64,000 nucleotides of DNA. Source: Acidobacteriota bacterium (GTDB taxonomy: Bacteria > Acidobacteriota > Vicinamibacteria > Vicinamibacterales > 2-12-FULL-66-21). Below are positions 1 through 64,000 of this stretch, one piece after another. Position 1 is the first letter of the stretch. Every line of letters begins with the position of its first letter. Under the pieces are notes generated by a model, which saw nothing but the letters and a program-made list of their open reading frames with translations, had not been told where the DNA came from and searched no databases. The position numbers and the translations under genes were made by a program. The stretch spans positions 1 to 64,000 of the forward strand of contig JACPDI010000047.1 in the NCBI GenBank assembly GCA_016184105.1, given 5' to 3'.

Positions 1-2
1 AG

Positions 3-1040
<1,038 letters not shown>

Positions 1041-1043
1041 GGA

Positions 1044-1074
1044 GCACCGCGGAACGCGCGAGTGCCTGCGGTGC
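1044..1074. terminator. hairpin between convergent genes
   Basis: GCACCGC (1044-1050) pairs with GCGGTGC (1068-1074), a 7-bp stem between the stop of thiC and the stop of the converging gene. There is no T-run on either strand, so its role as a terminator is only suggested by position. Confidence 0.35.
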
Positions 1075-1075
1075 G

Positions 1076-1627
1076 CTATCGGGCAGTCGCCGGCGCCGGA
1101 ACGATCTGGATAATCGTGCGGTATCGCTGGGGCGCCTGGCCGGGCCGCACGTAGAGATACCCTTCCGCGCCGTTCCAGGTGTAGTCCTTCACCGTGATTC
1201 CGGGCGGATACGCCATCGTCTCCTCGCGGAAGCGGCCCACTTCGAAGACGTGCGTCGGCGGGTCGTTGTCAAAGACCTCGTTGCCGCGCTGTTTCAGGTA
1301 CGTCTTGTAGTAGGCCACGATCTCCACGAAGGTGGCGTTCGTTCCGTAGAGGTAGTAACGCTGCCCCTGCCCCGCGTCGGTCGAGGTGAGATACGTGGCA
1401 GCGGGATAGACTGGCAGGCCGCCGAGCGCCTCGTCCGTGGGAGTGCCGGCCCCCTTTGCGGTGGCCGGCTGCGGCGCGCCCGGTGCCGGCGCGGTGGCCG
1501 GCTGCTGCGGCGCCGGCCCGGTGACCGGCGGCGCCGGACGCTGCGGCGAACCGGGGCGCGGGAACGGCTGCGGCACCGGCTGCTGCTGCGCAAGACCGAG
1601 CACGACGAGGATTGCCGCGGTGACCAT
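1076..1627 (-). CDS. secreted proline-rich hypothetical protein
   Basis: 183 aa. The N-terminus MVTAAILVVLGLAQQQPVPQ looks like a short signal peptide. It is followed by a low-complexity Pro/Gln/Ala linker (residues about 15-60) and a compact C-terminal domain (about 70-175) rich in Tyr and Thr, with TYLTSTDAGQGQRYYLYGT and YNAAEGYLYVRPG-like text. I do not recognise the domain; it looks like an extracytoplasmic small-protein fold. The ATG at 1627 was chosen because GAGGTG lies just upstream and a longer frame would read antisense through the neighbouring peptidase gene. It is divergent from the M20 peptidase, and the two share a TTATAA box. Function unknown. Confidence 0.75.
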   Translation of the reverse strand: MVTAAILVVLGLAQQQPVPQPFPRPGSPQRPAPPVTGPAPQQPATAPAPGAPQPATAKGAGTPTDEALGGLPVYPAATYLTSTDAGQGQRYYLYGTNATFVEIVAYYKTYLKQRGNEVFDNDPPTHVFEVGRFREETMAYPPGITVKDYTWNGAEGYLYVRPGQAPQRYRTIIQIVPAPATAR

Positions 1628-1636
1628 CGCCACCTC

Positions 1637-1644
1637 ATTATAAG
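1637..1644. promoter_or_regulatory. bidirectional -10 box between divergent genes
   Basis: ATTATAAG reads TATAAT on the minus strand (1642 to 1637) and TATAAG on the plus strand (1639-1644). The minus gene starts 9 nt after its box and the plus gene starts at 1658. No convincing -35 was found on either side. Confidence 0.5.
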
Positions 1645-1657
1645 ACGAGTGTCCGGG

Positions 1658-2800
1658 ATGCAGGCCTTTTGCGAATCGCAACTGGGGTGGATGCTCGATG
1701 AGATCGAGCGGCTCGTGCGCGCCGAATCGCCCAGCACCGACAAGTCGGCGGTCGATCGCTGCGGTGAGATCCTGGCCGAGCGGCTGACGTCCATCGGCGG
1801 CCGCGTCCAGCGCATCGGGCGCGCCGCCTCCGGGGATCCGATTCGCGCGGCGTTCGGCCGCGGCACGCGCCAGGTGCTGCTGCTTGGCCATCTCGACACG
1901 GTCTGGCCGGTGGGGCAGCTCGAACGCATGCCCGTCCGGCGCACGGGGGATCGGCTCCACGGTCCCGGCACGCTCGACATGAAAGCCGGCCTTGTGGTCG
2001 CGATGACGGCGATGCGCGCGATCGATCGCGCGAAGGAAGCCGATGGCATGCGGCGCGTCATCCTGTGCACGACCGACGAGGAGATCGGCAGCGCGGCATC
2101 CCGGGAGCTGATCGAAGAGGAGGCACGCCGGAGCGACGCGGTGCTGGTGCTCGAGCCCGCCCTGCCTGGAGGCGCGGTGAAGACGAGCCGCCAGGCCGTC
2201 GGACAGTTCGAGCTGGCGATTGGCGGCGTGTCGGCCCACGCCGGGATCGATCCCGGAAAGGGGGCGAGCGCCATCCATGAGCTGGCGCGCCAGATCGCGC
2301 GCGTCGAAGCGCTGCAGGATCTCTCGCGCGGTGTCTCGGTCAACGTGGGAATCATCAGCGGCGGCACCCGCCCGAACGTGATTGCCGAACAGGCGCGCGC
2401 CACCGTCGACGTGCGCGCCCCGCGCATGGAGGACGCCCGCCGCGTGGAAGACGCGTTTCGATCGCTGTCCGTCCAGGATCCGCGCACAACCCTGACGCTC
2501 GCAGGGGGTTTCGAGCGGCCGCCGCTGGAACGCACGGCGGCCGTTGTGCGTCTGTACGAGATGGCGAGGGACGTCTCGCGCGATCTCGGCCGTGAGTTGC
2601 GGGAGGGGGGCACGGGCGGTGGATCCGATGGCAGCTTCACCGCGGCGCTCGGCGTGCCCACGCTGGACGGGCTCGGTCCGGACGGCGATGGCGCGCACGC
2701 CGTGCACGAGCACGTCCTGATCTCGAGCCTGGCGTGGCGGGCCGCGCTCGTCGCCGGGCTCGTGAGCCGCATCGCAAAGGCTGGTAAGATAGGGCCATGA
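1658..2800 (+). CDS. M20 family metallopeptidase, glutamate carboxypeptidase-like
   Basis: 380 aa di-zinc amidohydrolase of the M20 family, closest in layout to carboxypeptidase G2-type enzymes that release C-terminal glutamate or hydrolyse acyl amino acids. Visible metal and catalytic features are GHLDT with His78, GTLDMKAG with Asp107, the general-base pair DEE with Glu141/Glu142, the LEPA ligand segment around residue 165, and a C-terminal HAVHEH. The insert domain (about 180-290) carries the GGVSAHAG motif. No signal peptide is apparent, so it is probably cytoplasmic. ATG 1658 was chosen; an in-frame GTG at 1649 is possible. Its stop overlaps htpX by ATGA, implying translational coupling. 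The substrate is not determined by sequence. Confidence 0.9.
2785..2790 (+). promoter_or_regulatory. start-proximal -10-like box (TAAGAT) before htpX
   Basis: TAAGAT ends 6 nt before the htpX ATG, the spacing expected for a leaderless transcript. It lies inside the 3' end of the M20 gene. No clear -35 is visible. Confidence 0.35.
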
Positions 2801-3624
2801 ATGGATTGAAGACGGCGTTCCTGCTCGGCCTGCTCAGCGCGCTCGTGCTGGTCGTGGGCGAAATGCTGGGCGGCTCGCAGGGGCTGGTCACGGCCTTCAT
2901 CTTCGCGGCGTTGATGAACCTCGTGTCGTACTGGTTCTCCGACAAGATCGTGCTTCGCATGTACGGGGCGAAACAGGTTGGTCCGGAGCACCCGCTGCAC
3001 CGGGTCGTCGCGCGCCTCGTGCAGCGTGCCAGCCTGCCGATGCCGAAGGTGTACGTGATTCCGGATGCGTCCCCCAACGCGTTTGCCACCGGGCGGAACC
3101 CGTCGCACGCGTCGGTTGCCGCGACCGAGGGGATCCTGCGCGTGCTGTCGGAGCACGAACTCGAAGGCGTCATGGCGCACGAGCTTGCGCACGTGAAGCA
3201 CCGCGACATCCTGATCAGCTCGGTGGCCGCGACCATCGCGGCCGCCCTCATGATGTTCGTCCGCATGTCCATGTGGTTCGGCATGGGCGGCCGTGACGAG
3301 CGCGAAGGAGGGAACCCGATCGCGATGATCGCGATGGTCATCCTCGCGCCTCTCGCCGCGATGCTGATCCAGGCGGCGATCTCGCGGTCGCGCGAGTTCG
3401 CGGCCGACGCGGGGGGCGCGGCGATCGCGGGCAATCCCTACGGACTCGCCGACGCGCTTCGCAAGATCGAAGCGGCGGCCCGGCGCGTGCCGCTGGACGC
3501 CAACCCCGCGACCGCCCACATGTTCATCGTCAAGCCGTTTTCGGGCGGCGGGCTGATGTCGCTGTTCAGCACGCACCCGCCCACCGAGCAGCGCATCGCG
3601 GCGCTCCTCGGCACGATCAGGTAG
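2797..3624 (+). CDS. htpX: protease HtpX homolog
   Basis: 275 aa M48-family integral-membrane zinc metalloprotease that degrades misfolded membrane proteins, with its active site on the cytoplasmic face. Two N-terminal membrane segments (about 4-20 and 28-48) precede the zinc motif HELAH (128-132), with KHRD following. Two more hydrophobic segments lie at about 145-165 and 180-200, and the third-ligand region is [11 protein letters not shown]. The C-terminal [14 protein letters not shown] signature is complete. Length and order match the family. It overlaps the M20 peptidase by 4 nt. The next gene is ClpA, so the locus groups protein quality-control functions. Confidence 0.95.
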
Positions 3625-3795
3625 GTAAGCCGTTTCCGCGCCGTAAGCGGGGCAGCACTCCTTTCCTCGACCCGCGGGGAACGTCGAACTGTCCCGCCTT
3701 TCCTTTTCAATCACTTCCACAGCCCAGCTTTGCACCATCGCGCGGGCGCGCATTTTGCGTTTCGCCGTTCCTGAGTACTGCACGGAGGGCCGAAC

Positions 3796-6084
3796 GTGGT
3801 TGAGGATCTCGACATCCCGCAGAACAGGTTGGCCGAATCGGCCGAGCGCGTCGTGGACCGGGCCGTCGAGGAAGCTCGCCGCCGCGAGCACGCGCTGCTG
3901 ACCAACGAACACGTGTGCCTGGCCTTCGCGCAGGTCGAGTGGGACTTCTTCGGGCAGGTCATGCGCGACAACGATCTCAACCCCCACCAGTTCCTCCAGG
4001 CGCTCGAAGAGCACCTGCGGATGCTGCCGGCCTCCGGTCGGGAGTTGCGCGTGGCCCCGGCCACCAAGCTTCTGTTCAAGCTCGCGCTGCTCCACGCGAG
4101 CCGCTGCGGCCGCCACGCGATCGAAGCGGTGGATCTGTTTTCCGCGATCTTCGAGGAGACGCAGGGCGTGCCGGTGTCGATCCTGCGACGCCAGGGGATC
4201 GAGCCGGAGGTGCTCGTTTCGCGCCTGACGACCCGCATGCGCGACCAGGAGGTCCGCGAGGAGCGTCTGAAGAAGCGCTTCGAGCTGCCGCCGTTCCTCA
4301 AGCATTTCGCGACGAACCTCAACCAGCTTGCGTGGCAGGACAAGCTGCCGCCTGTGTTCGGCCGCGAGGCGGAGATGCAGCAGGCGCTCGAGATCCTCTG
4401 CCACCGCGAACGGTCGAACTCCGTGCTCCTGATCGGAGAGCCCGGCGTCGGCAAGACCGCCATCGTCGAGGGGCTCGCGAGACGGATCGAGTTCGAGCCC
4501 GAAAGCATCCCCGTGCGGCTGCGCGACTGCCAGATCGTGAATCTGCAGATGAACACGATGGTGGCCGGCACGATGCTCCGCGGCATGTTCGAGGATCGCA
4601 TCCAGAACGTGATCCGCGAGATCAAGGAGCGCCCCAACCTCATCCTGTTCATCGACGAAGTGCACACGATGATCGGCGCGGGCTCCGCGCTTGGCGCGCC
4701 GTCCGACGCCGCGAACGTCTTCAAGTCCGTGCTGGCCCGCGGCGAGGTCCGCATCATCGGCGCCACGACGATGGGCGAGTACAAGGAGTTCATCCAGGAA
4801 GACGAGGCGCTCGCGCGGCGATTCCGCACGGTGTACATCGCGGAGCCGTCGATCGAGCAGACGCGGACGATCCTGTACAACCTGCGCCCGCGGCTCGAGC
4901 GGAACTACTCGGTGCGCATCCTCGACGAGGCCGTCGAGATGGCGCTCGAGATGTCGTACCGGTACATGCGCCATCTCCAGCTGCCCGACAAGGTCATCGG
5001 CTGGCTCGACACCGCGTCGGTCCGCGCGGAGATCGACAAGCGCTACGAAGTGCGCGGCGACGACGTCGCGGACGTCATCTCCAACGTCGCGCGGATTCCC
5101 AAGGACATGGTGTTCCGCGACGTGACGGATCGGTTCAAGGACATCGAGTCGAGCCTCTCCCGGCGTGTCGTCGGGCAGCGGCAGGCGATAGGGTCGGTTG
5201 CGCGGCGCCTCGTGCTGAACAAGGGGCCCCTGAAGGACGGGTTCGACCGGCCGGATGGCGTGTTGCTGTTCCTCGGGCCGACGGGCGTCGGGAAGACGGA
5301 GCTCGCCAAGTCGGTGGCGGAGTTCCTCTTCGGCGACGACAAGAAGATGATCCGCGTGGACATGTCCGAGTACCAGGACGGCGCGGTCGGCGTGGACAAG
5401 ATGATCGGCATGCCGCGCGGCATCGTGGGATCGGAGCGAGGGGGCGTCCTGACCAATCAGCTGAAGGACAACCCGTACAGCGTGGTGCTGCTCGACGAGA
5501 TCGAGAAGGCCAGCCCGAACATGCTGAACCTGTTCCTGCAGGCGTTCGACGAGGGCTGGGTGACCGACGGTCGCGGCAAGCGCGTGTATCTCTCGGACGC
5601 GATCGTCATCATGACGTCGAACGCCGGGACGGAGCACTTCCGCAAGCTGACCAACCCGCTTGGGTTCTGCTCGGGGCAGACCGGGATCGACCAGGTGCGG
5701 GGCGAGGTCATGAAGGATCTGGAGCGCTGCTTCGCGCCCGAGTTCCGGAACCGCATCGATGAAGTTGTGCTGTTCACACCGCTGACCCACGACGACGTGC
5801 GGATCATTGCCGAGCAGGAGCTGGCCAAGATCGCGGCGACGCTGGAGAAGTCCGGCAAGCTGCTGACGATCGACCCCGAGGCGATCAATCAACTCGTGCG
5901 CGACGGGTACAGCCTCCCGTACGGCGCCCGTTTCCTGAAGCGGGTCATCGAGCTGAACGTGAAGCTGCCGATCAGCCAGTTCTGGCAGGGCGGGGTCGAG
6001 TTCCGCGTGACCTGCGACAAGGGCCAGGTCGTCATCGAGTCCGCGGGGATGCGGCTGGTGAAGGGGGCCGCCGCCGTGGCGTAG
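3796..6084 (+). CDS. clpA: ATP-dependent Clp protease ATP-binding subunit ClpA-type
   Basis: 762 aa AAA+ unfoldase. An N-domain (about 1-145) resembles the Clp N repeat. D1 has Walker A GEPGVGKT (214-221) and Walker B ILFIDEVH. D2 has Walker A GPTGVGKT (494-501) and VVLLDEIEKA, then a ClpP-docking-type loop with LGF (TNPLGFCSGQ) before the PEFRNRIDE sensor region. No long ClpB-type coiled-coil middle domain is present between D1 and D2. Size and loop therefore point to a protease partner (ClpA/ClpC) rather than a disaggregase. The GTG start at 3796 is set by GGAGGG 6 nt upstream. No clpS or clpP is adjacent. The 171-bp gap after htpX holds no recognised gene. Confidence 0.93.
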   Translation: MVEDLDIPQNRLAESAERVVDRAVEEARRREHALLTNEHVCLAFAQVEWDFFGQVMRDNDLNPHQFLQALEEHLRMLPASGRELRVAPATKLLFKLALLHASRCGRHAIEAVDLFSAIFEETQGVPVSILRRQGIEPEVLVSRLTTRMRDQEVREERLKKRFELPPFLKHFATNLNQLAWQDKLPPVFGREAEMQQALEILCHRERSNSVLLIGEPGVGKTAIVEGLARRIEFEPESIPVRLRDCQIVNLQMNTMVAGTMLRGMFEDRIQNVIREIKERPNLILFIDEVHTMIGAGSALGAPSDAANVFKSVLARGEVRIIGATTMGEYKEFIQEDEALARRFRTVYIAEPSIEQTRTILYNLRPRLERNYSVRILDEAVEMALEMSYRYMRHLQLPDKVIGWLDTASVRAEIDKRYEVRGDDVADVISNVARIPKDMVFRDVTDRFKDIESSLSRRVVGQRQAIGSVARRLVLNKGPLKDGFDRPDGVLLFLGPTGVGKTELAKSVAEFLFGDDKKMIRVDMSEYQDGAVGVDKMIGMPRGIVGSERGGVLTNQLKDNPYSVVLLDEIEKASPNMLNLFLQAFDEGWVTDGRGKRVYLSDAIVIMTSNAGTEHFRKLTNPLGFCSGQTGIDQVRGEVMKDLERCFAPEFRNRIDEVVLFTPLTHDDVRIIAEQELAKIAATLEKSGKLLTIDPEAINQLVRDGYSLPYGARFLKRVIELNVKLPISQFWQGGVEFRVTCDKGQVVIESAGMRLVKGAAAVA

Positions 6085-6119
6085 GTACAGACGCCGGGTC
6101 CTGAGATCGCCCGGAACGT

Positions 6120-6138
6120 AAGTGTGACTGTCACACTT
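6120..6138. repeat. perfect palindrome AAGTGTGAC-T-GTCACACTT between convergent genes
   Basis: A 19-nt perfect palindrome lies between the convergent 3' ends of clpA and the UbiA gene. It can form a 7-bp stem with a 5-nt loop. It shares AAGTGTGACTGTC with the long inverted repeat at 39408-39457, so both may belong to one dispersed palindromic family. It may also act as a bidirectional terminator, although no T-run follows. Confidence 0.6.
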
Positions 6139-6154
6139 CCTCGACTGTTGCGCT

Positions 6155-7063
6155 TCAGAACAGATAGGCGGCGGCGAAGCCGGTCTGGGCGACGAACATC
6201 ATTCGATACATGTGCGCCCAGGAGACGTGGTTCTCTTCCACCGCGAGGTCCTCCGGCCGCCGCAGCATGAGGTAGCACACGTAAATCCCGTACGCCGTCA
6301 TGAGGGCGCCAAGCGTCTGCAGCATCCAGAAATGTCCCGTGAGGATGTGGGTCGACGCGCCGATGTTGATCATCAGGAAGGGCACCACGAACGACGGGGA
6401 GATCATCCACGCGGCGCGCGACACGCCGTAGACGATCGGCAGCGTGCGGCAGCCGCCGCGCCGGTCCCCATCCATATCGGCAAAGTCCTTCGTCGTCGAC
6501 GCGCCCAGCAGAAACAGCCCGAAGATTGACCCGATGTACCACGGCTCGACGCCGACGACGGTCTTGACGGTCGACCAGCCCGCGACCTTCAGCAGCAGCC
6601 CGCGAGGGATCGCGATCGTCACGTTGGCCCAAATGCCGAGGCGTTTGGTGCGCAGCGGCGGCACCGAATACATGTGGGTGCAGACCACGGCGGCGAGCAC
6701 GATCCAGAAGCACTCGTGACGTCCGCCAGGCGCGACGAACCACGCCAGGATCAACGCGACCACGTAGCAGAGGATTGTGAACCCCCATGCCTCGCGGAGC
6801 GCCAGTCGGCCGCTCGGCAGCGGGCGTCTTGGCTTGTTGACGCGGTCGATCTCCAGGTCATAGATCTGGTTGAGTGCGTTGTTTCCCGCGTTGAGCACGG
6901 CCGCCATCGACGCGCCGAGCAGCGGGTAGGTCAGAAGCGTGAGGGCCCACGGTTCGCGTGGCGCGGCGCCGGCGGCCGTCACGGCGCCGGAGACGACGCC
7001 GAGCGCCGGCGCGACGAGCGTGAAGGGACGTCCGAATTCGAAGTAGGTGCGCCAGCGATTCAT
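6155..7063 (-). CDS. UbiA-family prenyltransferase
   Basis: 302 aa polytopic membrane protein of the UbiA superfamily, which transfers a prenyl chain from prenyl diphosphate to an acceptor. The first Asp-rich motif is NNALNQIYDLEIDRVNKPRRP (from about residue 62). The second is DFADMDGDRRGG (about 193-204), followed by LPIVYG. About eight hydrophobic segments can be counted. The motif text resembles the chlorophyll synthase, homogentisate prenyltransferase and digeranylgeranylglyceryl-phosphate synthase branch more than 4-hydroxybenzoate UbiA. The acceptor cannot be read from sequence. It starts 10 nt after the prenol-kinase fusion gene and is the last gene of the operon, suggesting that this kinase pair supplies its prenyl donor (inference). 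Confidence 0.88.
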   Translation of the reverse strand: MNRWRTYFEFGRPFTLVAPALGVVSGAVTAAGAAPREPWALTLLTYPLLGASMAAVLNAGNNALNQIYDLEIDRVNKPRRPLPSGRLALREAWGFTILCYVVALILAWFVAPGGRHECFWIVLAAVVCTHMYSVPPLRTKRLGIWANVTIAIPRGLLLKVAGWSTVKTVVGVEPWYIGSIFGLFLLGASTTKDFADMDGDRRGGCRTLPIVYGVSRAAWMISPSFVVPFLMINIGASTHILTGHFWMLQTLGALMTAYGIYVCYLMLRRPEDLAVEENHVSWAHMYRMMFVAQTGFAAAYLF

Positions 7064-7073
7064 CCGAGTCCCA

Positions 7074-8414
7074 TCAGAGTCGTGACGCGAGCAGCAGCGC
7101 GATGGCGGCAGCGGCCGCGGTGTTCACGAAGTTCAGCAGATCGTTGTTGAGCACCCGCGGCGCTTCCAGCGTCGCCCCGAGCGCGCTCTCGATGAGCGAT
7201 GCGGCCGTTGCGGCGATGACGACGATCAGCAGCATGGCCTGGGGCACCAGCCCGACGCGCACCGCGACGAGGCCGAGCAAGGCGGCGGCGGCGACGCCCG
7301 CCGCGGTTCCCTCGAGGGACAACGCCCCGGAGGTGCCCGGCGGTACCGGCCGGAAGCCGACGACGAGGAGCGTGCGGCGGCCGAACGCTTTGCCGATTTC
7401 GCTCGCCACCGTGTCGCTGCTGCCGGCGATGAGCGCCACGGCGGTTGCCAGCAGTGCTTCGGCGCGATAAGGAGAGATCACGGCGAGGACTGCCGCAATG
7501 GCGGCGAGGCCGGTGTTGGCGACGGCGTTCGCCGCGCCGCGCCGCCCGCCGCGCTCCTCGGCAATCCCGAGCTGCAGCTTCCGCTTGTAGCCAATCCTCG
7601 AGGTCACCGCGGCGGCGCCAAACGACAGCAACAGCAGGATCCACGCGCCGGTACCGGCCGCCGCGAACACAATCGTGCCGATCGCGATCCCCGCGACGAC
7701 GCCGGATCGCGACACGGTGCCCGCCATCCATCCCGCCAGGGCGACGGCGGCGTTGAGCGCGAGGCCAATCGCGATGCGCGGCCACGTGTCTGCCGCGTGA
7801 AGCGACCACGATGCCGCGCTGCTGATGTCGGCGCATACGATCACGAACGCGGCGGCAGCGGCCACCGAGATGTTGTCATCGAGCCGCACGGGGATCGTTT
7901 CGACGAGTCCCGAGGCCAGCGCGGCAGCGAACGCCACGAGCAGCCAGTAGGCCAGTCCCTGCGCCGCGCCGATTCCGCCCGCGACAAACCACCCCAGCGC
8001 GGCGCCGGCCAGGGTGCCGGACACCACGAACGCGATCGTCCCGCCGACGGACTTTTCCGCGTTCCACGGAAGGCGCGCCACCGGCGCGCGACGCCCGACG
8101 AGCGTTGCGAAGCCGTCACCGGCCGCGAGGATGCCCCACGCGCCCGCGACGATGTCGAGCCGCTGCCGGAAGATCAGGACGAGGACGAGCACCACGAACG
8201 GGTAGAGGAGGATGCCGATCGGATATCCGCGCGCCCGATCGACGTGCCGGTACATCGAACGGCCGCCGATGCGCGGCAGCACCAGCCAGTTGAACAGCAG
8301 CGCGGTCGCGGCCAGCGCGGCCGCCTGCGGCCACGTCGCCCAGCGCAGCACGATCGCCCACGCTCCCATCGTGACGTGAACGACCTGGCGCAGATCCTCG
8401 GAGACGCGGCTCAC
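7074..8414 (-). CDS. fused phytol/dolichol-kinase-like and DUF92 (phytyl-phosphate-kinase-like) membrane protein
   Basis: 446 aa, almost entirely membrane segments. The N-terminal part (about 1-190) has the polyprenol/phytol kinase (VTE5, SEC59) signatures: RQVVH near the start, GDGFATLVGRR, and LPWNAEKSVGGTIAF. The C-terminal part (about 215-446) is a DUF92/TMEM19 domain, the family of plant VTE6. It shows WMAGTVSRSGVVAG, RIGYKRKLQLGIAEERGGRRG, SDTVASEIGKAFGRRT and a PPGTSGALSLEGT loop. In plants VTE5 phosphorylates phytol and VTE6 makes phytyl diphosphate. This protein would join both steps in one chain (inference). The GTG start at 8414 overlaps the epimerase stop (GTGA). An upstream extension of the frame is antisense to that gene and was rejected. 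UbiA follows after 10 nt. Confidence 0.85.
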   Translation of the reverse strand: MSRVSEDLRQVVHVTMGAWAIVLRWATWPQAAALAATALLFNWLVLPRIGGRSMYRHVDRARGYPIGILLYPFVVLVLVLIFRQRLDIVAGAWGILAAGDGFATLVGRRAPVARLPWNAEKSVGGTIAFVVSGTLAGAALGWFVAGGIGAAQGLAYWLLVAFAAALASGLVETIPVRLDDNISVAAAAAFVIVCADISSAASWSLHAADTWPRIAIGLALNAAVALAGWMAGTVSRSGVVAGIAIGTIVFAAAGTGAWILLLLSFGAAAVTSRIGYKRKLQLGIAEERGGRRGAANAVANTGLAAIAAVLAVISPYRAEALLATAVALIAGSSDTVASEIGKAFGRRTLLVVGFRPVPPGTSGALSLEGTAAGVAAAALLGLVAVRVGLVPQAMLLIVVIAATAASLIESALGATLEAPRVLNNDLLNFVNTAAAAAIALLLASRL

Positions 8415-9382
8415 GCGGGTGACCTGCCTGCGGCGACCTGCATGCGCCAGTGCGAGAGCAGATCGGCCAGCGTCTCCTGGATCGGGATCTCGGCGCGCCA
8501 GCCCAGTTCGGCGGCGATGCGCGACGGATCGCCGAGCAGCACCGGCGTGTCGGAGGGACGCAGCCGGCCGGGGTCGGGCCGGACCTCCACGCGCACGCGC
8601 GCGAGCGAGACGAGGCGTTCGAGCAGGTCGCCGATCCGGTACGCCTGCCCCGAGCAGACGTTGTAGACGCGGCCGGGCACGCCACGCTCGGCAATCAGCT
8701 CGTAGGCCCGCACGGTGTCGCGCACGTCGGTGAGGTCGCGACGCGCGTCGAGGTTCCCGACGCGGATCACCGGCTCCACGAGCCCCGCTTCGGCGTCGGC
8801 GATCTGCCGGGCGAATGCGGATGCGACAAACGACGCTTCCTGGCGCGGTCCGATGTGATTGAACGGGCGCGCGATCAGCGCCTGGATCCGGCGGTCGGAT
8901 TCCGCGCGCCGCGCGAGCATTTCCTGGGCGAGCTTGCTGATGCCGTAGGGGGTGCGAGGCGCCACGGGAGCATCTTCGCGCAACGCCTGGCCGTGAGGCC
9001 TGTACACCAGCGCCGACGAGGGCACGAGCAGCCGGGCATCCGGCGCATGCCGCTCGAGGGACAGCAGCACGTAGTGGGTCGCCAGGACGTTCGACTGCAA
9101 CGGAACGAGCGTGTCGGACCACGAGCTGGCGACGTGCGGCGAGCCGGCGAAGTGGTACATCGTGGCGGGCGCGGCCGCGGCGATCGCCGCGTCGACCGCG
9201 TCGGCGTCGAGCGCGTCAACCGCCTGCCATGCCACGCGCGGCGACACGACGCGCGGCGCGGTGCCGCCGGGGCGGCGCCAGGCGACGAGCGGCTGCCCGG
9301 CCGGCATCCGCTGCACGAGCCGATCGAGCAGATGGCTGCCGGCAAAGCCCGCGGCGCCGGTCACGATGACGGGACGATCCAC
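8411..9382 (-). CDS. NAD(P)-dependent sugar epimerase/reductase (extended SDR)
   Basis: 323 aa. The Rossmann motif VTGAAGFAGSHL is at the N-terminus. Ser and the YxxxK pair are seen as LVPSSALVY and PYGISKLAQE, and ARPFNHIGPRQ is typical of GDP-sugar enzymes. The protein resembles GDP-6-deoxy-lyxo-hexulose reductase (Rmd) and GDP-mannose dehydratase relatives. Its exact nucleotide sugar is uncertain: the genes around it make dTDP sugars, so it may instead reduce a dTDP-4-keto-6-deoxy sugar. The GTG at 9382 was chosen as the first start just before the Rossmann strand; the Shine-Dalgarno is poor, so the start is uncertain. Its stop overlaps the next gene by GTGA. Confidence 0.82.
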   Translation of the reverse strand: MDRPVIVTGAAGFAGSHLLDRLVQRMPAGQPLVAWRRPGGTAPRVVSPRVAWQAVDALDADAVDAAIAAAAPATMYHFAGSPHVASSWSDTLVPLQSNVLATHYVLLSLERHAPDARLLVPSSALVYRPHGQALREDAPVAPRTPYGISKLAQEMLARRAESDRRIQALIARPFNHIGPRQEASFVASAFARQIADAEAGLVEPVIRVGNLDARRDLTDVRDTVRAYELIAERGVPGRVYNVCSGQAYRIGDLLERLVSLARVRVEVRPDPGRLRPSDTPVLLGDPSRIAAELGWRAEIPIQETLADLLSHWRMQVAAGRSPA

Positions 9383-9390
9383 GATGGCGA

Positions 9391-10410
9391 TCAGGAGGTC
9401 ACGCGGCGGCCGTACTGCGCTTCGTAAAACGCGCGGTACCGCTCGTCGCGTTCCTTGACGGGGCGCCACCACCACTCGTTCTGCCGGTACCACTCCACGG
9501 TGCCGCGCAAGCCGTCGTCGAATCGAATCTGGGGATGCCAGCCGAGCGCGCGCAGCTTCGCACTGTCGAGGGCGTACCGCCGATCGTGGCCAGGCCGGTC
9601 GGCGACCGGCCTGACGAGGGAGTCCGGGCGCGACGTCAGCTCCAGGATGCGACGCGTCAGGTCGATGTTCCTGACCTCGTTGCCGCCACCCACGTTGTAG
9701 ACCTCGCCCCCCTGTCCCTTCTCGAGCACGACATCGATCGCGCGGCAATGATCGCTGACGTGCAGCCAGTCACGGACGTTGAGCCCGTCGCCGTAGAGCG
9801 GCAGCGGCAGGCTGTCGACCGCGTTGGTGATGAACAGCGGGATGATCTTCTCCGGGAACTGGAACGGCCCGTAATTGTTCGACGCGCGCACGATCAGGAC
9901 CGGCACGCCGTACGTGGCCCAGAAGCTGTACGCGAGGCGGTCGGCGCCGGCCTTGCTCGCCGCGTACGGATTGCGAGGCTTCAGCTCGTCGGTCTCGCGG
10001 CTCGCCCCGTGCGCCACGCTCCCGTAGACCTCGTCGGTCGAGATCTGCACGAACCGACGGAGCCGCGGTGCGGTCCGCGCCGCCTCGAGGAGCACGAAGG
10101 TCCCGAACACGTCGGTGGTGATGAACTCGCCGGCGCTCATGATCGAGCGGTCCACGTGCGTCTCGGCCGCGAAGTGGACGACGATCTCGGACTGGTCCAC
10201 CAGGGGCGCCGCCACCGCGGCGTCGATGATGTCGCCGTGCACGAACGTGTGCCGCGGATGCTCGAAGACCTCCTTCAGGTTTTCGACGCGGCCCGCATAC
10301 GTCAGCTTGTCGAGCGTGGTGACGTGCCAGTCCGGGTGAGCCGCGAGCGCGTGGCGGACGAAGTTGCTGCCGATGAAGCCGGCGCCGCCCGTGACGAGGA
10401 CGCTAACCAT
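9391..10410 (-). CDS. rfbB: dTDP-glucose 4,6-dehydratase
   Basis: 339 aa extended SDR that converts dTDP-glucose to dTDP-4-keto-6-deoxyglucose. The N-terminus has the nucleotide-binding TGGAGFIGSNFV. ISTDEVYGSV carries the Thr/Asp/Glu catalytic triad, and YAASKAGADRL the Tyr-Lys pair. The SNNYGPFQFPEKIIPLFI and GDGLNVRDWLHVSDHCRA segments are diagnostic of RfbB/RmlB. Full length. It starts 8 nt inside the end of the 3,5-epimerase gene. With rfbA and rfbC it forms a dTDP-deoxysugar module lacking a recognisable rfbD reductase, unless the downstream SDR fills that role. Confidence 0.95.
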   Translation of the reverse strand: MVSVLVTGGAGFIGSNFVRHALAAHPDWHVTTLDKLTYAGRVENLKEVFEHPRHTFVHGDIIDAAVAAPLVDQSEIVVHFAAETHVDRSIMSAGEFITTDVFGTFVLLEAARTAPRLRRFVQISTDEVYGSVAHGASRETDELKPRNPYAASKAGADRLAYSFWATYGVPVLIVRASNNYGPFQFPEKIIPLFITNAVDSLPLPLYGDGLNVRDWLHVSDHCRAIDVVLEKGQGGEVYNVGGGNEVRNIDLTRRILELTSRPDSLVRPVADRPGHDRRYALDSAKLRALGWHPQIRFDDGLRGTVEWYRQNEWWWRPVKERDERYRAFYEAQYGRRVTS

Positions 10411-10894
10411 CTTTCCGTGACCAGTCGTAGGGAAGCGTTCCGTGCGGATCCAGGCGGTACTCGTCCGGGGCGTCGTGCTGATACGGCTCGCTCGGGATAT
10501 TGAGGACGAGCGAGGGCTCGACGCTGACGCACTTCCACCCGTGGTACACGCGCGCGGGAATCTGCACGAGCAGCGCGTGCTGCGTGCCGAGGTAGAACTC
10601 GTTCACGACGCCATGGGTCGGCGAGCCCTCGCGGGTATCCACCAGCACGAGCTTGACCATGCCGGCGACGCACGCGAAGTTGTCCACCTGCTTCTCGTGG
10701 TAATGCCACGCCTTGACCACGCCCGGGTAGGTCGCCGACACGTACACCTGCCCGAACTTGTGGAACACCTCGTCGTCGCTGCGAAGGATTTCGAGGAGCC
10801 AGCCCCGCTCGTCGGGAATCAGGCGGAGGTCCTTCGTCTTCACGCCGTCGATCCGCGTGGACGTCCTGGCGACGTAGGTGGTCGGCTGCGTCAT
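10403..10894 (-). CDS. rfbC: dTDP-4-dehydrorhamnose 3,5-epimerase-like protein
   Basis: 163 aa cupin-fold protein. It shows the DERGWLLEILRSDDEVFHKFGQVYVS start, a central WHYHEKQVDNFACVAG (active-site His region), and VQIPARVYHGWKCVS, as in RmlC. Several RmlC-type residues are replaced, and the protein is shorter than the 180-185 aa enterobacterial enzyme. It could therefore be a 3-epimerase or 3,4-ketoisomerase-like relative. It sits between rfbA and rfbB with an 8-nt overlap, consistent with use on the dTDP-4-keto-6-deoxy sugar made by RfbB. Cytoplasmic. Confidence 0.85.
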   Translation of the reverse strand: MTQPTTYVARTSTRIDGVKTKDLRLIPDERGWLLEILRSDDEVFHKFGQVYVSATYPGVVKAWHYHEKQVDNFACVAGMVKLVLVDTREGSPTHGVVNEFYLGTQHALLVQIPARVYHGWKCVSVEPSLVLNIPSEPYQHDAPDEYRLDPHGTLPYDWSRKDG

Positions 10895-10906
10895 GGCGCT
10901 CCTGTC

Positions 10907-11974
10907 CTACCAGCGGATGCCGATCTCCGAGCTGTCCCCGAGCATGAAGCGGTACGCGGACGGCTTCACGGGCAGCCGATAGATGCGGACGTTCTTCCCA
11001 ATCAGGCTGTCCTCGATGCGGCTCGCGAGGTCGCTGATCACGCTGCCTTCGAGGATGATGCTGTGCTCGACTTCCGAGTCCCGGATCTCCACGTCGTTCA
11101 TGATCGACGTGAACGGGCCGATGTACGCGTGCACGATGCGCGATCCGGCGCCCACGATCACCGGGCCTCGGATCACCGATCGCTCGATGACGGCGCCCGG
11201 CTCCACGATCACCTTGCCCTCGATCCGCGACTCGTCGTCCACGGTCCCGTCGATCCGCCGGGCGATCGTGTCGAGGATCAGCCGGTTGGCTTCGAGCATG
11301 TCGTCGAGCTTCCCGGTGTCCTTCCACCAACCGTCCACGACGTGCGGCCTCACCTCGAGGCCGCGGTCAATCAGGTCCTGGATCGCGTCGGTGATCTCCA
11401 GCTCGTCGCGCTGGCTCGGCTTGATGCGCTTGACCGACTCGAACACCTCGGCGCCGAACATGTACACGCCGACCAGCGCGTAATCGCTGATCGGCTCCTT
11501 CGGCTTCTCCACCAGGCGGACGACGCGGCCGTCGACCAGCTGCGCCACGCCGAAGCGGTGCGGGTCGGGCACGCGCGCGAGCAGGATCTGCGCGGCCGGG
11601 CGCGCCGCGACGAACTCCTCGACGAACGGCGTGATCCCCTTGTTCAGCAGATTATCGCCGAGATACATCACGAACGGCTTGCCAGAGAGAAACGGCTCGC
11701 TGATGAGGACCGCGTGGGCGAGTCCCCGCGGCGCGTCCTGCTCGATGTAGGTCACGCGCGCCCCCCAGCGCGACCCGTCGCCGACCGCCGCGCGGATCTC
11801 CGCCTGCGTTTCGCCGACGACGATGCCGATCTCCCGGATGCCGGCGGCGACGAGCGCCTCGATGCCGTAGAAGAGCACCGGCTTGTTGGCGACCGGGACC
11901 AGCTGTTTCGCACTCGTGTAGGTCAGCGGCCGGAGCCGCGTGCCCTTGCCGCCGCTCAGGATGAGGCCTCTCAT
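10907..11974 (-). CDS. rfbA: glucose-1-phosphate thymidylyltransferase, long form
   Basis: 355 aa nucleotidyltransferase that makes dTDP-glucose from glucose-1-phosphate and dTTP. The N-terminus LILSGGKGTRLRPLTYT is the nucleotide-binding loop. KQLVPVANKP, the YLGDNLL metal site and VEKPKEP follow, then GWWKDTGKLDDMLEAN. The last 110 residues form a left-handed beta-helix of hexapeptide-like repeats (GKVIVEPGAVIERSVIRG and similar). Long RmlA versions have this tail, unlike the 290-aa RmlA of O-antigen loci. The ATG at 11974 overlaps the lptD stop (ATGA), tying expression to LPS export. Confidence 0.93.
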   Translation of the reverse strand: MRGLILSGGKGTRLRPLTYTSAKQLVPVANKPVLFYGIEALVAAGIREIGIVVGETQAEIRAAVGDGSRWGARVTYIEQDAPRGLAHAVLISEPFLSGKPFVMYLGDNLLNKGITPFVEEFVAARPAAQILLARVPDPHRFGVAQLVDGRVVRLVEKPKEPISDYALVGVYMFGAEVFESVKRIKPSQRDELEITDAIQDLIDRGLEVRPHVVDGWWKDTGKLDDMLEANRLILDTIARRIDGTVDDESRIEGKVIVEPGAVIERSVIRGPVIVGAGSRIVHAYIGPFTSIMNDVEIRDSEVEHSIILEGSVISDLASRIEDSLIGKNVRIYRLPVKPSAYRFMLGDSSEIGIRW

Positions 11975-14271
11975 CGGCGTCCTTCCTGCGTGCCGTTCAG
12001 GCCGCCGAAGGGGGGCGAAAACGTGCCGATGCCGGCGAGCGTCACCGAGATGCTGAACCGCCTGTCCTGCGCGACGCCGGCGAGCGTCCGCAGGTTGCCG
12101 TAGTTGTAGGTCTGGAACTCCGCCGCCACGCCGCAGCACTGCGCGTTGTAATAGCCGGTCACGCGCTGCTGCAGGAACGACCCGCGCCCGATGTCCCAGT
12201 TGAAGCTGTAGGCGCCGCCCACGCGGTTGCGCGGCGTGCGCAGGTTGGTCGCGGCGTTGAGATAGTGGTCCTTGCGGTTCGGATCGTCGAACCCGGGCAG
12301 CCCCTCGATGAACCGCCGCAGGCTCCAGCTCGCGGTCAGATCGAGCCAGCGCCCCTGGTGGTGCGTGCCGCTCGCGCTCACCGTGCGGACGGCGTTGAAC
12401 GAGGTGTCGTACTCGGCCCGCAGCTCCCCCTGCGTGTCGTCGGTCATCGAGACGCCGAGATTGACCGCGACCGGCGAGAGCCGCGACGGCCTGAACCCGC
12501 TGAAACTGCTCTGGAAGTACCGATCGAACGCCGCCGCGTTCGCGTCGGTGTAGAAGGTCTGCGACAGCGAGAGCCGCGCGATCTCGCGCGCCGGCGCGCC
12601 GGGGCCGCCCGGGCGCTTGGCGTACAGCCGGTTGGTCAGGCCGTACACCACGCGCGTCACGCTGCCCACCACCGTATCGGTGCCGTCGTTCTGCAGGACC
12701 CGATCGAATTCGTCGACCGCCGTGATGCGCTGCACGGTGAGGTTCGGTTCGATGATGTGCTTGTACTTCTCCGCGTACGCACTCCCGGGCGTGTTGAACA
12801 CGCGATTGAACGTGGGCCCGGTGAACGCGGCCTGCAGATCGAAATACCGGCGCGAGATGCCTTCGTCCAGCGGCGCGCCGGTCGCCGCGTCCTTGCTGCG
12901 GCTCCACCACGTGGTACGCCACGAGGCCGACGAGTTCATCGTCAGAAAGGGCCACCGCGTGAACGGAAAGCGAACGGCCGGCATGAGGTCGAGCCGGTTC
13001 ACGCCGCGATCCACAATCCGCTCGGCGGTGCGGTCCTCGCGCGCAAGCGCGCCGTACTCCCCGGTCACCTGGAAGTAGACCGGCAGGGATCCAATCGGTT
13101 TCTCGGAGCGGGATACGCCGATGCGGGGAAGCGACCCGTTCACGCTGGAGGACGTCTCGTTGAAGAAGACCTCGTCACGCTGCAGCGTGCCGGTCAGGAG
13201 ATACCCGCCGTACGAGGCGCTCACGTTGCCGCCGATGCGGCGCTGGCGGTTCGACGAGCGGAAGACGTCCTGGTTGTACAGCTGCTGCACCGTGACGTCG
13301 CTGAAGTAATTGGCGCTCCCACGGGCGCGGACGTTCCGCGCGACCGCCTGGTTGAACCCGCCGTCGACCCGGTAGCTGCGCCGCGGGTTGCGATGGAAGG
13401 ACGAGCCGTCCGGCTGCGCGATGTCCGCCTCGTGCTCGTCAAGCCAGTACGACTGGAGATTGCCGTTGCCCCCGGCGAGCAGGTACCGGTACTCGCCGCC
13501 AATCCCCTGACCGGTTTTCGAGAACCAGTCGTGGAAGACCGTCGCGTCGTGGCTGCGCCCGATGGCCCAGAAGAACGCGTTGCTGATCTTCTGCCCCTGC
13601 ACGGTCGAGACGCCGTACACCGGAAGCAGAAACCCGGTCGCGCGGTCGTCTTCCTGCATCGGGTAATACAGCGCGGGAAGGTAGAAGACCGGCACGCCCT
13701 TCACCTTCAGGACGGTGTTCACCAGCAGCGCGTAGTCATCCAGGTTGATCGTGACGCTGCGGCTCGCCATCTCCCAGCGCGGCGTGGGCTGCACGCAGGT
13801 GGTGAACCCTCCCCTGGTGACCCGGTAGCGCTTGGCGCCAATCTTTTCGAGCGTCTCGCCGTAGAAGTACGCATCGGGCTCCTGCGTGCCGAACATGCTC
13901 CGGTCCGCCCGCTCGCCGAGGGAGACCGTCCCCGACGCGTTGTAGAAGACGCCCGTGCGGCTCTCGGTGTCGAACTCCATCCGGTCCGCACCGATCCGGC
14001 TGCCCCCTTGCGTGAAGACGACGTTGCCGCGCGCGACGAGCCGGTGCGCGTCCAGGAACAGCTCCATCTCGTCGGCGAAGAACTTCATGTCGGCACAGGT
14101 CACCTCGACCGCGCCGGTCCGCTTGATGTGGTCCTTCGTGACCTGCACGAACTCGAGGCTGGTCTGCTCCCACTTCTCGCCGCAGCCCTCGAGCGTCTGC
14201 GCCGATGCCGAGCGCGCGGCCCAGAGGACAAGGAGGCACGCGCAGATCCGGATCAGGACAACACGTTTCAT
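11971..14271 (-). CDS. lptD: LPS-assembly outer membrane protein LptD
   Basis: 766 aa. The N-terminal signal peptide MKRVVLIRICACLLVLWAA...SASA is followed by a periplasmic OstA/LptA-like beta-jellyroll (about 50-190) with VEVTCADMKFFADEMELFLD and ARGNVVFTQGGSRIGADRMEFDT. The remaining ~550 residues form an outer-membrane beta-barrel with alternating aromatic strands, including the conserved VFYLPALYYPM. LptD inserts lipopolysaccharide into the outer leaflet together with LptE. Few cysteines are obvious, so the disulphide pattern of the Escherichia coli protein is not conserved. It lies 9 nt after folC and is coupled to rfbA. Its presence is direct evidence for an LPS-type outer membrane. Confidence 0.92.
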   Translation of the reverse strand: MKRVVLIRICACLLVLWAARSASAQTLEGCGEKWEQTSLEFVQVTKDHIKRTGAVEVTCADMKFFADEMELFLDAHRLVARGNVVFTQGGSRIGADRMEFDTESRTGVFYNASGTVSLGERADRSMFGTQEPDAYFYGETLEKIGAKRYRVTRGGFTTCVQPTPRWEMASRSVTINLDDYALLVNTVLKVKGVPVFYLPALYYPMQEDDRATGFLLPVYGVSTVQGQKISNAFFWAIGRSHDATVFHDWFSKTGQGIGGEYRYLLAGGNGNLQSYWLDEHEADIAQPDGSSFHRNPRRSYRVDGGFNQAVARNVRARGSANYFSDVTVQQLYNQDVFRSSNRQRRIGGNVSASYGGYLLTGTLQRDEVFFNETSSSVNGSLPRIGVSRSEKPIGSLPVYFQVTGEYGALAREDRTAERIVDRGVNRLDLMPAVRFPFTRWPFLTMNSSASWRTTWWSRSKDAATGAPLDEGISRRYFDLQAAFTGPTFNRVFNTPGSAYAEKYKHIIEPNLTVQRITAVDEFDRVLQNDGTDTVVGSVTRVVYGLTNRLYAKRPGGPGAPAREIARLSLSQTFYTDANAAAFDRYFQSSFSGFRPSRLSPVAVNLGVSMTDDTQGELRAEYDTSFNAVRTVSASGTHHQGRWLDLTASWSLRRFIEGLPGFDDPNRKDHYLNAATNLRTPRNRVGGAYSFNWDIGRGSFLQQRVTGYYNAQCCGVAAEFQTYNYGNLRTLAGVAQDRRFSISVTLAGIGTFSPPFGGLNGTQEGRR

Positions 14272-14280
14272 TCCGATGAT

Positions 14281-15567
14281 TTACCGAACAATATCATTTG
14301 CCAGCCGGCCGCGCACCTCGCCGATGAGGAAGATCGAGCCGGCGACCACGGCGCGCCGGGCGTCGGCCAGCGCGGCGCGGCAGGCCTCGACCGGATCGGC
14401 GAGGCAGACGACGTCGAGCGCCGGAAACGCCTGCCGCGCGCGGCGCGCAACCTCATTGGCGGCCAGCGCGCGTGGCGTCCGCGCCTCGGTCGCGATGACG
14501 CGCGAGACGACCGGCGCCAGCGCGCCGAGCATTCCGCCGACGTCCTTGTCTTTCATCACACCGAAGACCAGGGGCAGCGGGGCGGATGCGGACAGATGCG
14601 CCGCGAGGCTTCGCGCGCCGGCGGGATTGTGCGCCGCATCGAGCAGCAGCTCGCCGCCTTCCACGCGGATCCACTCCAGCCGCCCCGGCCAGCGCACGTC
14701 CCGCAGGCCGCTCACGATGGCCTCGGCGCCAACAGGGATTCCCGCCGCGTCGATCGCCTCGAGGAGCCGTACCGCGACGAGGGCGTTGGCGACCTGGTGC
14801 ATGCCGGGCAGCCCGAGCGTGAGCCGCGGATACTCGCGGAGCGGCGTCGCCAGCGCAACCGTGCCGTCCTCCGGATGGCAGGAGGCGCGGCAGCCGCCCG
14901 CGGGGGTCGCCTCGAGCAGCGGCGCGCCGCGCTCGGCCGCCACGCGCGCGATCGCCCCCCGCGGCCCGTCCGTCATGGCGCCGACGACCACGGGACGGCC
15001 CGCCTTGATGACGCCTGCCTTCTCGAGCGCGATCTGCTCGAGCGAGCTTCCGAGCTGCTGCTCGTGGTCGCGGTCGATCGAGGTGATGGCCACGGCGAGC
15101 GCGCCGGCGACGTTGGTCGCGTCCAGCCGGCCGCCGAGGCCGACCTCGAGCACCGCGATCTCCACGCCGGCCTCGCGAAACACGTCGAAGGCGATGGCCG
15201 TCGTCGCTTCGAAGAACGTGGGGGGCGCGTGGAGAACACCGCGCGCGAGGAGGTCGTCGATCGCGCCCAGGGTCCGTGCCGCGGCCCGCTCCAGCGCGGG
15301 CGTCTCGATCTCGACGCCGTCGATCGCGAATCGTTCCTCCACGCGGACGAGGTGCGGCGACGTGTAGCGCCCCGAGCGGTGACCGGCGGCGATGAGTGCG
15401 CGATCCACCATGGCCGTCACCGAGCCCTTGCCGTTCGTGCCCGCGACGATCACCGTCGCGAAGGCGCGCTGCGGGCCGCCGAGCGCCTGGCAGAGCGCGC
15501 GGATGTTGTCGAGCCCGAGCTTGATGCCGAACTGTTCGAGGGCGAAAACGGATTGGAGCGCGGTCAC
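14281..15567 (-). CDS. folC: bifunctional folylpolyglutamate synthase/dihydrofolate synthase
   Basis: 428 aa Mur-ligase-family ATPase that adds glutamate to dihydropteroate or to folates. The P-loop VAGTNGKGSVTAMV is near residue 43 and is followed by GRYTSPHLVRVEER. VGLGGRLDATNV is the family Mg/ATP motif, and WPGRLEW and LLDAAHNPAGARSL mark the C-terminal domain. Length is normal. A putative ATG start at 15567 is 26 nt downstream of the accD stop. It lies in the accD-folC order seen in many bacteria. Cytoplasmic, folate pathway. Confidence 0.95.
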   Translation of the reverse strand: MTALQSVFALEQFGIKLGLDNIRALCQALGGPQRAFATVIVAGTNGKGSVTAMVDRALIAAGHRSGRYTSPHLVRVEERFAIDGVEIETPALERAAARTLGAIDDLLARGVLHAPPTFFEATTAIAFDVFREAGVEIAVLEVGLGGRLDATNVAGALAVAITSIDRDHEQQLGSSLEQIALEKAGVIKAGRPVVVGAMTDGPRGAIARVAAERGAPLLEATPAGGCRASCHPEDGTVALATPLREYPRLTLGLPGMHQVANALVAVRLLEAIDAAGIPVGAEAIVSGLRDVRWPGRLEWIRVEGGELLLDAAHNPAGARSLAAHLSASAPLPLVFGVMKDKDVGGMLGALAPVVSRVIATEARTPRALAANEVARRARQAFPALDVVCLADPVEACRAALADARRAVVAGSIFLIGEVRGRLANDIVR

Positions 15568-15593
15568 GGCGACAACGGGGCGGGACCCTGCTG

Positions 15594-16526
15594 TCAGGGC
15601 TGCGACACGTCCTCGACCGGCTCAGGACCGACCGGCACAGCGGCGTCGGCGAGCGCCGGCCCCTCTTGCAGCGCGGGAGAGTCGTCTGCGAGCATGAAGC
15701 GGAGCGCGCGCGCGATCGTCGCCTTCATCTCGCGCCGATCCACGATGGCGTCCATGAACCCCTTCTCGAGGAGGAACTCGCTGCGCTGAAAACCTTCGGG
15801 CAGCTTCTGCCGGATCGTCTGCTCGATCACGCGCGGTCCGGCAAACCCGATGAGCGCCCTCGGCTCGGCGATGTTGATGTCTCCCAGCATCGCGAAGCTT
15901 GCCGTCACGCCGCCGGTCGTCGGATCGGTCAGGACGGCGATGTAGGGGAGCCCGGCGCGATCGAGCTTCGCGAGCGCCGCGCTGATCCGCGCGAGCTGCA
16001 TCAGCGAGAGGATGCCTTCCATCATCCGCGCGCCGCCCGAGCACGAGACGATGACCAGGGGGATTCGCTGGTCGAGGGCCCGCTCGATCGCGCGCGTGAT
16101 CTTTTCTCCCACGACCGCGCCCATGCTGCCGCCGATGAACGAGTACTCCATCGCGGCGACGATCGTGCGGATCCCGTCGATCCGGCCGCTGGCGACGATC
16201 ACCGCATCCTTCAACCCCGTCGCCTTGATGCTGGACTTGAGCCGCTGCTTGTACGGCTTGGTGTCCGTGAACTCCAGGGGATCGGTCGACACCAGGCCGG
16301 CGTCATGCTCTTCCCACGTGTCGTCGAAGAGGGACCGGAGCCGCTCGGCGGCACTCAGCCTGAAATGGTGCGCGCATTTCGGGCAGACGTTCAGGTTTGC
16401 CGCGAGGTCCTTGTTGTAGATGATGGTGCTGCACGACGGGCACTTCACCATCAGGCCTTCGGGCACCCGGCTCGGTTTGTCCGAGGGGGGCTCGATCGGC
16501 TTGCGGACCTTCTTGAACCACGCCAT
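15594..16526 (-). CDS. accD: acetyl-CoA carboxylase carboxyltransferase subunit beta
   Basis: 310 aa. The N-terminal zinc ribbon has Cys29, Cys32, Cys48 and Cys51 (CPSC...CPKC). A crotonase-like carboxyltransferase core follows, with VSCSGGARMMEGILSLMQ, PYIAVLTDPTTGGVTASFAMLGD and AGPRVIEQTIRQKLPEGFQRSEFL. AccD with AccA transfers carboxyl from biotin to acetyl-CoA to make malonyl-CoA for fatty acids. The ATG at 16526 was chosen because the longer frame runs into the kinase gene. accA is not adjacent, and the bioY biotin transporter is 43 kb away. Transcribed with folC and lptD. Confidence 0.96.
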   Translation of the reverse strand: MAWFKKVRKPIEPPSDKPSRVPEGLMVKCPSCSTIIYNKDLAANLNVCPKCAHHFRLSAAERLRSLFDDTWEEHDAGLVSTDPLEFTDTKPYKQRLKSSIKATGLKDAVIVASGRIDGIRTIVAAMEYSFIGGSMGAVVGEKITRAIERALDQRIPLVIVSCSGGARMMEGILSLMQLARISAALAKLDRAGLPYIAVLTDPTTGGVTASFAMLGDINIAEPRALIGFAGPRVIEQTIRQKLPEGFQRSEFLLEKGFMDAIVDRREMKATIARALRFMLADDSPALQEGPALADAAVPVGPEPVEDVSQP

Positions 16527-16543
16527 AACAGGTGAGCTTAACA

Positions 16544-17179
16544 CTAGGCGCGCGGCACGTAATAGCGGGTGCCCTTGCCCATGTCCTTCAGCTGGCGCAC
16601 GAGGTCGTCGAGCGCCGCGTCTCCCCACGTGAGATCGAACTGCGACGTTTCGACGACGAGCAGCGGAGTGGCGGAGTAATGGAAGAAGAAGTGGTTGTAC
16701 GCCTCGTTCAATTCCTTGAGGTATTCGTCGTCCGGCACGGCGAAATCCGGATCGCGCTTCGCGCGGTCGCGCAGCCGCCGCCGCATCACATCGGTCGGCG
16801 CCTGCAGGTAGACGACGAGATCCGGGGCGGCAACGTCACCGGCGAGCAGGTCGAACAGCCGCTGGTAGATGAACAGCTCGTTGTCGTCCAGGTTCAAGTA
16901 CGCGTAGATGCGGTCGCGCTCGAACAGATAATCCGACACCGTGGACTGGGCGAACAGGTCCGCCTGGCGCAGCTCGGTCTGCTGCCGGTGCCGCGCGAGC
17001 GTGTAGAAGAGTTGTGACTGGAACGCCGCCCCCGCGCGCCCGGCGTAGAAGTCGGCGAGGAAGGGATTGTCGACCTCGTCGAGGACGACCGTCGCGTCAA
17101 GGCGCGCGCCGAGGCGCTCGGCGAGCGCGGACTTGCCGACTCCGATGGGGCCTTCGATGGCCAAGTAGCGGAACTCCAA
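16544..17179 (-). CDS. deoxynucleoside kinase (dGK/dAK family)
   Basis: 211 aa P-loop kinase that phosphorylates deoxynucleosides in the salvage pathway. The P-loop EGPIGVGKSALAERL lies at residues 9-23. FQSQLFYTLARHRQ and STVSDYLFERDRIYAYLNL carry the substrate-contact and lid residues, and YLQAPTDVMRRRLRDRAKRDP is the lid motif of this family. No in-frame ATG precedes the P-loop. TTG at 17179 gives a normal family length and was chosen; another TTG is at 17164. It appears to be the first gene of the long minus-strand envelope operon. Confidence 0.88.
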   Translation of the reverse strand: MEFRYLAIEGPIGVGKSALAERLGARLDATVVLDEVDNPFLADFYAGRAGAAFQSQLFYTLARHRQQTELRQADLFAQSTVSDYLFERDRIYAYLNLDDNELFIYQRLFDLLAGDVAAPDLVVYLQAPTDVMRRRLRDRAKRDPDFAVPDDEYLKELNEAYNHFFFHYSATPLLVVETSQFDLTWGDAALDDLVRQLKDMGKGTRYYVPRA

Positions 17180-17217
17180 GGTGTTGTGGGCGCAGTATAT
17201 CGAAATCGCACTTGCGA

Positions 17218-17223
17218 TAGCAT
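17218..17223 (+). promoter_or_regulatory. start-proximal -10-like box (TAGCAT) before menC-like gene
   Basis: TAGCAT ends 7 nt before the GTG start at 17231, matching the leaderless spacing seen at other genes in this window. No -35 was identified. Confidence 0.3.
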
Positions 17224-17230
17224 TACGCGC

Positions 17231-18337
17231 GTGAGGATTGACCGGCTGGAATTGCGGCTGCTGCGGCTGCCGCTGGTGCACTTTTTCGAGACCTCGTTCG
17301 GTCGCAGCTACGACAGGGAATTCGTGCTCGTCACGGCGTTCGGCGACGGCGCTGAAGGGTGGGGCGAGTGCGTCGCTGAGGCCGGCCCCTTCTACAGTTC
17401 CGAGACGACCGAAACGGCGTGGCACGTGATTTCGGCGTTTGTCGCGCCCCGCGTGATCGGCGTGCCGTTCGGGCACCCGCGCGAGATCCTGCCCGCGCTT
17501 GCCCTCATTCGCGGACACAACATGGCGAAGGCGGCCGTGGAGATGGCGGCCTGGGATCTGTTCGCCCGCCAGGAGGGGCTGACGCTGTCGCGCGTGCTCG
17601 GCGGCACTCGCGCGCGGATCGAGTCGGGCGTGTCCATTGGCATCCAGGACACGCTGGCCCAGTTGGTCTCGAAAGTGGAAACGGAAATGGCCGCCGGGTA
17701 CCGGCGCATCAAGATCAAGGTGAAGCCCGGATGGGACGTGGAGGCGGTGCGCGCGGTTCGCGAGCGGTTTGGCGCGGTGCCGCTGATGGCCGACGCGAAC
17801 GCGGCGTACCGGCTGTCGGATGCCGATCACCTGCGCCGCCTGGACGAGTTCGATCTGATGATGATCGAGCAGCCGCTCGGGTACGACGACGTGCTGGACC
17901 ACGCGCGGCTGCAGGAGCGGCTGAAAACGCCTGTGTGCCTGGACGAATCGATCCACGACGCGAAGGCCGCCGCCGAGGCGATCGAGCTGGGCGCGTGCCG
18001 GATCATCAACGTGAAGCCCGGGCGCGTGGGGGGGCACGCCGAGTCCGTCCGCCTGCACGACGCCTGCGCGGCGCGCGGCGTGCCCGTGTGGCACGGCGGC
18101 ATGCTCGAGAGCGGCATCGGCCGCGCACACAACGTGCACCTGGCGTCGCTCCCGAACTTTTCGCTGCCCGGCGACATCGCCGCGAGCCGCCGGTACTTCG
18201 TGCCCGACCTCATCGAGCCGGCGATCGACGTCGCGCCGGACGGCACGATCGCGGTGCCGGCGGCGCCCGGCATTGGCGTGGCGATCGATCGCGAGCGCGT
18301 CCAGGCGGCGACGCTGCGGCAGTTGAGCTTGCCGTAG
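17231..18337 (+). CDS. menC: o-succinylbenzoate synthase-like enolase-superfamily enzyme
   Basis: 368 aa (beta/alpha)8 enzyme of the MenC/N-acylamino-acid racemase group. Catalytic lysines are in RRIKIKVKPGWD. Metal ligands are the Asp of MADANAAYRL, the Glu of MIEQPLGYDD and the Asp of CLDESIHD. The second-half lysine is in IINVKPGRVGG, then MLESGIGRAHNVHLASL. In menaquinone synthesis the enzyme dehydrates SHCHC to o-succinylbenzoate. The same subgroup also racemises N-succinyl amino acids, and no other men genes are nearby, so the physiological role is open. The GTG at 17231 was chosen: the longer frame has no further conserved residues. Confidence 0.82.
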   Translation: MRIDRLELRLLRLPLVHFFETSFGRSYDREFVLVTAFGDGAEGWGECVAEAGPFYSSETTETAWHVISAFVAPRVIGVPFGHPREILPALALIRGHNMAKAAVEMAAWDLFARQEGLTLSRVLGGTRARIESGVSIGIQDTLAQLVSKVETEMAAGYRRIKIKVKPGWDVEAVRAVRERFGAVPLMADANAAYRLSDADHLRRLDEFDLMMIEQPLGYDDVLDHARLQERLKTPVCLDESIHDAKAAAEAIELGACRIINVKPGRVGGHAESVRLHDACAARGVPVWHGGMLESGIGRAHNVHLASLPNFSLPGDIAASRRYFVPDLIEPAIDVAPDGTIAVPAAPGIGVAIDRERVQAATLRQLSLP

Positions 18338-18353
18338 CGATCGAGCACGTACA

Positions 18354-20534
18354 ATGAAAAAGGTCGTGGAGAAAACGAAATCGATGTCGATGCCCCGGTG
18401 GGTTCTCGCGCCCGCGCTGGTGCTGTTCGGTGGCGCGTGCGCGTCCGCGCCCGCGTCGAAGGCGCCCGTGTTCACCTTCGAGCAGAAACTGGCGGACATC
18501 GTCCGTCTCGAGGACCAGCGAATCCTCCGCGCGGACCCGCCGCCGGCCCCGGTGGCGACCGGGCGCAAGGCGCGGAACGTGCCGCCCCCGCACGTCCCCG
18601 ACCTCGTACCGCTGCTGGCCGATCCTGACGCGAAGGTGCGGCGCCGCGCCGCGCTCGCCGTGGGACGCGTCGGCGTTGCGGAGGGGGTGCCGCCGCTCCT
18701 GCCGCTCCTCAAAGACCCGGATCCCGACGTTCGGCAGATGGCGGCGTTCGCGCTCGGCCTGATCGGCGAGGCGCCGGCGGCGGCACCGCTGCAGGCGCTG
18801 CTCTCGGACACGTCGATGATCGTGCGCGGCCGCGCGGCCGAAGCGCTCGGCCTGATCGGCAGCCGCGCGGCGGCCGCGCCGATCGCGGCGATGGTGCGGG
18901 AGGCGGCGGCCCAGGGGAATGTCGGCGCGGTGCCAGCAGACACCGAGGAATGGCCCGCTGACGCGCCGCTCGAGGCGTTCCGCCTCGGGGTGTACGCCCT
19001 GGTCCGGCTCAAGGCGTACGAGCCGCTGGCATCCGCGGTGATTGGACCCGACGGGCAGCCGGTCACCAGGTGGTGGCCGGTGGCGTTCGCGCTGGCGCGC
19101 ATTGAAGACGCGCGCGCGGTGCCCGCGCTGACCGCGCTCGCCTCCGGCGAGGGGCGCTACACGCGCGCGTTTGCCGCGCGAGGCCTGGGCGCCGCGAAGG
19201 CCCCGGCGGCGGTCGCGGCGCTGGCCGGGCTCGCCGATCCGGCGCGGCTCGACCCGCTCGTTGCCGTGTCCGCCGTGCGGGCGCTGGCGCAGGTCGGCGG
19301 CGATCGCGCGCTGTCCGCCGTGCTCGCCCTGGTGACCGCGCCACAACTCGATCCCAACGTCCGGCTGGAAGCTGTCGCGGCGCTGGTGTCGCTGGCCTCG
19401 CCAGCCGCGCCGCTGGCGAATCTCGCGCCGCAGGCCGCCGATGCGCTGATGGATCGGGTGGCCGACCCGTGGCCCGCCATGCGCGGACAGGCGCTTCGCG
19501 CGCTGGCGCAGATCGATCCCGATCAGTTCCTGTTCGCGCTCTCCGGCCTCGACCCGGATCCGCACTGGAGCGTGCGCGCCGCGCTGGCCGGCGCGCTCTC
19601 GACGCTGTCCCCCGACGTCGCGGTCCCACGGCTCGAGGCGATGCTCGCAGACGCCGACCGGCGCGTGATCCCGCCGGTCCTCTCCGGCCTGGTGCGCGTC
19701 AGAGCCCCGGACGTGGAAGCGATCCTGCGGAAACACCTGACCGATTCCGACGTCGTGATCCGCATGACGGCGGCACGGGAGCTGGGCGAGCTCAAGCCGG
19801 CCGATGGCCCGCAGCTCTTCGCCGATGCCTACCGGATGTGGTCAGGCGACGCCACGTATCTGGCGCGCGCGGCGGCGCTCACGGCGCTGGCCAGGTACGG
19901 CGCGGCGGCGAACGAGACGCTCAGCGCCGCGCTCAGCGACAGGGAATGGGCCGTCCGCGTCAGGGCGCTCGATCTCCTCGAGGAGATTGACCCCGAGGCG
20001 GCGCGCACCGCTGCGACCACGATCCGGCCTGCCCCGGGACAGCCCCTGGTCGCGTACGACGCGCCCGAGGTGGTCGCGCCCCGCTTCTCGCCGCATCTCT
20101 ACCTCGAGACCACCAAGGGCCTGATTGAAATCGAACTCGCCGTCGGCGAGGCGCCGCTGACGGCGCACACCATCATGGCGCTCGCGCGCAAGGGGTTCCT
20201 GACGAACATCCCCTTCCACCGTGTCGTTCCGAATTTCGTCGTCCAGGTGGGGGACCCGCGCGGTGACGGCGAGGGGGGACCGAACTTCACGATCCGCGAC
20301 GAGATCAACCAACTGCCGTACGTGCGCGGCGCGGTCGGCATGGCGCTCGACTGGCGCGACACGGGGGGGAGCCAGTTCTTCATCACGCACTCGCCACAGC
20401 CGCACCTCGACGCGCGCTACACGATTTTCGGCCGCGTGGTCAAAGGCATGGAGGTGGTCGATCGGCTGCAGCAGTGGGACGTGATCGAGCGGGCGCGGGT
20501 GTGGGACGGGGTGACCTTGACGCGTGCAAGGTAA
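18354..20534 (+). CDS. HEAT-repeat lipoprotein fused to a cyclophilin-type peptidyl-prolyl isomerase
   Basis: 726 aa. A signal peptide ends in LFGGACASAP, an imperfect lipobox with Cys near residue 29. Residues about 75-560 are tandem HEAT/PBS-lyase repeats (LLADPDAKVRRRAALAVGRVG and similar, at least ten). Residues about 575-726 are a cyclophilin with PFHRVVPNFVVQVGDPRGDG, RGAVGMALDWRDTGGSQFFIT and ARYTIFGRVVKGMEVVD, covering the Arg and Gln-Phe-Phe active-site positions. It probably acts in the periplasm on protein folding or docking (inference). ATG at 18354 overlaps a TACAAT box; ATG at 18384 gives a more ordinary n-region and may be the true start. It follows the menC-like gene by 16 nt. 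Confidence 0.85.
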   Translation: MKKVVEKTKSMSMPRWVLAPALVLFGGACASAPASKAPVFTFEQKLADIVRLEDQRILRADPPPAPVATGRKARNVPPPHVPDLVPLLADPDAKVRRRAALAVGRVGVAEGVPPLLPLLKDPDPDVRQMAAFALGLIGEAPAAAPLQALLSDTSMIVRGRAAEALGLIGSRAAAAPIAAMVREAAAQGNVGAVPADTEEWPADAPLEAFRLGVYALVRLKAYEPLASAVIGPDGQPVTRWWPVAFALARIEDARAVPALTALASGEGRYTRAFAARGLGAAKAPAAVAALAGLADPARLDPLVAVSAVRALAQVGGDRALSAVLALVTAPQLDPNVRLEAVAALVSLASPAAPLANLAPQAADALMDRVADPWPAMRGQALRALAQIDPDQFLFALSGLDPDPHWSVRAALAGALSTLSPDVAVPRLEAMLADADRRVIPPVLSGLVRVRAPDVEAILRKHLTDSDVVIRMTAARELGELKPADGPQLFADAYRMWSGDATYLARAAALTALARYGAAANETLSAALSDREWAVRVRALDLLEEIDPEAARTAATTIRPAPGQPLVAYDAPEVVAPRFSPHLYLETTKGLIEIELAVGEAPLTAHTIMALARKGFLTNIPFHRVVPNFVVQVGDPRGDGEGGPNFTIRDEINQLPYVRGAVGMALDWRDTGGSQFFITHSPQPHLDARYTIFGRVVKGMEVVDRLQQWDVIERARVWDGVTLTRAR

Positions 20535-20579
20535 CAGGGAAAAAGGGAAAAGGTAAGAGGGAAGAAGAACGTCCGCAAT

Positions 20580-20609
20580 AAAAAAAGGGGGCTGCTTTCG
20601 GCCCCCTTT
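20580..20609 (-). terminator. Rho-independent terminator of the 20-aa peptide gene
   Basis: A 9-bp stem AAAGGGGGC (20584-20592)/GCCCCCTTT (20601-20609) with an 8-nt loop. On the minus strand it is followed by TTTTTTTATT, an intrinsic terminator 22 nt after the small ORF stop. It may also help terminate the convergent HEAT-cyclophilin gene. Confidence 0.85.
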
Positions 20610-20631
20610 CCCTAGTGGCTAGGGCAGAAGC

Positions 20632-20694
20632 TTACCGCTTCTTGCCACCCTTCTTCTTGGCGCCACCTTTCTTCGCGCCGCCTTTCTTCGCCAT
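20632..20694 (-). CDS. tiny Lys/Gly-rich basic peptide (20 aa)
   Basis: ATG at 20694 to TAA, encoding MAKKGGAKKGGAKKKGGKKR: ten Lys, six Gly, net charge about +11. It is preceded by GGGGGGAA, 6 nt from the ATG, and followed by a strong intrinsic terminator (20580-20609). No family is recognised. The size and basicity resemble small ribosome-associated or nucleic-acid-binding peptides such as Thx, but there is no sequence match that I can name. A near copy (17 aa) lies 194 bp upstream in the same orientation. The shared MAKK start and GGKKR end, together with the independent signals, argue that it is a real gene rather than chance. Confidence 0.65.
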   Translation of the reverse strand: MAKKGGAKKGGAKKKGGKKR

Positions 20695-20802
20695 GTGTGT
20701 TCCCCCCTTTCGTCCGGGCGTTCGTGAGAGCTTCAACCGCGCGATTGCCTGCTGCCTACCGGCACGCCAGGGAACCCGTGCGGCGCCCTCAGCTTCGTTG
20801 CA

Positions 20803-20825
20803 CTTCCGGGCGTCATGCCCGGAAG
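20803..20825. other. perfect 9-bp hairpin between the two tiny genes
   Basis: CTTCCGGGC (20803-20811) and GCCCGGAAG (20817-20825) flank a 5-nt loop. It lies downstream of the 17-aa gene terminator and upstream of the 20-aa gene, so it would be in the 5' leader of the latter. Role unknown. No T-run adjoins it. Confidence 0.5.
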
Positions 20826-20835
20826 ATCCTGCTGC

Positions 20836-20873
20836 AAAAAACTTCGGGGGTGTCAGGCTCGCCTAACACCCCC
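20836..20873 (-). terminator. Rho-independent terminator of the 17-aa peptide gene
   Basis: GGGGGTGT (20846-20853) pairs with ACACCCCC (20866-20873), with an inner AGGC/GCCT stem after one mismatch. On the minus strand GAAGTTTTTT follows immediately. It lies 14 nt past the stop of the 17-aa ORF. Confidence 0.85.
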
Positions 20874-20887
20874 GGGACCGGCGACGG

Positions 20888-20941
20888 CTATCTCTTTTTG
20901 CCGCCCTTTTTCTTGCCGCCCTTTGCAGTCTTCTTCGCCAT
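20888..20941 (-). CDS. tiny Lys/Gly-rich basic peptide (17 aa)
   Basis: ATG at 20941 to TAG, encoding MAKKTAKGGKKKGGKKR. It has a consensus AGGAGG Shine-Dalgarno 5-6 nt before the ATG, a near-consensus sigma-70 promoter 96 nt upstream (21037-21064) and an intrinsic terminator directly downstream. This is a complete monocistronic unit. The peptide is a paralogue of the 20-aa one. The leader of about 90 nt can form a CAGGTGG/CCACCTG hairpin (about 21001-21024). No annotated family is known to me. Strong expression signals suggest an abundant product that binds RNA, DNA or ribosomes (inference from charge only). Confidence 0.72.
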   Translation of the reverse strand: MAKKTAKGGKKKGGKKR

Positions 20942-21036
20942 TCTTCCTCCTCAGGAATTTGGCAGCTCAGCGTTCTATCCGGTTCCGAGTGGTCGCTACA
21001 GGTGGGCTGAGCAAGCCACCTGCATACCAGATGTAG

Positions 21037-21064
21037 ATTATGGATGAGAAAAATTCGGTGTCAA
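21037..21064 (-). promoter_or_regulatory. sigma-70 promoter of the 17-aa peptide gene
   Basis: On the minus strand TTGACA (21064-21059), a 16-bp spacer and CATAAT (21042-21037). This is the closest match to consensus at both boxes in the window. Transcription would start near 21030. Confidence 0.8.
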
Positions 21065-21149
21065 GCACAAAACATCGCTTGAAGTCAAAAATTTTCTCTC
21101 CCGAAGGTGTTTTCGGCGCCGCACGGCGCGCGCTGTAGGAGACCGCGGC

Positions 21150-23931
<2,782 letters not shown>

Positions 23932-23959
23932 GGGAAATCCCTGCTGGTCCGAGCATTCG

Positions 23960-23969
23960 ATTATAAGCT
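23960..23969. promoter_or_regulatory. bidirectional -10 region between ddl and tgt
   Basis: ATTATAAGCT gives TATAAT on the minus strand (toward ddl, 28 nt from its GTG) and TATAAG/TAAGCT on the plus strand, the latter ending 6 nt before the tgt GTG. The same ATTATAAG core occurs at 1637. Confidence 0.5.
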
Positions 23970-23975
23970 ACGAGC

Positions 23976-25139
23976 GTGGCGCCGGCGCTCGAGTTCACGA
24001 TCACCCATCGCTCAGGCCACGCGCGGGCGGGCGTGCTGCGCACGGCGCACGGCGAGGTCGACACGCCGGCGTTCATGCCGGTCGGCACCCGCGCGGCGGT
24101 GAAGGCCGTCACGCACCGCGATCTGCTGGACGCGGGTGCGCAGATCGTGCTCGCCAACACGTACCATCTCTACCTGCGGCCCGGCGACGATCTGATTGCC
24201 CGGCACGGGGGGCTTCACCGCTTCATGTCCTGGGACCGGCCGATCCTCACCGACAGCGGAGGCTATCAGGTCTTCAGCCTCGCGGACACCAGGACGGTCA
24301 CCGACGAGGGTGTCCGCTTCCAGTCGCATCTCGACGGCAGCGCGCACGCGATCTCGCCGGAGAAGGCGACCGACATCCAGGCCCAGCTCGGATCCGACAT
24401 CGCGATGGTGCTCGACGAGTGCGTGGCCTCGCCCGCCACGCCGGACGTCGCGCGACGGGGGATGGAGCGAAGCGCGTCATGGGCGGCGCGCGCCCGCGCG
24501 CGGTTCGAGGCGATCGGCGCCGGCGAGGCGCCGGGCGTGCGGGCGACCAATCGGGGACAGGCGCAGTTTGGCATCATCCAGGGGGGCGTGTACCCGGACC
24601 TGCGCACCGAAAGCGTCCAGCGGACGACGGAGGTCGGTTTCGAGGCGTACGCGATCGGAGGGCTCAGCGTCGGCGAACCGGTGGACGTGATGTATGACGT
24701 GGTGGGGCACACCGCGCCGCGGCTGCCGGACGACCGGCCGCGGTACTTGATGGGCACCGGCATGCCCGACGACCTGATCGAGTGCGTGGCGCGCGGCATC
24801 GACCTGTTCGACTGCGTGCTGCCGACCCGCAACGCGAGGAACGGGCAGCTGCTGACGCGCGATGGCCGCCTCGTCATCAAGAACGCGCGCTACGCCGACG
24901 ACGAGCGCCCGCCCGACCCGGCGTGCGGCTGTTACACGTGCCGTACTTTTTCACGGGCGTACCTGCGCCACCTTTTCCTCAGCCAGGAAATGACCGCCGC
25001 GACCCTCAACTCGTTGCACAACCTCTACTTTTACCTTGACACCATGCGGAGGATTAGGGAGGCTATAGTGTTCGGCACGTTCGAGAATTTGCGACAGGAA
25101 TTCCATCGGACGTTTTCTCGCCGATCCATCACGACATGA
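23976..25139 (+). CDS. tgt: queuine tRNA-ribosyltransferase
   Basis: 387 aa TIM-barrel enzyme that swaps guanine-34 for preQ1 in tRNAs with GUN anticodons. Seen: TPAFMPVGTRAAVKAVT, ANTYHLYLRPGD, the proton-acceptor DSGGYQVFSL, the FGIIQGGVYPDLR and GGLSVGE substrate loops, the second Asp in GIDLFDCVLPTRNARNG, and a zinc site CGCYTC followed by HLFLS and HNLYFY. Complete length. GTG at 23976. The stop overlaps yajC by 4 nt, the widespread tgt-yajC-secD-secF order. Confidence 0.97.
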   Translation: MAPALEFTITHRSGHARAGVLRTAHGEVDTPAFMPVGTRAAVKAVTHRDLLDAGAQIVLANTYHLYLRPGDDLIARHGGLHRFMSWDRPILTDSGGYQVFSLADTRTVTDEGVRFQSHLDGSAHAISPEKATDIQAQLGSDIAMVLDECVASPATPDVARRGMERSASWAARARARFEAIGAGEAPGVRATNRGQAQFGIIQGGVYPDLRTESVQRTTEVGFEAYAIGGLSVGEPVDVMYDVVGHTAPRLPDDRPRYLMGTGMPDDLIECVARGIDLFDCVLPTRNARNGQLLTRDGRLVIKNARYADDERPPDPACGCYTCRTFSRAYLRHLFLSQEMTAATLNSLHNLYFYLDTMRRIREAIVFGTFENLRQEFHRTFSRRSITT

Positions 25140-25477
25140 ACAGCCTTGCTGACCTGCATCTGATCGCGATGGCGGCCCCGGCCGGAGGGCCGAGCCCGCT
25201 CTGGCAGTTCCTGCCCTTCGCGCTCATCCTCGCCATCTTCTATTTCCTGATCCTGCAGCCGATGAAACGGCGGCAGCGCAAGATCCAGGACTTCCAGAGC
25301 TCGCTCAAGGTGGGCGACCAGGTCGTCACCACCGGCGGGATCTACGGCCAGGTGACGAAAGTCGACGAGCGCACCGTGCAGCTGCAGATCGCGGACAAGG
25401 TCCGGATCCACATCGCCCGTGCCGCCATCGGCGGGTACCAGGGCCAGGAGCCGGTTGTCCCCGAACAGGGCGCATGA
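25136..25477 (+). CDS. yajC: preprotein translocase subunit YajC
   Basis: 113 aa. A single membrane span (FLPFALILAIFYFLILQPM, about 23-43) is followed by the diagnostic MKRRQRKIQDFQSSLKVGDQVVTTGGIYGQV segment and a short cytoplasmic beta domain. It associates with SecDF at the Sec translocon. Overlaps tgt by ATGA and lies 35 nt before secD. Confidence 0.95.
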   Translation: MNSLADLHLIAMAAPAGGPSPLWQFLPFALILAIFYFLILQPMKRRQRKIQDFQSSLKVGDQVVTTGGIYGQVTKVDERTVQLQIADKVRIHIARAAIGGYQGQEPVVPEQGA

Positions 25478-25512
25478 GCGGCACGGTCACGTAGACCCGA
25501 GATTCAGACCCC

Positions 25513-27075
25513 ATGACCAAGAACCTTCGCTGGAAAGTGATCACTATCCTCGCCGTCACGGCGATTGCCGTGTGGGCCTTCTACCCGCCGCAGCAGAAGG
25601 TGCGGCTCGGTCTCGACCTCAAGGGGGGGGTCCACCTGGTCCTCCGGGTGCAGACCGACGATGCGCTGCGCATTGAAACCGAGGCGTCCTCCGAGCGCCT
25701 GCGCGAGACGCTGAGCGGCAAGGGCATCAACGTCACGATCGCGCCGGCCTCCCCGACCGAGTTCCGTGTCGAAGGGGTGTCCGTCGATCGCGACCAGGAG
25801 TTCCGGCGGACAGCCGACGAAGAGGTGGGCACGGTCTACAACCGCGAGTCGGGCGCGCGCGGCACGTACGTGTACCGCATGAAGCCGAACGTCGCGATCC
25901 AGCTCCGCCAGGATTCGGTCACGCAGGCGCTGCAGACCATCGAGCGGCGCGTGAACGAGCTGGGCGTCGCCGAGCCGATCGTCGCGCTGCACGGCACGGC
26001 GGCGGACCAGATTCTCGTCCAGCTGCCGGGCGTCAGCGACGTCGCCCGGGCGAAGGAGATCATCCGCTCGACGGCGATGCTCGAGCTGAAGATCGTCGAG
26101 TCGGGTCCCGCCACCTCGCGCGAGGAGCTGCTGAAGGCGAGCGGCGGCAAGGAGCCGCCGGAGATGCAGGTCGTGCCCGGCGTCAGCGCCGCGACGGAGG
26201 GAGGGCGCGCGGAAACCGTCTATTACACGGTGCGCCGGGTCGCCGCCGTCACGGGGCGCGACCTGCGCAACGCGCGCCCGACGCTCGACGAGAACAACCA
26301 GCCCGCGGTCAGCTTCTCGCTGAACCGCGAGGGGGCCCGGAAGTTCGGGACGGTGACCGGCGCCAACATCGGGCGCCAGCTCGCCATCATCCTGGACGGG
26401 CGCGTCCAGTCGGCGCCGACGATCGAGGGGCGCATCACCGACGAGGGGCGCATCACCGGCTCCTTCACCCAGCAGGAGGCCGCGGACCTGTCGCTGGTGC
26501 TGCGGTCGGGCGCGCTGCCGGCGTCGCTGACCTACCTGGAGGAGCGCACGGTCGGGCCGACGCTGGGCCGCGATTCCATCCGCGCGGGCGTGTACGCGTC
26601 GATCACCGGACTCCTGCTCGTCGCCCTGTTCATGCTGGCGTTCTACAAGCTCTCGGGCATCAACGCGCTCGTCTCGGTGGCGATGAATCTCGTGATCCTG
26701 CTCGGGTTCATGGCGTACATCGGCGCCACCATGACGCTGCCCGGCATCGCCGGCTTCATCCTGACGATCGGCATGGGTGTCGATTCGAACGTGCTGATCT
26801 TCGAGCGCATCAAGGAGGAGATGGCCGCGGGCAAGGGGGCCCGCGCGGCGGTCGCCGCGGGGTTCGACCGCGTGTTCCTCACGATTCTCGACACGCACGT
26901 GGCGTCGCTCATCGCCGCCGCCTTCCTCTTCCAGTTCGGCACGGGGCCGATCCGCGGGTTCGCGACGACGCTGTTCTTCGGGCTGCTGTCGAACGTGTTC
27001 ACCGCCGTGTTCGTGTCGCGCACGATTTTCGAGATGGTACTGGGACGCCGCACCGCGGCGAAGTTGAGCATCTAG
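25513..27075 (+). CDS. secD: protein translocase subunit SecD
   Basis: 520 aa RND-family membrane protein. TM1 is at residues about 9-26, then the D1 motif LGLDLKGGVHLVLRV. A large periplasmic region (about 45-330) includes FSLNREGARKFGTVTGANIGRQLAIILDG and FTQQEAADLSLVLRSGALPA. Five more membrane helices carry GVDSNVLIFERIKEEM (D4). With SecF it uses the proton motive force to help release translocated proteins into the periplasm. Complete, in the standard yajC-secD-secF array, 7 nt before secF. Confidence 0.96.
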   Translation: MTKNLRWKVITILAVTAIAVWAFYPPQQKVRLGLDLKGGVHLVLRVQTDDALRIETEASSERLRETLSGKGINVTIAPASPTEFRVEGVSVDRDQEFRRTADEEVGTVYNRESGARGTYVYRMKPNVAIQLRQDSVTQALQTIERRVNELGVAEPIVALHGTAADQILVQLPGVSDVARAKEIIRSTAMLELKIVESGPATSREELLKASGGKEPPEMQVVPGVSAATEGGRAETVYYTVRRVAAVTGRDLRNARPTLDENNQPAVSFSLNREGARKFGTVTGANIGRQLAIILDGRVQSAPTIEGRITDEGRITGSFTQQEAADLSLVLRSGALPASLTYLEERTVGPTLGRDSIRAGVYASITGLLLVALFMLAFYKLSGINALVSVAMNLVILLGFMAYIGATMTLPGIAGFILTIGMGVDSNVLIFERIKEEMAAGKGARAAVAAGFDRVFLTILDTHVASLIAAAFLFQFGTGPIRGFATTLFFGLLSNVFTAVFVSRTIFEMVLGRRTAAKLSI

Positions 27076-27082
27076 GGTCCTT

Positions 27083-28063
27083 ATGCGAATCTTCACGAAC
27101 GCGCACTACAACTTTCTCCGCTGGCGCTGGCACGCGCTCGCGCTCTCGGCGGTCGTCGTCCTCGGCGGACTCGCCCTGATGGTGTCGCGCGGCGGTGTGC
27201 CCCTCGGCGTGGACTTCTCGGGCGGCACGGTCCTCGTCTATAAGTTCGACCGGCCGATCTCCGAAGACGCCGTGCGCAGCGCGATCAGCGGGCTGCCCGG
27301 CGAGGAGATCATCCAGTCGTACGGCCAGCCCGGCGAGAACGAGATCCTGATCCGCCTGCCCGAGATGGTGGCGGAGGAGGGGGCGAGCCTCGAGCAGGGC
27401 TCTCGCGCCGTCGAGGACGCGCTCGTCCGCGCCGACATCGGCAAGCCCGAGCTCCTCAGCCGCGAGATCGTCGGGCCGGTCGTCGGCCGCGACCTGCAGC
27501 GCAAGGGAATCTACGCCACCCTCGCCTCGATCCTCGGGATCACGGCGTACATCGCGTTCCGGTTCCGCTTCAGCTTCGCGATCGGCGCGATTGCCGCCAC
27601 GCTCCACGACATCCTCGTCACGCTCGCCTGCCTGTCGTTTGCCGGCTACGAGCTGTCGCTGAACGTCGTCGCGGCGCTGCTGACGATCACCGGGTACTCG
27701 GTGAACGACACGATCGTCGTCTTCGACCGGGTGCGCGAGAACCTGCGCGGCATGCGGCGCGATGCGCTGGACCAGGTCGTCAACCTCAGCGTGAACCAGA
27801 CGCTGGGGCGGACGATCATCACCGCCGGGACGACCTTCGCGGCGGTGCTGGCGCTGTTCTTGTTTGGCGGCGAGGTGCTGCACGCCTTCGCCTTCACGAT
27901 GCTCGTGGGGATCGTCAGCGGCACGTACTCGACGATCTTCATCGCCTCGGCGATCGCCATCATCCTGAGCAAGCGGCGCGCGCGGGCGCGCGCGCCGGCC
28001 GCGCCGGCGGGCGACAAGGGCGACAAGGGCGACAGGAAAGACCGCAAGGCGCGCGCGTCGTAG
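27083..28063 (+). CDS. secF: protein translocase subunit SecF
   Basis: 326 aa, six membrane segments. TM1 is at about 17-35, then PLGVDFSGGTVLVYKF. A short periplasmic domain follows, then ATLHDILVTLACL, ITGYSVNDTIVVFDRVREN and a terminal ASAIAIILSKRR. It pairs with SecD. The C-terminal tail is a charged low-complexity stretch (GDKGDKGDRKDRK). It is 4 nt before uppP, suggesting that undecaprenyl-phosphate recycling is co-expressed with secretion. Confidence 0.96.
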   Translation: MRIFTNAHYNFLRWRWHALALSAVVVLGGLALMVSRGGVPLGVDFSGGTVLVYKFDRPISEDAVRSAISGLPGEEIIQSYGQPGENEILIRLPEMVAEEGASLEQGSRAVEDALVRADIGKPELLSREIVGPVVGRDLQRKGIYATLASILGITAYIAFRFRFSFAIGAIAATLHDILVTLACLSFAGYELSLNVVAALLTITGYSVNDTIVVFDRVRENLRGMRRDALDQVVNLSVNQTLGRTIITAGTTFAAVLALFLFGGEVLHAFAFTMLVGIVSGTYSTIFIASAIAIILSKRRARARAPAAPAGDKGDKGDRKDRKARAS

Positions 28064-28067
28064 CCCA

Positions 28068-28877
28068 GTGGGCCTGGTGGATCTGCTCACCGCGGCGCTG
28101 CTCGGCGTCCTGCAGGGGCTCACCGAGTTCCTGCCGATCTCGTCCACCGCGCATCTCCTTGTGGCGGCGAACCTGCTCGGCTACGAGGACCCGGGCGGCG
28201 CGTTCACCGTCATGATCCAGCTGGGATCGATCCTGGCGGTCATGTGGCTGTACCGCGCGAAGCTGCGCGCGCTGGTGGCAGGACTGCCGGAGGAGGCCGG
28301 CGCGCGCCGGTTCGCGATGGCGATCCTGGCGGCGTTCGTGCCGTCGCTCGTCGCGGGCGCGCTGCTGGCGGACTACGTCAAGACGGTCCTCTATCACAGC
28401 ACGGCGGTGATCGCGGCCGCGTTCATCGCGGGCGGCATCGTCATGCTGCTGGTGGAGCGGTTCCGATCGCCGGCTGCCGTGGCGGAAGCGGACCAGACGC
28501 CGGTTGCGCGCGCGCTCGGCGTGGGCGCGTTTCAGGTGCTGGCGCTCGTCCCCGGCGTGTCGCGCTCGGGCGCGACGATCGTCGGCGGCCTGCTGATGCG
28601 GCTCGACCGCCGCGCCGCCGCGGAGTTCTCGTTTTTTCTCGCGATGCCCACGATGGTGGCGGCGTTCGTGCACGACCTGGTCGCCTTCCGCGGGCACTTC
28701 GCGTTCGACCGCGCGGCGGAGATCGTCGTGGGGTTCGTCGCGGCGTTCGTCGCCGCGGCCCTCGTCGTGCGGCCGTTCCTGGCCTTCGTCGGGCGGGCGG
28801 GCTTTGCCCCCTTCGCCTGGTATCGCATCGTGGCGGGCGTGGCGCTGCTTGGCGCGCTCGCCGTGGGACTGCTGTGA
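28068..28877 (+). CDS. uppP: undecaprenyl-diphosphatase UppP/BacA
   Basis: 269 aa polytopic phosphatase that recycles undecaprenyl diphosphate to the monophosphate carrier used for peptidoglycan and O-antigen. Conserved motifs: GVLQGLTEFLPISSTAHL (with the catalytic Glu) near residue 15, and PGVSRSGATIVGGLLMRLDR near 163. About eight hydrophobic helices are visible. GTG start at 28068. The stop overlaps the DUF502 start (GTGA). Loss or overproduction affects bacitracin sensitivity in other bacteria (family knowledge). Confidence 0.95.
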   Translation: MGLVDLLTAALLGVLQGLTEFLPISSTAHLLVAANLLGYEDPGGAFTVMIQLGSILAVMWLYRAKLRALVAGLPEEAGARRFAMAILAAFVPSLVAGALLADYVKTVLYHSTAVIAAAFIAGGIVMLLVERFRSPAAVAEADQTPVARALGVGAFQVLALVPGVSRSGATIVGGLLMRLDRRAAAEFSFFLAMPTMVAAFVHDLVAFRGHFAFDRAAEIVVGFVAAFVAAALVVRPFLAFVGRAGFAPFAWYRIVAGVALLGALAVGLL

Positions 28878-29485
28878 TCCAGTGGCTGCGCCGCAGCTTC
28901 ATCACCGGCTTCTTCGTGACGGTGCCGCTCGTCGTCAGCGTCGCGGCGCTCGTCTGGCTGTTCCGCCAGGCCGACGGGTTTCTCGGACCGCTCTACGCGA
29001 AATGGCTCGGCCGCGAGGTGCCGGGGCTGGGCGTCGTGACGATTGTCCTGGGCGTGCTGCTGATCGGCGCCTTCGCGGGCAACGTGATCGGCAGGCGGTT
29101 GGTGCAGCGCGCGGAGTACTATCTGCTGCGCGTGCCGGTGTTCCGCACGATTTACGCGCCAGTCAAGCAGCTGGTCGTCGCCTTTTCGCCTGATAACGAG
29201 TACGGGTTCAAGCGGGTGGTGCTGCTGGAGGACAGCGCGCGCGGGTTCGTGCTCGGCTTCCTGACGCGCGAGTTCACCATCGATCGCGGGCAGGGGCCCG
29301 AGCGGCTCATCGCGGTCTACGTCCCCACCAACCATCTGTATCTCGGCGACGTCCTGATCTGCCCGCGCGACAAGGTGTTCTATCCCGACATCACCGTCGA
29401 GCAGGGGATCCGGATTTTCCTGACCGGCGGCATGGCGCTCGCCGCGCGGCTGCGGGTGCGACGCGGTGAGGATCTGGGGATATGA
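28874..29485 (+). CDS. DUF502 family membrane protein
   Basis: 203 aa. Two N-terminal membrane helices (about 7-30 and 50-72) are followed by a soluble domain with VFRTIYAPVKQLV, the FKRVVLLEDSARGFVLGFLT stretch and VYVPTNHLYLGDVLICP, all typical of the DUF502/COG2928 family. The family is widespread but its role is not established. GTG start overlaps the uppP stop and its own stop overlaps the longest possible hppA frame. The last codons run into GAGGAT/GGGGAT-type short repeats, so the C-terminal tail RRGEDLGI may not be conserved. Confidence 0.88.
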   Translation: MIQWLRRSFITGFFVTVPLVVSVAALVWLFRQADGFLGPLYAKWLGREVPGLGVVTIVLGVLLIGAFAGNVIGRRLVQRAEYYLLRVPVFRTIYAPVKQLVVAFSPDNEYGFKRVVLLEDSARGFVLGFLTREFTIDRGQGPERLIAVYVPTNHLYLGDVLICPRDKVFYPDITVEQGIRIFLTGGMALAARLRVRRGEDLGI

Positions 29486-29535
29486 GGATTCGACGATCCA
29501 GGGATGTGACGATGTTCAAGAGAGGAGAGACGAGC

Positions 29536-31986
29536 GTGAAGAGTGTTGTGCTCGCGGTACTGCTGCTCGCGATGCCGGCGATTGCGGTGGCGCAACCATC
29601 GACTCCGCATCCGACCCCGGAGTCATCCGCCGTGCCGGCGCAGGGGCCGCAGCACCGCGGCGGTGAGGCCAACCTCGTGCTGCCGGATCTGTCGCCGGTC
29701 ACCTTCGGCGGCATCGGGGCCCGGACGCTGCTCCTGGCCGGGCTCGGCGTGTGCCTGCTCGGCCTGGGCTTCGGGTACGTGATGTTCACGCAGCTGCGCG
29801 GCCTGCCGGTCCACCAGTCGATGCGGGAGATCTCGGAACTGATCTACGAGACCTGCAAGACCTACCTGATCACACAGGGGCGTTTCATCCTCCTGCTCGA
29901 GCTGTTCATCGGCGCCGTCATGTTCTTTTATTTCTATTTCCTGGCGCATTTCGCGCTGGTGAAAGTGGTGATCATCCTGATCTTCAGCCTGATCGGGATC
30001 GGCGGCAGCTACGGCGTGGCGTGGTTCGGCATCCGCATCAACACCTACGCGAACTCGCGGACGGCGTTCGCGGGGATGCGCGGCAGGCCGTTCCCCATCT
30101 ACGACATCCCGCTCAAGGCGGGCATGAGCATCGGGATGCTCCTCATCAGCGTCGAGCTGTTCATGATGCTCTGCATCCTGCTGTTCATTCCGGGCGACTA
30201 CGCCGGACCGTGCTTCATCGGGTTTGCCATCGGCGAGTCGCTGGGCGCGGCGGCGCTCCGAATCGCCGGCGGCATCTTCACGAAGATCGCGGACATCGGG
30301 TCCGACCTCATGAAGATCGTCTTCAACATCAAGGAAGACGACGCGCGGAATCCGGGCGTGATCGCCGACTGCACCGGGGACAACGCCGGCGACTCGGTGG
30401 GCCCGACGGCGGACGGCTTCGAGACGTACGGCGTCACCGGCGTCGCCTTGATCTCCTTCATCCTGCTCGCGGTGAAGGACCCGCTCGTGCAGGTCCAGCT
30501 GCTCGTGTGGATCTTCATGATGCGCGTCATGATGATCGTCGCCAGCGGGCTGTCCTACGTGATCAACAACGCGATAGCCCGCGCCCGCTACGGCGAGGCG
30601 CGCGCGATGAACTTCGAGGCGCCGCTCACCTCGCTGGTGTGGATCACGTCGGTCGTGTCGGTCGTCCTCACCTTCATCGTGTCGCGCTGGCTGATTGCCG
30701 ACCTCGGCGACGGGTCCCTGTGGTGGAAGCTGTCGGTCGTGATCACGTGCGGCACGCTCGCCGGCGCGATCATCCCCGAGCTGGTGAAGGTCTTCACGTC
30801 GACCGAATCGGGCCACGTCAGGGAAGTGGTGGCGTCGGCGCGGGAGGGGGGGGCGTCGCTCACCATCCTGTCCGGCTTCGTGGCGGGCAATTTCAGCGCG
30901 TACTGGCTCGGCGTCAGCATCGTCGCGCTGATGGCGATCGCCTACGGCGTCAGCCTCATGGGGCTCGAGGCGCTGATGATCGCGCCGGCGGTGTTCGCGT
31001 TCGGCCTCGTGGCGTTCGGCTTCCTCGGGATGGGGCCGGTGACGATTGCCGTGGACTCGTACGGGCCGGTCACCGACAACGCGCAGTCCGTCTTCGAGCT
31101 GTCGGTCATCGAGACGCTTCCCGGCATCAAGCAGGAGATCAAGCGGGACTACGGCTTCGACGTCGACTTCGAGCGCGCGAAGCACCTGCTCGAGGAGAAC
31201 GACGGCGCGGGCAACACCTTCAAGGCCACCGCCAAGCCGGTGCTGATCGGCACCGCCGTCGTGGGCGCCACGACGATGATTTTCTCGATCATCGTCGTGC
31301 TGACCGAGGGGCTGCAGCCGGAGCTGGTCCGGAACCTGTCGATCCTCCACGCGCCGTTCCTGCTGGGGCTGGTGACCGGCGGCGCGATGATTTACTGGTT
31401 CACCGGCGCGTCCACCCAGGCGGTGACCACGGGCGCGTACCGCGCCGTGGAGTTCATCAAGCGCAACATCCGCCTGGACCGGCCGGAGCGGGCATCGGTG
31501 GCCGACAGCAAGAAGGTCGTCGAGATCTGCACGCAGTACGCGCAGAAGGGGATGTTCAACATCTTCCTGGCGATCTTCTTCGGCACGCTCGGGTTCGCGT
31601 TCCTCGAGCCCTACTTTTTCATCGGCTACCTGATTTCCATCGCGCTCTTCGGCCTCTTCCAGGCGATCTTCATGGCGAACGCCGGCGGCGCGTGGGACAA
31701 CGCCAAGAAGATCGTCGAAGTGGAGCTGAAAGAAAAAGGCACGCCGCTCCACGCGGCGACGGTCGTGGGCGACACCGTCGGGGATCCCTTCAAGGACACG
31801 TCGTCGGTCGCGATGAATCCTGTCATAAAGTTCACGACGCTGTTCGGGCTGCTGGCCGTGGAGCTGGGGGTGCAGCTGTCCAGGGACGTGGGGGTGGGGC
31901 TCGGCTATGGGCTTTCGGCCCTGTTCCTGCTGATCTCGATGACGTTCGTGTACCGGTCGTTTTACAGTATGCGGATCAAGGCGTAA
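29536..31986 (+). CDS. hppA: membrane-bound ion-translocating pyrophosphatase, divergent type
   Basis: About 816 aa integral-membrane enzyme that couples PPi hydrolysis to H+ or Na+ pumping. Core motifs: NIKEDDARNPGVIADCTGDNAGDSVGPTADGFETYG (PPi/Mg site), GNTFKATAK (position that sets K+ dependence, here Lys) and DTVGDPFKDTSS. The DNAGDSVGPTADGFETYG wording differs from the common [11 protein letters not shown] version, which suggests a divergent subfamily. An N-terminal cleavable signal precedes the usual helices. GTG 29536 was chosen: it gives a clean signal peptide (VKSVVLAVLLLAMPAIAVAQ) and follows GAGGAGAG. In-frame ATGs at 29482 (coupled to DUF502) and 29512 are alternatives. Confidence 0.9.
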   Translation: MKSVVLAVLLLAMPAIAVAQPSTPHPTPESSAVPAQGPQHRGGEANLVLPDLSPVTFGGIGARTLLLAGLGVCLLGLGFGYVMFTQLRGLPVHQSMREISELIYETCKTYLITQGRFILLLELFIGAVMFFYFYFLAHFALVKVVIILIFSLIGIGGSYGVAWFGIRINTYANSRTAFAGMRGRPFPIYDIPLKAGMSIGMLLISVELFMMLCILLFIPGDYAGPCFIGFAIGESLGAAALRIAGGIFTKIADIGSDLMKIVFNIKEDDARNPGVIADCTGDNAGDSVGPTADGFETYGVTGVALISFILLAVKDPLVQVQLLVWIFMMRVMMIVASGLSYVINNAIARARYGEARAMNFEAPLTSLVWITSVVSVVLTFIVSRWLIADLGDGSLWWKLSVVITCGTLAGAIIPELVKVFTSTESGHVREVVASAREGGASLTILSGFVAGNFSAYWLGVSIVALMAIAYGVSLMGLEALMIAPAVFAFGLVAFGFLGMGPVTIAVDSYGPVTDNAQSVFELSVIETLPGIKQEIKRDYGFDVDFERAKHLLEENDGAGNTFKATAKPVLIGTAVVGATTMIFSIIVVLTEGLQPELVRNLSILHAPFLLGLVTGGAMIYWFTGASTQAVTTGAYRAVEFIKRNIRLDRPERASVADSKKVVEICTQYAQKGMFNIFLAIFFGTLGFAFLEPYFFIGYLISIALFGLFQAIFMANAGGAWDNAKKIVEVELKEKGTPLHAATVVGDTVGDPFKDTSSVAMNPVIKFTTLFGLLAVELGVQLSRDVGVGLGYGLSALFLLISMTFVYRSFYSMRIKA

Positions 31987-32050
31987 AAACGGGGTCGGGG
32001 TCTCTTGTCGCCCCGGACGGGGCGTCCGGACCATAGAGGCCGGCCCATCC

Positions 32051-32099
32051 GCGGCTCCTGCCTTTACGGCCGGGTTCCCGGGAGCCGCGCCGGATTTTT
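32051..32099 (+). terminator. possible terminator after hppA
   Basis: GCGGCTCC (32051-32058) pairs with GGAGCCGC (32081-32088). TTTTT follows 6 nt later. The distance makes a Rho-independent role uncertain. Confidence 0.35.
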
Positions 32100-32153
32100 C
32101 GGAACCGGTGGCCATCGTTCGGGATCCGGTGTCTAAGGCTTCAAGGCGATTCG

Positions 32154-32183
32154 TTGACACCGGTTTTTGGCTGCCGATATACT
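32154..32183 (+). promoter_or_regulatory. sigma-70 promoter of tonB-exbB-exbD-exbD
   Basis: TTGACA (32154-32159), 18-bp spacer, TATACT (32178-32183). The tonB GTG follows 45 nt later with GGAGGA 8 nt before it. Confidence 0.75.
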
Positions 32184-32228
32184 TGCGTCCTTTGTCGGCT
32201 CCCGCTCCTTCTGTAGGAGGACTCACCC

Positions 32229-32951
32229 GTGCCGCGTGAAATGTTCGGCGATGTGACCGATCCATCCGTCAGGGTTGGATCGAAGCAGTGGTACGTTGTC
32301 CCGCTCTCCATTGCCGCTCACGTTCTTATTCTTGGTGCTCTCATCATCATTCCGCTGATGGCGGCTGACGTGCTGCCGACACCGCCGGCAATGATGGCGT
32401 TCGTGGCGGCTCCCCCACCCCCGCCGCCACCCCCACCCCCGCCGCCAGCGCCCACGCCTGCTGCGCCGAAGGTGCAGCCGGTGCAGGCCAATCCCGCCGC
32501 GGCGCCGATCGAGGCGCCGAGCGAGATCAAGCCTGAAAGCGCGGTGGCGGCCACCGCAGCCGAAGGGGTCGCGGGCGGCGTCGAAGGCGGCGTCCCTGGC
32601 GGCGTGGTCGGCGGCGTCGTTGGCGGATTGCCGGAGGCGCCGCCTCCCCCCCCGCCGCCCCAGGCGCCGGTGCGCGTCGGCGGCAACATCCGCGCGCCGC
32701 AGAAGCGCAAGCACGTCAACCCGGCGTATCCGCCCATCGCGCAGTCGGCGCGCGTGCAGGGGGTGGTCATCATCGAGGCGACGATCGGACCGGATGGCAA
32801 GGTGAAGGACGCGAAGGTGCTCCGCTCGATCCCGCTGCTCGACCAGGCGGCGCTCGACGCGGTGAGGCAGTGGGAGTTCACGCCGACGCTGCTCAACGGC
32901 GTGCCGGTGCCGGTCATCATGACGGTCACCGTCAACTTCACGCTGCAGTAG
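32229..32951 (+). CDS. tonB: energy transducer TonB family protein
   Basis: 240 aa. It is anchored by one membrane helix (about 22-45) and continues with a run of 12 prolines and a Pro/Ala/Gly spacer that spans the periplasm. The C-terminal TonB domain (about 155-240) has KHVNPAYPPIAQSARVQGVVIIEATIGPDGKV and LDQAALDAVRQWEFTPTLLNGVPVPV. It transmits inner-membrane proton-motive energy to outer-membrane receptors. The GTG start is fixed by GTAGGAGGA. It is the first gene of an operon that encodes the whole motor. Confidence 0.93.
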   Translation: MPREMFGDVTDPSVRVGSKQWYVVPLSIAAHVLILGALIIIPLMAADVLPTPPAMMAFVAAPPPPPPPPPPPPAPTPAAPKVQPVQANPAAAPIEAPSEIKPESAVAATAAEGVAGGVEGGVPGGVVGGVVGGLPEAPPPPPPPQAPVRVGGNIRAPQKRKHVNPAYPPIAQSARVQGVVIIEATIGPDGKVKDAKVLRSIPLLDQAALDAVRQWEFTPTLLNGVPVPVIMTVTVNFTLQ

Positions 32952-32985
32952 ACACGTAACCCGCACTTATTCGGAGGTTGGATCG

Positions 32986-33669
32986 ATGGAAGGCGGAATG
33001 AACCTGATCGAAATGTGGAACCAGATGGGTTGGGTCGCGAAGGCCATCGCGGTCATCCTGGCCATCATGTCCATGTGGTCTTTCGGCGTCGCGATCGAGC
33101 GCATCTACACGTTCACCCAGGCGCGGAAGCAGTCGAAGCTGTACGCGCCGCAGGTCGCCAAGCACCTCAAGGAAGGGCGCCTGAAGGATGCGATCGCCGT
33201 GTCGTCCTCGAAGAACTTCCGGTACAGCCACCTCGCGAAGGTCGTGCTCGCCGGCCTGCAGGAATACCAGTTCCAGCAGGAGAGCGGCTCGACGCTGAGC
33301 CGTGAAGACCTCGTCGACACCGTCCGGCGCGCGATCCAGCGCGCGGCGGCGCTGACGGCCAACGACCTGAAGAAAGGGGTCGCGGCGCTCGCGACCATCG
33401 GCGCGACCGCGCCGTTCGTCGGGCTGCTCGGCACGGTGGTCGGCATCATCACCGCGTTCCAGGGCATCGCGGCCACAGGCTCGGGTGGTATCGGCGCGGT
33501 GTCGGCCGGTATCGCGGAAGCGCTCGTCGAAACGGCGCTCGGGCTGCTCGTCGCCATCCCGGCGGTGTGGTTCTACAACTACCTGTCGGGGCGCATCGAG
33601 TACTTCAACGTCGAGATGGACAACTCGTCGTCCGAGCTGGTCGACTACTTCATCAAGAAGACCGCGTAA
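32986..33669 (+). CDS. exbB: MotA/TolQ/ExbB proton channel family protein
   Basis: 227 aa with three membrane helices (about 18-38, 135-158, 180-200). The conserved GVAALATIGATAPFVGLLGTVVGIITAFQGIA and ALVETALGLLVAIPAVWFYNYL stretches line the proton path. ExbB forms the pentameric channel around the ExbD dimer. It lies 34 nt after tonB and 12 nt before the first exbD. Confidence 0.95.
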   Translation: MEGGMNLIEMWNQMGWVAKAIAVILAIMSMWSFGVAIERIYTFTQARKQSKLYAPQVAKHLKEGRLKDAIAVSSSKNFRYSHLAKVVLAGLQEYQFQQESGSTLSREDLVDTVRRAIQRAAALTANDLKKGVAALATIGATAPFVGLLGTVVGIITAFQGIAATGSGGIGAVSAGIAEALVETALGLLVAIPAVWFYNYLSGRIEYFNVEMDNSSSELVDYFIKKTA

Positions 33670-33681
33670 GGGGACACAACC

Positions 33682-34119
33682 ATGGCAATGGATGTTGGCG
33701 GCGCCAAAGGCGGCCTCAAGGCCGACATCAACGTCACGCCGCTCGTCGACGTCATGCTGGTGCTGCTCATCATCATGATGCTGGTCGCGCCGATGCTGCA
33801 GAAGGGCGTCGACGTCAAGCTGCCGCAGGCGGCGAACACGAGCGACAAGCCGGACACGCAGGAGCAGACCGTCCTGCACGTCACGGCGGACAGCCGGTTC
33901 TTCGTGAACGGCGTGCCGGTGGATCGCCGCGACTTCGCGGACCGCGTGGCCAACGTGCTCGAGGATACGAAGGAGCGGGTCGTCCTCATCAAGGGGGACG
34001 AGGACGCGCCGTACAGCGCCATCATGGAGGCCATGGACGACCTCCGGAAGGCGAACATCGAGAACGTCGGCCTCATCACCGAGCGCAAGCTGCGGCCCGG
34101 TGAGACGGGAGGCAAGTAA
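33682..34119 (+). CDS. exbD: biopolymer transporter ExbD (first copy)
   Basis: 145 aa. A short cytoplasmic N-terminus leads to one membrane helix with the proton-carrying Asp in INVTPLVDVMLVLLIIMMLVA. A periplasmic domain with VLHVTADSRFFVNGVPVD follows. The stop TAA overlaps the ATG of the second exbD. Two ExbD-type proteins with one ExbB suggests a heteromeric stator (inference). Confidence 0.93.
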   Translation: MAMDVGGAKGGLKADINVTPLVDVMLVLLIIMMLVAPMLQKGVDVKLPQAANTSDKPDTQEQTVLHVTADSRFFVNGVPVDRRDFADRVANVLEDTKERVVLIKGDEDAPYSAIMEAMDDLRKANIENVGLITERKLRPGETGGK

Positions 34120-34595
34120 TGTCACACGCGCACAAGCACCACGGCGCCGAGAAGGTCGTCAAGGGCGCGGAACTGCACGCGTCGGCGGATATGAACGTCA
34201 CGCCGCTGATCGACGTGCTCCTCGTGCTCCTGATCATCTTCATGGCGGCCCTTCCGTTGACCCAGAAGGGCGTGGACATCAACCTGCCGCTCGAGACGAA
34301 CCAGAACCCGAACGACACGCCGGACCTCAACCAGATCGTCGTTGAGTACAACGCGGGCCGGCAGATGGCCGTCAACAAGCAGCCGGTCAAGATGTCGGAG
34401 CTCGAAACGCGGCTCCGGAACATCTTCGAGCAGCGCAAGGACAAGACGATGTTCATCGTCGGCGATCCGTCCGTGCGGTACGGCGAGATCGTCGAGATCA
34501 TCGACGCGGCGAGGGGCGCCGGCGTGGAGAAGGTCGGGATCGTCACGCTCGGCATGCGCCAGGCGGCGGCCGCAAGCGCCCCGTCGGGACTGTAA
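34119..34595 (+). CDS. exbD: biopolymer transporter ExbD (second copy)
   Basis: 158 aa. The N-terminal extension is basic (SHAHKHHGAEKVVKG). The membrane helix carries MNVTPLIDVLLVLLIIFMA with the essential Asp, followed by LPLTQKGVDINLPLET and a periplasmic domain ending in GIVTLGMRQ. Paralogous to the preceding gene, with which it overlaps by one base (TAATG). Followed by a strong terminator. Confidence 0.93.
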   Translation: MSHAHKHHGAEKVVKGAELHASADMNVTPLIDVLLVLLIIFMAALPLTQKGVDINLPLETNQNPNDTPDLNQIVVEYNAGRQMAVNKQPVKMSELETRLRNIFEQRKDKTMFIVGDPSVRYGEIVEIIDAARGAGVEKVGIVTLGMRQAAAASAPSGL

Positions 34596-34619
34596 GCTTC
34601 ACATCGATCGAACAACCTG

Positions 34620-34654
34620 GGGCCGCCTGTCGCACAGACAGGCGGCCCTTCTTA
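34620..34654 (+). terminator. terminator of the tonB operon
   Basis: A 12-bp perfect stem GGGCCGCCTGTC/GACAGGCGGCCC with the 5-nt loop GCACA, followed by TTCTT, 24 nt after the exbD stop. Confidence 0.8.
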
Positions 34655-34719
34655 CGTACGCAAAGGTTCGCACGGAGGGGAGGTTCACCTTCGTCCTGCT
34701 GTGGCGTCCCCACGCCACG

Positions 34720-34848
34720 ATGACGCCCTCGTGAAGGCGTGCGACGGCATCGACTACGTCACGCAGGACATGGCGATCACGATCCTGACCGACGAGCAGG
34801 AGCACCTGGGAGTTCGAGGGGTTCCTCAGGGAGTACGAGTCGAAATAG
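34720..34848 (+). pseudogene. C-terminal remnant of a ferritin-like (bacterioferritin/Dps-type) protein
   Basis: Reading DALVKACDGIDYVTQDMAITILTDEQEH in one frame, then WEFEGFLREYESK and TAG after a shift at about 34806. Joined, this is an amphipathic C-terminal helix with the DEQEH iron-ligand type motif of ferritin-like proteins. The join lacks two bases and no N-terminal part precedes it, because the tonB-operon terminator lies directly upstream. The family assignment rests on one helix. Confidence 0.5.
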
Positions 34849-34864
34849 GGTCGCTCGCAGAAGC

Positions 34865-34900
34865 GAAAAGGGCCGCTGGCGATGATCGCCAGCGGCCCTT
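34865..34900 (-). terminator. terminator of the TPR lipoprotein gene
   Basis: A 15-bp inverted repeat AAGGGCCGCTGGCGA/TCGCCAGCGGCCCTT with a 3-nt loop (34868-34900). On the minus strand CTTTTCGC follows. It lies 28 nt past the stop of the TPR gene. A short CCTGAAC heptamer repeat (34904-34925) sits between. Confidence 0.75.
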
Positions 34901-34928
34901 AATGAACCGAACCCTGAACCCTGAACCC

Positions 34929-35879
34929 TTAGTCGCCCACTCCCGCGGTCTTCTTCTTCTGGAGTTCGATGGCCTTGTTCCGCAGCGTATCCGCCTCCTT
35001 GTAGAGCGCGGCGCGCTTGGCGGGATCCTGTTCCAGGTTGCCCTTGAGCCGGAGCAGGAGGTTCTTGTAGGTCAGTGCCTCCATGTAGTTGGGATTGAGC
35101 TCGATCGCCCGGGTCGACGCCTCGATCCCCTTCTCGATGTTGTCTTTCTTCTCGGCGTCGGTCAGCCGGAAGTTCCGGAAGGCGTTGTCCCAGTAATACG
35201 TCGCGATGGTGTAATGCGCCTCGGGGTTGTTCGGCTCGATCTGGGCGCGCTGCTGGAGCGCTTCCATCGTCTTGTCGAACTCACCCTGCCGGTTGTAGAA
35301 GCCGGCGATTGTCATGTACACGGTGGGGTCGTTCGGGCGGGCCTGCTTGGCCTGCTCGAGCACCTGCGCGGCCTCGTCATAGCGGCCTGCATCCTCGTAG
35401 ATGCGCGCGAGCGCCGAGTAGTTCTCGACTTCCTTCGGATCCATCTCGATCATCCGCCTGACGATGGGCTCGGCCTGCTCCGGGTCGTTCAGCTTGTCGG
35501 GCCCGTACGCGGCGACCAGGTACTGCAGCGCAAGCCGCTTCATCTTCGGGTTTTCTTCCCGTTCAGCGGCAATCCTGTAGTTCTTGATCGCGTTCTCGAG
35601 CAACTTGTCGTTCTCGGGCTCACCCTTGCGGGTGGCCTTGTACAAATTGTCATAGCTGTTACCCAGATAGAAGTAGGCGGTCACCAGGTTTGGATCCTGC
35701 TGGAGCGCCGTTTCGTACTCCGTGGCGGCGCGGCGGAACTCCCCCTGCTGGTACAGGGCGTTCGCGTCCTTGAAGTTCTTCTTGGCCTTGAGTTCGTTGA
35801 ACTTGCCGCAAGCCGTGACGGACAGGGCCAGCGCCGCGACCATCGCCATGGCCAGCAGGCCCCGCATGGACTTTCGCAT
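34929..35879 (-). CDS. TPR-repeat lipoprotein
   Basis: 316 aa. The signal peptide MRKSMRGLLAMAMVAALALSVTAC ends in a VTAC lipobox, so the mature protein is predicted to be lipid-anchored on Cys24. At least six TPR units follow, for example ANALYQQGEFRRAATEYETALQQDPN and VENYSALARIYEDAGRYDEAAQVLEQA. It ends with a charged KKK tail. ATG 35879 is preceded by AGGGGGAG. No catalytic residues. Probably a scaffold in the periplasm or on the outer membrane. It has its own promoter (35970-35999) and terminator, hence monocistronic. Confidence 0.88.
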   Translation of the reverse strand: MRKSMRGLLAMAMVAALALSVTACGKFNELKAKKNFKDANALYQQGEFRRAATEYETALQQDPNLVTAYFYLGNSYDNLYKATRKGEPENDKLLENAIKNYRIAAEREENPKMKRLALQYLVAAYGPDKLNDPEQAEPIVRRMIEMDPKEVENYSALARIYEDAGRYDEAAQVLEQAKQARPNDPTVYMTIAGFYNRQGEFDKTMEALQQRAQIEPNNPEAHYTIATYYWDNAFRNFRLTDAEKKDNIEKGIEASTRAIELNPNYMEALTYKNLLLRLKGNLEQDPAKRAALYKEADTLRNKAIELQKKKTAGVGD

Positions 35880-35969
35880 AAGCTCCCCCTTGATGCGACC
35901 GGGAACGTCTGGCCCGGCGCCCGGAGTGGGTTTGTAGGACGGGGAGAATGAATTCGCCCGAACCCGGTC

Positions 35970-35999
35970 AGTATAGTGAACCGGATTTCGGACCGTCAA
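35970..35999 (-). promoter_or_regulatory. sigma-70 promoter of the TPR lipoprotein gene
   Basis: Minus strand TTGACG (35999-35994), 18-bp spacer, TATACT (35975-35970). The start codon lies about 90 nt downstream. Confidence 0.7.
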
Positions 36000-36101
36000 G
36001 CGCCGTATGGCGAAAAACAGGGCCTTTTTGCCGTGATTTCCCGCGCCGCGGCCGCCCGCCTGCGCCCGTCCGGTTATCATGAAACTTAGACACCGCTCTC
36101 C

Positions 36102-38264
36102 ATGATCAGGTTCGAAGATCTCGTCGAAAAAGTCCGGTCGGCCAGCCCGGATGCCGATATCGAGTTGCTGCGGCGGGCCTATGTCTTTTCCGCCTTCGAG
36201 CACAAGGGACAGGTCCGCCACTCCGGGGAGCCGTACCTGGTGCATCCACTCGAGGTGGCGGACATCCTGGCCGACATGCGGCTGGACGTGGTGACCATCG
36301 CGGCCGGCCTCCTCCACGACGTGGTGGAAGACACGCTGACCACCATCGAGCGGATCCGGGAGCTGTTCGGCGAGGAGGTGGCCCACCTGGTCGAGGGGGT
36401 CACCAAGCTGGGCGCGATTCCGTTCAGCTCCAGCGAGGAGCGCCAGGCGGAGAACTTCCGCAAGATGCTGCTCGCCATGGTTGACGATGTGCGCGTCATA
36501 CTCGTCAAGCTGGCCGACCGGCTCCACAACATGCGCACGCTGCACTTCCTGCCCGAGGAGCGGCGCCTGAAGATTGCCCAGGAGACGCGCGACATCTACT
36601 CCCCGATCGCCAACCGGCTGGGGATGGCCAAGGTCAAGAACGAGCTGGAGGAACTGGCGTTCCGCTCTCTCGAGCCGAAGGCGTACGAGGCGCTGCGTTC
36701 GCAGGTCGAGGCGCGCCGGAAGGCCACCGAGGGGATGATCGAGGACCTGAAGCGGACGATCGCGGCCAAGCTCGAGGAAGCGCAGGTGCCGATCATCGAG
36801 ATCGACGGGCGGATCAAGCGCCTGTTCAGCATCCACCAGAAGCTGCGGCGCCAGAAGATCGATCTCGACCAGGTGTACGACTTCGTCGCGCTGCGCATCC
36901 TGACCCACTCGGTGAAGGACTGTTACGCCGCGCTCGGGATCATCCACCAGACCTGGTCGCCGGTCCCGGGGCGCATCAAGGACTTCATCGCGATGCCGCG
37001 GCCCAACGGGTACCAGTCGCTCCACACGTCGGTGATCAGCGAGCGGGGGTTCCCCTTCGAGGTGCAGATTCGCACCGCGGACATGCACCGCATCGCGGAC
37101 GAGGGGATCGCGGCGCACTGGAAGTACAAGGAGGGGCGCGTCGGCGCCGACCGCGACGAGCAGTACTTCATCTGGCTGCGCCAGCTCCTCGAGTGGCAGC
37201 AGGAGGTGCGCGATCCGCAGGAGTTCATCCAGAACCTCAAGATCGAGCTGTACCCCGAGGAGGTCTACATCTTCACGCCGAAGGGGGAGGTGAAGGCGCT
37301 GCCGCGCGGCGCCACGCCGGTCGACTTCGCCTACGGCGTGCACACCGACGTCGGACACCAGTGCGTCGGCGCGCGCGTGAACGGCAAGATGGTGCCGCTC
37401 CGCACGCGCCTCAAGAACGGGGACATCGTCGAGATCGTGACGACCGCGGGGCACAAGCCGAGCCGCGACTGGCTGAACTTCGTCGCGACCTCGCGCGCGC
37501 GCAGCAAGATCAAGCACTTCATCCACGGCGAGGAGAAGGCGCGCGCGATCGAGCTCGGGCGGAAGCTGTTCGAGAAGGAAGCGCGCCGCTTCGACGTCAA
37601 CCTGAAGGATCTGCTCGCACCCGAGACGATCGCGAAAGCGGCCTCCGACTACGGCGTCACGAAGGCGGACGAACTGCTGGCGGCCATCGGCTACGGGAAG
37701 CTCGAGCCGCGCGCCGTCCTGACGAAGCTCGCACCGCAGGGCGGGCTCAAGGAGAAGGCGCCGGACACCGCGCTCACGTCGGTCGTCAAGCGCGTCCTGG
37801 GCACGGGAGAGGAGAAGATCAAGGTGCGCGGGTTCGACGACCTGCTCGTCTTCCGTGCCAAGTGCTGCAACCCGATCCGCGGGGAGAGCATCGTGGGCTA
37901 CATCACGCGCGGCAAGGGCGTGTCCGTGCATTCCGCCACGTGCCGCAACGTGGTCAACCTGCTGTTCGATCCGGAGCGGCGAATTGACGTCGAGTGGGAC
38001 AAGGGCGGGGACGCGGCGCCTTACGTCGTCCGCCTGGCGATCCAGGTCGAGGACCGCAAAGGGATCCTCGCCGACGTCAGCTCGAAAGTATCGGGCATCA
38101 ACACCAACATCCGGAACGTCGAGGCCACGAGCAACGGCGAGCGGCTGGGGCGCATCAACATGACGGTGGAGATCAGCGACCTGAAACACCTGCAGAAGGT
38201 GGTGAAGTCGCTCAAGAGCGTGGAGGGCGTGCTCGACGTGGAACGGGAGCGGGCACGGCGGTGA
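36102..38264 (+). CDS. rsh: bifunctional (p)ppGpp synthetase/hydrolase, RelA/SpoT family
   Basis: 720 aa. The hydrolase domain has FEHKGQVRHSGEPYLVHPLEV, the HD pair His72-Asp73 (LLHDVVEDT) and VKLADRLHNMRTL. The synthetase domain has YDFVALRI and the RIKD motif (291-294, the RxKD form typical of bifunctional enzymes) with MPRPNGYQSLHTSV. A TGS domain (YPEEVYIFTPKGEVKALPRGATPVDFAY), a zinc-finger/helical region (AKCCNPIRGESIVGYITRGKGVSVH) and a C-terminal ACT domain (about 640-715) follow. It sets the alarmone level in response to amino-acid starvation. Complete. ATG 36102; no clear Shine-Dalgarno. Confidence 0.96.
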   Translation: MIRFEDLVEKVRSASPDADIELLRRAYVFSAFEHKGQVRHSGEPYLVHPLEVADILADMRLDVVTIAAGLLHDVVEDTLTTIERIRELFGEEVAHLVEGVTKLGAIPFSSSEERQAENFRKMLLAMVDDVRVILVKLADRLHNMRTLHFLPEERRLKIAQETRDIYSPIANRLGMAKVKNELEELAFRSLEPKAYEALRSQVEARRKATEGMIEDLKRTIAAKLEEAQVPIIEIDGRIKRLFSIHQKLRRQKIDLDQVYDFVALRILTHSVKDCYAALGIIHQTWSPVPGRIKDFIAMPRPNGYQSLHTSVISERGFPFEVQIRTADMHRIADEGIAAHWKYKEGRVGADRDEQYFIWLRQLLEWQQEVRDPQEFIQNLKIELYPEEVYIFTPKGEVKALPRGATPVDFAYGVHTDVGHQCVGARVNGKMVPLRTRLKNGDIVEIVTTAGHKPSRDWLNFVATSRARSKIKHFIHGEEKARAIELGRKLFEKEARRFDVNLKDLLAPETIAKAASDYGVTKADELLAAIGYGKLEPRAVLTKLAPQGGLKEKAPDTALTSVVKRVLGTGEEKIKVRGFDDLLVFRAKCCNPIRGESIVGYITRGKGVSVHSATCRNVVNLLFDPERRIDVEWDKGGDAAPYVVRLAIQVEDRKGILADVSSKVSGINTNIRNVEATSNGERLGRINMTVEISDLKHLQKVVKSLKSVEGVLDVERERARR

Positions 38265-38289
38265 TCGGATCGCCGGGAGCCTCTGGGAT

Positions 38290-38667
38290 CTACAGGATGG
38301 CGATCACGTCGATCTCGATTCGCGCGTCCTTCGGGAGGCGTGCCGCCTGCACGGTGGCACGCGCCGGCGCCGGGTTGGAGAAGTAGCCCGCATAGACGTC
38401 GTTCATCGCGGCGAAATCCCCCATGTCGGCGAGGAACACGGTCGTGCGCACGACGTGGTCGAGCGAGCCGCCGGCCGCCTTGAGGATCGCGGCGAGGTTG
38501 TCGAGCACGCGCCGCGTCTGCGACGCGATGTCTCCCTGGATCAGCGCGCCGGTCGCCGGATCGATCGGGATCTGCCCCGACACGAAAAGCATGTTGCCGG
38601 CGCGCACCGCCTGCGAATAGGGGCCGATGGCTTTGGGGGCGTGTTCGGTCGAGACCGCCTGGCGCAT
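38290..38667 (-). CDS. ridA: RidA family enamine/imine deaminase
   Basis: 125 aa YjgF/YER057c/UK114 protein. It shows [31 protein letters not shown] at the N-terminus, [21 protein letters not shown], and the Arg-containing [20 protein letters not shown] that contacts the substrate carboxylate. It hydrolyses reactive 2-aminoacrylate released by PLP enzymes. ATG 38667 was chosen because it gives standard length; an upstream in-frame start overlaps rpmB. It follows rpmB by 8 nt. Confidence 0.94.
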
Positions 38668-38675
38668 GGCGAGGA

Positions 38676-38867
38676 CTAGGCGGCCTTGACGACTTTGTTC
38701 GAGCGCAGGCAGCGGGTGCACACGCGGATGCGGCGGATACCCCCGTTGATGAGTGCCCGGACCCGCTGCAGATTCGGCTCGAACCGGCGCGGCGTCACAT
38801 TGTGGGCGTGGCTGATATTGCGGCCCACCGCCGGGCCCTTCCCGCAGATTTCACAACGCTTGGCCAT
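38676..38867 (-). CDS. rpmB: 50S ribosomal protein L28
   Basis: 63 aa. It shows [23 protein letters not shown] at the start, the [12 protein letters not shown] core, and a second CXXC (CTRC). The two cysteine pairs make this the zinc-binding C+ form. Part of the large ribosomal subunit. Upstream a TATAAT/TATTAT box is shared with the divergent zinc-ribbon gene. Confidence 0.97.
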
Positions 38868-38899
38868 TATCAGGTCAGTCCTTGGATACAGGAACCCCG

Positions 38900-38906
38900 T
38901 ATAATA
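38900..38906. promoter_or_regulatory. overlapping divergent -10 boxes between rpmB and the zinc-ribbon gene
   Basis: TATAAT on the plus strand (38900-38905) and TATTAT on the minus strand (38906-38901) overlap. Both start codons lie about 34 nt away. No -35 was convincing. Confidence 0.5.
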
Positions 38907-38939
38907 GCGTGAAATAGACCTTTAACGCAAATTACCCCA

Positions 38940-39407
38940 ATGTCCGACCGCAAGTACCGACAGCGCGGCTACCAGGACGACGGCCGTCCCTCCAAGCCGG
39001 CCGGGCCGGCCGGCGGCCGGCAGGGGCCGGACGCGCCCAAACCGGCCCATTCCGGCGAGCCCCGCGGCCGCGTGCGCGAGCCGCGCGCGCCGAACATGCC
39101 GGGGTTCCGCGACGTGGTTCGCTGCGCGCGCTGCGGCAACGAGTTCACCGTGGCGCAGGCCTTCAGCCTGACAGGGCAGTGCGGGAAGTGCGGGTCGGAT
39201 CTCCACGCGTGCGCGCAGTGCACGCACTTCGATCCGGGCAGCCGGTTCGAATGCGCGCAGCCGATCGCCGCGCGCGTCGCGCCGAAGGACGCGCGCAACA
39301 CCTGTGAGCTCTTCGAGCCCCGTACCACGATGGAGCGCGAGACGCGCAGCGCATCGTCCGGGCCGACCAGCGCGAAGAAGGCGTTCGACGATCTGTTCAA
39401 GATCTAA
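38940..39407 (+). CDS. zinc-ribbon hypothetical protein
   Basis: 155 aa. A disordered, basic, Pro/Gly-rich N-terminus (residues 1-55) is followed by a Cys-rich centre: CARCGNEF, CGKCGSDLHACAQC, then FECAQPI and NTCELFEP. These suggest two zinc-binding knuckles. The C-terminus SAKKAFDDLFKI is a short amphipathic helix. I do not recognise a named family; a nucleic-acid or ribosome-related role is possible from the ribbons and the divergent ribosomal-protein neighbour, but this is speculative. Followed directly by a long inverted repeat. Confidence 0.8.
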   Translation: MSDRKYRQRGYQDDGRPSKPAGPAGGRQGPDAPKPAHSGEPRGRVREPRAPNMPGFRDVVRCARCGNEFTVAQAFSLTGQCGKCGSDLHACAQCTHFDPGSRFECAQPIAARVAPKDARNTCELFEPRTTMERETRSASSGPTSAKKAFDDLFKI

Positions 39408-39457
39408 GGGGACAGTCACACTTTCCGATTCGGTCTTGGGAAAGTGTGACTGTCCCC
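39408..39457. repeat. 19-bp perfect inverted repeat (REP-like) containing GTGTGACTGTC
   Basis: GGGGACAGTCACACTTTCC (39408-39426) and its exact complement (39439-39457) flank a 12-nt spacer. The left arm begins right after the stop of the zinc-ribbon gene. It could terminate transcription, although no T-run follows. AAGTGTGACTGTC recurs in the palindrome at 6120-6138, as expected of a dispersed REP-type element. Confidence 0.7.
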
Positions 39458-39563
39458 CTTCTGGTCCTCGTCGGGGCGGGCCATCATGCGTGTGCTTGGG
39501 AGCCGTTCAGGGTCGCACACGGCGTGCCCAGGGTCAATAAATGTCATCGGCCTGCGCCAACTC

Positions 39564-39593
39564 TTGCCTCTCCCGGGGACGGTTCCCTATAAT
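39564..39593 (+). promoter_or_regulatory. promoter of the two-gene unknown operon
   Basis: TTGCCT (39564-39569), 18-bp spacer, perfect TATAAT (39588-39593). The first start codon is 77 nt downstream. Confidence 0.65.
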
Positions 39594-39670
39594 TCAACCG
39601 AATTTCACGGCACAACTCGCGGAATACGACTTGCACTGCGCACCTGGCGGGAGAGGAGGAGCTCACGCAG

Positions 39671-40261
39671 ATGAGCACGGCACTCTTTCATCGCGAGACG
39701 CCGGCCGAGTACTTCAGGACGCTCGTGGAATCGGCCTGTGAGCACCGGCGCCTGAAGGTCAGCGATCTCACGTCGTACTACCTCGTGAATCTGCTGTGCG
39801 GCTACGTACGTTTCGGCCCCGGCTCGCCCGCACCCCTGGACGACGAACCGCTGGCGCTGCGGCTGGCAAAGGCGCTCGAGAGCGGCGGCGAGGAGCAGCG
39901 CGCGCGGCTGCGCAGCCTCGGCGACGTCTCGCTCTTTGTTTCCGGGTTCTTCTCCGACAGCCTGCGCCGGAAGGTCGTGGACGTCGATTACTACGTCTCG
40001 ATGGGTGAGTACGCCTACGGGTCGCTCAGCCGCTTGGATCGCGACACCTTCGCCGTGACGTTTGCCGAACTCGCGGAGCGGTTCGCGCATTTCGTGGACG
40101 TGCTCGGCGAGGTGAGCGAGCAGAGCGGCCTCACCTCGCAGCAGGACCTCCTCCGTCTCTACGAGCGCTGGCTGCGCGCCGGCAGCCGTCGCGCCGGTCA
40201 GAAGCTGGTGGAGCGCGGGATCGTTCCCAACGCGTCGATCGGCAAGCGGTTCCTCCAGTAG
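39671..40261 (+). CDS. conserved-looking hypothetical protein
   Basis: 196 aa, predicted mostly alpha-helical and soluble, with no signal peptide or membrane span. Notable text: MSTALFHRETPAEYFRTLVE, VSDLTSYYLVNLLCGYV, FVSGFFSDSLRRKVVDVDYYVSMGEYAYG and RLYERWLRAGSRRAGQKL. No known catalytic motif is seen. GAGGAG 11 nt before the ATG and a good promoter (39564-39593) mark it as expressed. It is followed 8 nt later by a second small gene, probably co-transcribed. Function unknown; I would not guess one. Confidence 0.8.
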   Translation: MSTALFHRETPAEYFRTLVESACEHRRLKVSDLTSYYLVNLLCGYVRFGPGSPAPLDDEPLALRLAKALESGGEEQRARLRSLGDVSLFVSGFFSDSLRRKVVDVDYYVSMGEYAYGSLSRLDRDTFAVTFAELAERFAHFVDVLGEVSEQSGLTSQQDLLRLYERWLRAGSRRAGQKLVERGIVPNASIGKRFLQ

Positions 40262-40269
40262 GGCACGCC

Positions 40270-40566
40270 GTGGGGACCCCCGATCACGTCTCGCCCGAGG
40301 CGTTGCGCGACGAACAGCGCCGCCTCCGCCGCGTCCGCTTCGTCGTCGACTTCACGGCGGGCGTGTTGATGCAGAGCGGGCTGACGCGCGCCGAGGGAGA
40401 AGCACTCGTCGCCGCGGCACGCGAGCGCATCCTGGAGCTGTTTCCCGGCCGTGAGGAGACGTACGAGATTCTTTACGCGAGGCGGTTCGCGCGGCTGCTC
40501 GATTCCTGCACGGTCGCCCGGCGCGGCGCCGCGATGGGGCGCGTTCTGCGTTTCGACAGGCCCTGA
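40270..40566 (+). CDS. small hypothetical protein
   Basis: 98 aa, GTG start, highly charged and helical (DEQRRLRRVRFVVDFTAGVLMQSG, ALVAAARERILELFPGREETYEILY). No cysteines except one near the C-terminus, no export signal. It lies 8 nt after the 196-aa gene, so the two may form a functional pair. The Shine-Dalgarno is weak, which again suggests coupling. Unrecognised. Confidence 0.7.
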   Translation: MGTPDHVSPEALRDEQRRLRRVRFVVDFTAGVLMQSGLTRAEGEALVAAARERILELFPGREETYEILYARRFARLLDSCTVARRGAAMGRVLRFDRP

Positions 40567-40992
40567 AGCCCAACCATACAGTCTCCGCCGACCCGCTGAC
40601 TGTGGCTTTTGAGCCAAGCCGGACCTCCGGCAGTGCCGCGCTGTGTCCTTGCCAGGGGACATCAATTCTCGTAAGATTGCCCGAACCAGAAGTGGGCTGT
40701 CCGGCGTCTAATCCGGCAGCAGACGGGTTTCCGAGGAATGCGGGCCGCGGGTCCGATTCCTACAAGGCTATGCCGATGAGCCATTTAGCCGATGGGTCCC
40801 GTTGGGGAGCGGCTGGGTAGCGGATTAAGTCGTCCGCCCATACCTGCCACGGTTCTCCTTCGAAGGCCGACTCTTACTGAGCTGAAGCGAGCGAATGCGG
40901 CGCCGGACGTGTGCCCACACCCGGCAGAGTTTCGTGGCAGTGGCTTTGCATTGTAACGGTGTCCAAGAAAGGTGATAGGAGTCGCAATCATC
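40567..40992. other. 426-bp intergenic region without a supported gene
   Basis: No ORF with conserved content was found. It contains a small hairpin GCCGG/CCGGC (about 40618-40632), and a stretch at about 40735-40762 whose GCGGGTCCGATTCCTAC resembles a tRNA T-arm but has mismatched stems and no matching acceptor or anticodon arm. The 3' 60 bp presumably hold the dksA-like promoter. AGGAG lies at 40976-40980. An unrecognised structured RNA is possible. Confidence 0.4.
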
Positions 40993-41442
40993 ATGAGCGT
41001 TCAGGATCGTAACCAGAACATGAATCCGGAGCGATACGCCGAGCTGCGGCGCATCCTCGAGGAACGGCGTCGCGAGATGGTCAGCGAGGTCAAGGATAAG
41101 ATCCGCGACGTTCGTGCCGAGGGGGCGGGCACGCCCGTCAACGGTGTGCTCGACGCCGCGGAAAGTTCCGATGCGGATATCCAGGAAGACATCGAGCTGG
41201 CCCTCATCCAGATGAAGGCGGAGACGCTCAACAAGATCGGCGAAGCGCTCGCACGGCTCGAGTCCGGGACGTTTGGTTTCTGCACGGAGTGCGGCGCGGA
41301 GATCTCGGAGCGCCGGCTGCGCGCGCTGCCGTTCGCGCTGCGCTGCAAGGACTGCGAGGAAGCGCGGGAGATTGCCGAGCAGCGCGAGCGCCAGGCCGCG
41401 TCGCGCCGCCCCTCGTCGCTCTTCTTCGACATGTCGAGCTGA
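40993..41442 (+). CDS. dksA: DksA/TraR family zinc-finger transcription factor
   Basis: 149 aa. The N-terminal helix pair (MNPERYAELRRILEERRREMVSEVKDKI) forms the coiled coil that enters the RNA polymerase secondary channel. A C4 zinc finger follows, FGFCTECGAEISERRLRALPFALRCKDC. DksA with ppGpp redirects transcription in the stringent response. The tip acidic motif DAAESSDADIQED is retained. ATG 40993 is plausible; ATG 41020 begins the conserved part. It is co-oriented with rsh 3 kb upstream, which provides its partner alarmone. Followed by lon. Confidence 0.9.
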   Translation: MSVQDRNQNMNPERYAELRRILEERRREMVSEVKDKIRDVRAEGAGTPVNGVLDAAESSDADIQEDIELALIQMKAETLNKIGEALARLESGTFGFCTECGAEISERRLRALPFALRCKDCEEAREIAEQRERQAASRRPSSLFFDMSS

Positions 41443-41532
41443 GGCTCGACCGGCCCCTGTCGACCGGGCTGCGGCGCGATCGCCCGATCGCGCGACGGCC
41501 CGGTCGCCCGAACGACGCCATTTTCAGTACCT

Positions 41533-43974
41533 ATGGCTGACGCAGACGAGCCCCTTGGCATCGAGGAACGCTCGGTCGGGGAAGTCCCGGTCGTCGTGCC
41601 AGACGAGCTCCCGGTGCTGCCCCTGCGCGACACGGTGCTCTTCCCGCAGTCGTTCATGCCGCTGGCCGTGGCGCGGGAAAGCTCGGTGCGTCTCATCGAG
41701 GAGGCGACCGGCACCGGGAAACTCATCGCCGTCTTCACGCAGCGCGAAGCCGCCGTCGAAGAGCCGGACCAGGACGATCTGTACCTGGTCGGCACCCTGA
41801 CCCACATTCACAAGATGTTCAAACTGCCCGACGGCAGCCTGCGGCTGATCGTCCAGGGGCTGGCGCGCATCCGCATGAAGCGGCTCGTCGCGCTGAAGCC
41901 CTACCTGCGGGCGGAGGTGGTCGAAGCGCACGAGCGGCTCGAGGAGGAAGACCGCCTCGAGGTGGATGCGTTGCAGCGGAACATCAAGACCAACTTCCAG
42001 CAGGTGGTATCGCTGTCCTCGCTGCTGTCGGACGACCTGCAGACGCTCGCGGCGAACATCACGGACCCGGCACGCCTCGCCGACTTCATCGCGTCGAGCC
42101 TGCCCACGCTGTCCACGCAGGCCAAGCAGGAGGTGCTCGAGACCGTCGACGTGCGCGCGCGGATGGACCTGCTCAATCGCGTGCTCATCAAGGAGCTGGA
42201 GGTCCTCGAGCTCGGATCGAAGATCCAGTCGCAGGTCCAGTCCGAGGTCGGCAAGAACCAGCGCGAGTATTTCCTCCGCGAGCAGTTGAAGGCGATTCAG
42301 CGGGAGCTGGGCGAGGGTGACGACCAGGCGAAGGAGATCGAGGAGCTGCGACAGAAGATCGAGGCGGTCGGCCTGCCGGAGCTGGTGAAGAAGGAGGCGC
42401 TGCGCGAGCTGGATCGGCTGTCGAAGATGCCGGTGGCGGCCGCGGAGTACACGGTCTCGCGCACGTATCTTGACTGGATCGTCGCGCTCCCGTGGAACAG
42501 GCGCACCGAGGAGCACATCGATCTCAAGCGGACGAAGCAGATTCTCGACGCGGACCACTCCGACCTGGAGAAGGCCAAGGACCGGATCCTCGAGTTCCTC
42601 GCCGTGCGCAAGCTGAACCCCGAGCTGAAGGGGCCGATTCTCTGCTTCGTCGGGCCGCCCGGCGTCGGAAAGACGTCGCTCGCGCGGTCGATCGCGTCGG
42701 CCATCGATCGCAAGTTCGTGCGCGTGTCGCTCGGCGGCATGCGGGACGAGGCGGAGATCCGCGGGCACCGCCGGACCTATATCGGGGCGCTGCCCGGGCA
42801 GGTCATCCAGGGGCTGCGGCGCGCCGAGTCGAAGAACCCGGTGTTCATCCTGGACGAAATCGACAAGCTCGGGAGCGACTTCCGGGGCGATCCCGCGTCG
42901 GCGTTGCTCGAAGTGCTCGACCCGGAGCAGAACAATACGTTCCGCGATCATTATCTGGACGTGACATTCGATCTGTCCGAGGTGATGTTCATCACGACGG
43001 CGAACGTGCTCGACACGATCCCGGCGGCGCTGCGCGACCGCATGGAGGTGCTGGAGCTGCCGGGCTACACCGAGGACGAGAAGCTGAATATCGCGCGCGA
43101 GCACCTCGTCGGCAAGCAGGTGAAGAACCACGGGCTGACGCCGGAGCAGATCGCGTTGACCGACGCCGGGCTGAGCGCCGTGATTCGGGGCTATACGCGC
43201 GAGGCGGGCGTCAGGAATCTCGAGCGCGAGATCGGCGCGCTCTGCCGCAAGGTGGCGCGCCGCCGCGCCGAAGGGGACGAGCAGACGGTGACCATCACGC
43301 CGGAAGTCGTGATGGAGATGCTCGGCGCGCCGCGCTTCCTCGACGAAGAGCTCGAGGAGCGCACGAAGGATCCCGGCGTGGCCATTGGCCTTGCGTGGAC
43401 GCCGGCCGGGGGCGAGGTGCTCTTCATCGAGGCGTCGCGGATGCCCGGCCAGAGCGCGCTCACCCTGACCGGCCAGCTTGGCGACGTCATGAAGGAATCG
43501 GCGCGCACGGCGCTGTCCTGGTTCCGTGCGCACGCGAAGGAATTCGGCGCCGACCCGGCGTTCTTCAAAGACGCCGAGGTCCACCTGCACGTGCCGTCGG
43601 GCGCCATCCCGAAGGACGGCCCGTCGGCCGGCGTCACCATGGTGACCGCGCTCGCCTCGGAGCTCACCGGCCGTCCGGTCCGCGGCGACATCGCGATGAC
43701 GGGCGAGATCACGCTTTCGGGGCGCGTGCTGCCGATCGGCGGCGTGAAGGAGAAGGTGCTGGCCGCGCGCCGCCACGGCATCCGCGAGATCATCCTGCCG
43801 CGGCAGAACGAGAAGAACGTCAAGGAAGACCTCAGCGAGGAACTGCGCGGCGAGCTGACGATCCATCTCGTGTCGCACATCGAGGAAGTGTTGAAGCTGG
43901 CGCTGACCCCCGGCGCCGTCGGGCGTCCGTCCGCGGCCGCCGCTTCCGGCGGGGCCCGCCCGACAGTAAACTGA
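41533..43974 (+). CDS. lon: ATP-dependent protease La (Lon)
   Basis: 813 aa. The N-terminal LON substrate-binding domain (PVLPLRDTVLFPQSFMPL) and a helical domain with REYFLREQLKAIQRELGE precede the AAA+ module: Walker A GPPGVGKT (374-381) and VFILDEIDKLG. The Ser-Lys protease has Ser698 (PKDGPSAG) and Lys741 (KEKVLAARRHGI). Spacing equals that of the Escherichia coli enzyme (43 residues). Cytoplasmic degradation of misfolded and regulatory proteins. It overlaps nothing and is 3 nt before the deacetylase gene. Confidence 0.97.
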   Translation: MADADEPLGIEERSVGEVPVVVPDELPVLPLRDTVLFPQSFMPLAVARESSVRLIEEATGTGKLIAVFTQREAAVEEPDQDDLYLVGTLTHIHKMFKLPDGSLRLIVQGLARIRMKRLVALKPYLRAEVVEAHERLEEEDRLEVDALQRNIKTNFQQVVSLSSLLSDDLQTLAANITDPARLADFIASSLPTLSTQAKQEVLETVDVRARMDLLNRVLIKELEVLELGSKIQSQVQSEVGKNQREYFLREQLKAIQRELGEGDDQAKEIEELRQKIEAVGLPELVKKEALRELDRLSKMPVAAAEYTVSRTYLDWIVALPWNRRTEEHIDLKRTKQILDADHSDLEKAKDRILEFLAVRKLNPELKGPILCFVGPPGVGKTSLARSIASAIDRKFVRVSLGGMRDEAEIRGHRRTYIGALPGQVIQGLRRAESKNPVFILDEIDKLGSDFRGDPASALLEVLDPEQNNTFRDHYLDVTFDLSEVMFITTANVLDTIPAALRDRMEVLELPGYTEDEKLNIAREHLVGKQVKNHGLTPEQIALTDAGLSAVIRGYTREAGVRNLEREIGALCRKVARRRAEGDEQTVTITPEVVMEMLGAPRFLDEELEERTKDPGVAIGLAWTPAGGEVLFIEASRMPGQSALTLTGQLGDVMKESARTALSWFRAHAKEFGADPAFFKDAEVHLHVPSGAIPKDGPSAGVTMVTALASELTGRPVRGDIAMTGEITLSGRVLPIGGVKEKVLAARRHGIREIILPRQNEKNVKEDLSEELRGELTIHLVSHIEEVLKLALTPGAVGRPSAAAASGGARPTVN

Positions 43975-43977
43975 GGC

Positions 43978-44880
43978 GTGCGCCTCGTTCATTCCGCTGC
44001 GTACGAGATCAACATCGGCCCGCATGTCTGGCCGACCGCGAAGTACCGGCTGGTCAAAGAACGCCTCGCCCCCAGGGACGGGGCGTTCGTGTTTTCAGAG
44101 CCTGTTCCGGCCACCTGGGAGGACCTGTCGCTCGTCCACTTTCCGTCATATCTCGACAAGCTGCGAGACTGCTCGCTCACGCCCGACGAAATCGCGAAGC
44201 TCGAAATTCCGTGGACCGCCCGGATCGCGGCCGGTTTCCTCACGATGGCCGGCGGCACCATCGACGCCGCGCGGCTGGCGCTTCAGGACGGCGTCGCGAT
44301 GCACCTGGGAGGAGGGCTGCACCACGCCTTTCCCGGCCACGGCGAAGGGTTCTGCCCGGTGAACGACATCGCGGTCGCCATTCGCGTGATGCAGCGGGAA
44401 GGGCACATCACGCGCGCCGCGGTGATCGACTGCGACGTGCACCAGGGCAACGGCACCGCGGTCTGTTTCGCCAGCGACGCGGACGTCTTCACGTTCTCGA
44501 TCCACCAGGAGCACAACTACCCGTCGTGGAAGCCGCCGAGCGACCTGGACATCGGCGTCCGCGACCGCACCACCGACGGCGAGTACCTCGAGCAGCTCCA
44601 GGAAGGGATAGAGGCGGTGGAGGCGCATCGCCCGCAGCTCGTCGTCTATGTCGCCGGCGCCGATCCGTTCCAGGAAGATCAGCTGGGCGGCCTGTCACTG
44701 ACCAAGGACGGCCTGCGCCGCCGCGACCGCGCCGTGCTGTCGGCCATCCGCGGCGCGGGGGTGCCCGTCGCCATCGTGCTCGCCGGAGGCTACGCGCGAA
44801 AGGTCGAGGACACCATCGACATCCATGTTGCGACGGCGGAGGAGGCGAGGGCATGCGGATTTGCGGATTTGCGGATTTGA
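43978..44880 (+). CDS. histone deacetylase family protein
   Basis: 300 aa zinc amidohydrolase of the arginase/deacetylase fold. Seen: HFPSYLDKLRDCSLT, GGGLHHAFPGHGEGFCPVNDIAVA with the catalytic His pair, IDCDVHQGNGTAV with zinc Asp/His, SIHQEHNYPSWKP, AGADPFQEDQLGGLSL with the second zinc Asp, and VLAGGYARKVEDT. Bacterial members act on acetylated polyamines, acetoin or lysine; this one resembles class IV HDAC text, and the substrate is unknown. GTG start, 3 nt after lon. The final residues (ACGFADLRI) lie in a repeated GCGGATT array rather than conserved sequence. Confidence 0.9.
   Translation: MRLVHSAAYEINIGPHVWPTAKYRLVKERLAPRDGAFVFSEPVPATWEDLSLVHFPSYLDKLRDCSLTPDEIAKLEIPWTARIAAGFLTMAGGTIDAARLALQDGVAMHLGGGLHHAFPGHGEGFCPVNDIAVAIRVMQREGHITRAAVIDCDVHQGNGTAVCFASDADVFTFSIHQEHNYPSWKPPSDLDIGVRDRTTDGEYLEQLQEGIEAVEAHRPQLVVYVAGADPFQEDQLGGLSLTKDGLRRRDRAVLSAIRGAGVPVAIVLAGGYARKVEDTIDIHVATAEEARACGFADLRI
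44854..44877 (+). repeat. three tandem 8-bp units (TGCGGATT)
   Basis: Three perfect 8-bp copies of TGCGGATT overlap the end of the deacetylase gene and adjoin the four-helix-bundle remnant. Confidence 0.7.
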
Positions 44881-44901
44881 GGCGGCGCCTTTCCGCGAAC
44901 G

Positions 44902-45003
44902 ACGGATGGCTACGTGGTTGCGCGACAGCTCCTCAAGGCCGCGACTTCCGTGGGCGCGAACTACAGGGCCGGCCGTCGAGGCCGTTCTCGTGACGAATTC
45001 ATC
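44902..45003 (+). pseudogene. fragment of a four-helix-bundle (23S rRNA intervening-sequence-type) protein gene
   Basis: In one frame: DGYVVARQLLKAATSVGANYR, then AGRRGRSRDEFI, the conserved VARQLLRSATSVGANYR...RSRAEF(I) helix of the four helix bundle family. No start and no C-terminal two-thirds are present. The 3' part overlaps the antisense end of the nudix gene. Such genes are often found beside GGATTTG-type repeats, as here. Confidence 0.6.
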
Positions 45004-45518
45004 AGAGTGATCCCGACGACGGTCTTCATATCGGAAATCTCGCCGCGCTGCGCCATCGCGCGCGCATCCGCCAGCGCGAAGATCTTCGGCTCGATGATCT
45101 CGTCCTCGTCCATCTCCGCGTCCGACGTCGGGGCATCGAGGCCGTCGAGGCGATAGAAGTACATTTCTTCGTCGCAGAAGCCGGGCGTCGGGAAGAAGCG
45201 CCCCACGAGCGTCGTCTGGCGCGGCACCAGGCCGATTTCCTCGTGGCACTCGCGCCGCGCGGCGGCTTCGACCTCCTCGCCGGGATCGAGGCTGCCGGCC
45301 GGCAGCTCCCACAACCACTGCGCGACCGGATAGCGATACTGCCGCACGAGCACGACGTGATCGGGATCCGGCATCGGGATGAGGACCACAGACCGCGGGT
45401 GGCGGACGACCTCGACGTTCACCTCGTTGCCGTTGGGGAAGCGCACGCGATCGACGTGCACGTCGAAGATGCGCCCGTGGAACGCCACGCGTGAATCGAG
45501 CTTCTGGAAATCAGTCAT
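44961..45518 (-). CDS. NUDIX hydrolase, ADP-ribose pyrophosphatase-like
   Basis: 185 aa. Nudix box GSLDPGEEVEAAARRECHEEIGL with the REXXEEXG metal residues; preceded by VVLIPMPDPDHVVLVRQYRYPVAQWLWELPAG, which is the ADP-ribose pyrophosphatase type. It hydrolyses ADP-ribose-like nucleoside diphosphates to AMP (family). The last about 12 residues (NSSRERPRRPAL) are encoded antisense to the four-helix-bundle remnant and are unlike any nudix tail, so the native C-terminus seems replaced. It shares an 8-nt overlap with rluD. Confidence 0.9.
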   Translation of the reverse strand: MTDFQKLDSRVAFHGRIFDVHVDRVRFPNGNEVNVEVVRHPRSVVLIPMPDPDHVVLVRQYRYPVAQWLWELPAGSLDPGEEVEAAARRECHEEIGLVPRQTTLVGRFFPTPGFCDEEMYFYRLDGLDAPTSDAEMDEDEIIEPKIFALADARAMAQRGEISDMKTVVGITLMNSSRERPRRPAL

Positions 45519-46470
45519 CGGATTGAAGCCCTCGAATGTCGTCGAGCACCTGCTGGAGGTCCGGCGCGAGCGGGGCAGTGAAGGTCATCGCGCGCCCGTC
45601 CGCCGGGTGCTTGAAGGCCAGCCGGGACGCGTGAAGAAACGGCCGCTGGAGGCGCCTGATCGGCAGCAGGTCCCCCGCGACATGCCGCCGCAGCCCGCCG
45701 TAGGCCGGGTCGCCCACGATCGGGTGGCCGATCTCGCTGAGGTGCACGCGGATCTGATGCGTGCGCCCCGTGTAAATCGCCACTCTCAGCAGGGAGACTC
45801 CCCGCAGGTGTTCGGCCCCCGTGACGCGCGTGACGGCGTGGCGCGCGTGCCGCGCCCGGCTCGACATCTTCTGGCGGTCGTTCGGATCGCGGCCGATGGG
45901 CGATTCGATTCGCCGTCCTGCCTGGACCACGCCCCAGACGAGCGCGACGTACTCCTTTTCGACCTCGCGAAGCTTGAACTGACGCGACAATTCCTGATGC
46001 GCCGCGTCGTGCTTGGCGACCACCATCAGCCCTGATGTTCCCCGATCCAGCCGATGGACGATCCCGGGGCGACGCTCACCGCCGATGCCGCTCAGATCCT
46101 TCACGTGATGCAGCAGCGCGTTGACCAGCGTCCCCTGCGAATGCCCGGCGCCCGGGTGCACCACCATGCCGGCGGGCTTGTCGATCACGACAATGTCCGG
46201 GTCGTCGTAGATGATGGGCAGCGGCAGGTTCTCCGCTTCAGGCGCCGCGGGCCCGGGCGGCGGGATGTCGATCGCGATCCGCATGCCGGCCCGCACGGGC
46301 GTGCTCGGGCGGACGTGGGTCATCGGTGCGTGTACCTGCTCGCCCTTGATCAATCGCTGGATTTGCGATCGCGAGTGCGATGGGAGCAGGGCGGCGAGGA
46401 ACTGGTCGAGTCGAACCCCGTCGTGCGCCTGCTCGACGATCAGCTCGTAGCGTGTCCGGTCGGCGCTCAC
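45511..46470 (-). CDS. rluD: pseudouridine synthase, RluD family
   Basis: 319 aa. It has an N-terminal S4-like domain (GVRLDQFLAALLPSHSRSQIQRLIKGEQV) and a catalytic domain with VIDKPAGMVVHPGAG and the catalytic Asp in IVHRLDRGTSGLMVVAK, then YTGRTHQIRVHLSEIGHPIVGD. It isomerises uridines in helix 69 of 23S rRNA. GTG start at 46470 overlaps the lgt stop (GTGA). An upstream extension runs antisense into lgt and was rejected. Confidence 0.94.
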   Translation of the reverse strand: MSADRTRYELIVEQAHDGVRLDQFLAALLPSHSRSQIQRLIKGEQVHAPMTHVRPSTPVRAGMRIAIDIPPPGPAAPEAENLPLPIIYDDPDIVVIDKPAGMVVHPGAGHSQGTLVNALLHHVKDLSGIGGERRPGIVHRLDRGTSGLMVVAKHDAAHQELSRQFKLREVEKEYVALVWGVVQAGRRIESPIGRDPNDRQKMSSRARHARHAVTRVTGAEHLRGVSLLRVAIYTGRTHQIRVHLSEIGHPIVGDPAYGGLRRHVAGDLLPIRRLQRPFLHASRLAFKHPADGRAMTFTAPLAPDLQQVLDDIRGLQSDD

Positions 46471-47276
46471 GCGACCCGCTTGCGCGCGGCGGCGGCCGGC
46501 GGGGGCGCCGGGGCGCGCCGCACCAGCCGGATCAGCATCGCCACGCTGATGGGAACGAGGATCACCGAGATGAGCTGGGACGTGGACAGCACGCCGACAG
46601 CCCCGCGAGGGTCCCCGCGGTAGAACTCGATGACGAAGCGCGTGACCGCGTAGAGCAGCATGTACAGCCAGAACGTGCGGCCGGGGAACTGGCGCCCCCG
46701 CCGCTCGGTCGCAAGCAGCAGCACCAGGATCACGAGTTCCGCCCCGGCTTCGTACAGCTGCGTGGGGTGCAGCGGGACGCCGAGCGGCGTGCCGACGTTC
46801 TCGGCGGCGAGGGGGTTCGTGAAGGTGATCGCCCACCTGACCGACGCGGGCCGCCCGTAGCAGCACCCCGCCATCAGGCAGCCGAGCCGGCCGACGACGT
46901 GACCGAGCGCGATCCCGGGCGCGAAGGCGTCGGTCGTCGGCCACAAGGGCAGTCTCGTCCGGCGCATGTACCACATCGCCGCCACCACCGCGACGATGAG
47001 CCCGCCGTAAAACACGCCACCGGAACGGAACAGGGAGAACAGCTCTGCCGGGTTGCGCGAGTACTGCCCGAAGTCCACGACCAGCAGCAGCAGCTTGGCA
47101 CCGACGAGGGCGCTCGCGATGATCAGGATGCCGAGGTCCATCACACGATCGCCGTTGAGCCCGCCGGCGCGCGCGCGGCGCACGGCGAGCCAGAGGCCGG
47201 TCAGGTACGCGGCCGCGAGCAGGAGGCCGTACGTGTAGACGGGAAACCGGCCGACCTCAAACAGCAGCGGATGCAT
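46467..47276 (-). CDS. lgt: prolipoprotein diacylglyceryl transferase
   Basis: 269 aa inner-membrane enzyme that transfers diacylglycerol to the lipobox Cys of prelipoproteins. Seven predicted helices; FRSGGVFYGGLIVAVVAA contains the conserved region, and the Lgt signature GRLGCLMAGCCYGRP follows with its Arg. HPTQLYEAGAELVIL and FVIEFYRGDPRG mark the C-terminal helices. Complete. It overlaps lspA by 20 nt, placing the first two lipoprotein-processing steps together. Confidence 0.95.
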   Translation of the reverse strand: MHPLLFEVGRFPVYTYGLLLAAAYLTGLWLAVRRARAGGLNGDRVMDLGILIIASALVGAKLLLLVVDFGQYSRNPAELFSLFRSGGVFYGGLIVAVVAAMWYMRRTRLPLWPTTDAFAPGIALGHVVGRLGCLMAGCCYGRPASVRWAITFTNPLAAENVGTPLGVPLHPTQLYEAGAELVILVLLLATERRGRQFPGRTFWLYMLLYAVTRFVIEFYRGDPRGAVGVLSTSQLISVILVPISVAMLIRLVRRAPAPPPAAAARKRVA

Positions 47277-47787
47277 GCCGATCTCCAGGGAACAGCACTT
47301 CGAACAGGACGAGGATCGCGCCCACCGTGATGGCCGCGTCGGCGACGTTGAAGGCCCAGAAGTGAATGTCGCCGTAGTACACGTCGACGAAGTCGAGCAC
47401 GTAGCCGTGCTGGATGCGGTCCAGCAGGTTGCCGACGGCGCCGCCGAGGATGAGCGCCAGCCCCGTCCGGGCGACGCGCTCGTGCGCACCGAGCTTCACG
47501 GCATAGGCGCCGAGCGCGATGAGCGCGCTGAACGCAATCAGCATCATCAGGGTCGGCTTGAACGCGAAATCCACGGCGTTGAGCAATCCGAACGCCGCGC
47601 CGGTGTTCCGCACGTGCGTGAGGTCGAGGAAGCCGGGGATGACCGCGATGCTGTCATGCAACTCCAGCGCGCGCCGGATCATGACCTTGGTGGCCTGGTC
47701 GGCGATCACGATGGGCACGGCAATCAGCAGCAGTGTGCGCCAGGAGCCATGGCGGCGCCCGAGGCCGGCCTGGGCCGCGTCACTCAT
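47257..47787 (-). CDS. lspA: lipoprotein signal peptidase
   Basis: 176 aa aspartic peptidase with four membrane helices, cleaving the signal of lipidated prolipoproteins. Catalytic Asp residues lie in LDRIQHGYVLDFVDVYYGD and FNVADAAITVG. ATG at 47787 overlaps the ileS stop (ATGA), the common ileS-lspA order. The 32 extra N-terminal residues (SDAAQAGLGRRHG) are cytoplasmic. Confidence 0.95.
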   Translation of the reverse strand: MSDAAQAGLGRRHGSWRTLLLIAVPIVIADQATKVMIRRALELHDSIAVIPGFLDLTHVRNTGAAFGLLNAVDFAFKPTLMMLIAFSALIALGAYAVKLGAHERVARTGLALILGGAVGNLLDRIQHGYVLDFVDVYYGDIHFWAFNVADAAITVGAILVLFEVLFPGDRHASAAV

Positions 47788-50597
47788 GCGACGATCTGCG
47801 CCACCGCGTCAGCGCAGCGTCCGCAGACCTCGCCTTCCAGGGCCTGTACGAGCTCCGGGACCGTGCGCCAGCAGCGCGGACACTTCGTGCCGTCCGCCTT
47901 CACCACGTCCACCGACAGGGTGTCGTCCGGCACCCGCTCGAGCTGGACGTCGGACACGATGAACAGCATCGGCAGGTCCGGGCGGTGCCGCTCCAGCAAC
48001 TCCCCGATGGCGCCGCCCGCGCGGATCCGGACGCTCGCGCCAAGCGAGTTGCCGATCACTTTCTGCCGCCGCGCGGTTTCGAGCGCGACGTTCACGCGAT
48101 CCCGCACCTCGATCAGCCGTGTCCACTTCTCCGCCAGCCCGGCATCCAGAAGCTGCCCGACGTCCGCCGGAAAGAGCGCGAGGTGGACCGAGTCCTCGCG
48201 GCGGCCGGGCAGATGTCGCCACAGCTCCTCGCAGGTGATCGGCAGCACGGGCGCGATGAGCCTCGTCAGGCCATCCGCAATCCGATACACGGCCGTCTGC
48301 GCCGACCGCCGTTCGTCGGAGCGCGCGGCGAACGTATAGAGCCGATCCTTTGACACGTCCAGGTAGAACGCGCTCAGGTCCACCGTCACCAGCCCGTTCA
48401 GCGTGTGGAAGATCGTCGGGTAGTCGTAGCCCTCGTACGACTTCAGCATCCGCGACGCGCCTTCCGCGTAGCGCGCCAGGGCGTAGCGGTCGACCTCCTG
48501 CATGCGCTCGAGCCGCACGGCATCGGTCGCGGGATCGAAGTCGTAGAGGTTCGAGACGAGATACCGCAGCGTGTTCCGGATCTTGCGATACGCTTCCACG
48601 GCACGCGCGAGCACCTCGTTGCCCAGGCGGATGTCGTCGCGGTAGTCGACCATCGAGACCCACAGCCGCAGCACGTCGGCGCCCGATTTCTTGATCAGGT
48701 CCTCGGGATCGATCGAGTTCCCGAGCGACTTCGACATCTTGCGCCCCTGTTCGTCCAGCACGAACCCGTGCGTCAGCACGCCCCGGAACGGCGCGCGATC
48801 GCGCGCGCCGAGCCCGACGAGCAGCGAGCTCTGGAACCAGCCGCGATGCTGGTCGCTCCCCTCGAGGTACAGATCGGCCGGTGAGCCCAGGGCCTCACGC
48901 TGTTCGAGCACCGCGACGTGGCTCGACCCCGAATCGAACCAGACGTCGAGGATGTCGCGCTCGCGTTCGAACGTGGACGCGCCGCAGCGGCACGCCAGCC
49001 CCTCGGGGATGAATTCCTCGACCGGGCGCTCGTACCAGGCATCGGCGCCGTGCTGCTCGAACACGCCGGCCGTTTTTTCCGTCAGCTCCGGCGTGATCAG
49101 CGCCTCGCCGCACGCGGTGCAGCTCACCGCCGGGATCGGGACGCCCCAGGACCGCTGGCGCGAGATGCACCAGTCAGGCCGCCCGCTGACCGTCGCGCGC
49201 ATGCGGTCGCCGCCCCACTCGGGCACCCATCGCACGCGTTCGGTCTCGGCCAGCGCCTGGTCGCGCAGCCCGCGGTCGGTACGCCCGTCCGCATCGGCGT
49301 CGAGCCTGATGAACCACTGCCACGTCGCCAGGAAGATCACCGGGTGGTGGCAACGCCAGCAGTGCGGGTACGAATGCTCGAACGCCTCGCGGTGCCACAA
49401 CCGGCCGCGCTCCCTGAGCGCCTCCTCGACGCGCGGGTTCGCATCGAACACCCGGAGGCCGCCGAACAGCGGCAGTTCCGCCGCGAAATGGCCGCTGCCC
49501 GTGACCGGCGCGTCCACCTCGAGCCCGTACCGCACTCCCGTGTAGAAGTCATCGGCGCCGTGGCCCGGCGCCGTGTGCACAGCCCCGGTTCCCTGGTCGA
49601 GCGTCACGTAGTCGGCGAGCACCACGACCGATTCCCGCGGGAACAGCGGGTGCAAAAAGGCGATGCGCTCGTCGCCGCCCTTCTCGAGGTCCGACCCTTT
49701 GAAGGTGGCCACCGGCGAGGAGAGCGCCTTTCCGACCTTCGCCGCCACCGCGTGTGCGAGTTCCTCCGCGACGATGACGACACGGCCGCCGTCCACCGGG
49801 TAGGCGGAGTACTTGAACTCCGGGTGAAACGCGATCGCGCGGTTCGCCGGGATCGTCCAGGGCGTGGTCGTCCAGATCAGGACCGACACGTCGCGGCCGG
49901 CGAGCGCCGGGATTCGGCGGCCCAGCAGGCCGGCGCTGTTCGGATCCAGCTGGAACTCCACATAGATCGATGGCGAAGAGTGCGGCCCGTATTCGACTTC
50001 CGCCTCCGCGAGCGCCGTGCGGCAGTGGATACACCAGTGGACCGGCTTCTTGCCCTTGTAGACGAGCCCCCTGGCCACGAACCGGCCGAGCGCCCGGACG
50101 ATCGACGCCTGGTAGCCGTACGTCATCGTCATGTACGGATCGTCCCAGTCGCCGAACACGGCGAGGCGCTTGAATCCCTTGCGCTGGATGTCCACGAACC
50201 GCTCGGCGTACTTGCGGCACGTCCGCCGGAAGTCGGCGATGCTCATCTCGCGCTTCTTCGGGCCGAGCTCGCGATCGACGTTCAGCTCGATGGGCAGGCC
50301 GTGGCAGTCCCATCCCGGCACGTACGGGGCGTGATATCCCGCCATCGCCCGTGACTTGACCACGAAGTCCTTCAGGACTTTGTTGAGCAGATGGCCGGTG
50401 TGGATCTTCCCGTTGGCGTAGGGCGGGCCGTCGTGCAGGACGAAGCGCTTCGCCGCCGTTCGGCCGCGCTCCTGCAGGCGATCCCAGACGCGCAGCTCCT
50501 CCCAGCGGGCGAGCATCTGCGGCTCGGTCGCCGCGAGGTTGGCCTTCATCGGGAACTCGGTGCGGGGCAGGTTGAGCGTCTCTTTCCAGTCGCGCAT
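47784..50597 (-). CDS. ileS: isoleucyl-tRNA synthetase
   Basis: 937 aa class I synthetase charging tRNA-Ile. HIGH-type motif in PYANGKIHTGHLLNKVLKDF, editing domain with TTTPWTIPANRAIAF and a VLADYVTLDQGTGAVHTAPGHG loop, KMSKS at 620-624. A C-terminal zinc site CPRCWRT...CGRCADAV is retained. Editing hydrolyses mischarged valine. Length is standard for the bacterial form. No SD is visible at ATG 50597. First gene of the ileS-lspA-lgt-rluD-nudix set. Confidence 0.97.
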   Translation of the reverse strand: MRDWKETLNLPRTEFPMKANLAATEPQMLARWEELRVWDRLQERGRTAAKRFVLHDGPPYANGKIHTGHLLNKVLKDFVVKSRAMAGYHAPYVPGWDCHGLPIELNVDRELGPKKREMSIADFRRTCRKYAERFVDIQRKGFKRLAVFGDWDDPYMTMTYGYQASIVRALGRFVARGLVYKGKKPVHWCIHCRTALAEAEVEYGPHSSPSIYVEFQLDPNSAGLLGRRIPALAGRDVSVLIWTTTPWTIPANRAIAFHPEFKYSAYPVDGGRVVIVAEELAHAVAAKVGKALSSPVATFKGSDLEKGGDERIAFLHPLFPRESVVVLADYVTLDQGTGAVHTAPGHGADDFYTGVRYGLEVDAPVTGSGHFAAELPLFGGLRVFDANPRVEEALRERGRLWHREAFEHSYPHCWRCHHPVIFLATWQWFIRLDADADGRTDRGLRDQALAETERVRWVPEWGGDRMRATVSGRPDWCISRQRSWGVPIPAVSCTACGEALITPELTEKTAGVFEQHGADAWYERPVEEFIPEGLACRCGASTFERERDILDVWFDSGSSHVAVLEQREALGSPADLYLEGSDQHRGWFQSSLLVGLGARDRAPFRGVLTHGFVLDEQGRKMSKSLGNSIDPEDLIKKSGADVLRLWVSMVDYRDDIRLGNEVLARAVEAYRKIRNTLRYLVSNLYDFDPATDAVRLERMQEVDRYALARYAEGASRMLKSYEGYDYPTIFHTLNGLVTVDLSAFYLDVSKDRLYTFAARSDERRSAQTAVYRIADGLTRLIAPVLPITCEELWRHLPGRREDSVHLALFPADVGQLLDAGLAEKWTRLIEVRDRVNVALETARRQKVIGNSLGASVRIRAGGAIGELLERHRPDLPMLFIVSDVQLERVPDDTLSVDVVKADGTKCPRCWRTVPELVQALEGEVCGRCADAVAQIVA

Positions 50598-50621
50598 AGG
50601 AAGGTGAAACTTCTATTGTAC

Positions 50622-50656
50622 AAAAAAAGGCCGGGGACCTCCGGGATCCCCGGCCT
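50622..50656 (-). terminator. terminator of the secreted lectin-domain gene
   Basis: AGGCCGGGG (50628-50636)/CCCCGGCCT (50648-50656) stem with an 11-nt loop. On the minus strand a run of seven T follows. It lies between the lectin-domain gene and ileS. Confidence 0.85.
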
Positions 50657-50688
50657 CCCGGGACCGGTTTGGCTGGCAGCGCGGGTGA

Positions 50689-51528
50689 TTAGCGGCGGCG
50701 CCCGCCAGCCCGCCGCACGATCGTGACGTTGAACTGGCCCTGGTTGTCGCCGAGCGAATCATCGTTCACTCCCAGATACAACGGGCCGCTTTCCGGCATC
50801 TGCACCTGCGCCAGGTTGCCGATGGCAAACGGATTACCGTTGCCGATGCGCGCGATCAACGCGCCCGCCAGTTCGTTCGAGAGCGGTGACCCGGGGGCGC
50901 GACGGCCGTTCAGCGAGCCGGCCGGGGCGGCCTTGTCGTTCATATCCCCGCTCAACTGCACCTCACCCTGCGCGTGGACCCCGAGCGTCTCTCCCTTGCG
51001 GACGGTGATGCCGCTGGCGACCCACTGCTGGTTCGCGGGCACCGCAATCGCGCCCGGCACCGACGCCGTCGTCGCCGTGGTGCCGCTCGTCGCCGTCGCC
51101 GACGCGCCCTGCGGCGCGAGGTAGATGCGGCTGATATCCGAGGAGTTGATGTCGCGGCGGCCGCCGGCGACGTCCACCGTGATCTTCAGCGGTGATGTGC
51201 CGCCGATATCGAAAAGGTTGCCCGCGATCTGCTCGCCGCTCCGGAGCACGACAACGTGCTTGCCGCTGTTCAACTGTGTCATCGTCTCGTTCGAGACGTT
51301 CGGGTTGCCGGCGTTGGCAAACTCGATCAGCGCCACGTCGGCGCGCGGCACCCGCCGCATGTTGCCGTTGACGTCGATCGTGAACCCGACGCCGCCCAGA
51401 TCGACCAGGGCGCCGCTGATGCGCTCGCCCGAGCGAAGCACAATCGTTGCGGATTCCTGCGCCTGAGCCACGCTTCCTGACGCCAGCACAGCCGCACAGC
51501 CGATCACGAGAATGTTACGTTTCAGCAT
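50689..51528 (-). CDS. secreted protein with two Sm-like segments and a PA-IL (LecA)-like domain
   Basis: 279 aa. Signal peptide MLKRNILVIGCAAVLASGSVAQA is followed by two related segments of about 50 residues each: IVLRSGERISGALVDLGGVG and VVLRSGEQIAGNLFDIGGTS. These share LRSGE.I.G.L.D.GG, the pattern of Sm/SH3-like barrels. A Ser/Thr/Ala linker leads to a C-terminal region (about 165-279) with NQQWVASGITVRKGETLGV, ALIARIGNGNPFAIGN and SGPLYLGVNDDSLGDNQGQF, typical of PA-IL/LecA-like calcium-binding galactose lectin folds. Predicted extracytoplasmic. ATG 51528 follows GGAGGG closely. Ligand unknown. Confidence 0.82.
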   Translation of the reverse strand: MLKRNILVIGCAAVLASGSVAQAQESATIVLRSGERISGALVDLGGVGFTIDVNGNMRRVPRADVALIEFANAGNPNVSNETMTQLNSGKHVVVLRSGEQIAGNLFDIGGTSPLKITVDVAGGRRDINSSDISRIYLAPQGASATATSGTTATTASVPGAIAVPANQQWVASGITVRKGETLGVHAQGEVQLSGDMNDKAAPAGSLNGRRAPGSPLSNELAGALIARIGNGNPFAIGNLAQVQMPESGPLYLGVNDDSLGDNQGQFNVTIVRRAGGRRR

Positions 51529-51644
51529 CTGCCCTCCTGCAGTCCTCACAAAGCGCATCCGTCTGATTGCTTCTGGCGAGTGTGCAAAGCGAGGGCCAGC
51601 GAACTAGGCCTGTTTCCCGCGATTTCTGCCGCAAAACCGGCCGC

Positions 51645-51650
51645 TATAAT
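51645..51650 (+). promoter_or_regulatory. perfect TATAAT, start-proximal, before the M16 pair
   Basis: TATAAT ends 7 nt before ATG 51658, the position of a leaderless -10. An earlier ATG (51649) overlaps the box itself. No good -35 is visible. Confidence 0.55.
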
Positions 51651-51657
51651 GGACGCT

Positions 51658-52974
51658 ATGCCGCCGGTTCCGCTCGCCGCCCCACCTCCTACTATCGTGC
51701 ATCAGCGCGTCCTGGACAATGGATTGCGGGTCCTGGTGCAGCCGGTGCACACCGCGCCTCTCGTTTCGGGGTGGGCGTGGTACCACGTCGGGTCGAAGGA
51801 CGAAGGGCCGGGCAGGACCGGAGTCTCGCACTGGGTGGAGCACATGAATTTCAAGGGCTCGGCCCGGATTCCCCGCGACGAGATGAAGACGTTGGTGGAG
51901 AAGTTCGGCGGCACGTGGAACGGCTACACCTGGATCGATCAAACGGCGTACTTTGAAACCGCCAGCCGCGATGCGCTCGATCGCCTGTTGTTCCTCGAAG
52001 CGGAGCGGATGGGCGGCTGCACGTACGATCCGCTGGACTGCGCGTCGGAGCGCACCGTCATCATCTCCGAGCTGCAGGGGAGCGAGAACGATCCCGAGCA
52101 GCTCCTGGACGTGGAGCTGACGGCAACGGCCTTTCGCGCGCATCCCTATCGCCATCCCACGATCGGCTGGCTCACCGACCTCCAGACGCTGACGCGCGAC
52201 GATCTGTACGGGCACTACCGCGCGCACTACACGCCCGGGAACGCTCATCTGGTGATCGTCGGCGACGTGGACCTCGACGTGGCGTTCCGCGCCGCCGACC
52301 GCCACTTCGGTGGGCTCGCTGGCGCCGCGCCGGGCCGGCGCGTGACGACGGTCGAGCCCCCTCAGCACGGTGAGCGCCGCGTGCGCATCGAGAAGCCGGG
52401 GACGGCCTCGTATCTGAAGGTCGCGTGGCCATGCCCCGCGATCGGCGATCCCGCGTTCTTCGCCCTGGTCGTCGCCGATGCGGTGCTGACCGGGGCGAAA
52501 GGCCTGAACCTGTGGGCCAGCTTCCGGCTGCCGCCGCCGCAGCGAAAGGCGCGGCTGTATCGGGCGCTGGTCGATGGAGGGCTCGCGTCGGCCGTATCGG
52601 GCGCGATCCTGCCGACCGAGCACCCGTTTCTGTACAGCGTGTCCGCGACGGTGTCGGAAGGGGTTGCCCCGGAGCGCGTCGAGGAGACGTTGCTCGCCGA
52701 AGTGGAGCGGCTGCGGCGCGACGGCGTCGAGCCCGGCGAGCTCGAGCGCGCGAAGCGGCAGCTTCGGGCGAGGCTGGTGTTCGAGACCGATAGCCTCACG
52801 AACGTCGCGCACCAGCTTGGCTACTACTCGACGATTGCGTCGCTCGACACGTACTTCTCGCTCGAATCCCGGATTGCCGCAGTGACCGAGGCGGACGTGG
52901 CGGCGGCGATCGAGCACCGCTTCAAGTCCTCGCAGCGGACGGTCGGCTGGTTCCGGCCGGTGGAGGGCGCATGA
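51658..52974 (+). CDS. M16 family zinc peptidase (catalytic subunit)
   Basis: 438 aa. Inverted zinc motif HWVEH (HxxEH) near residue 59 in VSHWVEHMNFKG, with the third ligand expected in the TVIISELQGSENDPEQLL helix. Two M16 half-domains are present. No signal peptide is apparent in the chosen frame. Processing peptidases of this family act as pairs with an inactive partner; the next gene supplies it. ATG 51658 was chosen over the longer frame because a perfect TATAAT sits 7 nt upstream. It overlaps the partner by ATGA. Confidence 0.9.
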   Translation: MPPVPLAAPPPTIVHQRVLDNGLRVLVQPVHTAPLVSGWAWYHVGSKDEGPGRTGVSHWVEHMNFKGSARIPRDEMKTLVEKFGGTWNGYTWIDQTAYFETASRDALDRLLFLEAERMGGCTYDPLDCASERTVIISELQGSENDPEQLLDVELTATAFRAHPYRHPTIGWLTDLQTLTRDDLYGHYRAHYTPGNAHLVIVGDVDLDVAFRAADRHFGGLAGAAPGRRVTTVEPPQHGERRVRIEKPGTASYLKVAWPCPAIGDPAFFALVVADAVLTGAKGLNLWASFRLPPPQRKARLYRALVDGGLASAVSGAILPTEHPFLYSVSATVSEGVAPERVEETLLAEVERLRRDGVEPGELERAKRQLRARLVFETDSLTNVAHQLGYYSTIASLDTYFSLESRIAAVTEADVAAAIEHRFKSSQRTVGWFRPVEGA

Positions 52975-54239
52975 GCACCCTGGCGAGCGCCGGCCTCGCG
53001 CCGACGCGCGCGCGGCTCGACAACGGCCTGGTCGTCCTCGCGAAACAGGCGACCGCCACGCCGGCCGTGACGCTCCACGTGATGTGCCGCGCGGGCGCCG
53101 CGCACGACCCCATCGGCCTGCCCGGCGCGTCTCACCTCGTGGCACGCCTGCTCGACCGCGGCACCGAAACCCGAAGCGCTGAAGATATTGCCGACGCGCT
53201 CGAGGAGCGAGGCGTGTCGCTCGCCATCAAGACGAGCCGCCACACCATGTCGATCGCGGTGGACTGTCTGCGCGACGATTTCGACGCCGTGCTCGCCATC
53301 GTGGCGGACGTGATGCGCCGGCCCGCATGCCCAGACGATCAGCTCGCGCTGCGCCGCCGCGAGACGCTGACCCGACTGAAGCAGGACGAGGACAACCCCG
53401 CGGTTCGGGCCGGCGAAGAGCTTTTCTCGATCATGTACGGATCGTCGCATCCGTACGGGTGGCGATCGAAGGGCACGCCGGACTCGGTGGCGCGCATGAC
53501 GCGCGAGGACCTGCTGGCCTTCCACCGCGCATGGCTTGCGCCTGGACGCGTGTCGATGGCGATCGTTGGGGATATCGAGCCGGCCCGCGCCGTCGACCGG
53601 GTGCTCGGCGCCCTTGGCGACTGGAACGCGGCCGGCAAAGAGGATGCCCCGATTCCGGCGCCGCCTGTTCGCACCGCGCGCGAGATGCAGGTGATCGCTA
53701 TGCCGTCGAAGGCGCAGGCGGATATCGCGTACGGCTTCGTGACCATTACGCGCCTGGACCCGGCGTACTACGCGTACTGGGTCATGAATACCATTCTCGG
53801 CCAATACGGCATCGGCGGCCGCATTGGCGACCATGTGCGCGAAAAACAGGGGCTTGCGTACTACGCCTACAGCACATTCGACCCGCACGTGGTACCCGGC
53901 CCCCTGGTGGTTCGAGCCGGCGTTGACGGGGCGAACGTGGATCGCGCGCTGGCGACGATCGACGCGGAGATCGCGGCGATCGCCGCAGAGGGGCCGACCG
54001 AGGCCGAGATCGCCGACACGAAGCGGTTCCTCATCGGATCGCTCCCGCGCACCCTGGAGACCAACGCCGGCATCGCCTTCTTTCTTCAGACGGCGGAGCA
54101 CTTCGGGCTGGGTCTTGACTACGACCTGCGCCTGCCCGCACTCGTGGACGGTGTCACGCGCGACGAGGCGCACGCGGCCGCGAGAACGCTCGCGCCGGAG
54201 CGGGCGTCGGTGGTGGTCGCCGGGCCGTACGCGGGGTGA
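52971..54239 (+). CDS. M16 family peptidase-like (non-catalytic subunit)
   Basis: 422 aa, same two-domain M16 fold, but the zinc motif is lost: the HxxEH position reads HLVAR (GASHLVARLLDRG). The C-terminal half keeps GGRIGDHVREKQGLAYYAYS, with the Arg/Tyr pair supplied by such partners to contact the substrate. It is therefore predicted to form a heterodimer with the upstream catalytic protein. ATGA overlap between the two supports 1:1 synthesis. Confidence 0.9.
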   Translation: MSTLASAGLAPTRARLDNGLVVLAKQATATPAVTLHVMCRAGAAHDPIGLPGASHLVARLLDRGTETRSAEDIADALEERGVSLAIKTSRHTMSIAVDCLRDDFDAVLAIVADVMRRPACPDDQLALRRRETLTRLKQDEDNPAVRAGEELFSIMYGSSHPYGWRSKGTPDSVARMTREDLLAFHRAWLAPGRVSMAIVGDIEPARAVDRVLGALGDWNAAGKEDAPIPAPPVRTAREMQVIAMPSKAQADIAYGFVTITRLDPAYYAYWVMNTILGQYGIGGRIGDHVREKQGLAYYAYSTFDPHVVPGPLVVRAGVDGANVDRALATIDAEIAAIAAEGPTEAEIADTKRFLIGSLPRTLETNAGIAFFLQTAEHFGLGLDYDLRLPALVDGVTRDEAHAAARTLAPERASVVVAGPYAG

Positions 54240-54278
54240 TTCGCGCGTTCCGGCAGCTTCCGGGTATCCTCACCCTGC

Positions 54279-55112
54279 ATGGCGCACACGATTCGGCCAC
54301 TGAAGACGCTCGAGGACTGCCAGCAGGTCGTCCAGCTCGAGAAGCAGATCTGGAGGTACACCGACAGCGAGGACGTCGTTCCAGCGGCCATCCTTCTCGT
54401 CTCGGCCAAACGAGGAGGCATCCTGCTCGGTGCCTTCGACCCGGTGGCGCCGGGGCGGATGGTGGGGTTCGTCTACTCTCTGGCGGCGTTCAGGGACGGC
54501 CGGCCGGCGCAGTGGTCGCACATGCTCGGGGTGGTCCCGGAGGCACGCGACAGCGGCCTGGGGGCGGAGCTGAAGTTCCACCAGCGGCGCGCGGCGCTCG
54601 ATGCCGGGATCGCGCTCATCGAATGGACGTTCGATCCGATGCAGGCGCTCAACGCCCACTTCAATTTCTCGAAACTCGGCGTCGTCGCCGAGGAATACGT
54701 CGAGAACTTGTATGGAGATTCGAGCAGCGTGCTGCACCGCGGCACGCCGACCGATCGACTCATTGTCCAGTGGGACCTCGACGCGGCGCACGTCGTCAGG
54801 CGCCTTGAAGGCGGCGCATTGGTGATGCGAGACGCAGGCGCCTTGGAGGCGCCGGCGGTCCTGAGGGTGGGCGAAGCGCTCAAACCATCGTCCGTGGACA
54901 CGTCGTGCTCAGAACGGCGCATCGCGTTGGAGATTCCCGTCCGTTTTTCGGAGATCCAGGCGGGCGATCCGGGCCTCGCGCTGGCCTGGCGGCTGGCCAG
55001 CCGCTGCGCCTTCACGACGTATTTCGCGCGGGGTTACCGCGCGGTGGAGTTCTTTCTGGAGCGGGAGAAGGGCAGAGGGAAGTACCTCCTTGCTATCCCG
55101 GCGGCCACCTGA
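54279..55112 (+). CDS. GNAT-like N-acetyltransferase (COG3375 type)
   Basis: 277 aa. N-terminal GNAT-like fold with HTIRPLKTLEDCQQVVQLEKQIW, the VGFVYSLAAFRDGRPAQWSHMLGVVPEARDSGLGAELKFHQR segment (acetyl-CoA loop region) and EWTFDPMQALNAHFNFSKLGV. The C-terminal part is less conserved. The substrate of this family is not established. It converges on the HIT gene with a 20-nt overlap of 3' ends. TATCCT ends 8 nt before the ATG. Confidence 0.82.
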   Translation: MAHTIRPLKTLEDCQQVVQLEKQIWRYTDSEDVVPAAILLVSAKRGGILLGAFDPVAPGRMVGFVYSLAAFRDGRPAQWSHMLGVVPEARDSGLGAELKFHQRRAALDAGIALIEWTFDPMQALNAHFNFSKLGVVAEEYVENLYGDSSSVLHRGTPTDRLIVQWDLDAAHVVRRLEGGALVMRDAGALEAPAVLRVGEALKPSSVDTSCSERRIALEIPVRFSEIQAGDPGLALAWRLASRCAFTTYFARGYRAVEFFLEREKGRGKYLLAIPAAT

Positions 55113-55437
55113 ACGTCCGGCCGCCAAGCACGTGCAGGTGGATGTGGAACACGGTCTGTCCCGCATCCGCGTTGCAGTTGAACACCGTGCGGTAGCCGCG
55201 GTCCGAGTGGCCCTGCTCCTTCGCGATCGCCGCGGCGCGGCGGATCATCTCGCCCACCAGCCCATCGTCTGCCGGCGTCAGCTCGTTGAGCGAGCCGATG
55301 TGCCGCCGCGGCACGAGCAGGACGTGCATCGGCGCCTGGGGGTTGATGTCGCGAAAGGCCACGACGCGCTCGTCCTGGTACACGATGCTCCCCTTGATGT
55401 CGCCCGCAATGATCTTGCAGAAGAGACAGTCGCTCAT
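55093..55437 (-). CDS. HIT family nucleotide hydrolase (HINT-like)
   Basis: 114 aa. It starts CLFCKIIAGDIKGSIVYQDERVVAFRDINPQAPMH, then HVLLVPRRHIGSL and the histidine triad HIHLHVLGG near residue 98. Family members cleave adenosine phosphoramidates or AMP conjugates. ATG 55437 is standard. It is downstream of prmC, separated by the palindromic element at 55457-55500. Confidence 0.94.
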   Translation of the reverse strand: MSDCLFCKIIAGDIKGSIVYQDERVVAFRDINPQAPMHVLLVPRRHIGSLNELTPADDGLVGEMIRRAAAIAKEQGHSDRGYRTVFNCNADAGQTVFHIHLHVLGGRTFRWPPG

Positions 55438-55456
55438 CGCTCAACGAACCTCGCGC

Positions 55457-55500
55457 GGGGGTCAGCCCTAGAAAAAAGTGAGGATTCTAGATCTGACCCC
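55457..55500. repeat. imperfect long palindrome GGGGTCAG...CTGACCCC
   Basis: GGGGTCAG (55458-55465) with CTAGAA and the matching TTCTAG...CTGACCCC (55493-55500) form an interrupted stem around a short AAAAGTGAGGA loop. The prmC stop codon (55487-55489) falls within its right arm. It resembles the REP-like elements that end in GGGGTCAG in other high-GC bacteria (inference). It can terminate transcription from either side. Confidence 0.6.
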
Positions 55501-56335
55501 TCAGAACCACGATGCGCGGGATACCCGCGAGATCGGGGCGGATTTCCACCAGATGCAGCCCGGGGGCCGCGGCAATGATGCCACGGATCGCGCGCTCCTG
55601 CCCGGCGCCGCATTCGAAGATGAGACACACGCCGGGCTTCACGCGCGCGACGAGCTGCCGGATCGCGTCCAGGCCGTCAGGCCCCGCGAACAGCGCTTCG
55701 GGCGGCTCGTAATCGCGAACTTCCGGCGGCAGCGACTTGCGATCGCCGTCCGGAATGTATGGAGGATTGGACACGATCAGGTCCACGTCGTGCATCGCGG
55801 CAGACGAGTCCGCGTGCACGAACGCGATTCGGTTGGCCACCCCGTGCCGCGCGGCGTTTCTTCGCGCGACGCGCAGCGCCCTTTCGGAGATGTCGCTCGC
55901 AATGAACCGGGCGGATGGAAGCTCTTTCGCGATCGCGATGGCGATGCAGCCGCTGCCGGTTCCGACGTCTTCGACCACCGCGGCATCCCGTGCGTGCGTG
56001 AGGACCGCCTCGATGATCCCTTCGGTCTCGGGCCTGGGCGTCAGCACGTGCCGCGTCACCTCGAATTCCAGGCCCCAGAACTCGCGCCGGCCGAGCAGTA
56101 GCGAGATCGGCTCGCGCCGCTCGCGGCGACCGACCAGCCGTGCAAAGGGGCCCGGGAAGCCAGCCGGCGCCGCGTCACGCCATGACGCGATCAACCGCGT
56201 GCGGTCCCAGCCGAGAACGTGCGCGGCGAGCAGCTGCGCGTCGAGCTCGGCCTCCTCAGGCGGGATTCCAGCGTCGCGGAGCCGAGCCGCCGCCGCGGTG
56301 GTCAATGAATGCAGGGAGATGACGGAGGACACCAT
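55487..56335 (-). CDS. prmC: peptide chain release factor N5-glutamine methyltransferase
   Basis: 282 aa. Helical N-terminal domain (ARLRDAGIPPEEAELDAQLLAAHVLGWDRTRLI) and a SAM-binding domain with VEDVGTGSGCIAIAIAKELP and the catalytic NPPYIP (VSNPPYIPDG). It methylates the glutamine of the GGQ motif of release factors. It directly follows prfA by 18 nt. Its last residues (RGQI) arise from the palindromic element. Confidence 0.95.
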   Translation of the reverse strand: MVSSVISLHSLTTAAAARLRDAGIPPEEAELDAQLLAAHVLGWDRTRLIASWRDAAPAGFPGPFARLVGRRERREPISLLLGRREFWGLEFEVTRHVLTPRPETEGIIEAVLTHARDAAVVEDVGTGSGCIAIAIAKELPSARFIASDISERALRVARRNAARHGVANRIAFVHADSSAAMHDVDLIVSNPPYIPDGDRKSLPPEVRDYEPPEALFAGPDGLDAIRQLVARVKPGVCLIFECGAGQERAIRGIIAAAPGLHLVEIRPDLAGIPRIVVLRGQI

Positions 56336-56353
56336 CCCGCCGCCTGACGCCGC

Positions 56354-57436
56354 CTACGCGGGCGAGGTCGTTGCCGTGGCCTCTTTGAGCTTCTCGGACT
56401 GGAAGTGCGTCACCACGGTGTCGATCAGCTCGCTGAGGTCCCCGTCGAGCGCGTTGCTGAGCTGATACATCGTGTAGTTGATGCGGTGATCGGTGATCCG
56501 GTTTTCGCGGAAGTTGTAGGTGCGGATCTTCTCCGAGCGGTCGCCCGACCCGACCTGGCTGCGGCGGTCCTTGGCAATCGCCTCCTGCTGCTTGCGCATT
56601 TCGATCTCGTAGAGGCGCGCCCGCAGCACTTTCATCGCTTTCGCGCGGTTCTTGATCTGCGACTTTTCGTCCTGCTGCGAGACGACGAGCCCGGTCGGGA
56701 TGTGCGTGATGCGCACGGCCGAGTACGTCGTGTTCACGCTCTGCCCGCCGGGACCGCTCGAGCAGAACGTGTCCACCCGCAGGTCCTTCGCATCGATCTG
56801 GATGTCGACTTCCTCGGCCTCGGGCAGCACGGCCACGGTGGCGGTGGACGTATGAATCCGCCCGCTCGCCTCGGTCGCCGGGACGCGCTGAACGCGATGC
56901 ACGCCGCTCTCGTACTTCATGCGGCTGTACACGTTCCGCCCTTCGATCACGAAGATGGCTTCTTTGATTCCGCCGACGCCCGTCTCGCTGATCGACATCG
57001 TCTCGATTCGCCAGCCCTGGCGCTCGGCGAAGCGCGTGTACATGCGGACGAGATCCGCCGCGAAGAGCGCCGCCTCGTCGCCGCCCGTGCCCGCGCGGAT
57101 TTCGACGACGACGTTCTTCGCGTCGTTGGGGTCCTTCGGGATCAGGAGAACCTTGATGTCCGCAAGCAGCACGTCGCGCCGCGCCTCGAGCGCGCGGAGC
57201 TCCTCGGTGGCGAGCTCGCGCATCTCCGCGTCGGCGGAGTTGACCAGCTCCCCGGCCTGTTCAATCTCCTGGGCGACGGTTTTGTACTCGCGGTACTTTT
57301 CAACGAGAGGTGCAATCTCGCTGAGCGACTTCGCGACGGTCCGGTACTCGGACGGGTCCGACTGCACGGCGGGATCGGCCATACGCCCCATCAGGTCTTC
57401 GTACCGCGACTCAACCGCCTGCAGTTTGTCGAACAC
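56354..57436 (-). CDS. prfA: peptide chain release factor 1
   Basis: 360 aa. GGQ motif at 230-232 ([17 protein letters not shown]), where PrmC modifies the Gln. [18 protein letters not shown] precedes it, as in RF1. The [25 protein letters not shown] and [13 protein letters not shown] segments are conserved. It terminates translation at UAA and UAG. It lies between moaD (6 nt) and prmC. Confidence 0.97.
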
Positions 57437-57442
57437 AGGTCC

Positions 57443-57688
57443 TCATCCACCCGATACCGGTGGCAGGAATGCCACCTCGTCGCCGTCCTGCACGCGCGCG
57501 TCGAGGCGCGCGTACTCTCCGTTCACCGCGCCGGAAATCGTCGGCGTGTAGCGCTCCAGCGCGGGGAACTCCGCGATGAGCGCCTGCCACACGGCGCGGA
57601 GCGGCATTCCCTCCGGGATGTCGCGCTCCAGCTCCGCGGCGCCAACGATGTCCCTCAACCGCGCGAACAGCCTGACCCTTACCCGCAT
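57443..57688 (-). CDS. moaD: molybdopterin synthase sulfur-carrier subunit
   Basis: 81 aa ubiquitin-like protein ending in the required Gly-Gly (PPVSGG). It shows MRVRVRLFARLRDIVGAAELERDIPEG and NGEYARLDARVQDGDEVAFLPPVSGG. The C-terminal thiocarboxylate donates sulfur for molybdopterin. It overlaps moaE by 10 nt. ATG 57688. Confidence 0.93.
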   Translation of the reverse strand: MRVRVRLFARLRDIVGAAELERDIPEGMPLRAVWQALIAEFPALERYTPTISGAVNGEYARLDARVQDGDEVAFLPPVSGG

Positions 57689-58146
57689 GCGAGCTTCAGC
57701 GCGCGCTCGCGCGCCACCTCGTCGTCGGGCCGCGCGACGGCCCCTTCGATCCATTCCTCGCCCCCCTCGAAGCGCTCGCGCTTCCAGATGGGCGCGATCT
57801 GCTTCAGGCGCTCGATCGCGTAACGCGCGACGGCAAACGCCTCGGAGCGGTGTGGCGAGGCGGCGGCAATCACGACGCTCGGCTCGCCGATCTCGACACG
57901 CCCCACGCGATGGTGAATCGCGAGGCTCGCCTCGGGCCACCGCGTGCCGGCCTCCGCCGCGATGCGCTCGAACGCGCGAAGGGCGAGCGGCGCGTACGCC
58001 TCGTACTCCAGGAACAAGACGCGCCTGCCGGCGTTGTGATCCCGCGTCGTGCCGACAAACGTCGCGATTCCGCCGCAGTCGGGGCGGCCGGCCTCCCCGA
58101 GAACGGCCGCGATGTCGAGCGGGGCGGCAGAGATGGCGAAGCGCAT
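57679..58146 (-). CDS. moaE: molybdopterin synthase catalytic subunit
   Basis: 155 aa. Conserved stretches are GGIATFVGTTRDHNAGRRVLFLEYEAYAPLA, IHHRVGRVEIGEPSVVIAAASPHRSEAFAVARYAIERLKQIAPIWKRE with the catalytic Lys residues, and GEEWIEG. It pairs with MoaD. ATG 58146 was chosen; an in-frame GTG at 58149 is adjacent. It overlaps moaD by 10 nt. The other molybdopterin genes (moaA, moaC, mog) are not in the window. Confidence 0.94.
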   Translation of the reverse strand: MRFAISAAPLDIAAVLGEAGRPDCGGIATFVGTTRDHNAGRRVLFLEYEAYAPLALRAFERIAAEAGTRWPEASLAIHHRVGRVEIGEPSVVIAAASPHRSEAFAVARYAIERLKQIAPIWKRERFEGGEEWIEGAVARPDDEVARERALKLACG

Positions 58147-58166
58147 CACGGGACCCGATCACCATT

Positions 58167-58943
58167 TTACCGGAAGTGCGCGAGCGGCCCGTGGCCGCTC
58201 CCGATCTGCGGTGCGTGGCGGATCGCCTCCAACACGTAGTCTTTCGCGCGCTGGGCGGCCTCCCGCAGGGAGTGGCCGAGCGCCAGGTTGGCGGTGATCG
58301 CGGACGCGAACGTGCACCCCGTGCCGTGCGTGCTGGTGGTGGAGATGCGCGGCGACTGCAGTTCGACGAGATCGCGGCCGTCGACCAGGATGTCCACGGC
58401 ATACGGGCCTTCGATGTGCCCCCCCTTGACGATCACCGCGCCCGGGCCGAGCGCCTTCAGCCGGCGCGCGGCGGCGCGGGCCTGCGCGAGCGTGCGGACC
58501 TCGTCGCCGAGCAGCACGGCGGCCTCGGCCGCGTTCGGCGTGATCACCATCGCGCGCGGCAGCAGCTCCGCCTTCATCGCTTCGATCGCTTCGTCGTCCA
58601 GGAGGTGCGCGCCGCCTTTCGCGATCATGACGGGATCGACGACGACGCGCGGCAGGTCGAGGTCGGCGATGGCCGCGGCGACCGCCTCGACAATCGCCGC
58701 CGTGGCCAGCATGCCGGTCTTGACCGCGTCGGTGCCGATGTCGCTCGCGACCGCTTCGATCTGCGCCACGACGATGTCGGCCGGCACGGTATGGATGGCG
58801 GTGACGCCCATCGTGTTCTGGGCCGTCACCGCGGTGATGGCGCACGTCCCGTAGACGCCGTGCGCGGCGAACGTCTTCAGGTCCGCCTGGATGCCCGCGC
58901 CTCCACCCGAGTCACTGCCGGCGATTGTCAACGCTCTCTGCAT
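58167..58943 (-). CDS. thiD: hydroxymethylpyrimidine/phosphomethylpyrimidine kinase
   Basis: 258 aa ribokinase-fold enzyme that phosphorylates HMP and HMP-P in thiamin synthesis. IAGSDSGGGAGIQADLKTFAAHGVYGTCAITAVTAQNT at the N-terminus, VVVDPVMIAKGGAHLL, TPNAAEAAVLLG, and GTGCTFASAITANLALGHSLREA with the catalytic GTGC. It uses the HMP-P made by ThiC. No TPP-riboswitch-like sequence precedes it in the 101-bp gap to bioY. Confidence 0.96.
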   Translation of the reverse strand: MQRALTIAGSDSGGGAGIQADLKTFAAHGVYGTCAITAVTAQNTMGVTAIHTVPADIVVAQIEAVASDIGTDAVKTGMLATAAIVEAVAAAIADLDLPRVVVDPVMIAKGGAHLLDDEAIEAMKAELLPRAMVITPNAAEAAVLLGDEVRTLAQARAAARRLKALGPGAVIVKGGHIEGPYAVDILVDGRDLVELQSPRISTTSTHGTGCTFASAITANLALGHSLREAAQRAKDYVLEAIRHAPQIGSGHGPLAHFR

Positions 58944-59030
58944 TTCTCATCCTCACGGGGTGGCTTGCGGTCGCAGACGCCTTGCGGCGTTTCCGGGTGG
59001 CGTCGCTCGCGGCGTATCGCTGATTTACGG

Positions 59031-59036
59031 TACAAT
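59031..59036 (+). promoter_or_regulatory. TACAAT, start-proximal -10 before bioY
   Basis: TACAAT ends 8 nt before ATG 59045; the -35 region is not convincing. No BirA-type operator was recognised. Confidence 0.45.
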
Positions 59037-59044
59037 TCTCCGTT

Positions 59045-59650
59045 ATGACTGTGAGGACCGGCGATTCCACCTTTCTGACGCTGGCGGCGCCCCGCGGCTT
59101 CGATCGAAGACTCGTCCGCGCGGGGGCCGTCGTGGCCATGACGTTGCTGACGATAGCGGCCGCGCAAGTGAGCCTGCCGCTGCCGTTCACGCCGGTGCCA
59201 TTCACGTTCCAGCCGATGCTCGTGCTGCTCGGCGGCGCTGCGCTTGGCGCGCGCCTCGGCGCGACCAGCCAGATCCTGTACCTGGCGCTCGGCGTCGCGG
59301 GCCTTCCGGTGTTTGCCGCCTCACCCATTCTGCCCCAGGGGGCGCTTCGGTTGCTCGGCCCGACCGGCGGGTACCTGATGGCCTATCCGATTGCCGCCTT
59401 CATCACCGGATACCTCGCCGAGCGCGGGTTCGATCGACGCTATTGGACCTCGTTTGCGGCGATGGCGGCCGGGCTCGCGGTCGTGTTCCTGTTCGGCGTG
59501 ATCTGGCTGGCGACCTTCGCGTCTCCGGCGGGCGGCTTTGCAGGCGCACTGCGCGCGGGATTCTGGCCGTTTGTCGGCGCCGACTTGATCAAGCTCGCGA
59601 TTGCGGCGGGCATCCTGCCGACCTTCTGGCGCTTCGCGCCGCGCCCCTGA
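59045..59650 (+). CDS. bioY: biotin transporter BioY
   Basis: 201 aa S-component of an ECF transporter. Six hydrophobic helices. It shows QVSLPLPFTPVPFTFQPMLVLLGGAALGARLGATSQILYLALGVAGLPVFA, the biotin-contact signature of BioY, then LLGPTGGYLMAYPIAAFITGYL. Most BioY proteins act with an EcfT/EcfA module, which is not in this window. The supplied biotin serves acetyl-CoA carboxylase (accD is here). ATG 59045. It converges on the phosphodiesterase gene. Confidence 0.95.
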   Translation: MTVRTGDSTFLTLAAPRGFDRRLVRAGAVVAMTLLTIAAAQVSLPLPFTPVPFTFQPMLVLLGGAALGARLGATSQILYLALGVAGLPVFAASPILPQGALRLLGPTGGYLMAYPIAAFITGYLAERGFDRRYWTSFAAMAAGLAVVFLFGVIWLATFASPAGGFAGALRAGFWPFVGADLIKLAIAAGILPTFWRFAPRP

Positions 59651-59655
59651 ACCGC

Positions 59656-61563
59656 CTATCGGATATACCCGAGGCTCCTGAGCCGCTCGAGCATTTCCTT
59701 GTCGAGCGGGTCGGCCTGGGCGGCGCGCGCGTCGGCCGCGTAGCGCCCGTACGTCTCGACGTGCCGCAGCGGATAGCGGCGCACGAACGCGGGATCGAGC
59801 GCCTGGATCATCGGCTCGCCCGTCAGCTCGCGACTCACCGGCAGGCCAAGCAGGTAGAGCACCGTCGGCGCGATGTCGGCCAGCGATGCCCGCCTGGCAT
59901 CGTGCCGCACGCCCGATCGCACCGGGCCTCCCGAGATCGCGGTTGCACACCGCGCCCTGCCGCCGACACGTCCCGGGTGCGTCACCACCAGGACCACCGT
60001 CTCCGGCGGCAGATCCTCCAACAGCGTTTCCCGTATGAGTCGATCGAGATAGGCGTGGTAGCGGGGCAGCGCGGCCAGCCGCTCCGCCAGCACCGACGGC
60101 GGCAGGGCGGGAGCGTTGCGGCCCTGCAGCATCTCGTGCTGGGCGATGTCGAGCCCCGGCAGGTACACCGAAAGCAAATCCGGCGAGCCCAGGGCGGGCT
60201 CGCGCGCGAGCAGCGCCTGCTCCGCATCCAGCACGGCCGATCGAATGAGAATCCTCGCGGAGGCCCGATCCGTGACGTCGCGACCGAGGGCTTCCGCGAG
60301 TTGCCGTGCCCGTTCGCGAATGTCGGGCCAGCGCCGGCGCAACACCGGGTACAGTGACGCTGGCGACAGCTCGGCGCTTGGCTGACCGCCCGCCTCCAGC
60401 CGCAACGTGGCGCGATCGGACAGGACCACCGCCTTCGTATGTGTCGCCGGCCACGTGGCCCACCAGTTCACGACCGCGGCGTTCAGGCCCTTGTCGGCGG
60501 CAACCTCCCACATCATCCGGTGACGGCGCTCGAGACCGCCCACGGGCGCCGGCCTGGTGAGCCGCACGAGGTCCGTGGCACCGCTCAGCGCCTGCACGAG
60601 CGGCGAGCCCGCGGCGATCGTTCCCTGCAGGCCGAGAACGCGCCACGATTGGAAGCCGCTCACGCCGTGCTGCCCCGAGGGGACGCCCGTCCCGATGCTC
60701 GTCCAGGTGCTGGCGGGGTCTGAATGGTCCTGGTCGAAATCGTCGCACGCCGAGAGTCGGTCGAGGATGGGTGTCGGCGGTGCGGTCGCGGAGCCCGCCC
60801 ACTTTTCGTAGAGCGCCGGATCGAACCCGTCGATCCCGATCACGACGACCCGGACGCCCGTGGGCACCACCGCGAATTCCGGCAGCGGGGGTGCCGCGGC
60901 CGCAGACGCCGACAGCGCGAGCATGCCCGACGCCCCCACGAAGGCCACGCCGGCGACCGCGATGCTGGCCCGCCACGACATCGCCGGGGCGGGCAGCGCG
61001 ACCTGCTCGCGCGCGACCAGCGCCAGCGCCGCGATGGTGATCGCGTGCCCGAGGAGGACACTGATGCCGACCGCCGCGGCAAGCGCCGCCAGCGTTCGCA
61101 CCGGCGCAGCCCACGCGGCGCCCAGCGAGGCCGCGTTCCACCATAGCGTGAGGTACACGAGACACGCGATGCCGACGAGCGCACCGGCGGCGATCGCGCC
61201 GCGACGCGCGGCTCCGGCCGACGCGCCACGGGCGGCGAGACGGACTGCAATCGCTGCGGCGAGGGACATCAGCGCCGCGCCCGCGCCGAAGATCAGCGCG
61301 AGGTAGGCGGCAACCACGACCGCGTCGCGCGCGCCGGCGATGAGTCCGGGGAGACGGGAGAAGACGCCCAGGGCAGCGGCCGGGCCAAGGAGCAGCGCCG
61401 CGAGCAGCCCGATCCGCAGGCTGACGCGCCATGCGAGTCCCATCGGGCCGCGCTCGCGCGCGGAGGGGGCGAGCACGAAGCGATCCACGCCGGCGTTCAG
61501 GTACCCGAGCGCACGCAGCCGCTCCCGCAGTTCGGCGACCTCGATCGGCTGGCGCTCGCTCAC
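59656..61563 (-). CDS. membrane-anchored type I phosphodiesterase/alkaline phosphatase superfamily protein
   Basis: 635 aa. Six or so N-terminal membrane helices (about 32-230) precede an alkaline-phosphatase-fold domain (about 255-600). It has VVVIGIDGFDPAL (metal Asp), the nucleophile region STWTSIGTGVPSGQHGVSGF, and a SVYLPGLDIAQHE (metal Asp/His) motif, with a later VVTHPG. The substrate is unknown, and such proteins hydrolyse phosphodiesters or phospholipid head groups. N-terminal ELRERLRALGYL and C-terminal EMLERLRSLGYIR are nearly the same. GTG 61563 overlaps the polyprenyl synthase stop. Confidence 0.82.
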   Translation of the reverse strand: MSERQPIEVAELRERLRALGYLNAGVDRFVLAPSARERGPMGLAWRVSLRIGLLAALLLGPAAALGVFSRLPGLIAGARDAVVVAAYLALIFGAGAALMSLAAAIAVRLAARGASAGAARRGAIAAGALVGIACLVYLTLWWNAASLGAAWAAPVRTLAALAAAVGISVLLGHAITIAALALVAREQVALPAPAMSWRASIAVAGVAFVGASGMLALSASAAAAPPLPEFAVVPTGVRVVVIGIDGFDPALYEKWAGSATAPPTPILDRLSACDDFDQDHSDPASTWTSIGTGVPSGQHGVSGFQSWRVLGLQGTIAAGSPLVQALSGATDLVRLTRPAPVGGLERRHRMMWEVAADKGLNAAVVNWWATWPATHTKAVVLSDRATLRLEAGGQPSAELSPASLYPVLRRRWPDIRERARQLAEALGRDVTDRASARILIRSAVLDAEQALLAREPALGSPDLLSVYLPGLDIAQHEMLQGRNAPALPPSVLAERLAALPRYHAYLDRLIRETLLEDLPPETVVLVVTHPGRVGGRARCATAISGGPVRSGVRHDARRASLADIAPTVLYLLGLPVSRELTGEPMIQALDPAFVRRYPLRHVETYGRYAADARAAQADPLDKEMLERLRSLGYIR

Positions 61564-62432
61564 ATCCGCCGCCCTGCCACGAACGCGGACAGCTGCCGGA
61601 GCCGGTCGGCACGCTTGCCGAACTTCTCGACCGCGGCGTCCGCCGTGGCGCACAGTTCGGCCGCCAGCTGTCGTGCCCCTTCAGGACCGCTGAAGGAAAC
61701 GAAGGTGGTCTTCTTCGCGTCGAGGCGCAGCGCCTTGCCGGTCTCAGCGGGATCCCCCTCGACGTCCAGGAGGTCGTCCACGATCTGAAACGCGAGCCCG
61801 AGGTTCTTCGCGTAGGCGGCAATCGCCGCCACCTGCTCCGGCGCCCCGCCAGCGGTGAGCGCGCCGGCCGTTGCGGCGGCGCTGAAGAGCGCGCCGGTCT
61901 TGCGGCGGTGGATCCGCTCGAGCGTCTCGAACGAGACCTGCTGCTCGGTGGCGAGCAGGTCTTCGGCCTGGCCGCCGATGAGGCCGTCCGAACCGACCGC
62001 GTCGGCGAGCAGCCGCGCCAGGCTGCGGCCGGTTTCGCCCGGATACGCCGCCGCGAGGGTGCCGTACGCGAGGTTGAGGAGCGCGAAGGCGGCGAGGATC
62101 GCGATCGCCTCGCCGTACACCAGATGGTTGCTCTTCCTGCCACGCCGCAGCGGCGCGTTGTCCATCGCCGGGAGGTCATCGAGGATGAGCGACGCGGCGT
62201 GCACCAGTTCGACCGCCGCCGCCACCGGCACCGCGCCATCCGCCGTGCCGCAGAGTTCCGCGGCGAGCAGCGCGAGCACCGCGCGCACGCGCTTGGACTC
62301 GGCCAGCGCCGTATAGCGCATCGCCTCCCGCACGACCGCCGGCCCGTGGCCGGCCGAGGCGAGGATCGTCTCAATCTCACGCGAGACGCGCGACTGGTGC
62401 TCCGCGAAAAACGGGGGAAGAGCGGTGCTCAC
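61560..62432 (-). CDS. ispA: polyprenyl synthetase (FPP/GGPP synthase-like)
   Basis: 290 aa all-helical prenyl chain elongase. The first Asp-rich motif DDLPAMD (LILDDLPAMDNAPLRRG) and the second DDLLD (FQIVDDLLDVEGD) bind diphosphates through Mg2+. Conserved SKRVRAVLALLAAE occurs where most family members have GKRIRP, and GLIGGQAEDLL and HRRKTGALFSAA. Residues before the first motif (HAASLI) set chain length; farnesyl or geranylgeranyl diphosphate is likely but not assigned. GTG 62432 overlaps the methyltransferase stop. Confidence 0.92.
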   Translation of the reverse strand: MSTALPPFFAEHQSRVSREIETILASAGHGPAVVREAMRYTALAESKRVRAVLALLAAELCGTADGAVPVAAAVELVHAASLILDDLPAMDNAPLRRGRKSNHLVYGEAIAILAAFALLNLAYGTLAAAYPGETGRSLARLLADAVGSDGLIGGQAEDLLATEQQVSFETLERIHRRKTGALFSAAATAGALTAGGAPEQVAAIAAYAKNLGLAFQIVDDLLDVEGDPAETGKALRLDAKKTTFVSFSGPEGARQLAAELCATADAAVEKFGKRADRLRQLSAFVAGRRM

Positions 62433-63094
62433 GACCCGGGACCGAAGACCAGCATGTACTGATAACGAAGGAACGTTTCGCGGCGCAGCAGCACGAGGCC
62501 GGCCCGGGCAGTCGCGTCGAGCACGTGTCGTTCGTCGACGCGCTCCTCCAGCGCGGGACCGGGGCCGAGCCCGTCGGCCTTGAACTCGATGATGCCGACG
62601 CGCCCGCGCGGCTTGAGCGACCTCGCGAGGTTCCTGAGCAGCGTGACCGGATCCTCCATCTCGCTGAAGGTCTCGACGATCAGCACCGCGTCGAGGGCGG
62701 CCGGGGGAAGCCGCGGGTCGGTCGCCGTGCCGTGCACGAGCGTCACGTTCTTGAGCCCTTCGCGCTCGACGCGACGCTGGATCGACTCGATCATCTGCGG
62801 CTGGATGTCCTCGGCGTACACACGGCCGTTGGGGCCGACGCGCCGCGCGAGCCGGATCGTGAACCAGCCGCCGCCCGCGCCGAGGTCAGCGACCGCCGCG
62901 CCGTCGGCGATCCCGAGCGCGTCCATGATCTGCTCGGGCTTCTGCCACGCGTCGCGATCCGGCCCCTCGAGCAGGCCGAGATCCTCGGGAGGAAACAGCC
63001 GGCCGTGCCTGGTCCGCTGCTGCGCGCTGGCGCCGCCCCCCGCGAGCGCCGCGACGAGCAGCGCCGCCGCCGCTGCCTGGAGTCCTGTTCTCAC
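62429..63094 (-). CDS. exported class I SAM-dependent methyltransferase-like protein
   Basis: 221 aa. The signal-peptide-like N-terminus MRTGLQAAAAALLVAALAGGGASAQ precedes a Rossmann methyltransferase: motif I VADLGAGGGWFTIRLARRVG, EDIQPQMIE (acidic loop) and VLIVETFSEMEDPVTLLRNLARSLKPRGRVGIIEFK. A methyltransferase in the periplasm would lack a known source of SAM, so either the signal is not used or the family has another ligand. RHGRLFPPEDLGLLEGPDRDAWQKP follows the signal. GTG at 63094. Its start would overlap the aspA stop (TGA at 63091) after one inferred base insertion. Confidence 0.82.
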   Translation of the reverse strand: MRTGLQAAAAALLVAALAGGGASAQQRTRHGRLFPPEDLGLLEGPDRDAWQKPEQIMDALGIADGAAVADLGAGGGWFTIRLARRVGPNGRVYAEDIQPQMIESIQRRVEREGLKNVTLVHGTATDPRLPPAALDAVLIVETFSEMEDPVTLLRNLARSLKPRGRVGIIEFKADGLGPGPALEERVDERHVLDATARAGLVLLRRETFLRYQYMLVFGPGS

Positions 63095-64000
63095 GTTTGG
63101 CGTCCGTCTTCTCCTCGCCGGGAACCCCCGGCGTCGTCATGGCCTCGGGCGCGAGGATGCGCGCCAGCTTGCGAGCGTCGACGAGCCCGCGCTCGCGCGC
63201 GAGGTCGGCGACGCTGCGGCCGGTCTTGACCGCCTCTTTCGCAATGTCCGCCGTGGCGGCGTACCCCATATAAGGGCTGAGCGCCGTCGCCACGGCCGTG
63301 CTGCGATCGAGCAGCTCGCGCGCCCGCTCGGCATCGGCGCGGATGCCGGTCACGCACCGCTCGCGCAGCGCGTCCATCGCGTTGCCGAGGATCGTCGTGG
63401 CGTGGATGGCGTTCCAGGCAATCACGGGCATCATGACGTTGAGCTCGAGCTGTCCCGCTTCGCATGCGCCCGCGATCGTCTCGTCGCAGCCGCGCACCTG
63501 GTAGCAGACCTGGTTCACCATTTCCGCGATGGACGGATTCACTTTCCCCGGCATGATCGACGACCCGGGCTGCACCGGCGGCAGCTGGATTTCGGCGATG
63601 CCGGCGCGGGGCCCCATGCTGAGCAGCCGCAGATCCGAGGCCACCTTGGAGAGCTCCACGGCGAGCCGCCGCACCGCTCCGGAATACGCCAGGACGTCGC
63701 CCATGCTCTGCGTCACGCGGAAGCGATTTTCCGCCGGGCGCACGGCGATGCCGGTGTGCGCGCGCAGCCGGCGGATCGCGAGCTCGGTGTAGTCGGTGCC
63801 CGCGTTGATGCCGGTGCCCACGGCGGTGGAGCCGAGGTTCAGCTCGCGCAGTCCGTCAATCGACGGCTCCAGCGCGTCGCACGCCACGGCGATGCACGCG
63901 GCGTAGCCGCCGAACTCCTGCCCGAGCGTGATCGGCACCGCGTCCTGCAGGTGCGTGCGCCCGGTCTTGAGCACGCGCCGGAACTCGCGCGACTTCCCGT
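63091..64000 (-). CDS. aspA: aspartate ammonia-lyase-like, 5' end beyond window and apparent 3' frameshift
   Basis: About 300 C-terminal residues of a fumarase/aspartase superfamily protein. KTGRTHLQDAVPITLGQEFGGYA, GSSIMPGKVNPSIAEMVNQVCYQV and IAKEAVKTGRSVADLARERGLVDARKL...APEAMTTPG resemble aspartase rather than fumarase FumC. The enzyme cleaves aspartate to fumarate and ammonia. The raw frame runs on to 62886, 209 nt inside the methyltransferase gene. Inserting one base near the CCCCC tract (63125-63129) puts a TGA at 63091-63093, giving the 4-nt GTGA overlap used by this operon. The annotated end is therefore inferred. Confidence 0.72.

What the first reader, a model, noticed from the sequence alone, without database searches (positions are those of the whole stretch)
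20580..21064. Two tandem monocistronic genes for tiny Lys/Gly-rich peptides
Between the HEAT-cyclophilin gene and a TPR gene, two minus-strand ORFs of 20 and 17 codons encode MAKKGGAKKGGAKKKGGKKR and MAKKTAKGGKKKGGKKR. Each has a Shine-Dalgarno (AGGAGG for the second) and each is followed by a textbook intrinsic terminator with T-run. The 17-aa gene has a near-consensus promoter (TTGACA-16-CATAAT) and a structured leader of about 90 nt. Paralogy plus duplicated signals makes chance unlikely. Both are too short for standard gene callers. Net charge near +10 suggests binding to rRNA, DNA or other polyanions; this is inference from composition only.
Basis: partly seen in the sequence, partly recalled or inferred. 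Interest (0 to 1): 0.85.

Follow-up and report, generated by a model that had tools for sequence, protein, structure and literature searches.

The report
Paired tiny lysine-rich peptide genes
An entire order of soil, water and marine Acidobacteria carries, always at the same chromosomal spot, an uncatalogued mini gene cassette that makes one or two very small, highly positively charged peptides from one near-invariant promoter and a folded RNA leader, which suggests an abundant DNA- or RNA-binding peptide that gene finders overlook.

Summary
Both ORFs, the promoter, the Shine-Dalgarno sites and the terminators are at the stated place. The cassette is conserved across one order of Acidobacteriota (Vicinamibacterales): 133 of 193 class genomes held, all in this order, carry its promoter and leader, normally as a single copy. 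A promoter-only scan of about 85,000 species genomes found 97 sites; 96 are followed by one or two Lys-rich ORFs, usually 14-27 codons and up to 65, typically MAKK...KKR, and the 97th contig ends too early to tell. The locus keeps its place between ddl/TPR and the HEAT-cyclophilin gene.

The leader holds a pseudoknot supported by covariation.

No Pfam, NCBIfam or Rfam family claims it. The best reading is a highly expressed, disordered polycation, like a miniature histone H1 tail, that binds nucleic acid under leader-RNA control. Binding, abundance and target are inferred, not shown. In one genus the same promoter and leader were copied in front of ftsZ, so the leader is a portable regulatory module.

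The parts
21037..21064 (-). sigma-70-type promoter TTGACA-16-CATAAT (-35 at 21064-21059, -10 at 21042-21037), near-invariant in the order together with the flanking TTTGTGC...TTCTCATCCATAATCTACATCT
20942..21032 (-). transcribed leader of ORF1, about 90 nt (start site inferred from the -10 box)
20999..21022 (-). pseudoknot helix 1: 21022-21016 pairs with 21005-20999 (CAGGUGG/CCACCUG)
   Evidence: covariation
20965..21012 (-). pseudoknot helix 2: loop 21012-21006 (GCUCAGC) pairs with 20971-20965 (GCUGAGC), just 5' of the SD
   Evidence: covariation
20946..20951 (-). Shine-Dalgarno AGGAGG of ORF1
20888..20941 (-). ORF1, MAKKTAKGGKKKGGKKR, 17 aa, net charge +9
20839..20874 (-). terminator 1 (GGGGGTGT...GACACCCCC, then T-run), between ORF1 and ORF2; possible leaky attenuator
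20752..20766 (-). conserved hairpin motif CGTGCC-N-GGCAG in the ORF2 leader, about 50 nt before its SD
   Evidence: 43 of 79 regions, 0.55 expected
20701..20710 (-). extended G-rich Shine-Dalgarno of ORF2 (AAAGGGGGGA; order consensus GAAGGGGGGGAT)
20632..20694 (-). ORF2, MAKKGGAKKGGAKKKGGKKR, 20 aa, net charge +10
20580..20606 (-). terminator 2 (GGGGGC...GCCCCC + T7), probably bidirectional with the convergent HEAT-cyclophilin gene

Best explanation
The locus is a conserved micro-protein cassette of the order Vicinamibacterales. One strong sigma-70 promoter makes an RNA with a pseudoknotted leader, a first tiny ORF, a terminator, a second tiny ORF and a final terminator. The products are disordered polycations of usually 14-20 residues, with Lys-Lys pairs spaced by Gly, Ala or Thr, in effect free-standing miniature histone H1 tails. 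I think they are made in large amounts and bind nucleic acid through charge: most likely the chromosome, next most likely ribosomal RNA. The leader pseudoknot sets translation or stability of the message, possibly by feedback from the peptide, and terminator 1 sets the ratio of the two peptides by partial read-through. Shown by sequence: the ORFs, their selection as coding sequence, promoter, terminators, leader helices, order-wide conservation, fixed locus. Inferred: high expression, nucleic-acid binding, feedback, read-through.
For: Conservation: 52/60 relatives; 133/193 class genomes, all in this order; 96/97 promoter sites GTDB-wide are followed by a Lys-rich ORF. Selection on the peptide: K about 48% of residues, KKR or KKK end in 113 of 114 distinct ORFs, charge kept at +8 or more while interior residues and length drift; differences are most frequent at codon position 3 without any amino-acid filter (133/233/299 and 422/542/889). 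ORF1 and ORF2 peptides are identical in 13 of 39 genomes against 0.9 by random pairing, i.e. concerted evolution or shared constraint. In one family the single ORF grows to 35-65 aa of KKAA/KKPA repeats, which score best, though below threshold, against H1-like HC2 models. Leader pseudoknot: 55 double-changed cells against 15.8 shuffled, 11 of 14 pairs covarying. Fixed locus with the HEAT-cyclophilin gene in all 41 loci compared. Promoter unique in the genome.
Against: No expression, binding or knockout data. Composition alone cannot tell DNA from rRNA, mRNA, polyphosphate or membrane. Some genera of the order lack the cassette, so it is not universally essential. Codon-position bias from position-wise comparison is only moderate because the repeats shift register. 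The shuffle control for concerted evolution ignores phylogeny.
Confidence: 0.5

Rival explanations
1. The peptides are lineage-specific ribosomal or ribosome-associated peptides, in the manner of bTHX or eL41: a short basic tail that fills an rRNA groove, with an autoregulatory pseudoknot leader such as ribosomal protein operons use.
For: Short size, conserved MAKK start and KKR end, pseudoknot leader close to the SD, strong unique promoter. Free N-terminal tails of ribosomal proteins look alike: the one off-order pattern hit was the start of a gene read as rpsK.
Against: Interior sequence and length vary from 14 to 65 aa, unexpected for a fixed rRNA slot; two copies in many genomes, one in others, none in some genera; locus not next to ribosomal genes.
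Confidence: 0.22
2. The RNA is the functional product (a small regulatory RNA or riboswitch-like leader) and the peptides are incidental or only tune the RNA.
For: Leader sequence and structure are very conserved; in part of one family (f11) leader plus a terminator remain without ORF1 (loci L194, L208, L229); the promoter and leader were copied upstream of ftsZ.
Against: A Lys-rich ORF persists at 96 of 97 sites; the ORFs keep frame, composition and ends over large divergence; when ORF1 goes, ORF2 stays. Leader does not match any Rfam family.
Confidence: 0.12
3. Attenuator: ORF1 is a Lys-codon leader peptide sensing lysine or charged tRNA-Lys, and terminator 1 controls transcription of ORF2.
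For: Lys-rich ORF shortly before a terminator; no promoter found upstream of ORF2; U-tract of terminator 1 often set off from the stem (TTTT within 2 nt in 47% against 72% for terminator 2).
Against: There is no lysine or other operon downstream: the next gene is convergent in the loci compared. The only thing controlled would be another Lys-rich peptide. ORF length varies more than attenuation geometry tolerates, and terminator 1 is usually gone when ORF1 is lost.
Confidence: 0.06
4. Cationic secreted peptide or toxin (antimicrobial, or type I toxin-antitoxin).
For: Small cationic peptides with tandem copies.
Against: No signal peptide, no hydrophobic or amphipathic stretch (composition); fixed vertical locus across an order rather than patchy; no antisense antitoxin gene noted.
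Confidence: 0.03

Closest known systems
Bacterial histone H1-like proteins (HC2, Pfam PF07382 / NF038052; Burkholderiales H1-like NF038053)
   Same: Lys/Ala(/Pro) repeats, disordered polycation; the 52- and 65-aa members give their best sub-threshold scores here.
   Different: All scores far below the curated cut-offs (about 20 bits against 40-135); typical members are only 14-20 aa, Gly-rich in the window's family, in tandem, with a dedicated pseudoknot leader.
Ultra-short ribosomal proteins (bTHX, eL41; from general knowledge, not tested)
   Same: Tiny, basic, single-purpose ORFs missed by gene callers.
   Different: No fixed sequence core or length; no ribosomal gene context; no structure known.
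Pseudoknot leaders of ribosomal protein operons (S15, S4, L20 type; general knowledge)
   Same: H-type-like pseudoknot in the 5' UTR close to the SD.
   Different: No sequence match to any Rfam family; regulator unknown.
Leader-peptide attenuators
   Same: Short ORF biased to one amino acid followed by a terminator.
   Different: No downstream biosynthetic operon; a second Lys-rich ORF and second terminator follow instead.

Membership tests
Histone H1-like HC2 / H1-like DNA-binding protein (PF07382, NF038052, NF038053) | Score above the curated family cut-off | tested here: not met
   65-aa and 52-aa members score 14-21.5 bits against cut-offs of 40-135; 20-, 29- and 48-aa members no hit to these families.
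Histone H1-like HC2 / H1-like DNA-binding protein (PF07382, NF038052, NF038053) | Lys/Ala-rich low-complexity polycation | tested here: met
   K 48%, A 26-27%, G 7-9%, R about 5%, no acidic residues.
Histone H1-like HC2 / H1-like DNA-binding protein (PF07382, NF038052, NF038053) | Binds and condenses DNA | not testable with these tools
   Needs biochemistry.
Ultra-short ribosomal protein (bTHX, eL41 type) | Part of the assembled ribosome at a fixed rRNA site | not testable with these tools
   No ribosome structure or proteome of this order is on hand.
Ultra-short ribosomal protein (bTHX, eL41 type) | Conserved length and sequence core | tested here: not met
   lengths 14-65 aa, only the two ends (MAKK, KKR) conserved.
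Known structured RNA / riboswitch family | Match to an Rfam model at gathering threshold | tested here: not met
   none in the window; no credible match at E up to 5.
Leader-peptide attenuator | Co-directional downstream operon related to the amino acid | tested here: not met
   HEAT-cyclophilin gene is convergent with the cassette across the order.
Leader-peptide attenuator | Terminator shortly after a codon-biased short ORF | tested here: met
   terminator 1 in 49 of 53 two-ORF loci.
H-type pseudoknot leader | Hairpin whose loop pairs with downstream sequence, with compensatory change in both helices | tested here: met
   helix 1 71.6% and helix 2 87.1% of cells paired; 5 and 6 of 7 pairs with double changes; 0 of 500 shuffles reach any of the five measures.

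The most novel reading that the evidence does not exclude
A self-contained regulatory circuit in which a tiny polycation, the smallest class of chromosome- or ribosome-binding protein known from bacteria, controls its own production by binding the pseudoknot in its leader RNA, and in which that same promoter and leader have been recruited to couple ftsZ, and so cell division, to the same signal.
Probability: 0.15. Interest if true: 0.9.

Novelty: new variant of a known kind. Interest (0 to 1): 0.72.

Why it matters
Members of an abundant environmental bacterial order appear to devote a strong, near-invariant promoter to peptides too short for any standard annotation. If they coat the chromosome or the ribosome, a main nucleic-acid-binding component of these cells is missing from current gene catalogues. 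The cassette also gives a clean test case for how small a selected protein can be when only charge and ends are conserved, and a new pseudoknot leader whose ligand can be sought.

Tried and rejected
A conserved 9-10 codon upstream ORF in the leader (MRVDRSAHLL-like) looked attractive, but ATG-TAG or early stops in L012, L015, L063, L066 and others and the lack of an SD argue against it; the conserved letters are explained by the pseudoknot. An off-order peptide hit in genome G315 is the start of a gene that I read as rpsK, with the stop out of frame. A search for longer H1-like copies in genomes without the cassette found nothing, but low-complexity queries are weak. Rfam hits below threshold (norovirus 3' UTR and others) are chance. 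Amino-acid-filtered codon statistics are biased towards synonymous change; the unfiltered counts should be used instead. Literature searches for the peptides or for small proteins in this group found nothing relevant. A single-sequence fold of the leader is not unusually stable (z -1.15), so the structure claim rests on covariation only.

Full report
What is in the window. On the minus strand, between a TPR gene (21150-22904) and a convergent HEAT-cyclophilin gene (18354-20534), there is a cassette of about 490 bases: promoter 21064-21037, leader of about 90 nt, ORF1 20888-20941 (MAKKTAKGGKKKGGKKR), terminator 1 at 20874-20845 plus T-run, ORF2 20632-20694 (MAKKGGAKKGGAKKKGGKKR), terminator 2 at about 20606-20580. 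The promoter scores 11 of 12 with 0.0 expected in shuffles and is the only site of its pattern in the genome.

Conservation. A DNA search with the 541-base region matched 52 of 60 relatives from the same family and order, with the best scores over the promoter and leader. Among the 30 loci first fetched, most carry both peptides; in a larger set 69 of 70 loci have the promoter followed by at least one such ORF. A covariance model of promoter, leader and ORF1 start (R1) finds 133 of 193 genomes of the class, 89 of 119 good ones, all within this order, normally one copy each, and one copy in the window's own genome. A strict promoter pattern finds nothing outside the order among about 350 other genomes of the phylum, and an SD-plus-peptide pattern gave one hit there, which is the start of a gene I read as rpsK with the stop out of frame.

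Independent test. The pattern CTTGACA-N9-16-CCNTAATCTACANNNNGYRTG, which contains no part of the peptides, was scanned over 84,980 species genomes: 97 stretches. Of the 97 sites, 96 are followed within 620 bases by one (43) or two (53) Lys-rich ORFs; the remaining contig ends 65 bases after the promoter. That is the strongest single argument that promoter and peptides belong together.

Locus. In all 41 loci compared, the cassette lies next to the HEAT-cyclophilin gene (44-58% identical to the window's in the relatives), usually with ddl, and often with the TPR gene, on the other side. So it is inherited vertically, and no co-directional gene follows it. Sister families of the class, and some genera of family f9, have the HEAT-cyclophilin gene without a cassette there.

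The peptides. 54 distinct ORF1 and 60 distinct ORF2 DNA sequences were compared. Residues are about 48% Lys, 27% Ala, 7-9% Gly, 5% Arg, with no acidic residue; net charge is +8 to +15 in the short forms and up to +30 in the long ones. All but one end in KKR or KKK; nearly all begin MAKK. Interiors swap GG, AA, TA and AT between the Lys pairs, and length varies from 14 to 65 aa. Without any amino-acid filter, differences fall most often at codon position 3 (133/233/299 for ORF1; 422/542/889 for ORF2). In 13 of 39 genomes the two peptides are identical, against 0.9 expected on random pairing, which suggests gene conversion or a shared constraint; phylogeny is not controlled in that test. Family f9 has a single ORF of 35-65 aa. 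Families f6, f11 and part of f12 keep promoter and leader but have lost ORF1 and express only an ORF2-type gene; in f12 a decayed ORF1 (ACG in place of ATG) is still visible.

The leader. Positions from the -35 box to about +20 are near-invariant. A hairpin (GGUGG/CCACC) encloses GCUCAGC, which is complementary to GCUGAGC just upstream of the SD, forming a pseudoknot. On 42 sequences both helices exceed all 500 shuffles in percentage paired; on 84 distinct sequences there are 55 double-changed cells against 15.8 shuffled, and 11 of 14 pairs covary. The second alignment was fitted to helix 2 but not to helix 1. An alternative extension of helix 2 (UGG/CCA) competes with helix 1, so a switch between two folds is possible. 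A plain single-sequence fold is not remarkable. Rfam has no match.

ORF2. Its SD is an unusual run (GAAGGGGGGGAT) that can pair with most of the 16S 3' end using wobble; predicted duplex energy equals that of ORF1's AGGAGG. Its leader has a conserved CGTGCC-N-GGCAG hairpin about 50 nt before the SD in 43 of 79 regions, against 0.55 expected. Promoter scores upstream of ORF2 do not exceed shuffles in 53 loci, while terminators 1 and 2 are found in 49 and 51 of them. I therefore read the cassette as one promoter with a leaky internal terminator; a promoter of another type for ORF2 is not excluded.

A second use of the leader. In four genomes of genus g33 (family f15) a second R1 match lies directly upstream of an ORF that I read as ftsZ, after one that I read as ftsA (names from reading the translations, not from a family search). 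The copied piece includes promoter and whole leader. This shows that promoter and leader work, or at least spread, as a unit independent of the peptides.

Mechanism. Most likely the peptides are abundant free polycations, in effect histone H1 tails without the globular domain, that coat or condense nucleic acid. Charge and ends are conserved while order of residues is not, which is what charge-driven disordered binding predicts. The longest members score best, though well below threshold, with H1-like HC2 models. A ribosome-bound peptide is the main rival, suggested by the small size and the ribosomal-protein-like pseudoknot leader, and weakened by the length range. Expression, binding and regulation are inferences.

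Novelty. Family, leader and cassette are absent from Pfam, NCBIfam and Rfam, and the literature searches run here found no report, within an open-access library only. Order name: inferred from record titles (Vicinamibacterales, Vicinamibacteraceae, Gp6).

Noticed in passing
L108 1095-1183 (genome G044); also L109, L110, L111: A second copy of the same promoter and leader sits directly upstream of an ORF that reads as ftsZ in four genomes of genus g33, family f15.
   Followed up: partly
L052, L053, L060, L071 (family f11): Promoter and leader are kept and followed by a terminator-like hairpin, but ORF1 is absent, so the first unit may be a short non-coding RNA ahead of ORF2.
   Followed up: partly
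L055 and L056 (family f12): Decayed ORF1: an SD followed by ACGGCGAAGAG, i.e. the ATG changed to ACG, with the leader intact.
   Followed up: no
window 20752-20766: Conserved CGTGCC-N-GGCAG hairpin motif about 50 nt upstream of the ORF2 SD (43 of 79 regions, 0.55 expected); role unknown.
   Followed up: partly
L188, L160, L179: Records titled Bifidobacterium breve, Cyanobacteria bacterium and Acidimicrobiia bacterium carry this cassette and match contig lengths of genomes placed in this order: apparently mislabelled bins.
   Followed up: partly
L112 (genome G517): Weak second match to the leader model (E 0.0025) in an N-rich contig; downstream gene not identified.
   Followed up: no
window 18354-20534: HEAT-repeat plus cyclophilin-type fusion protein, conserved as the cassette's neighbour across the order.
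   Followed up: no
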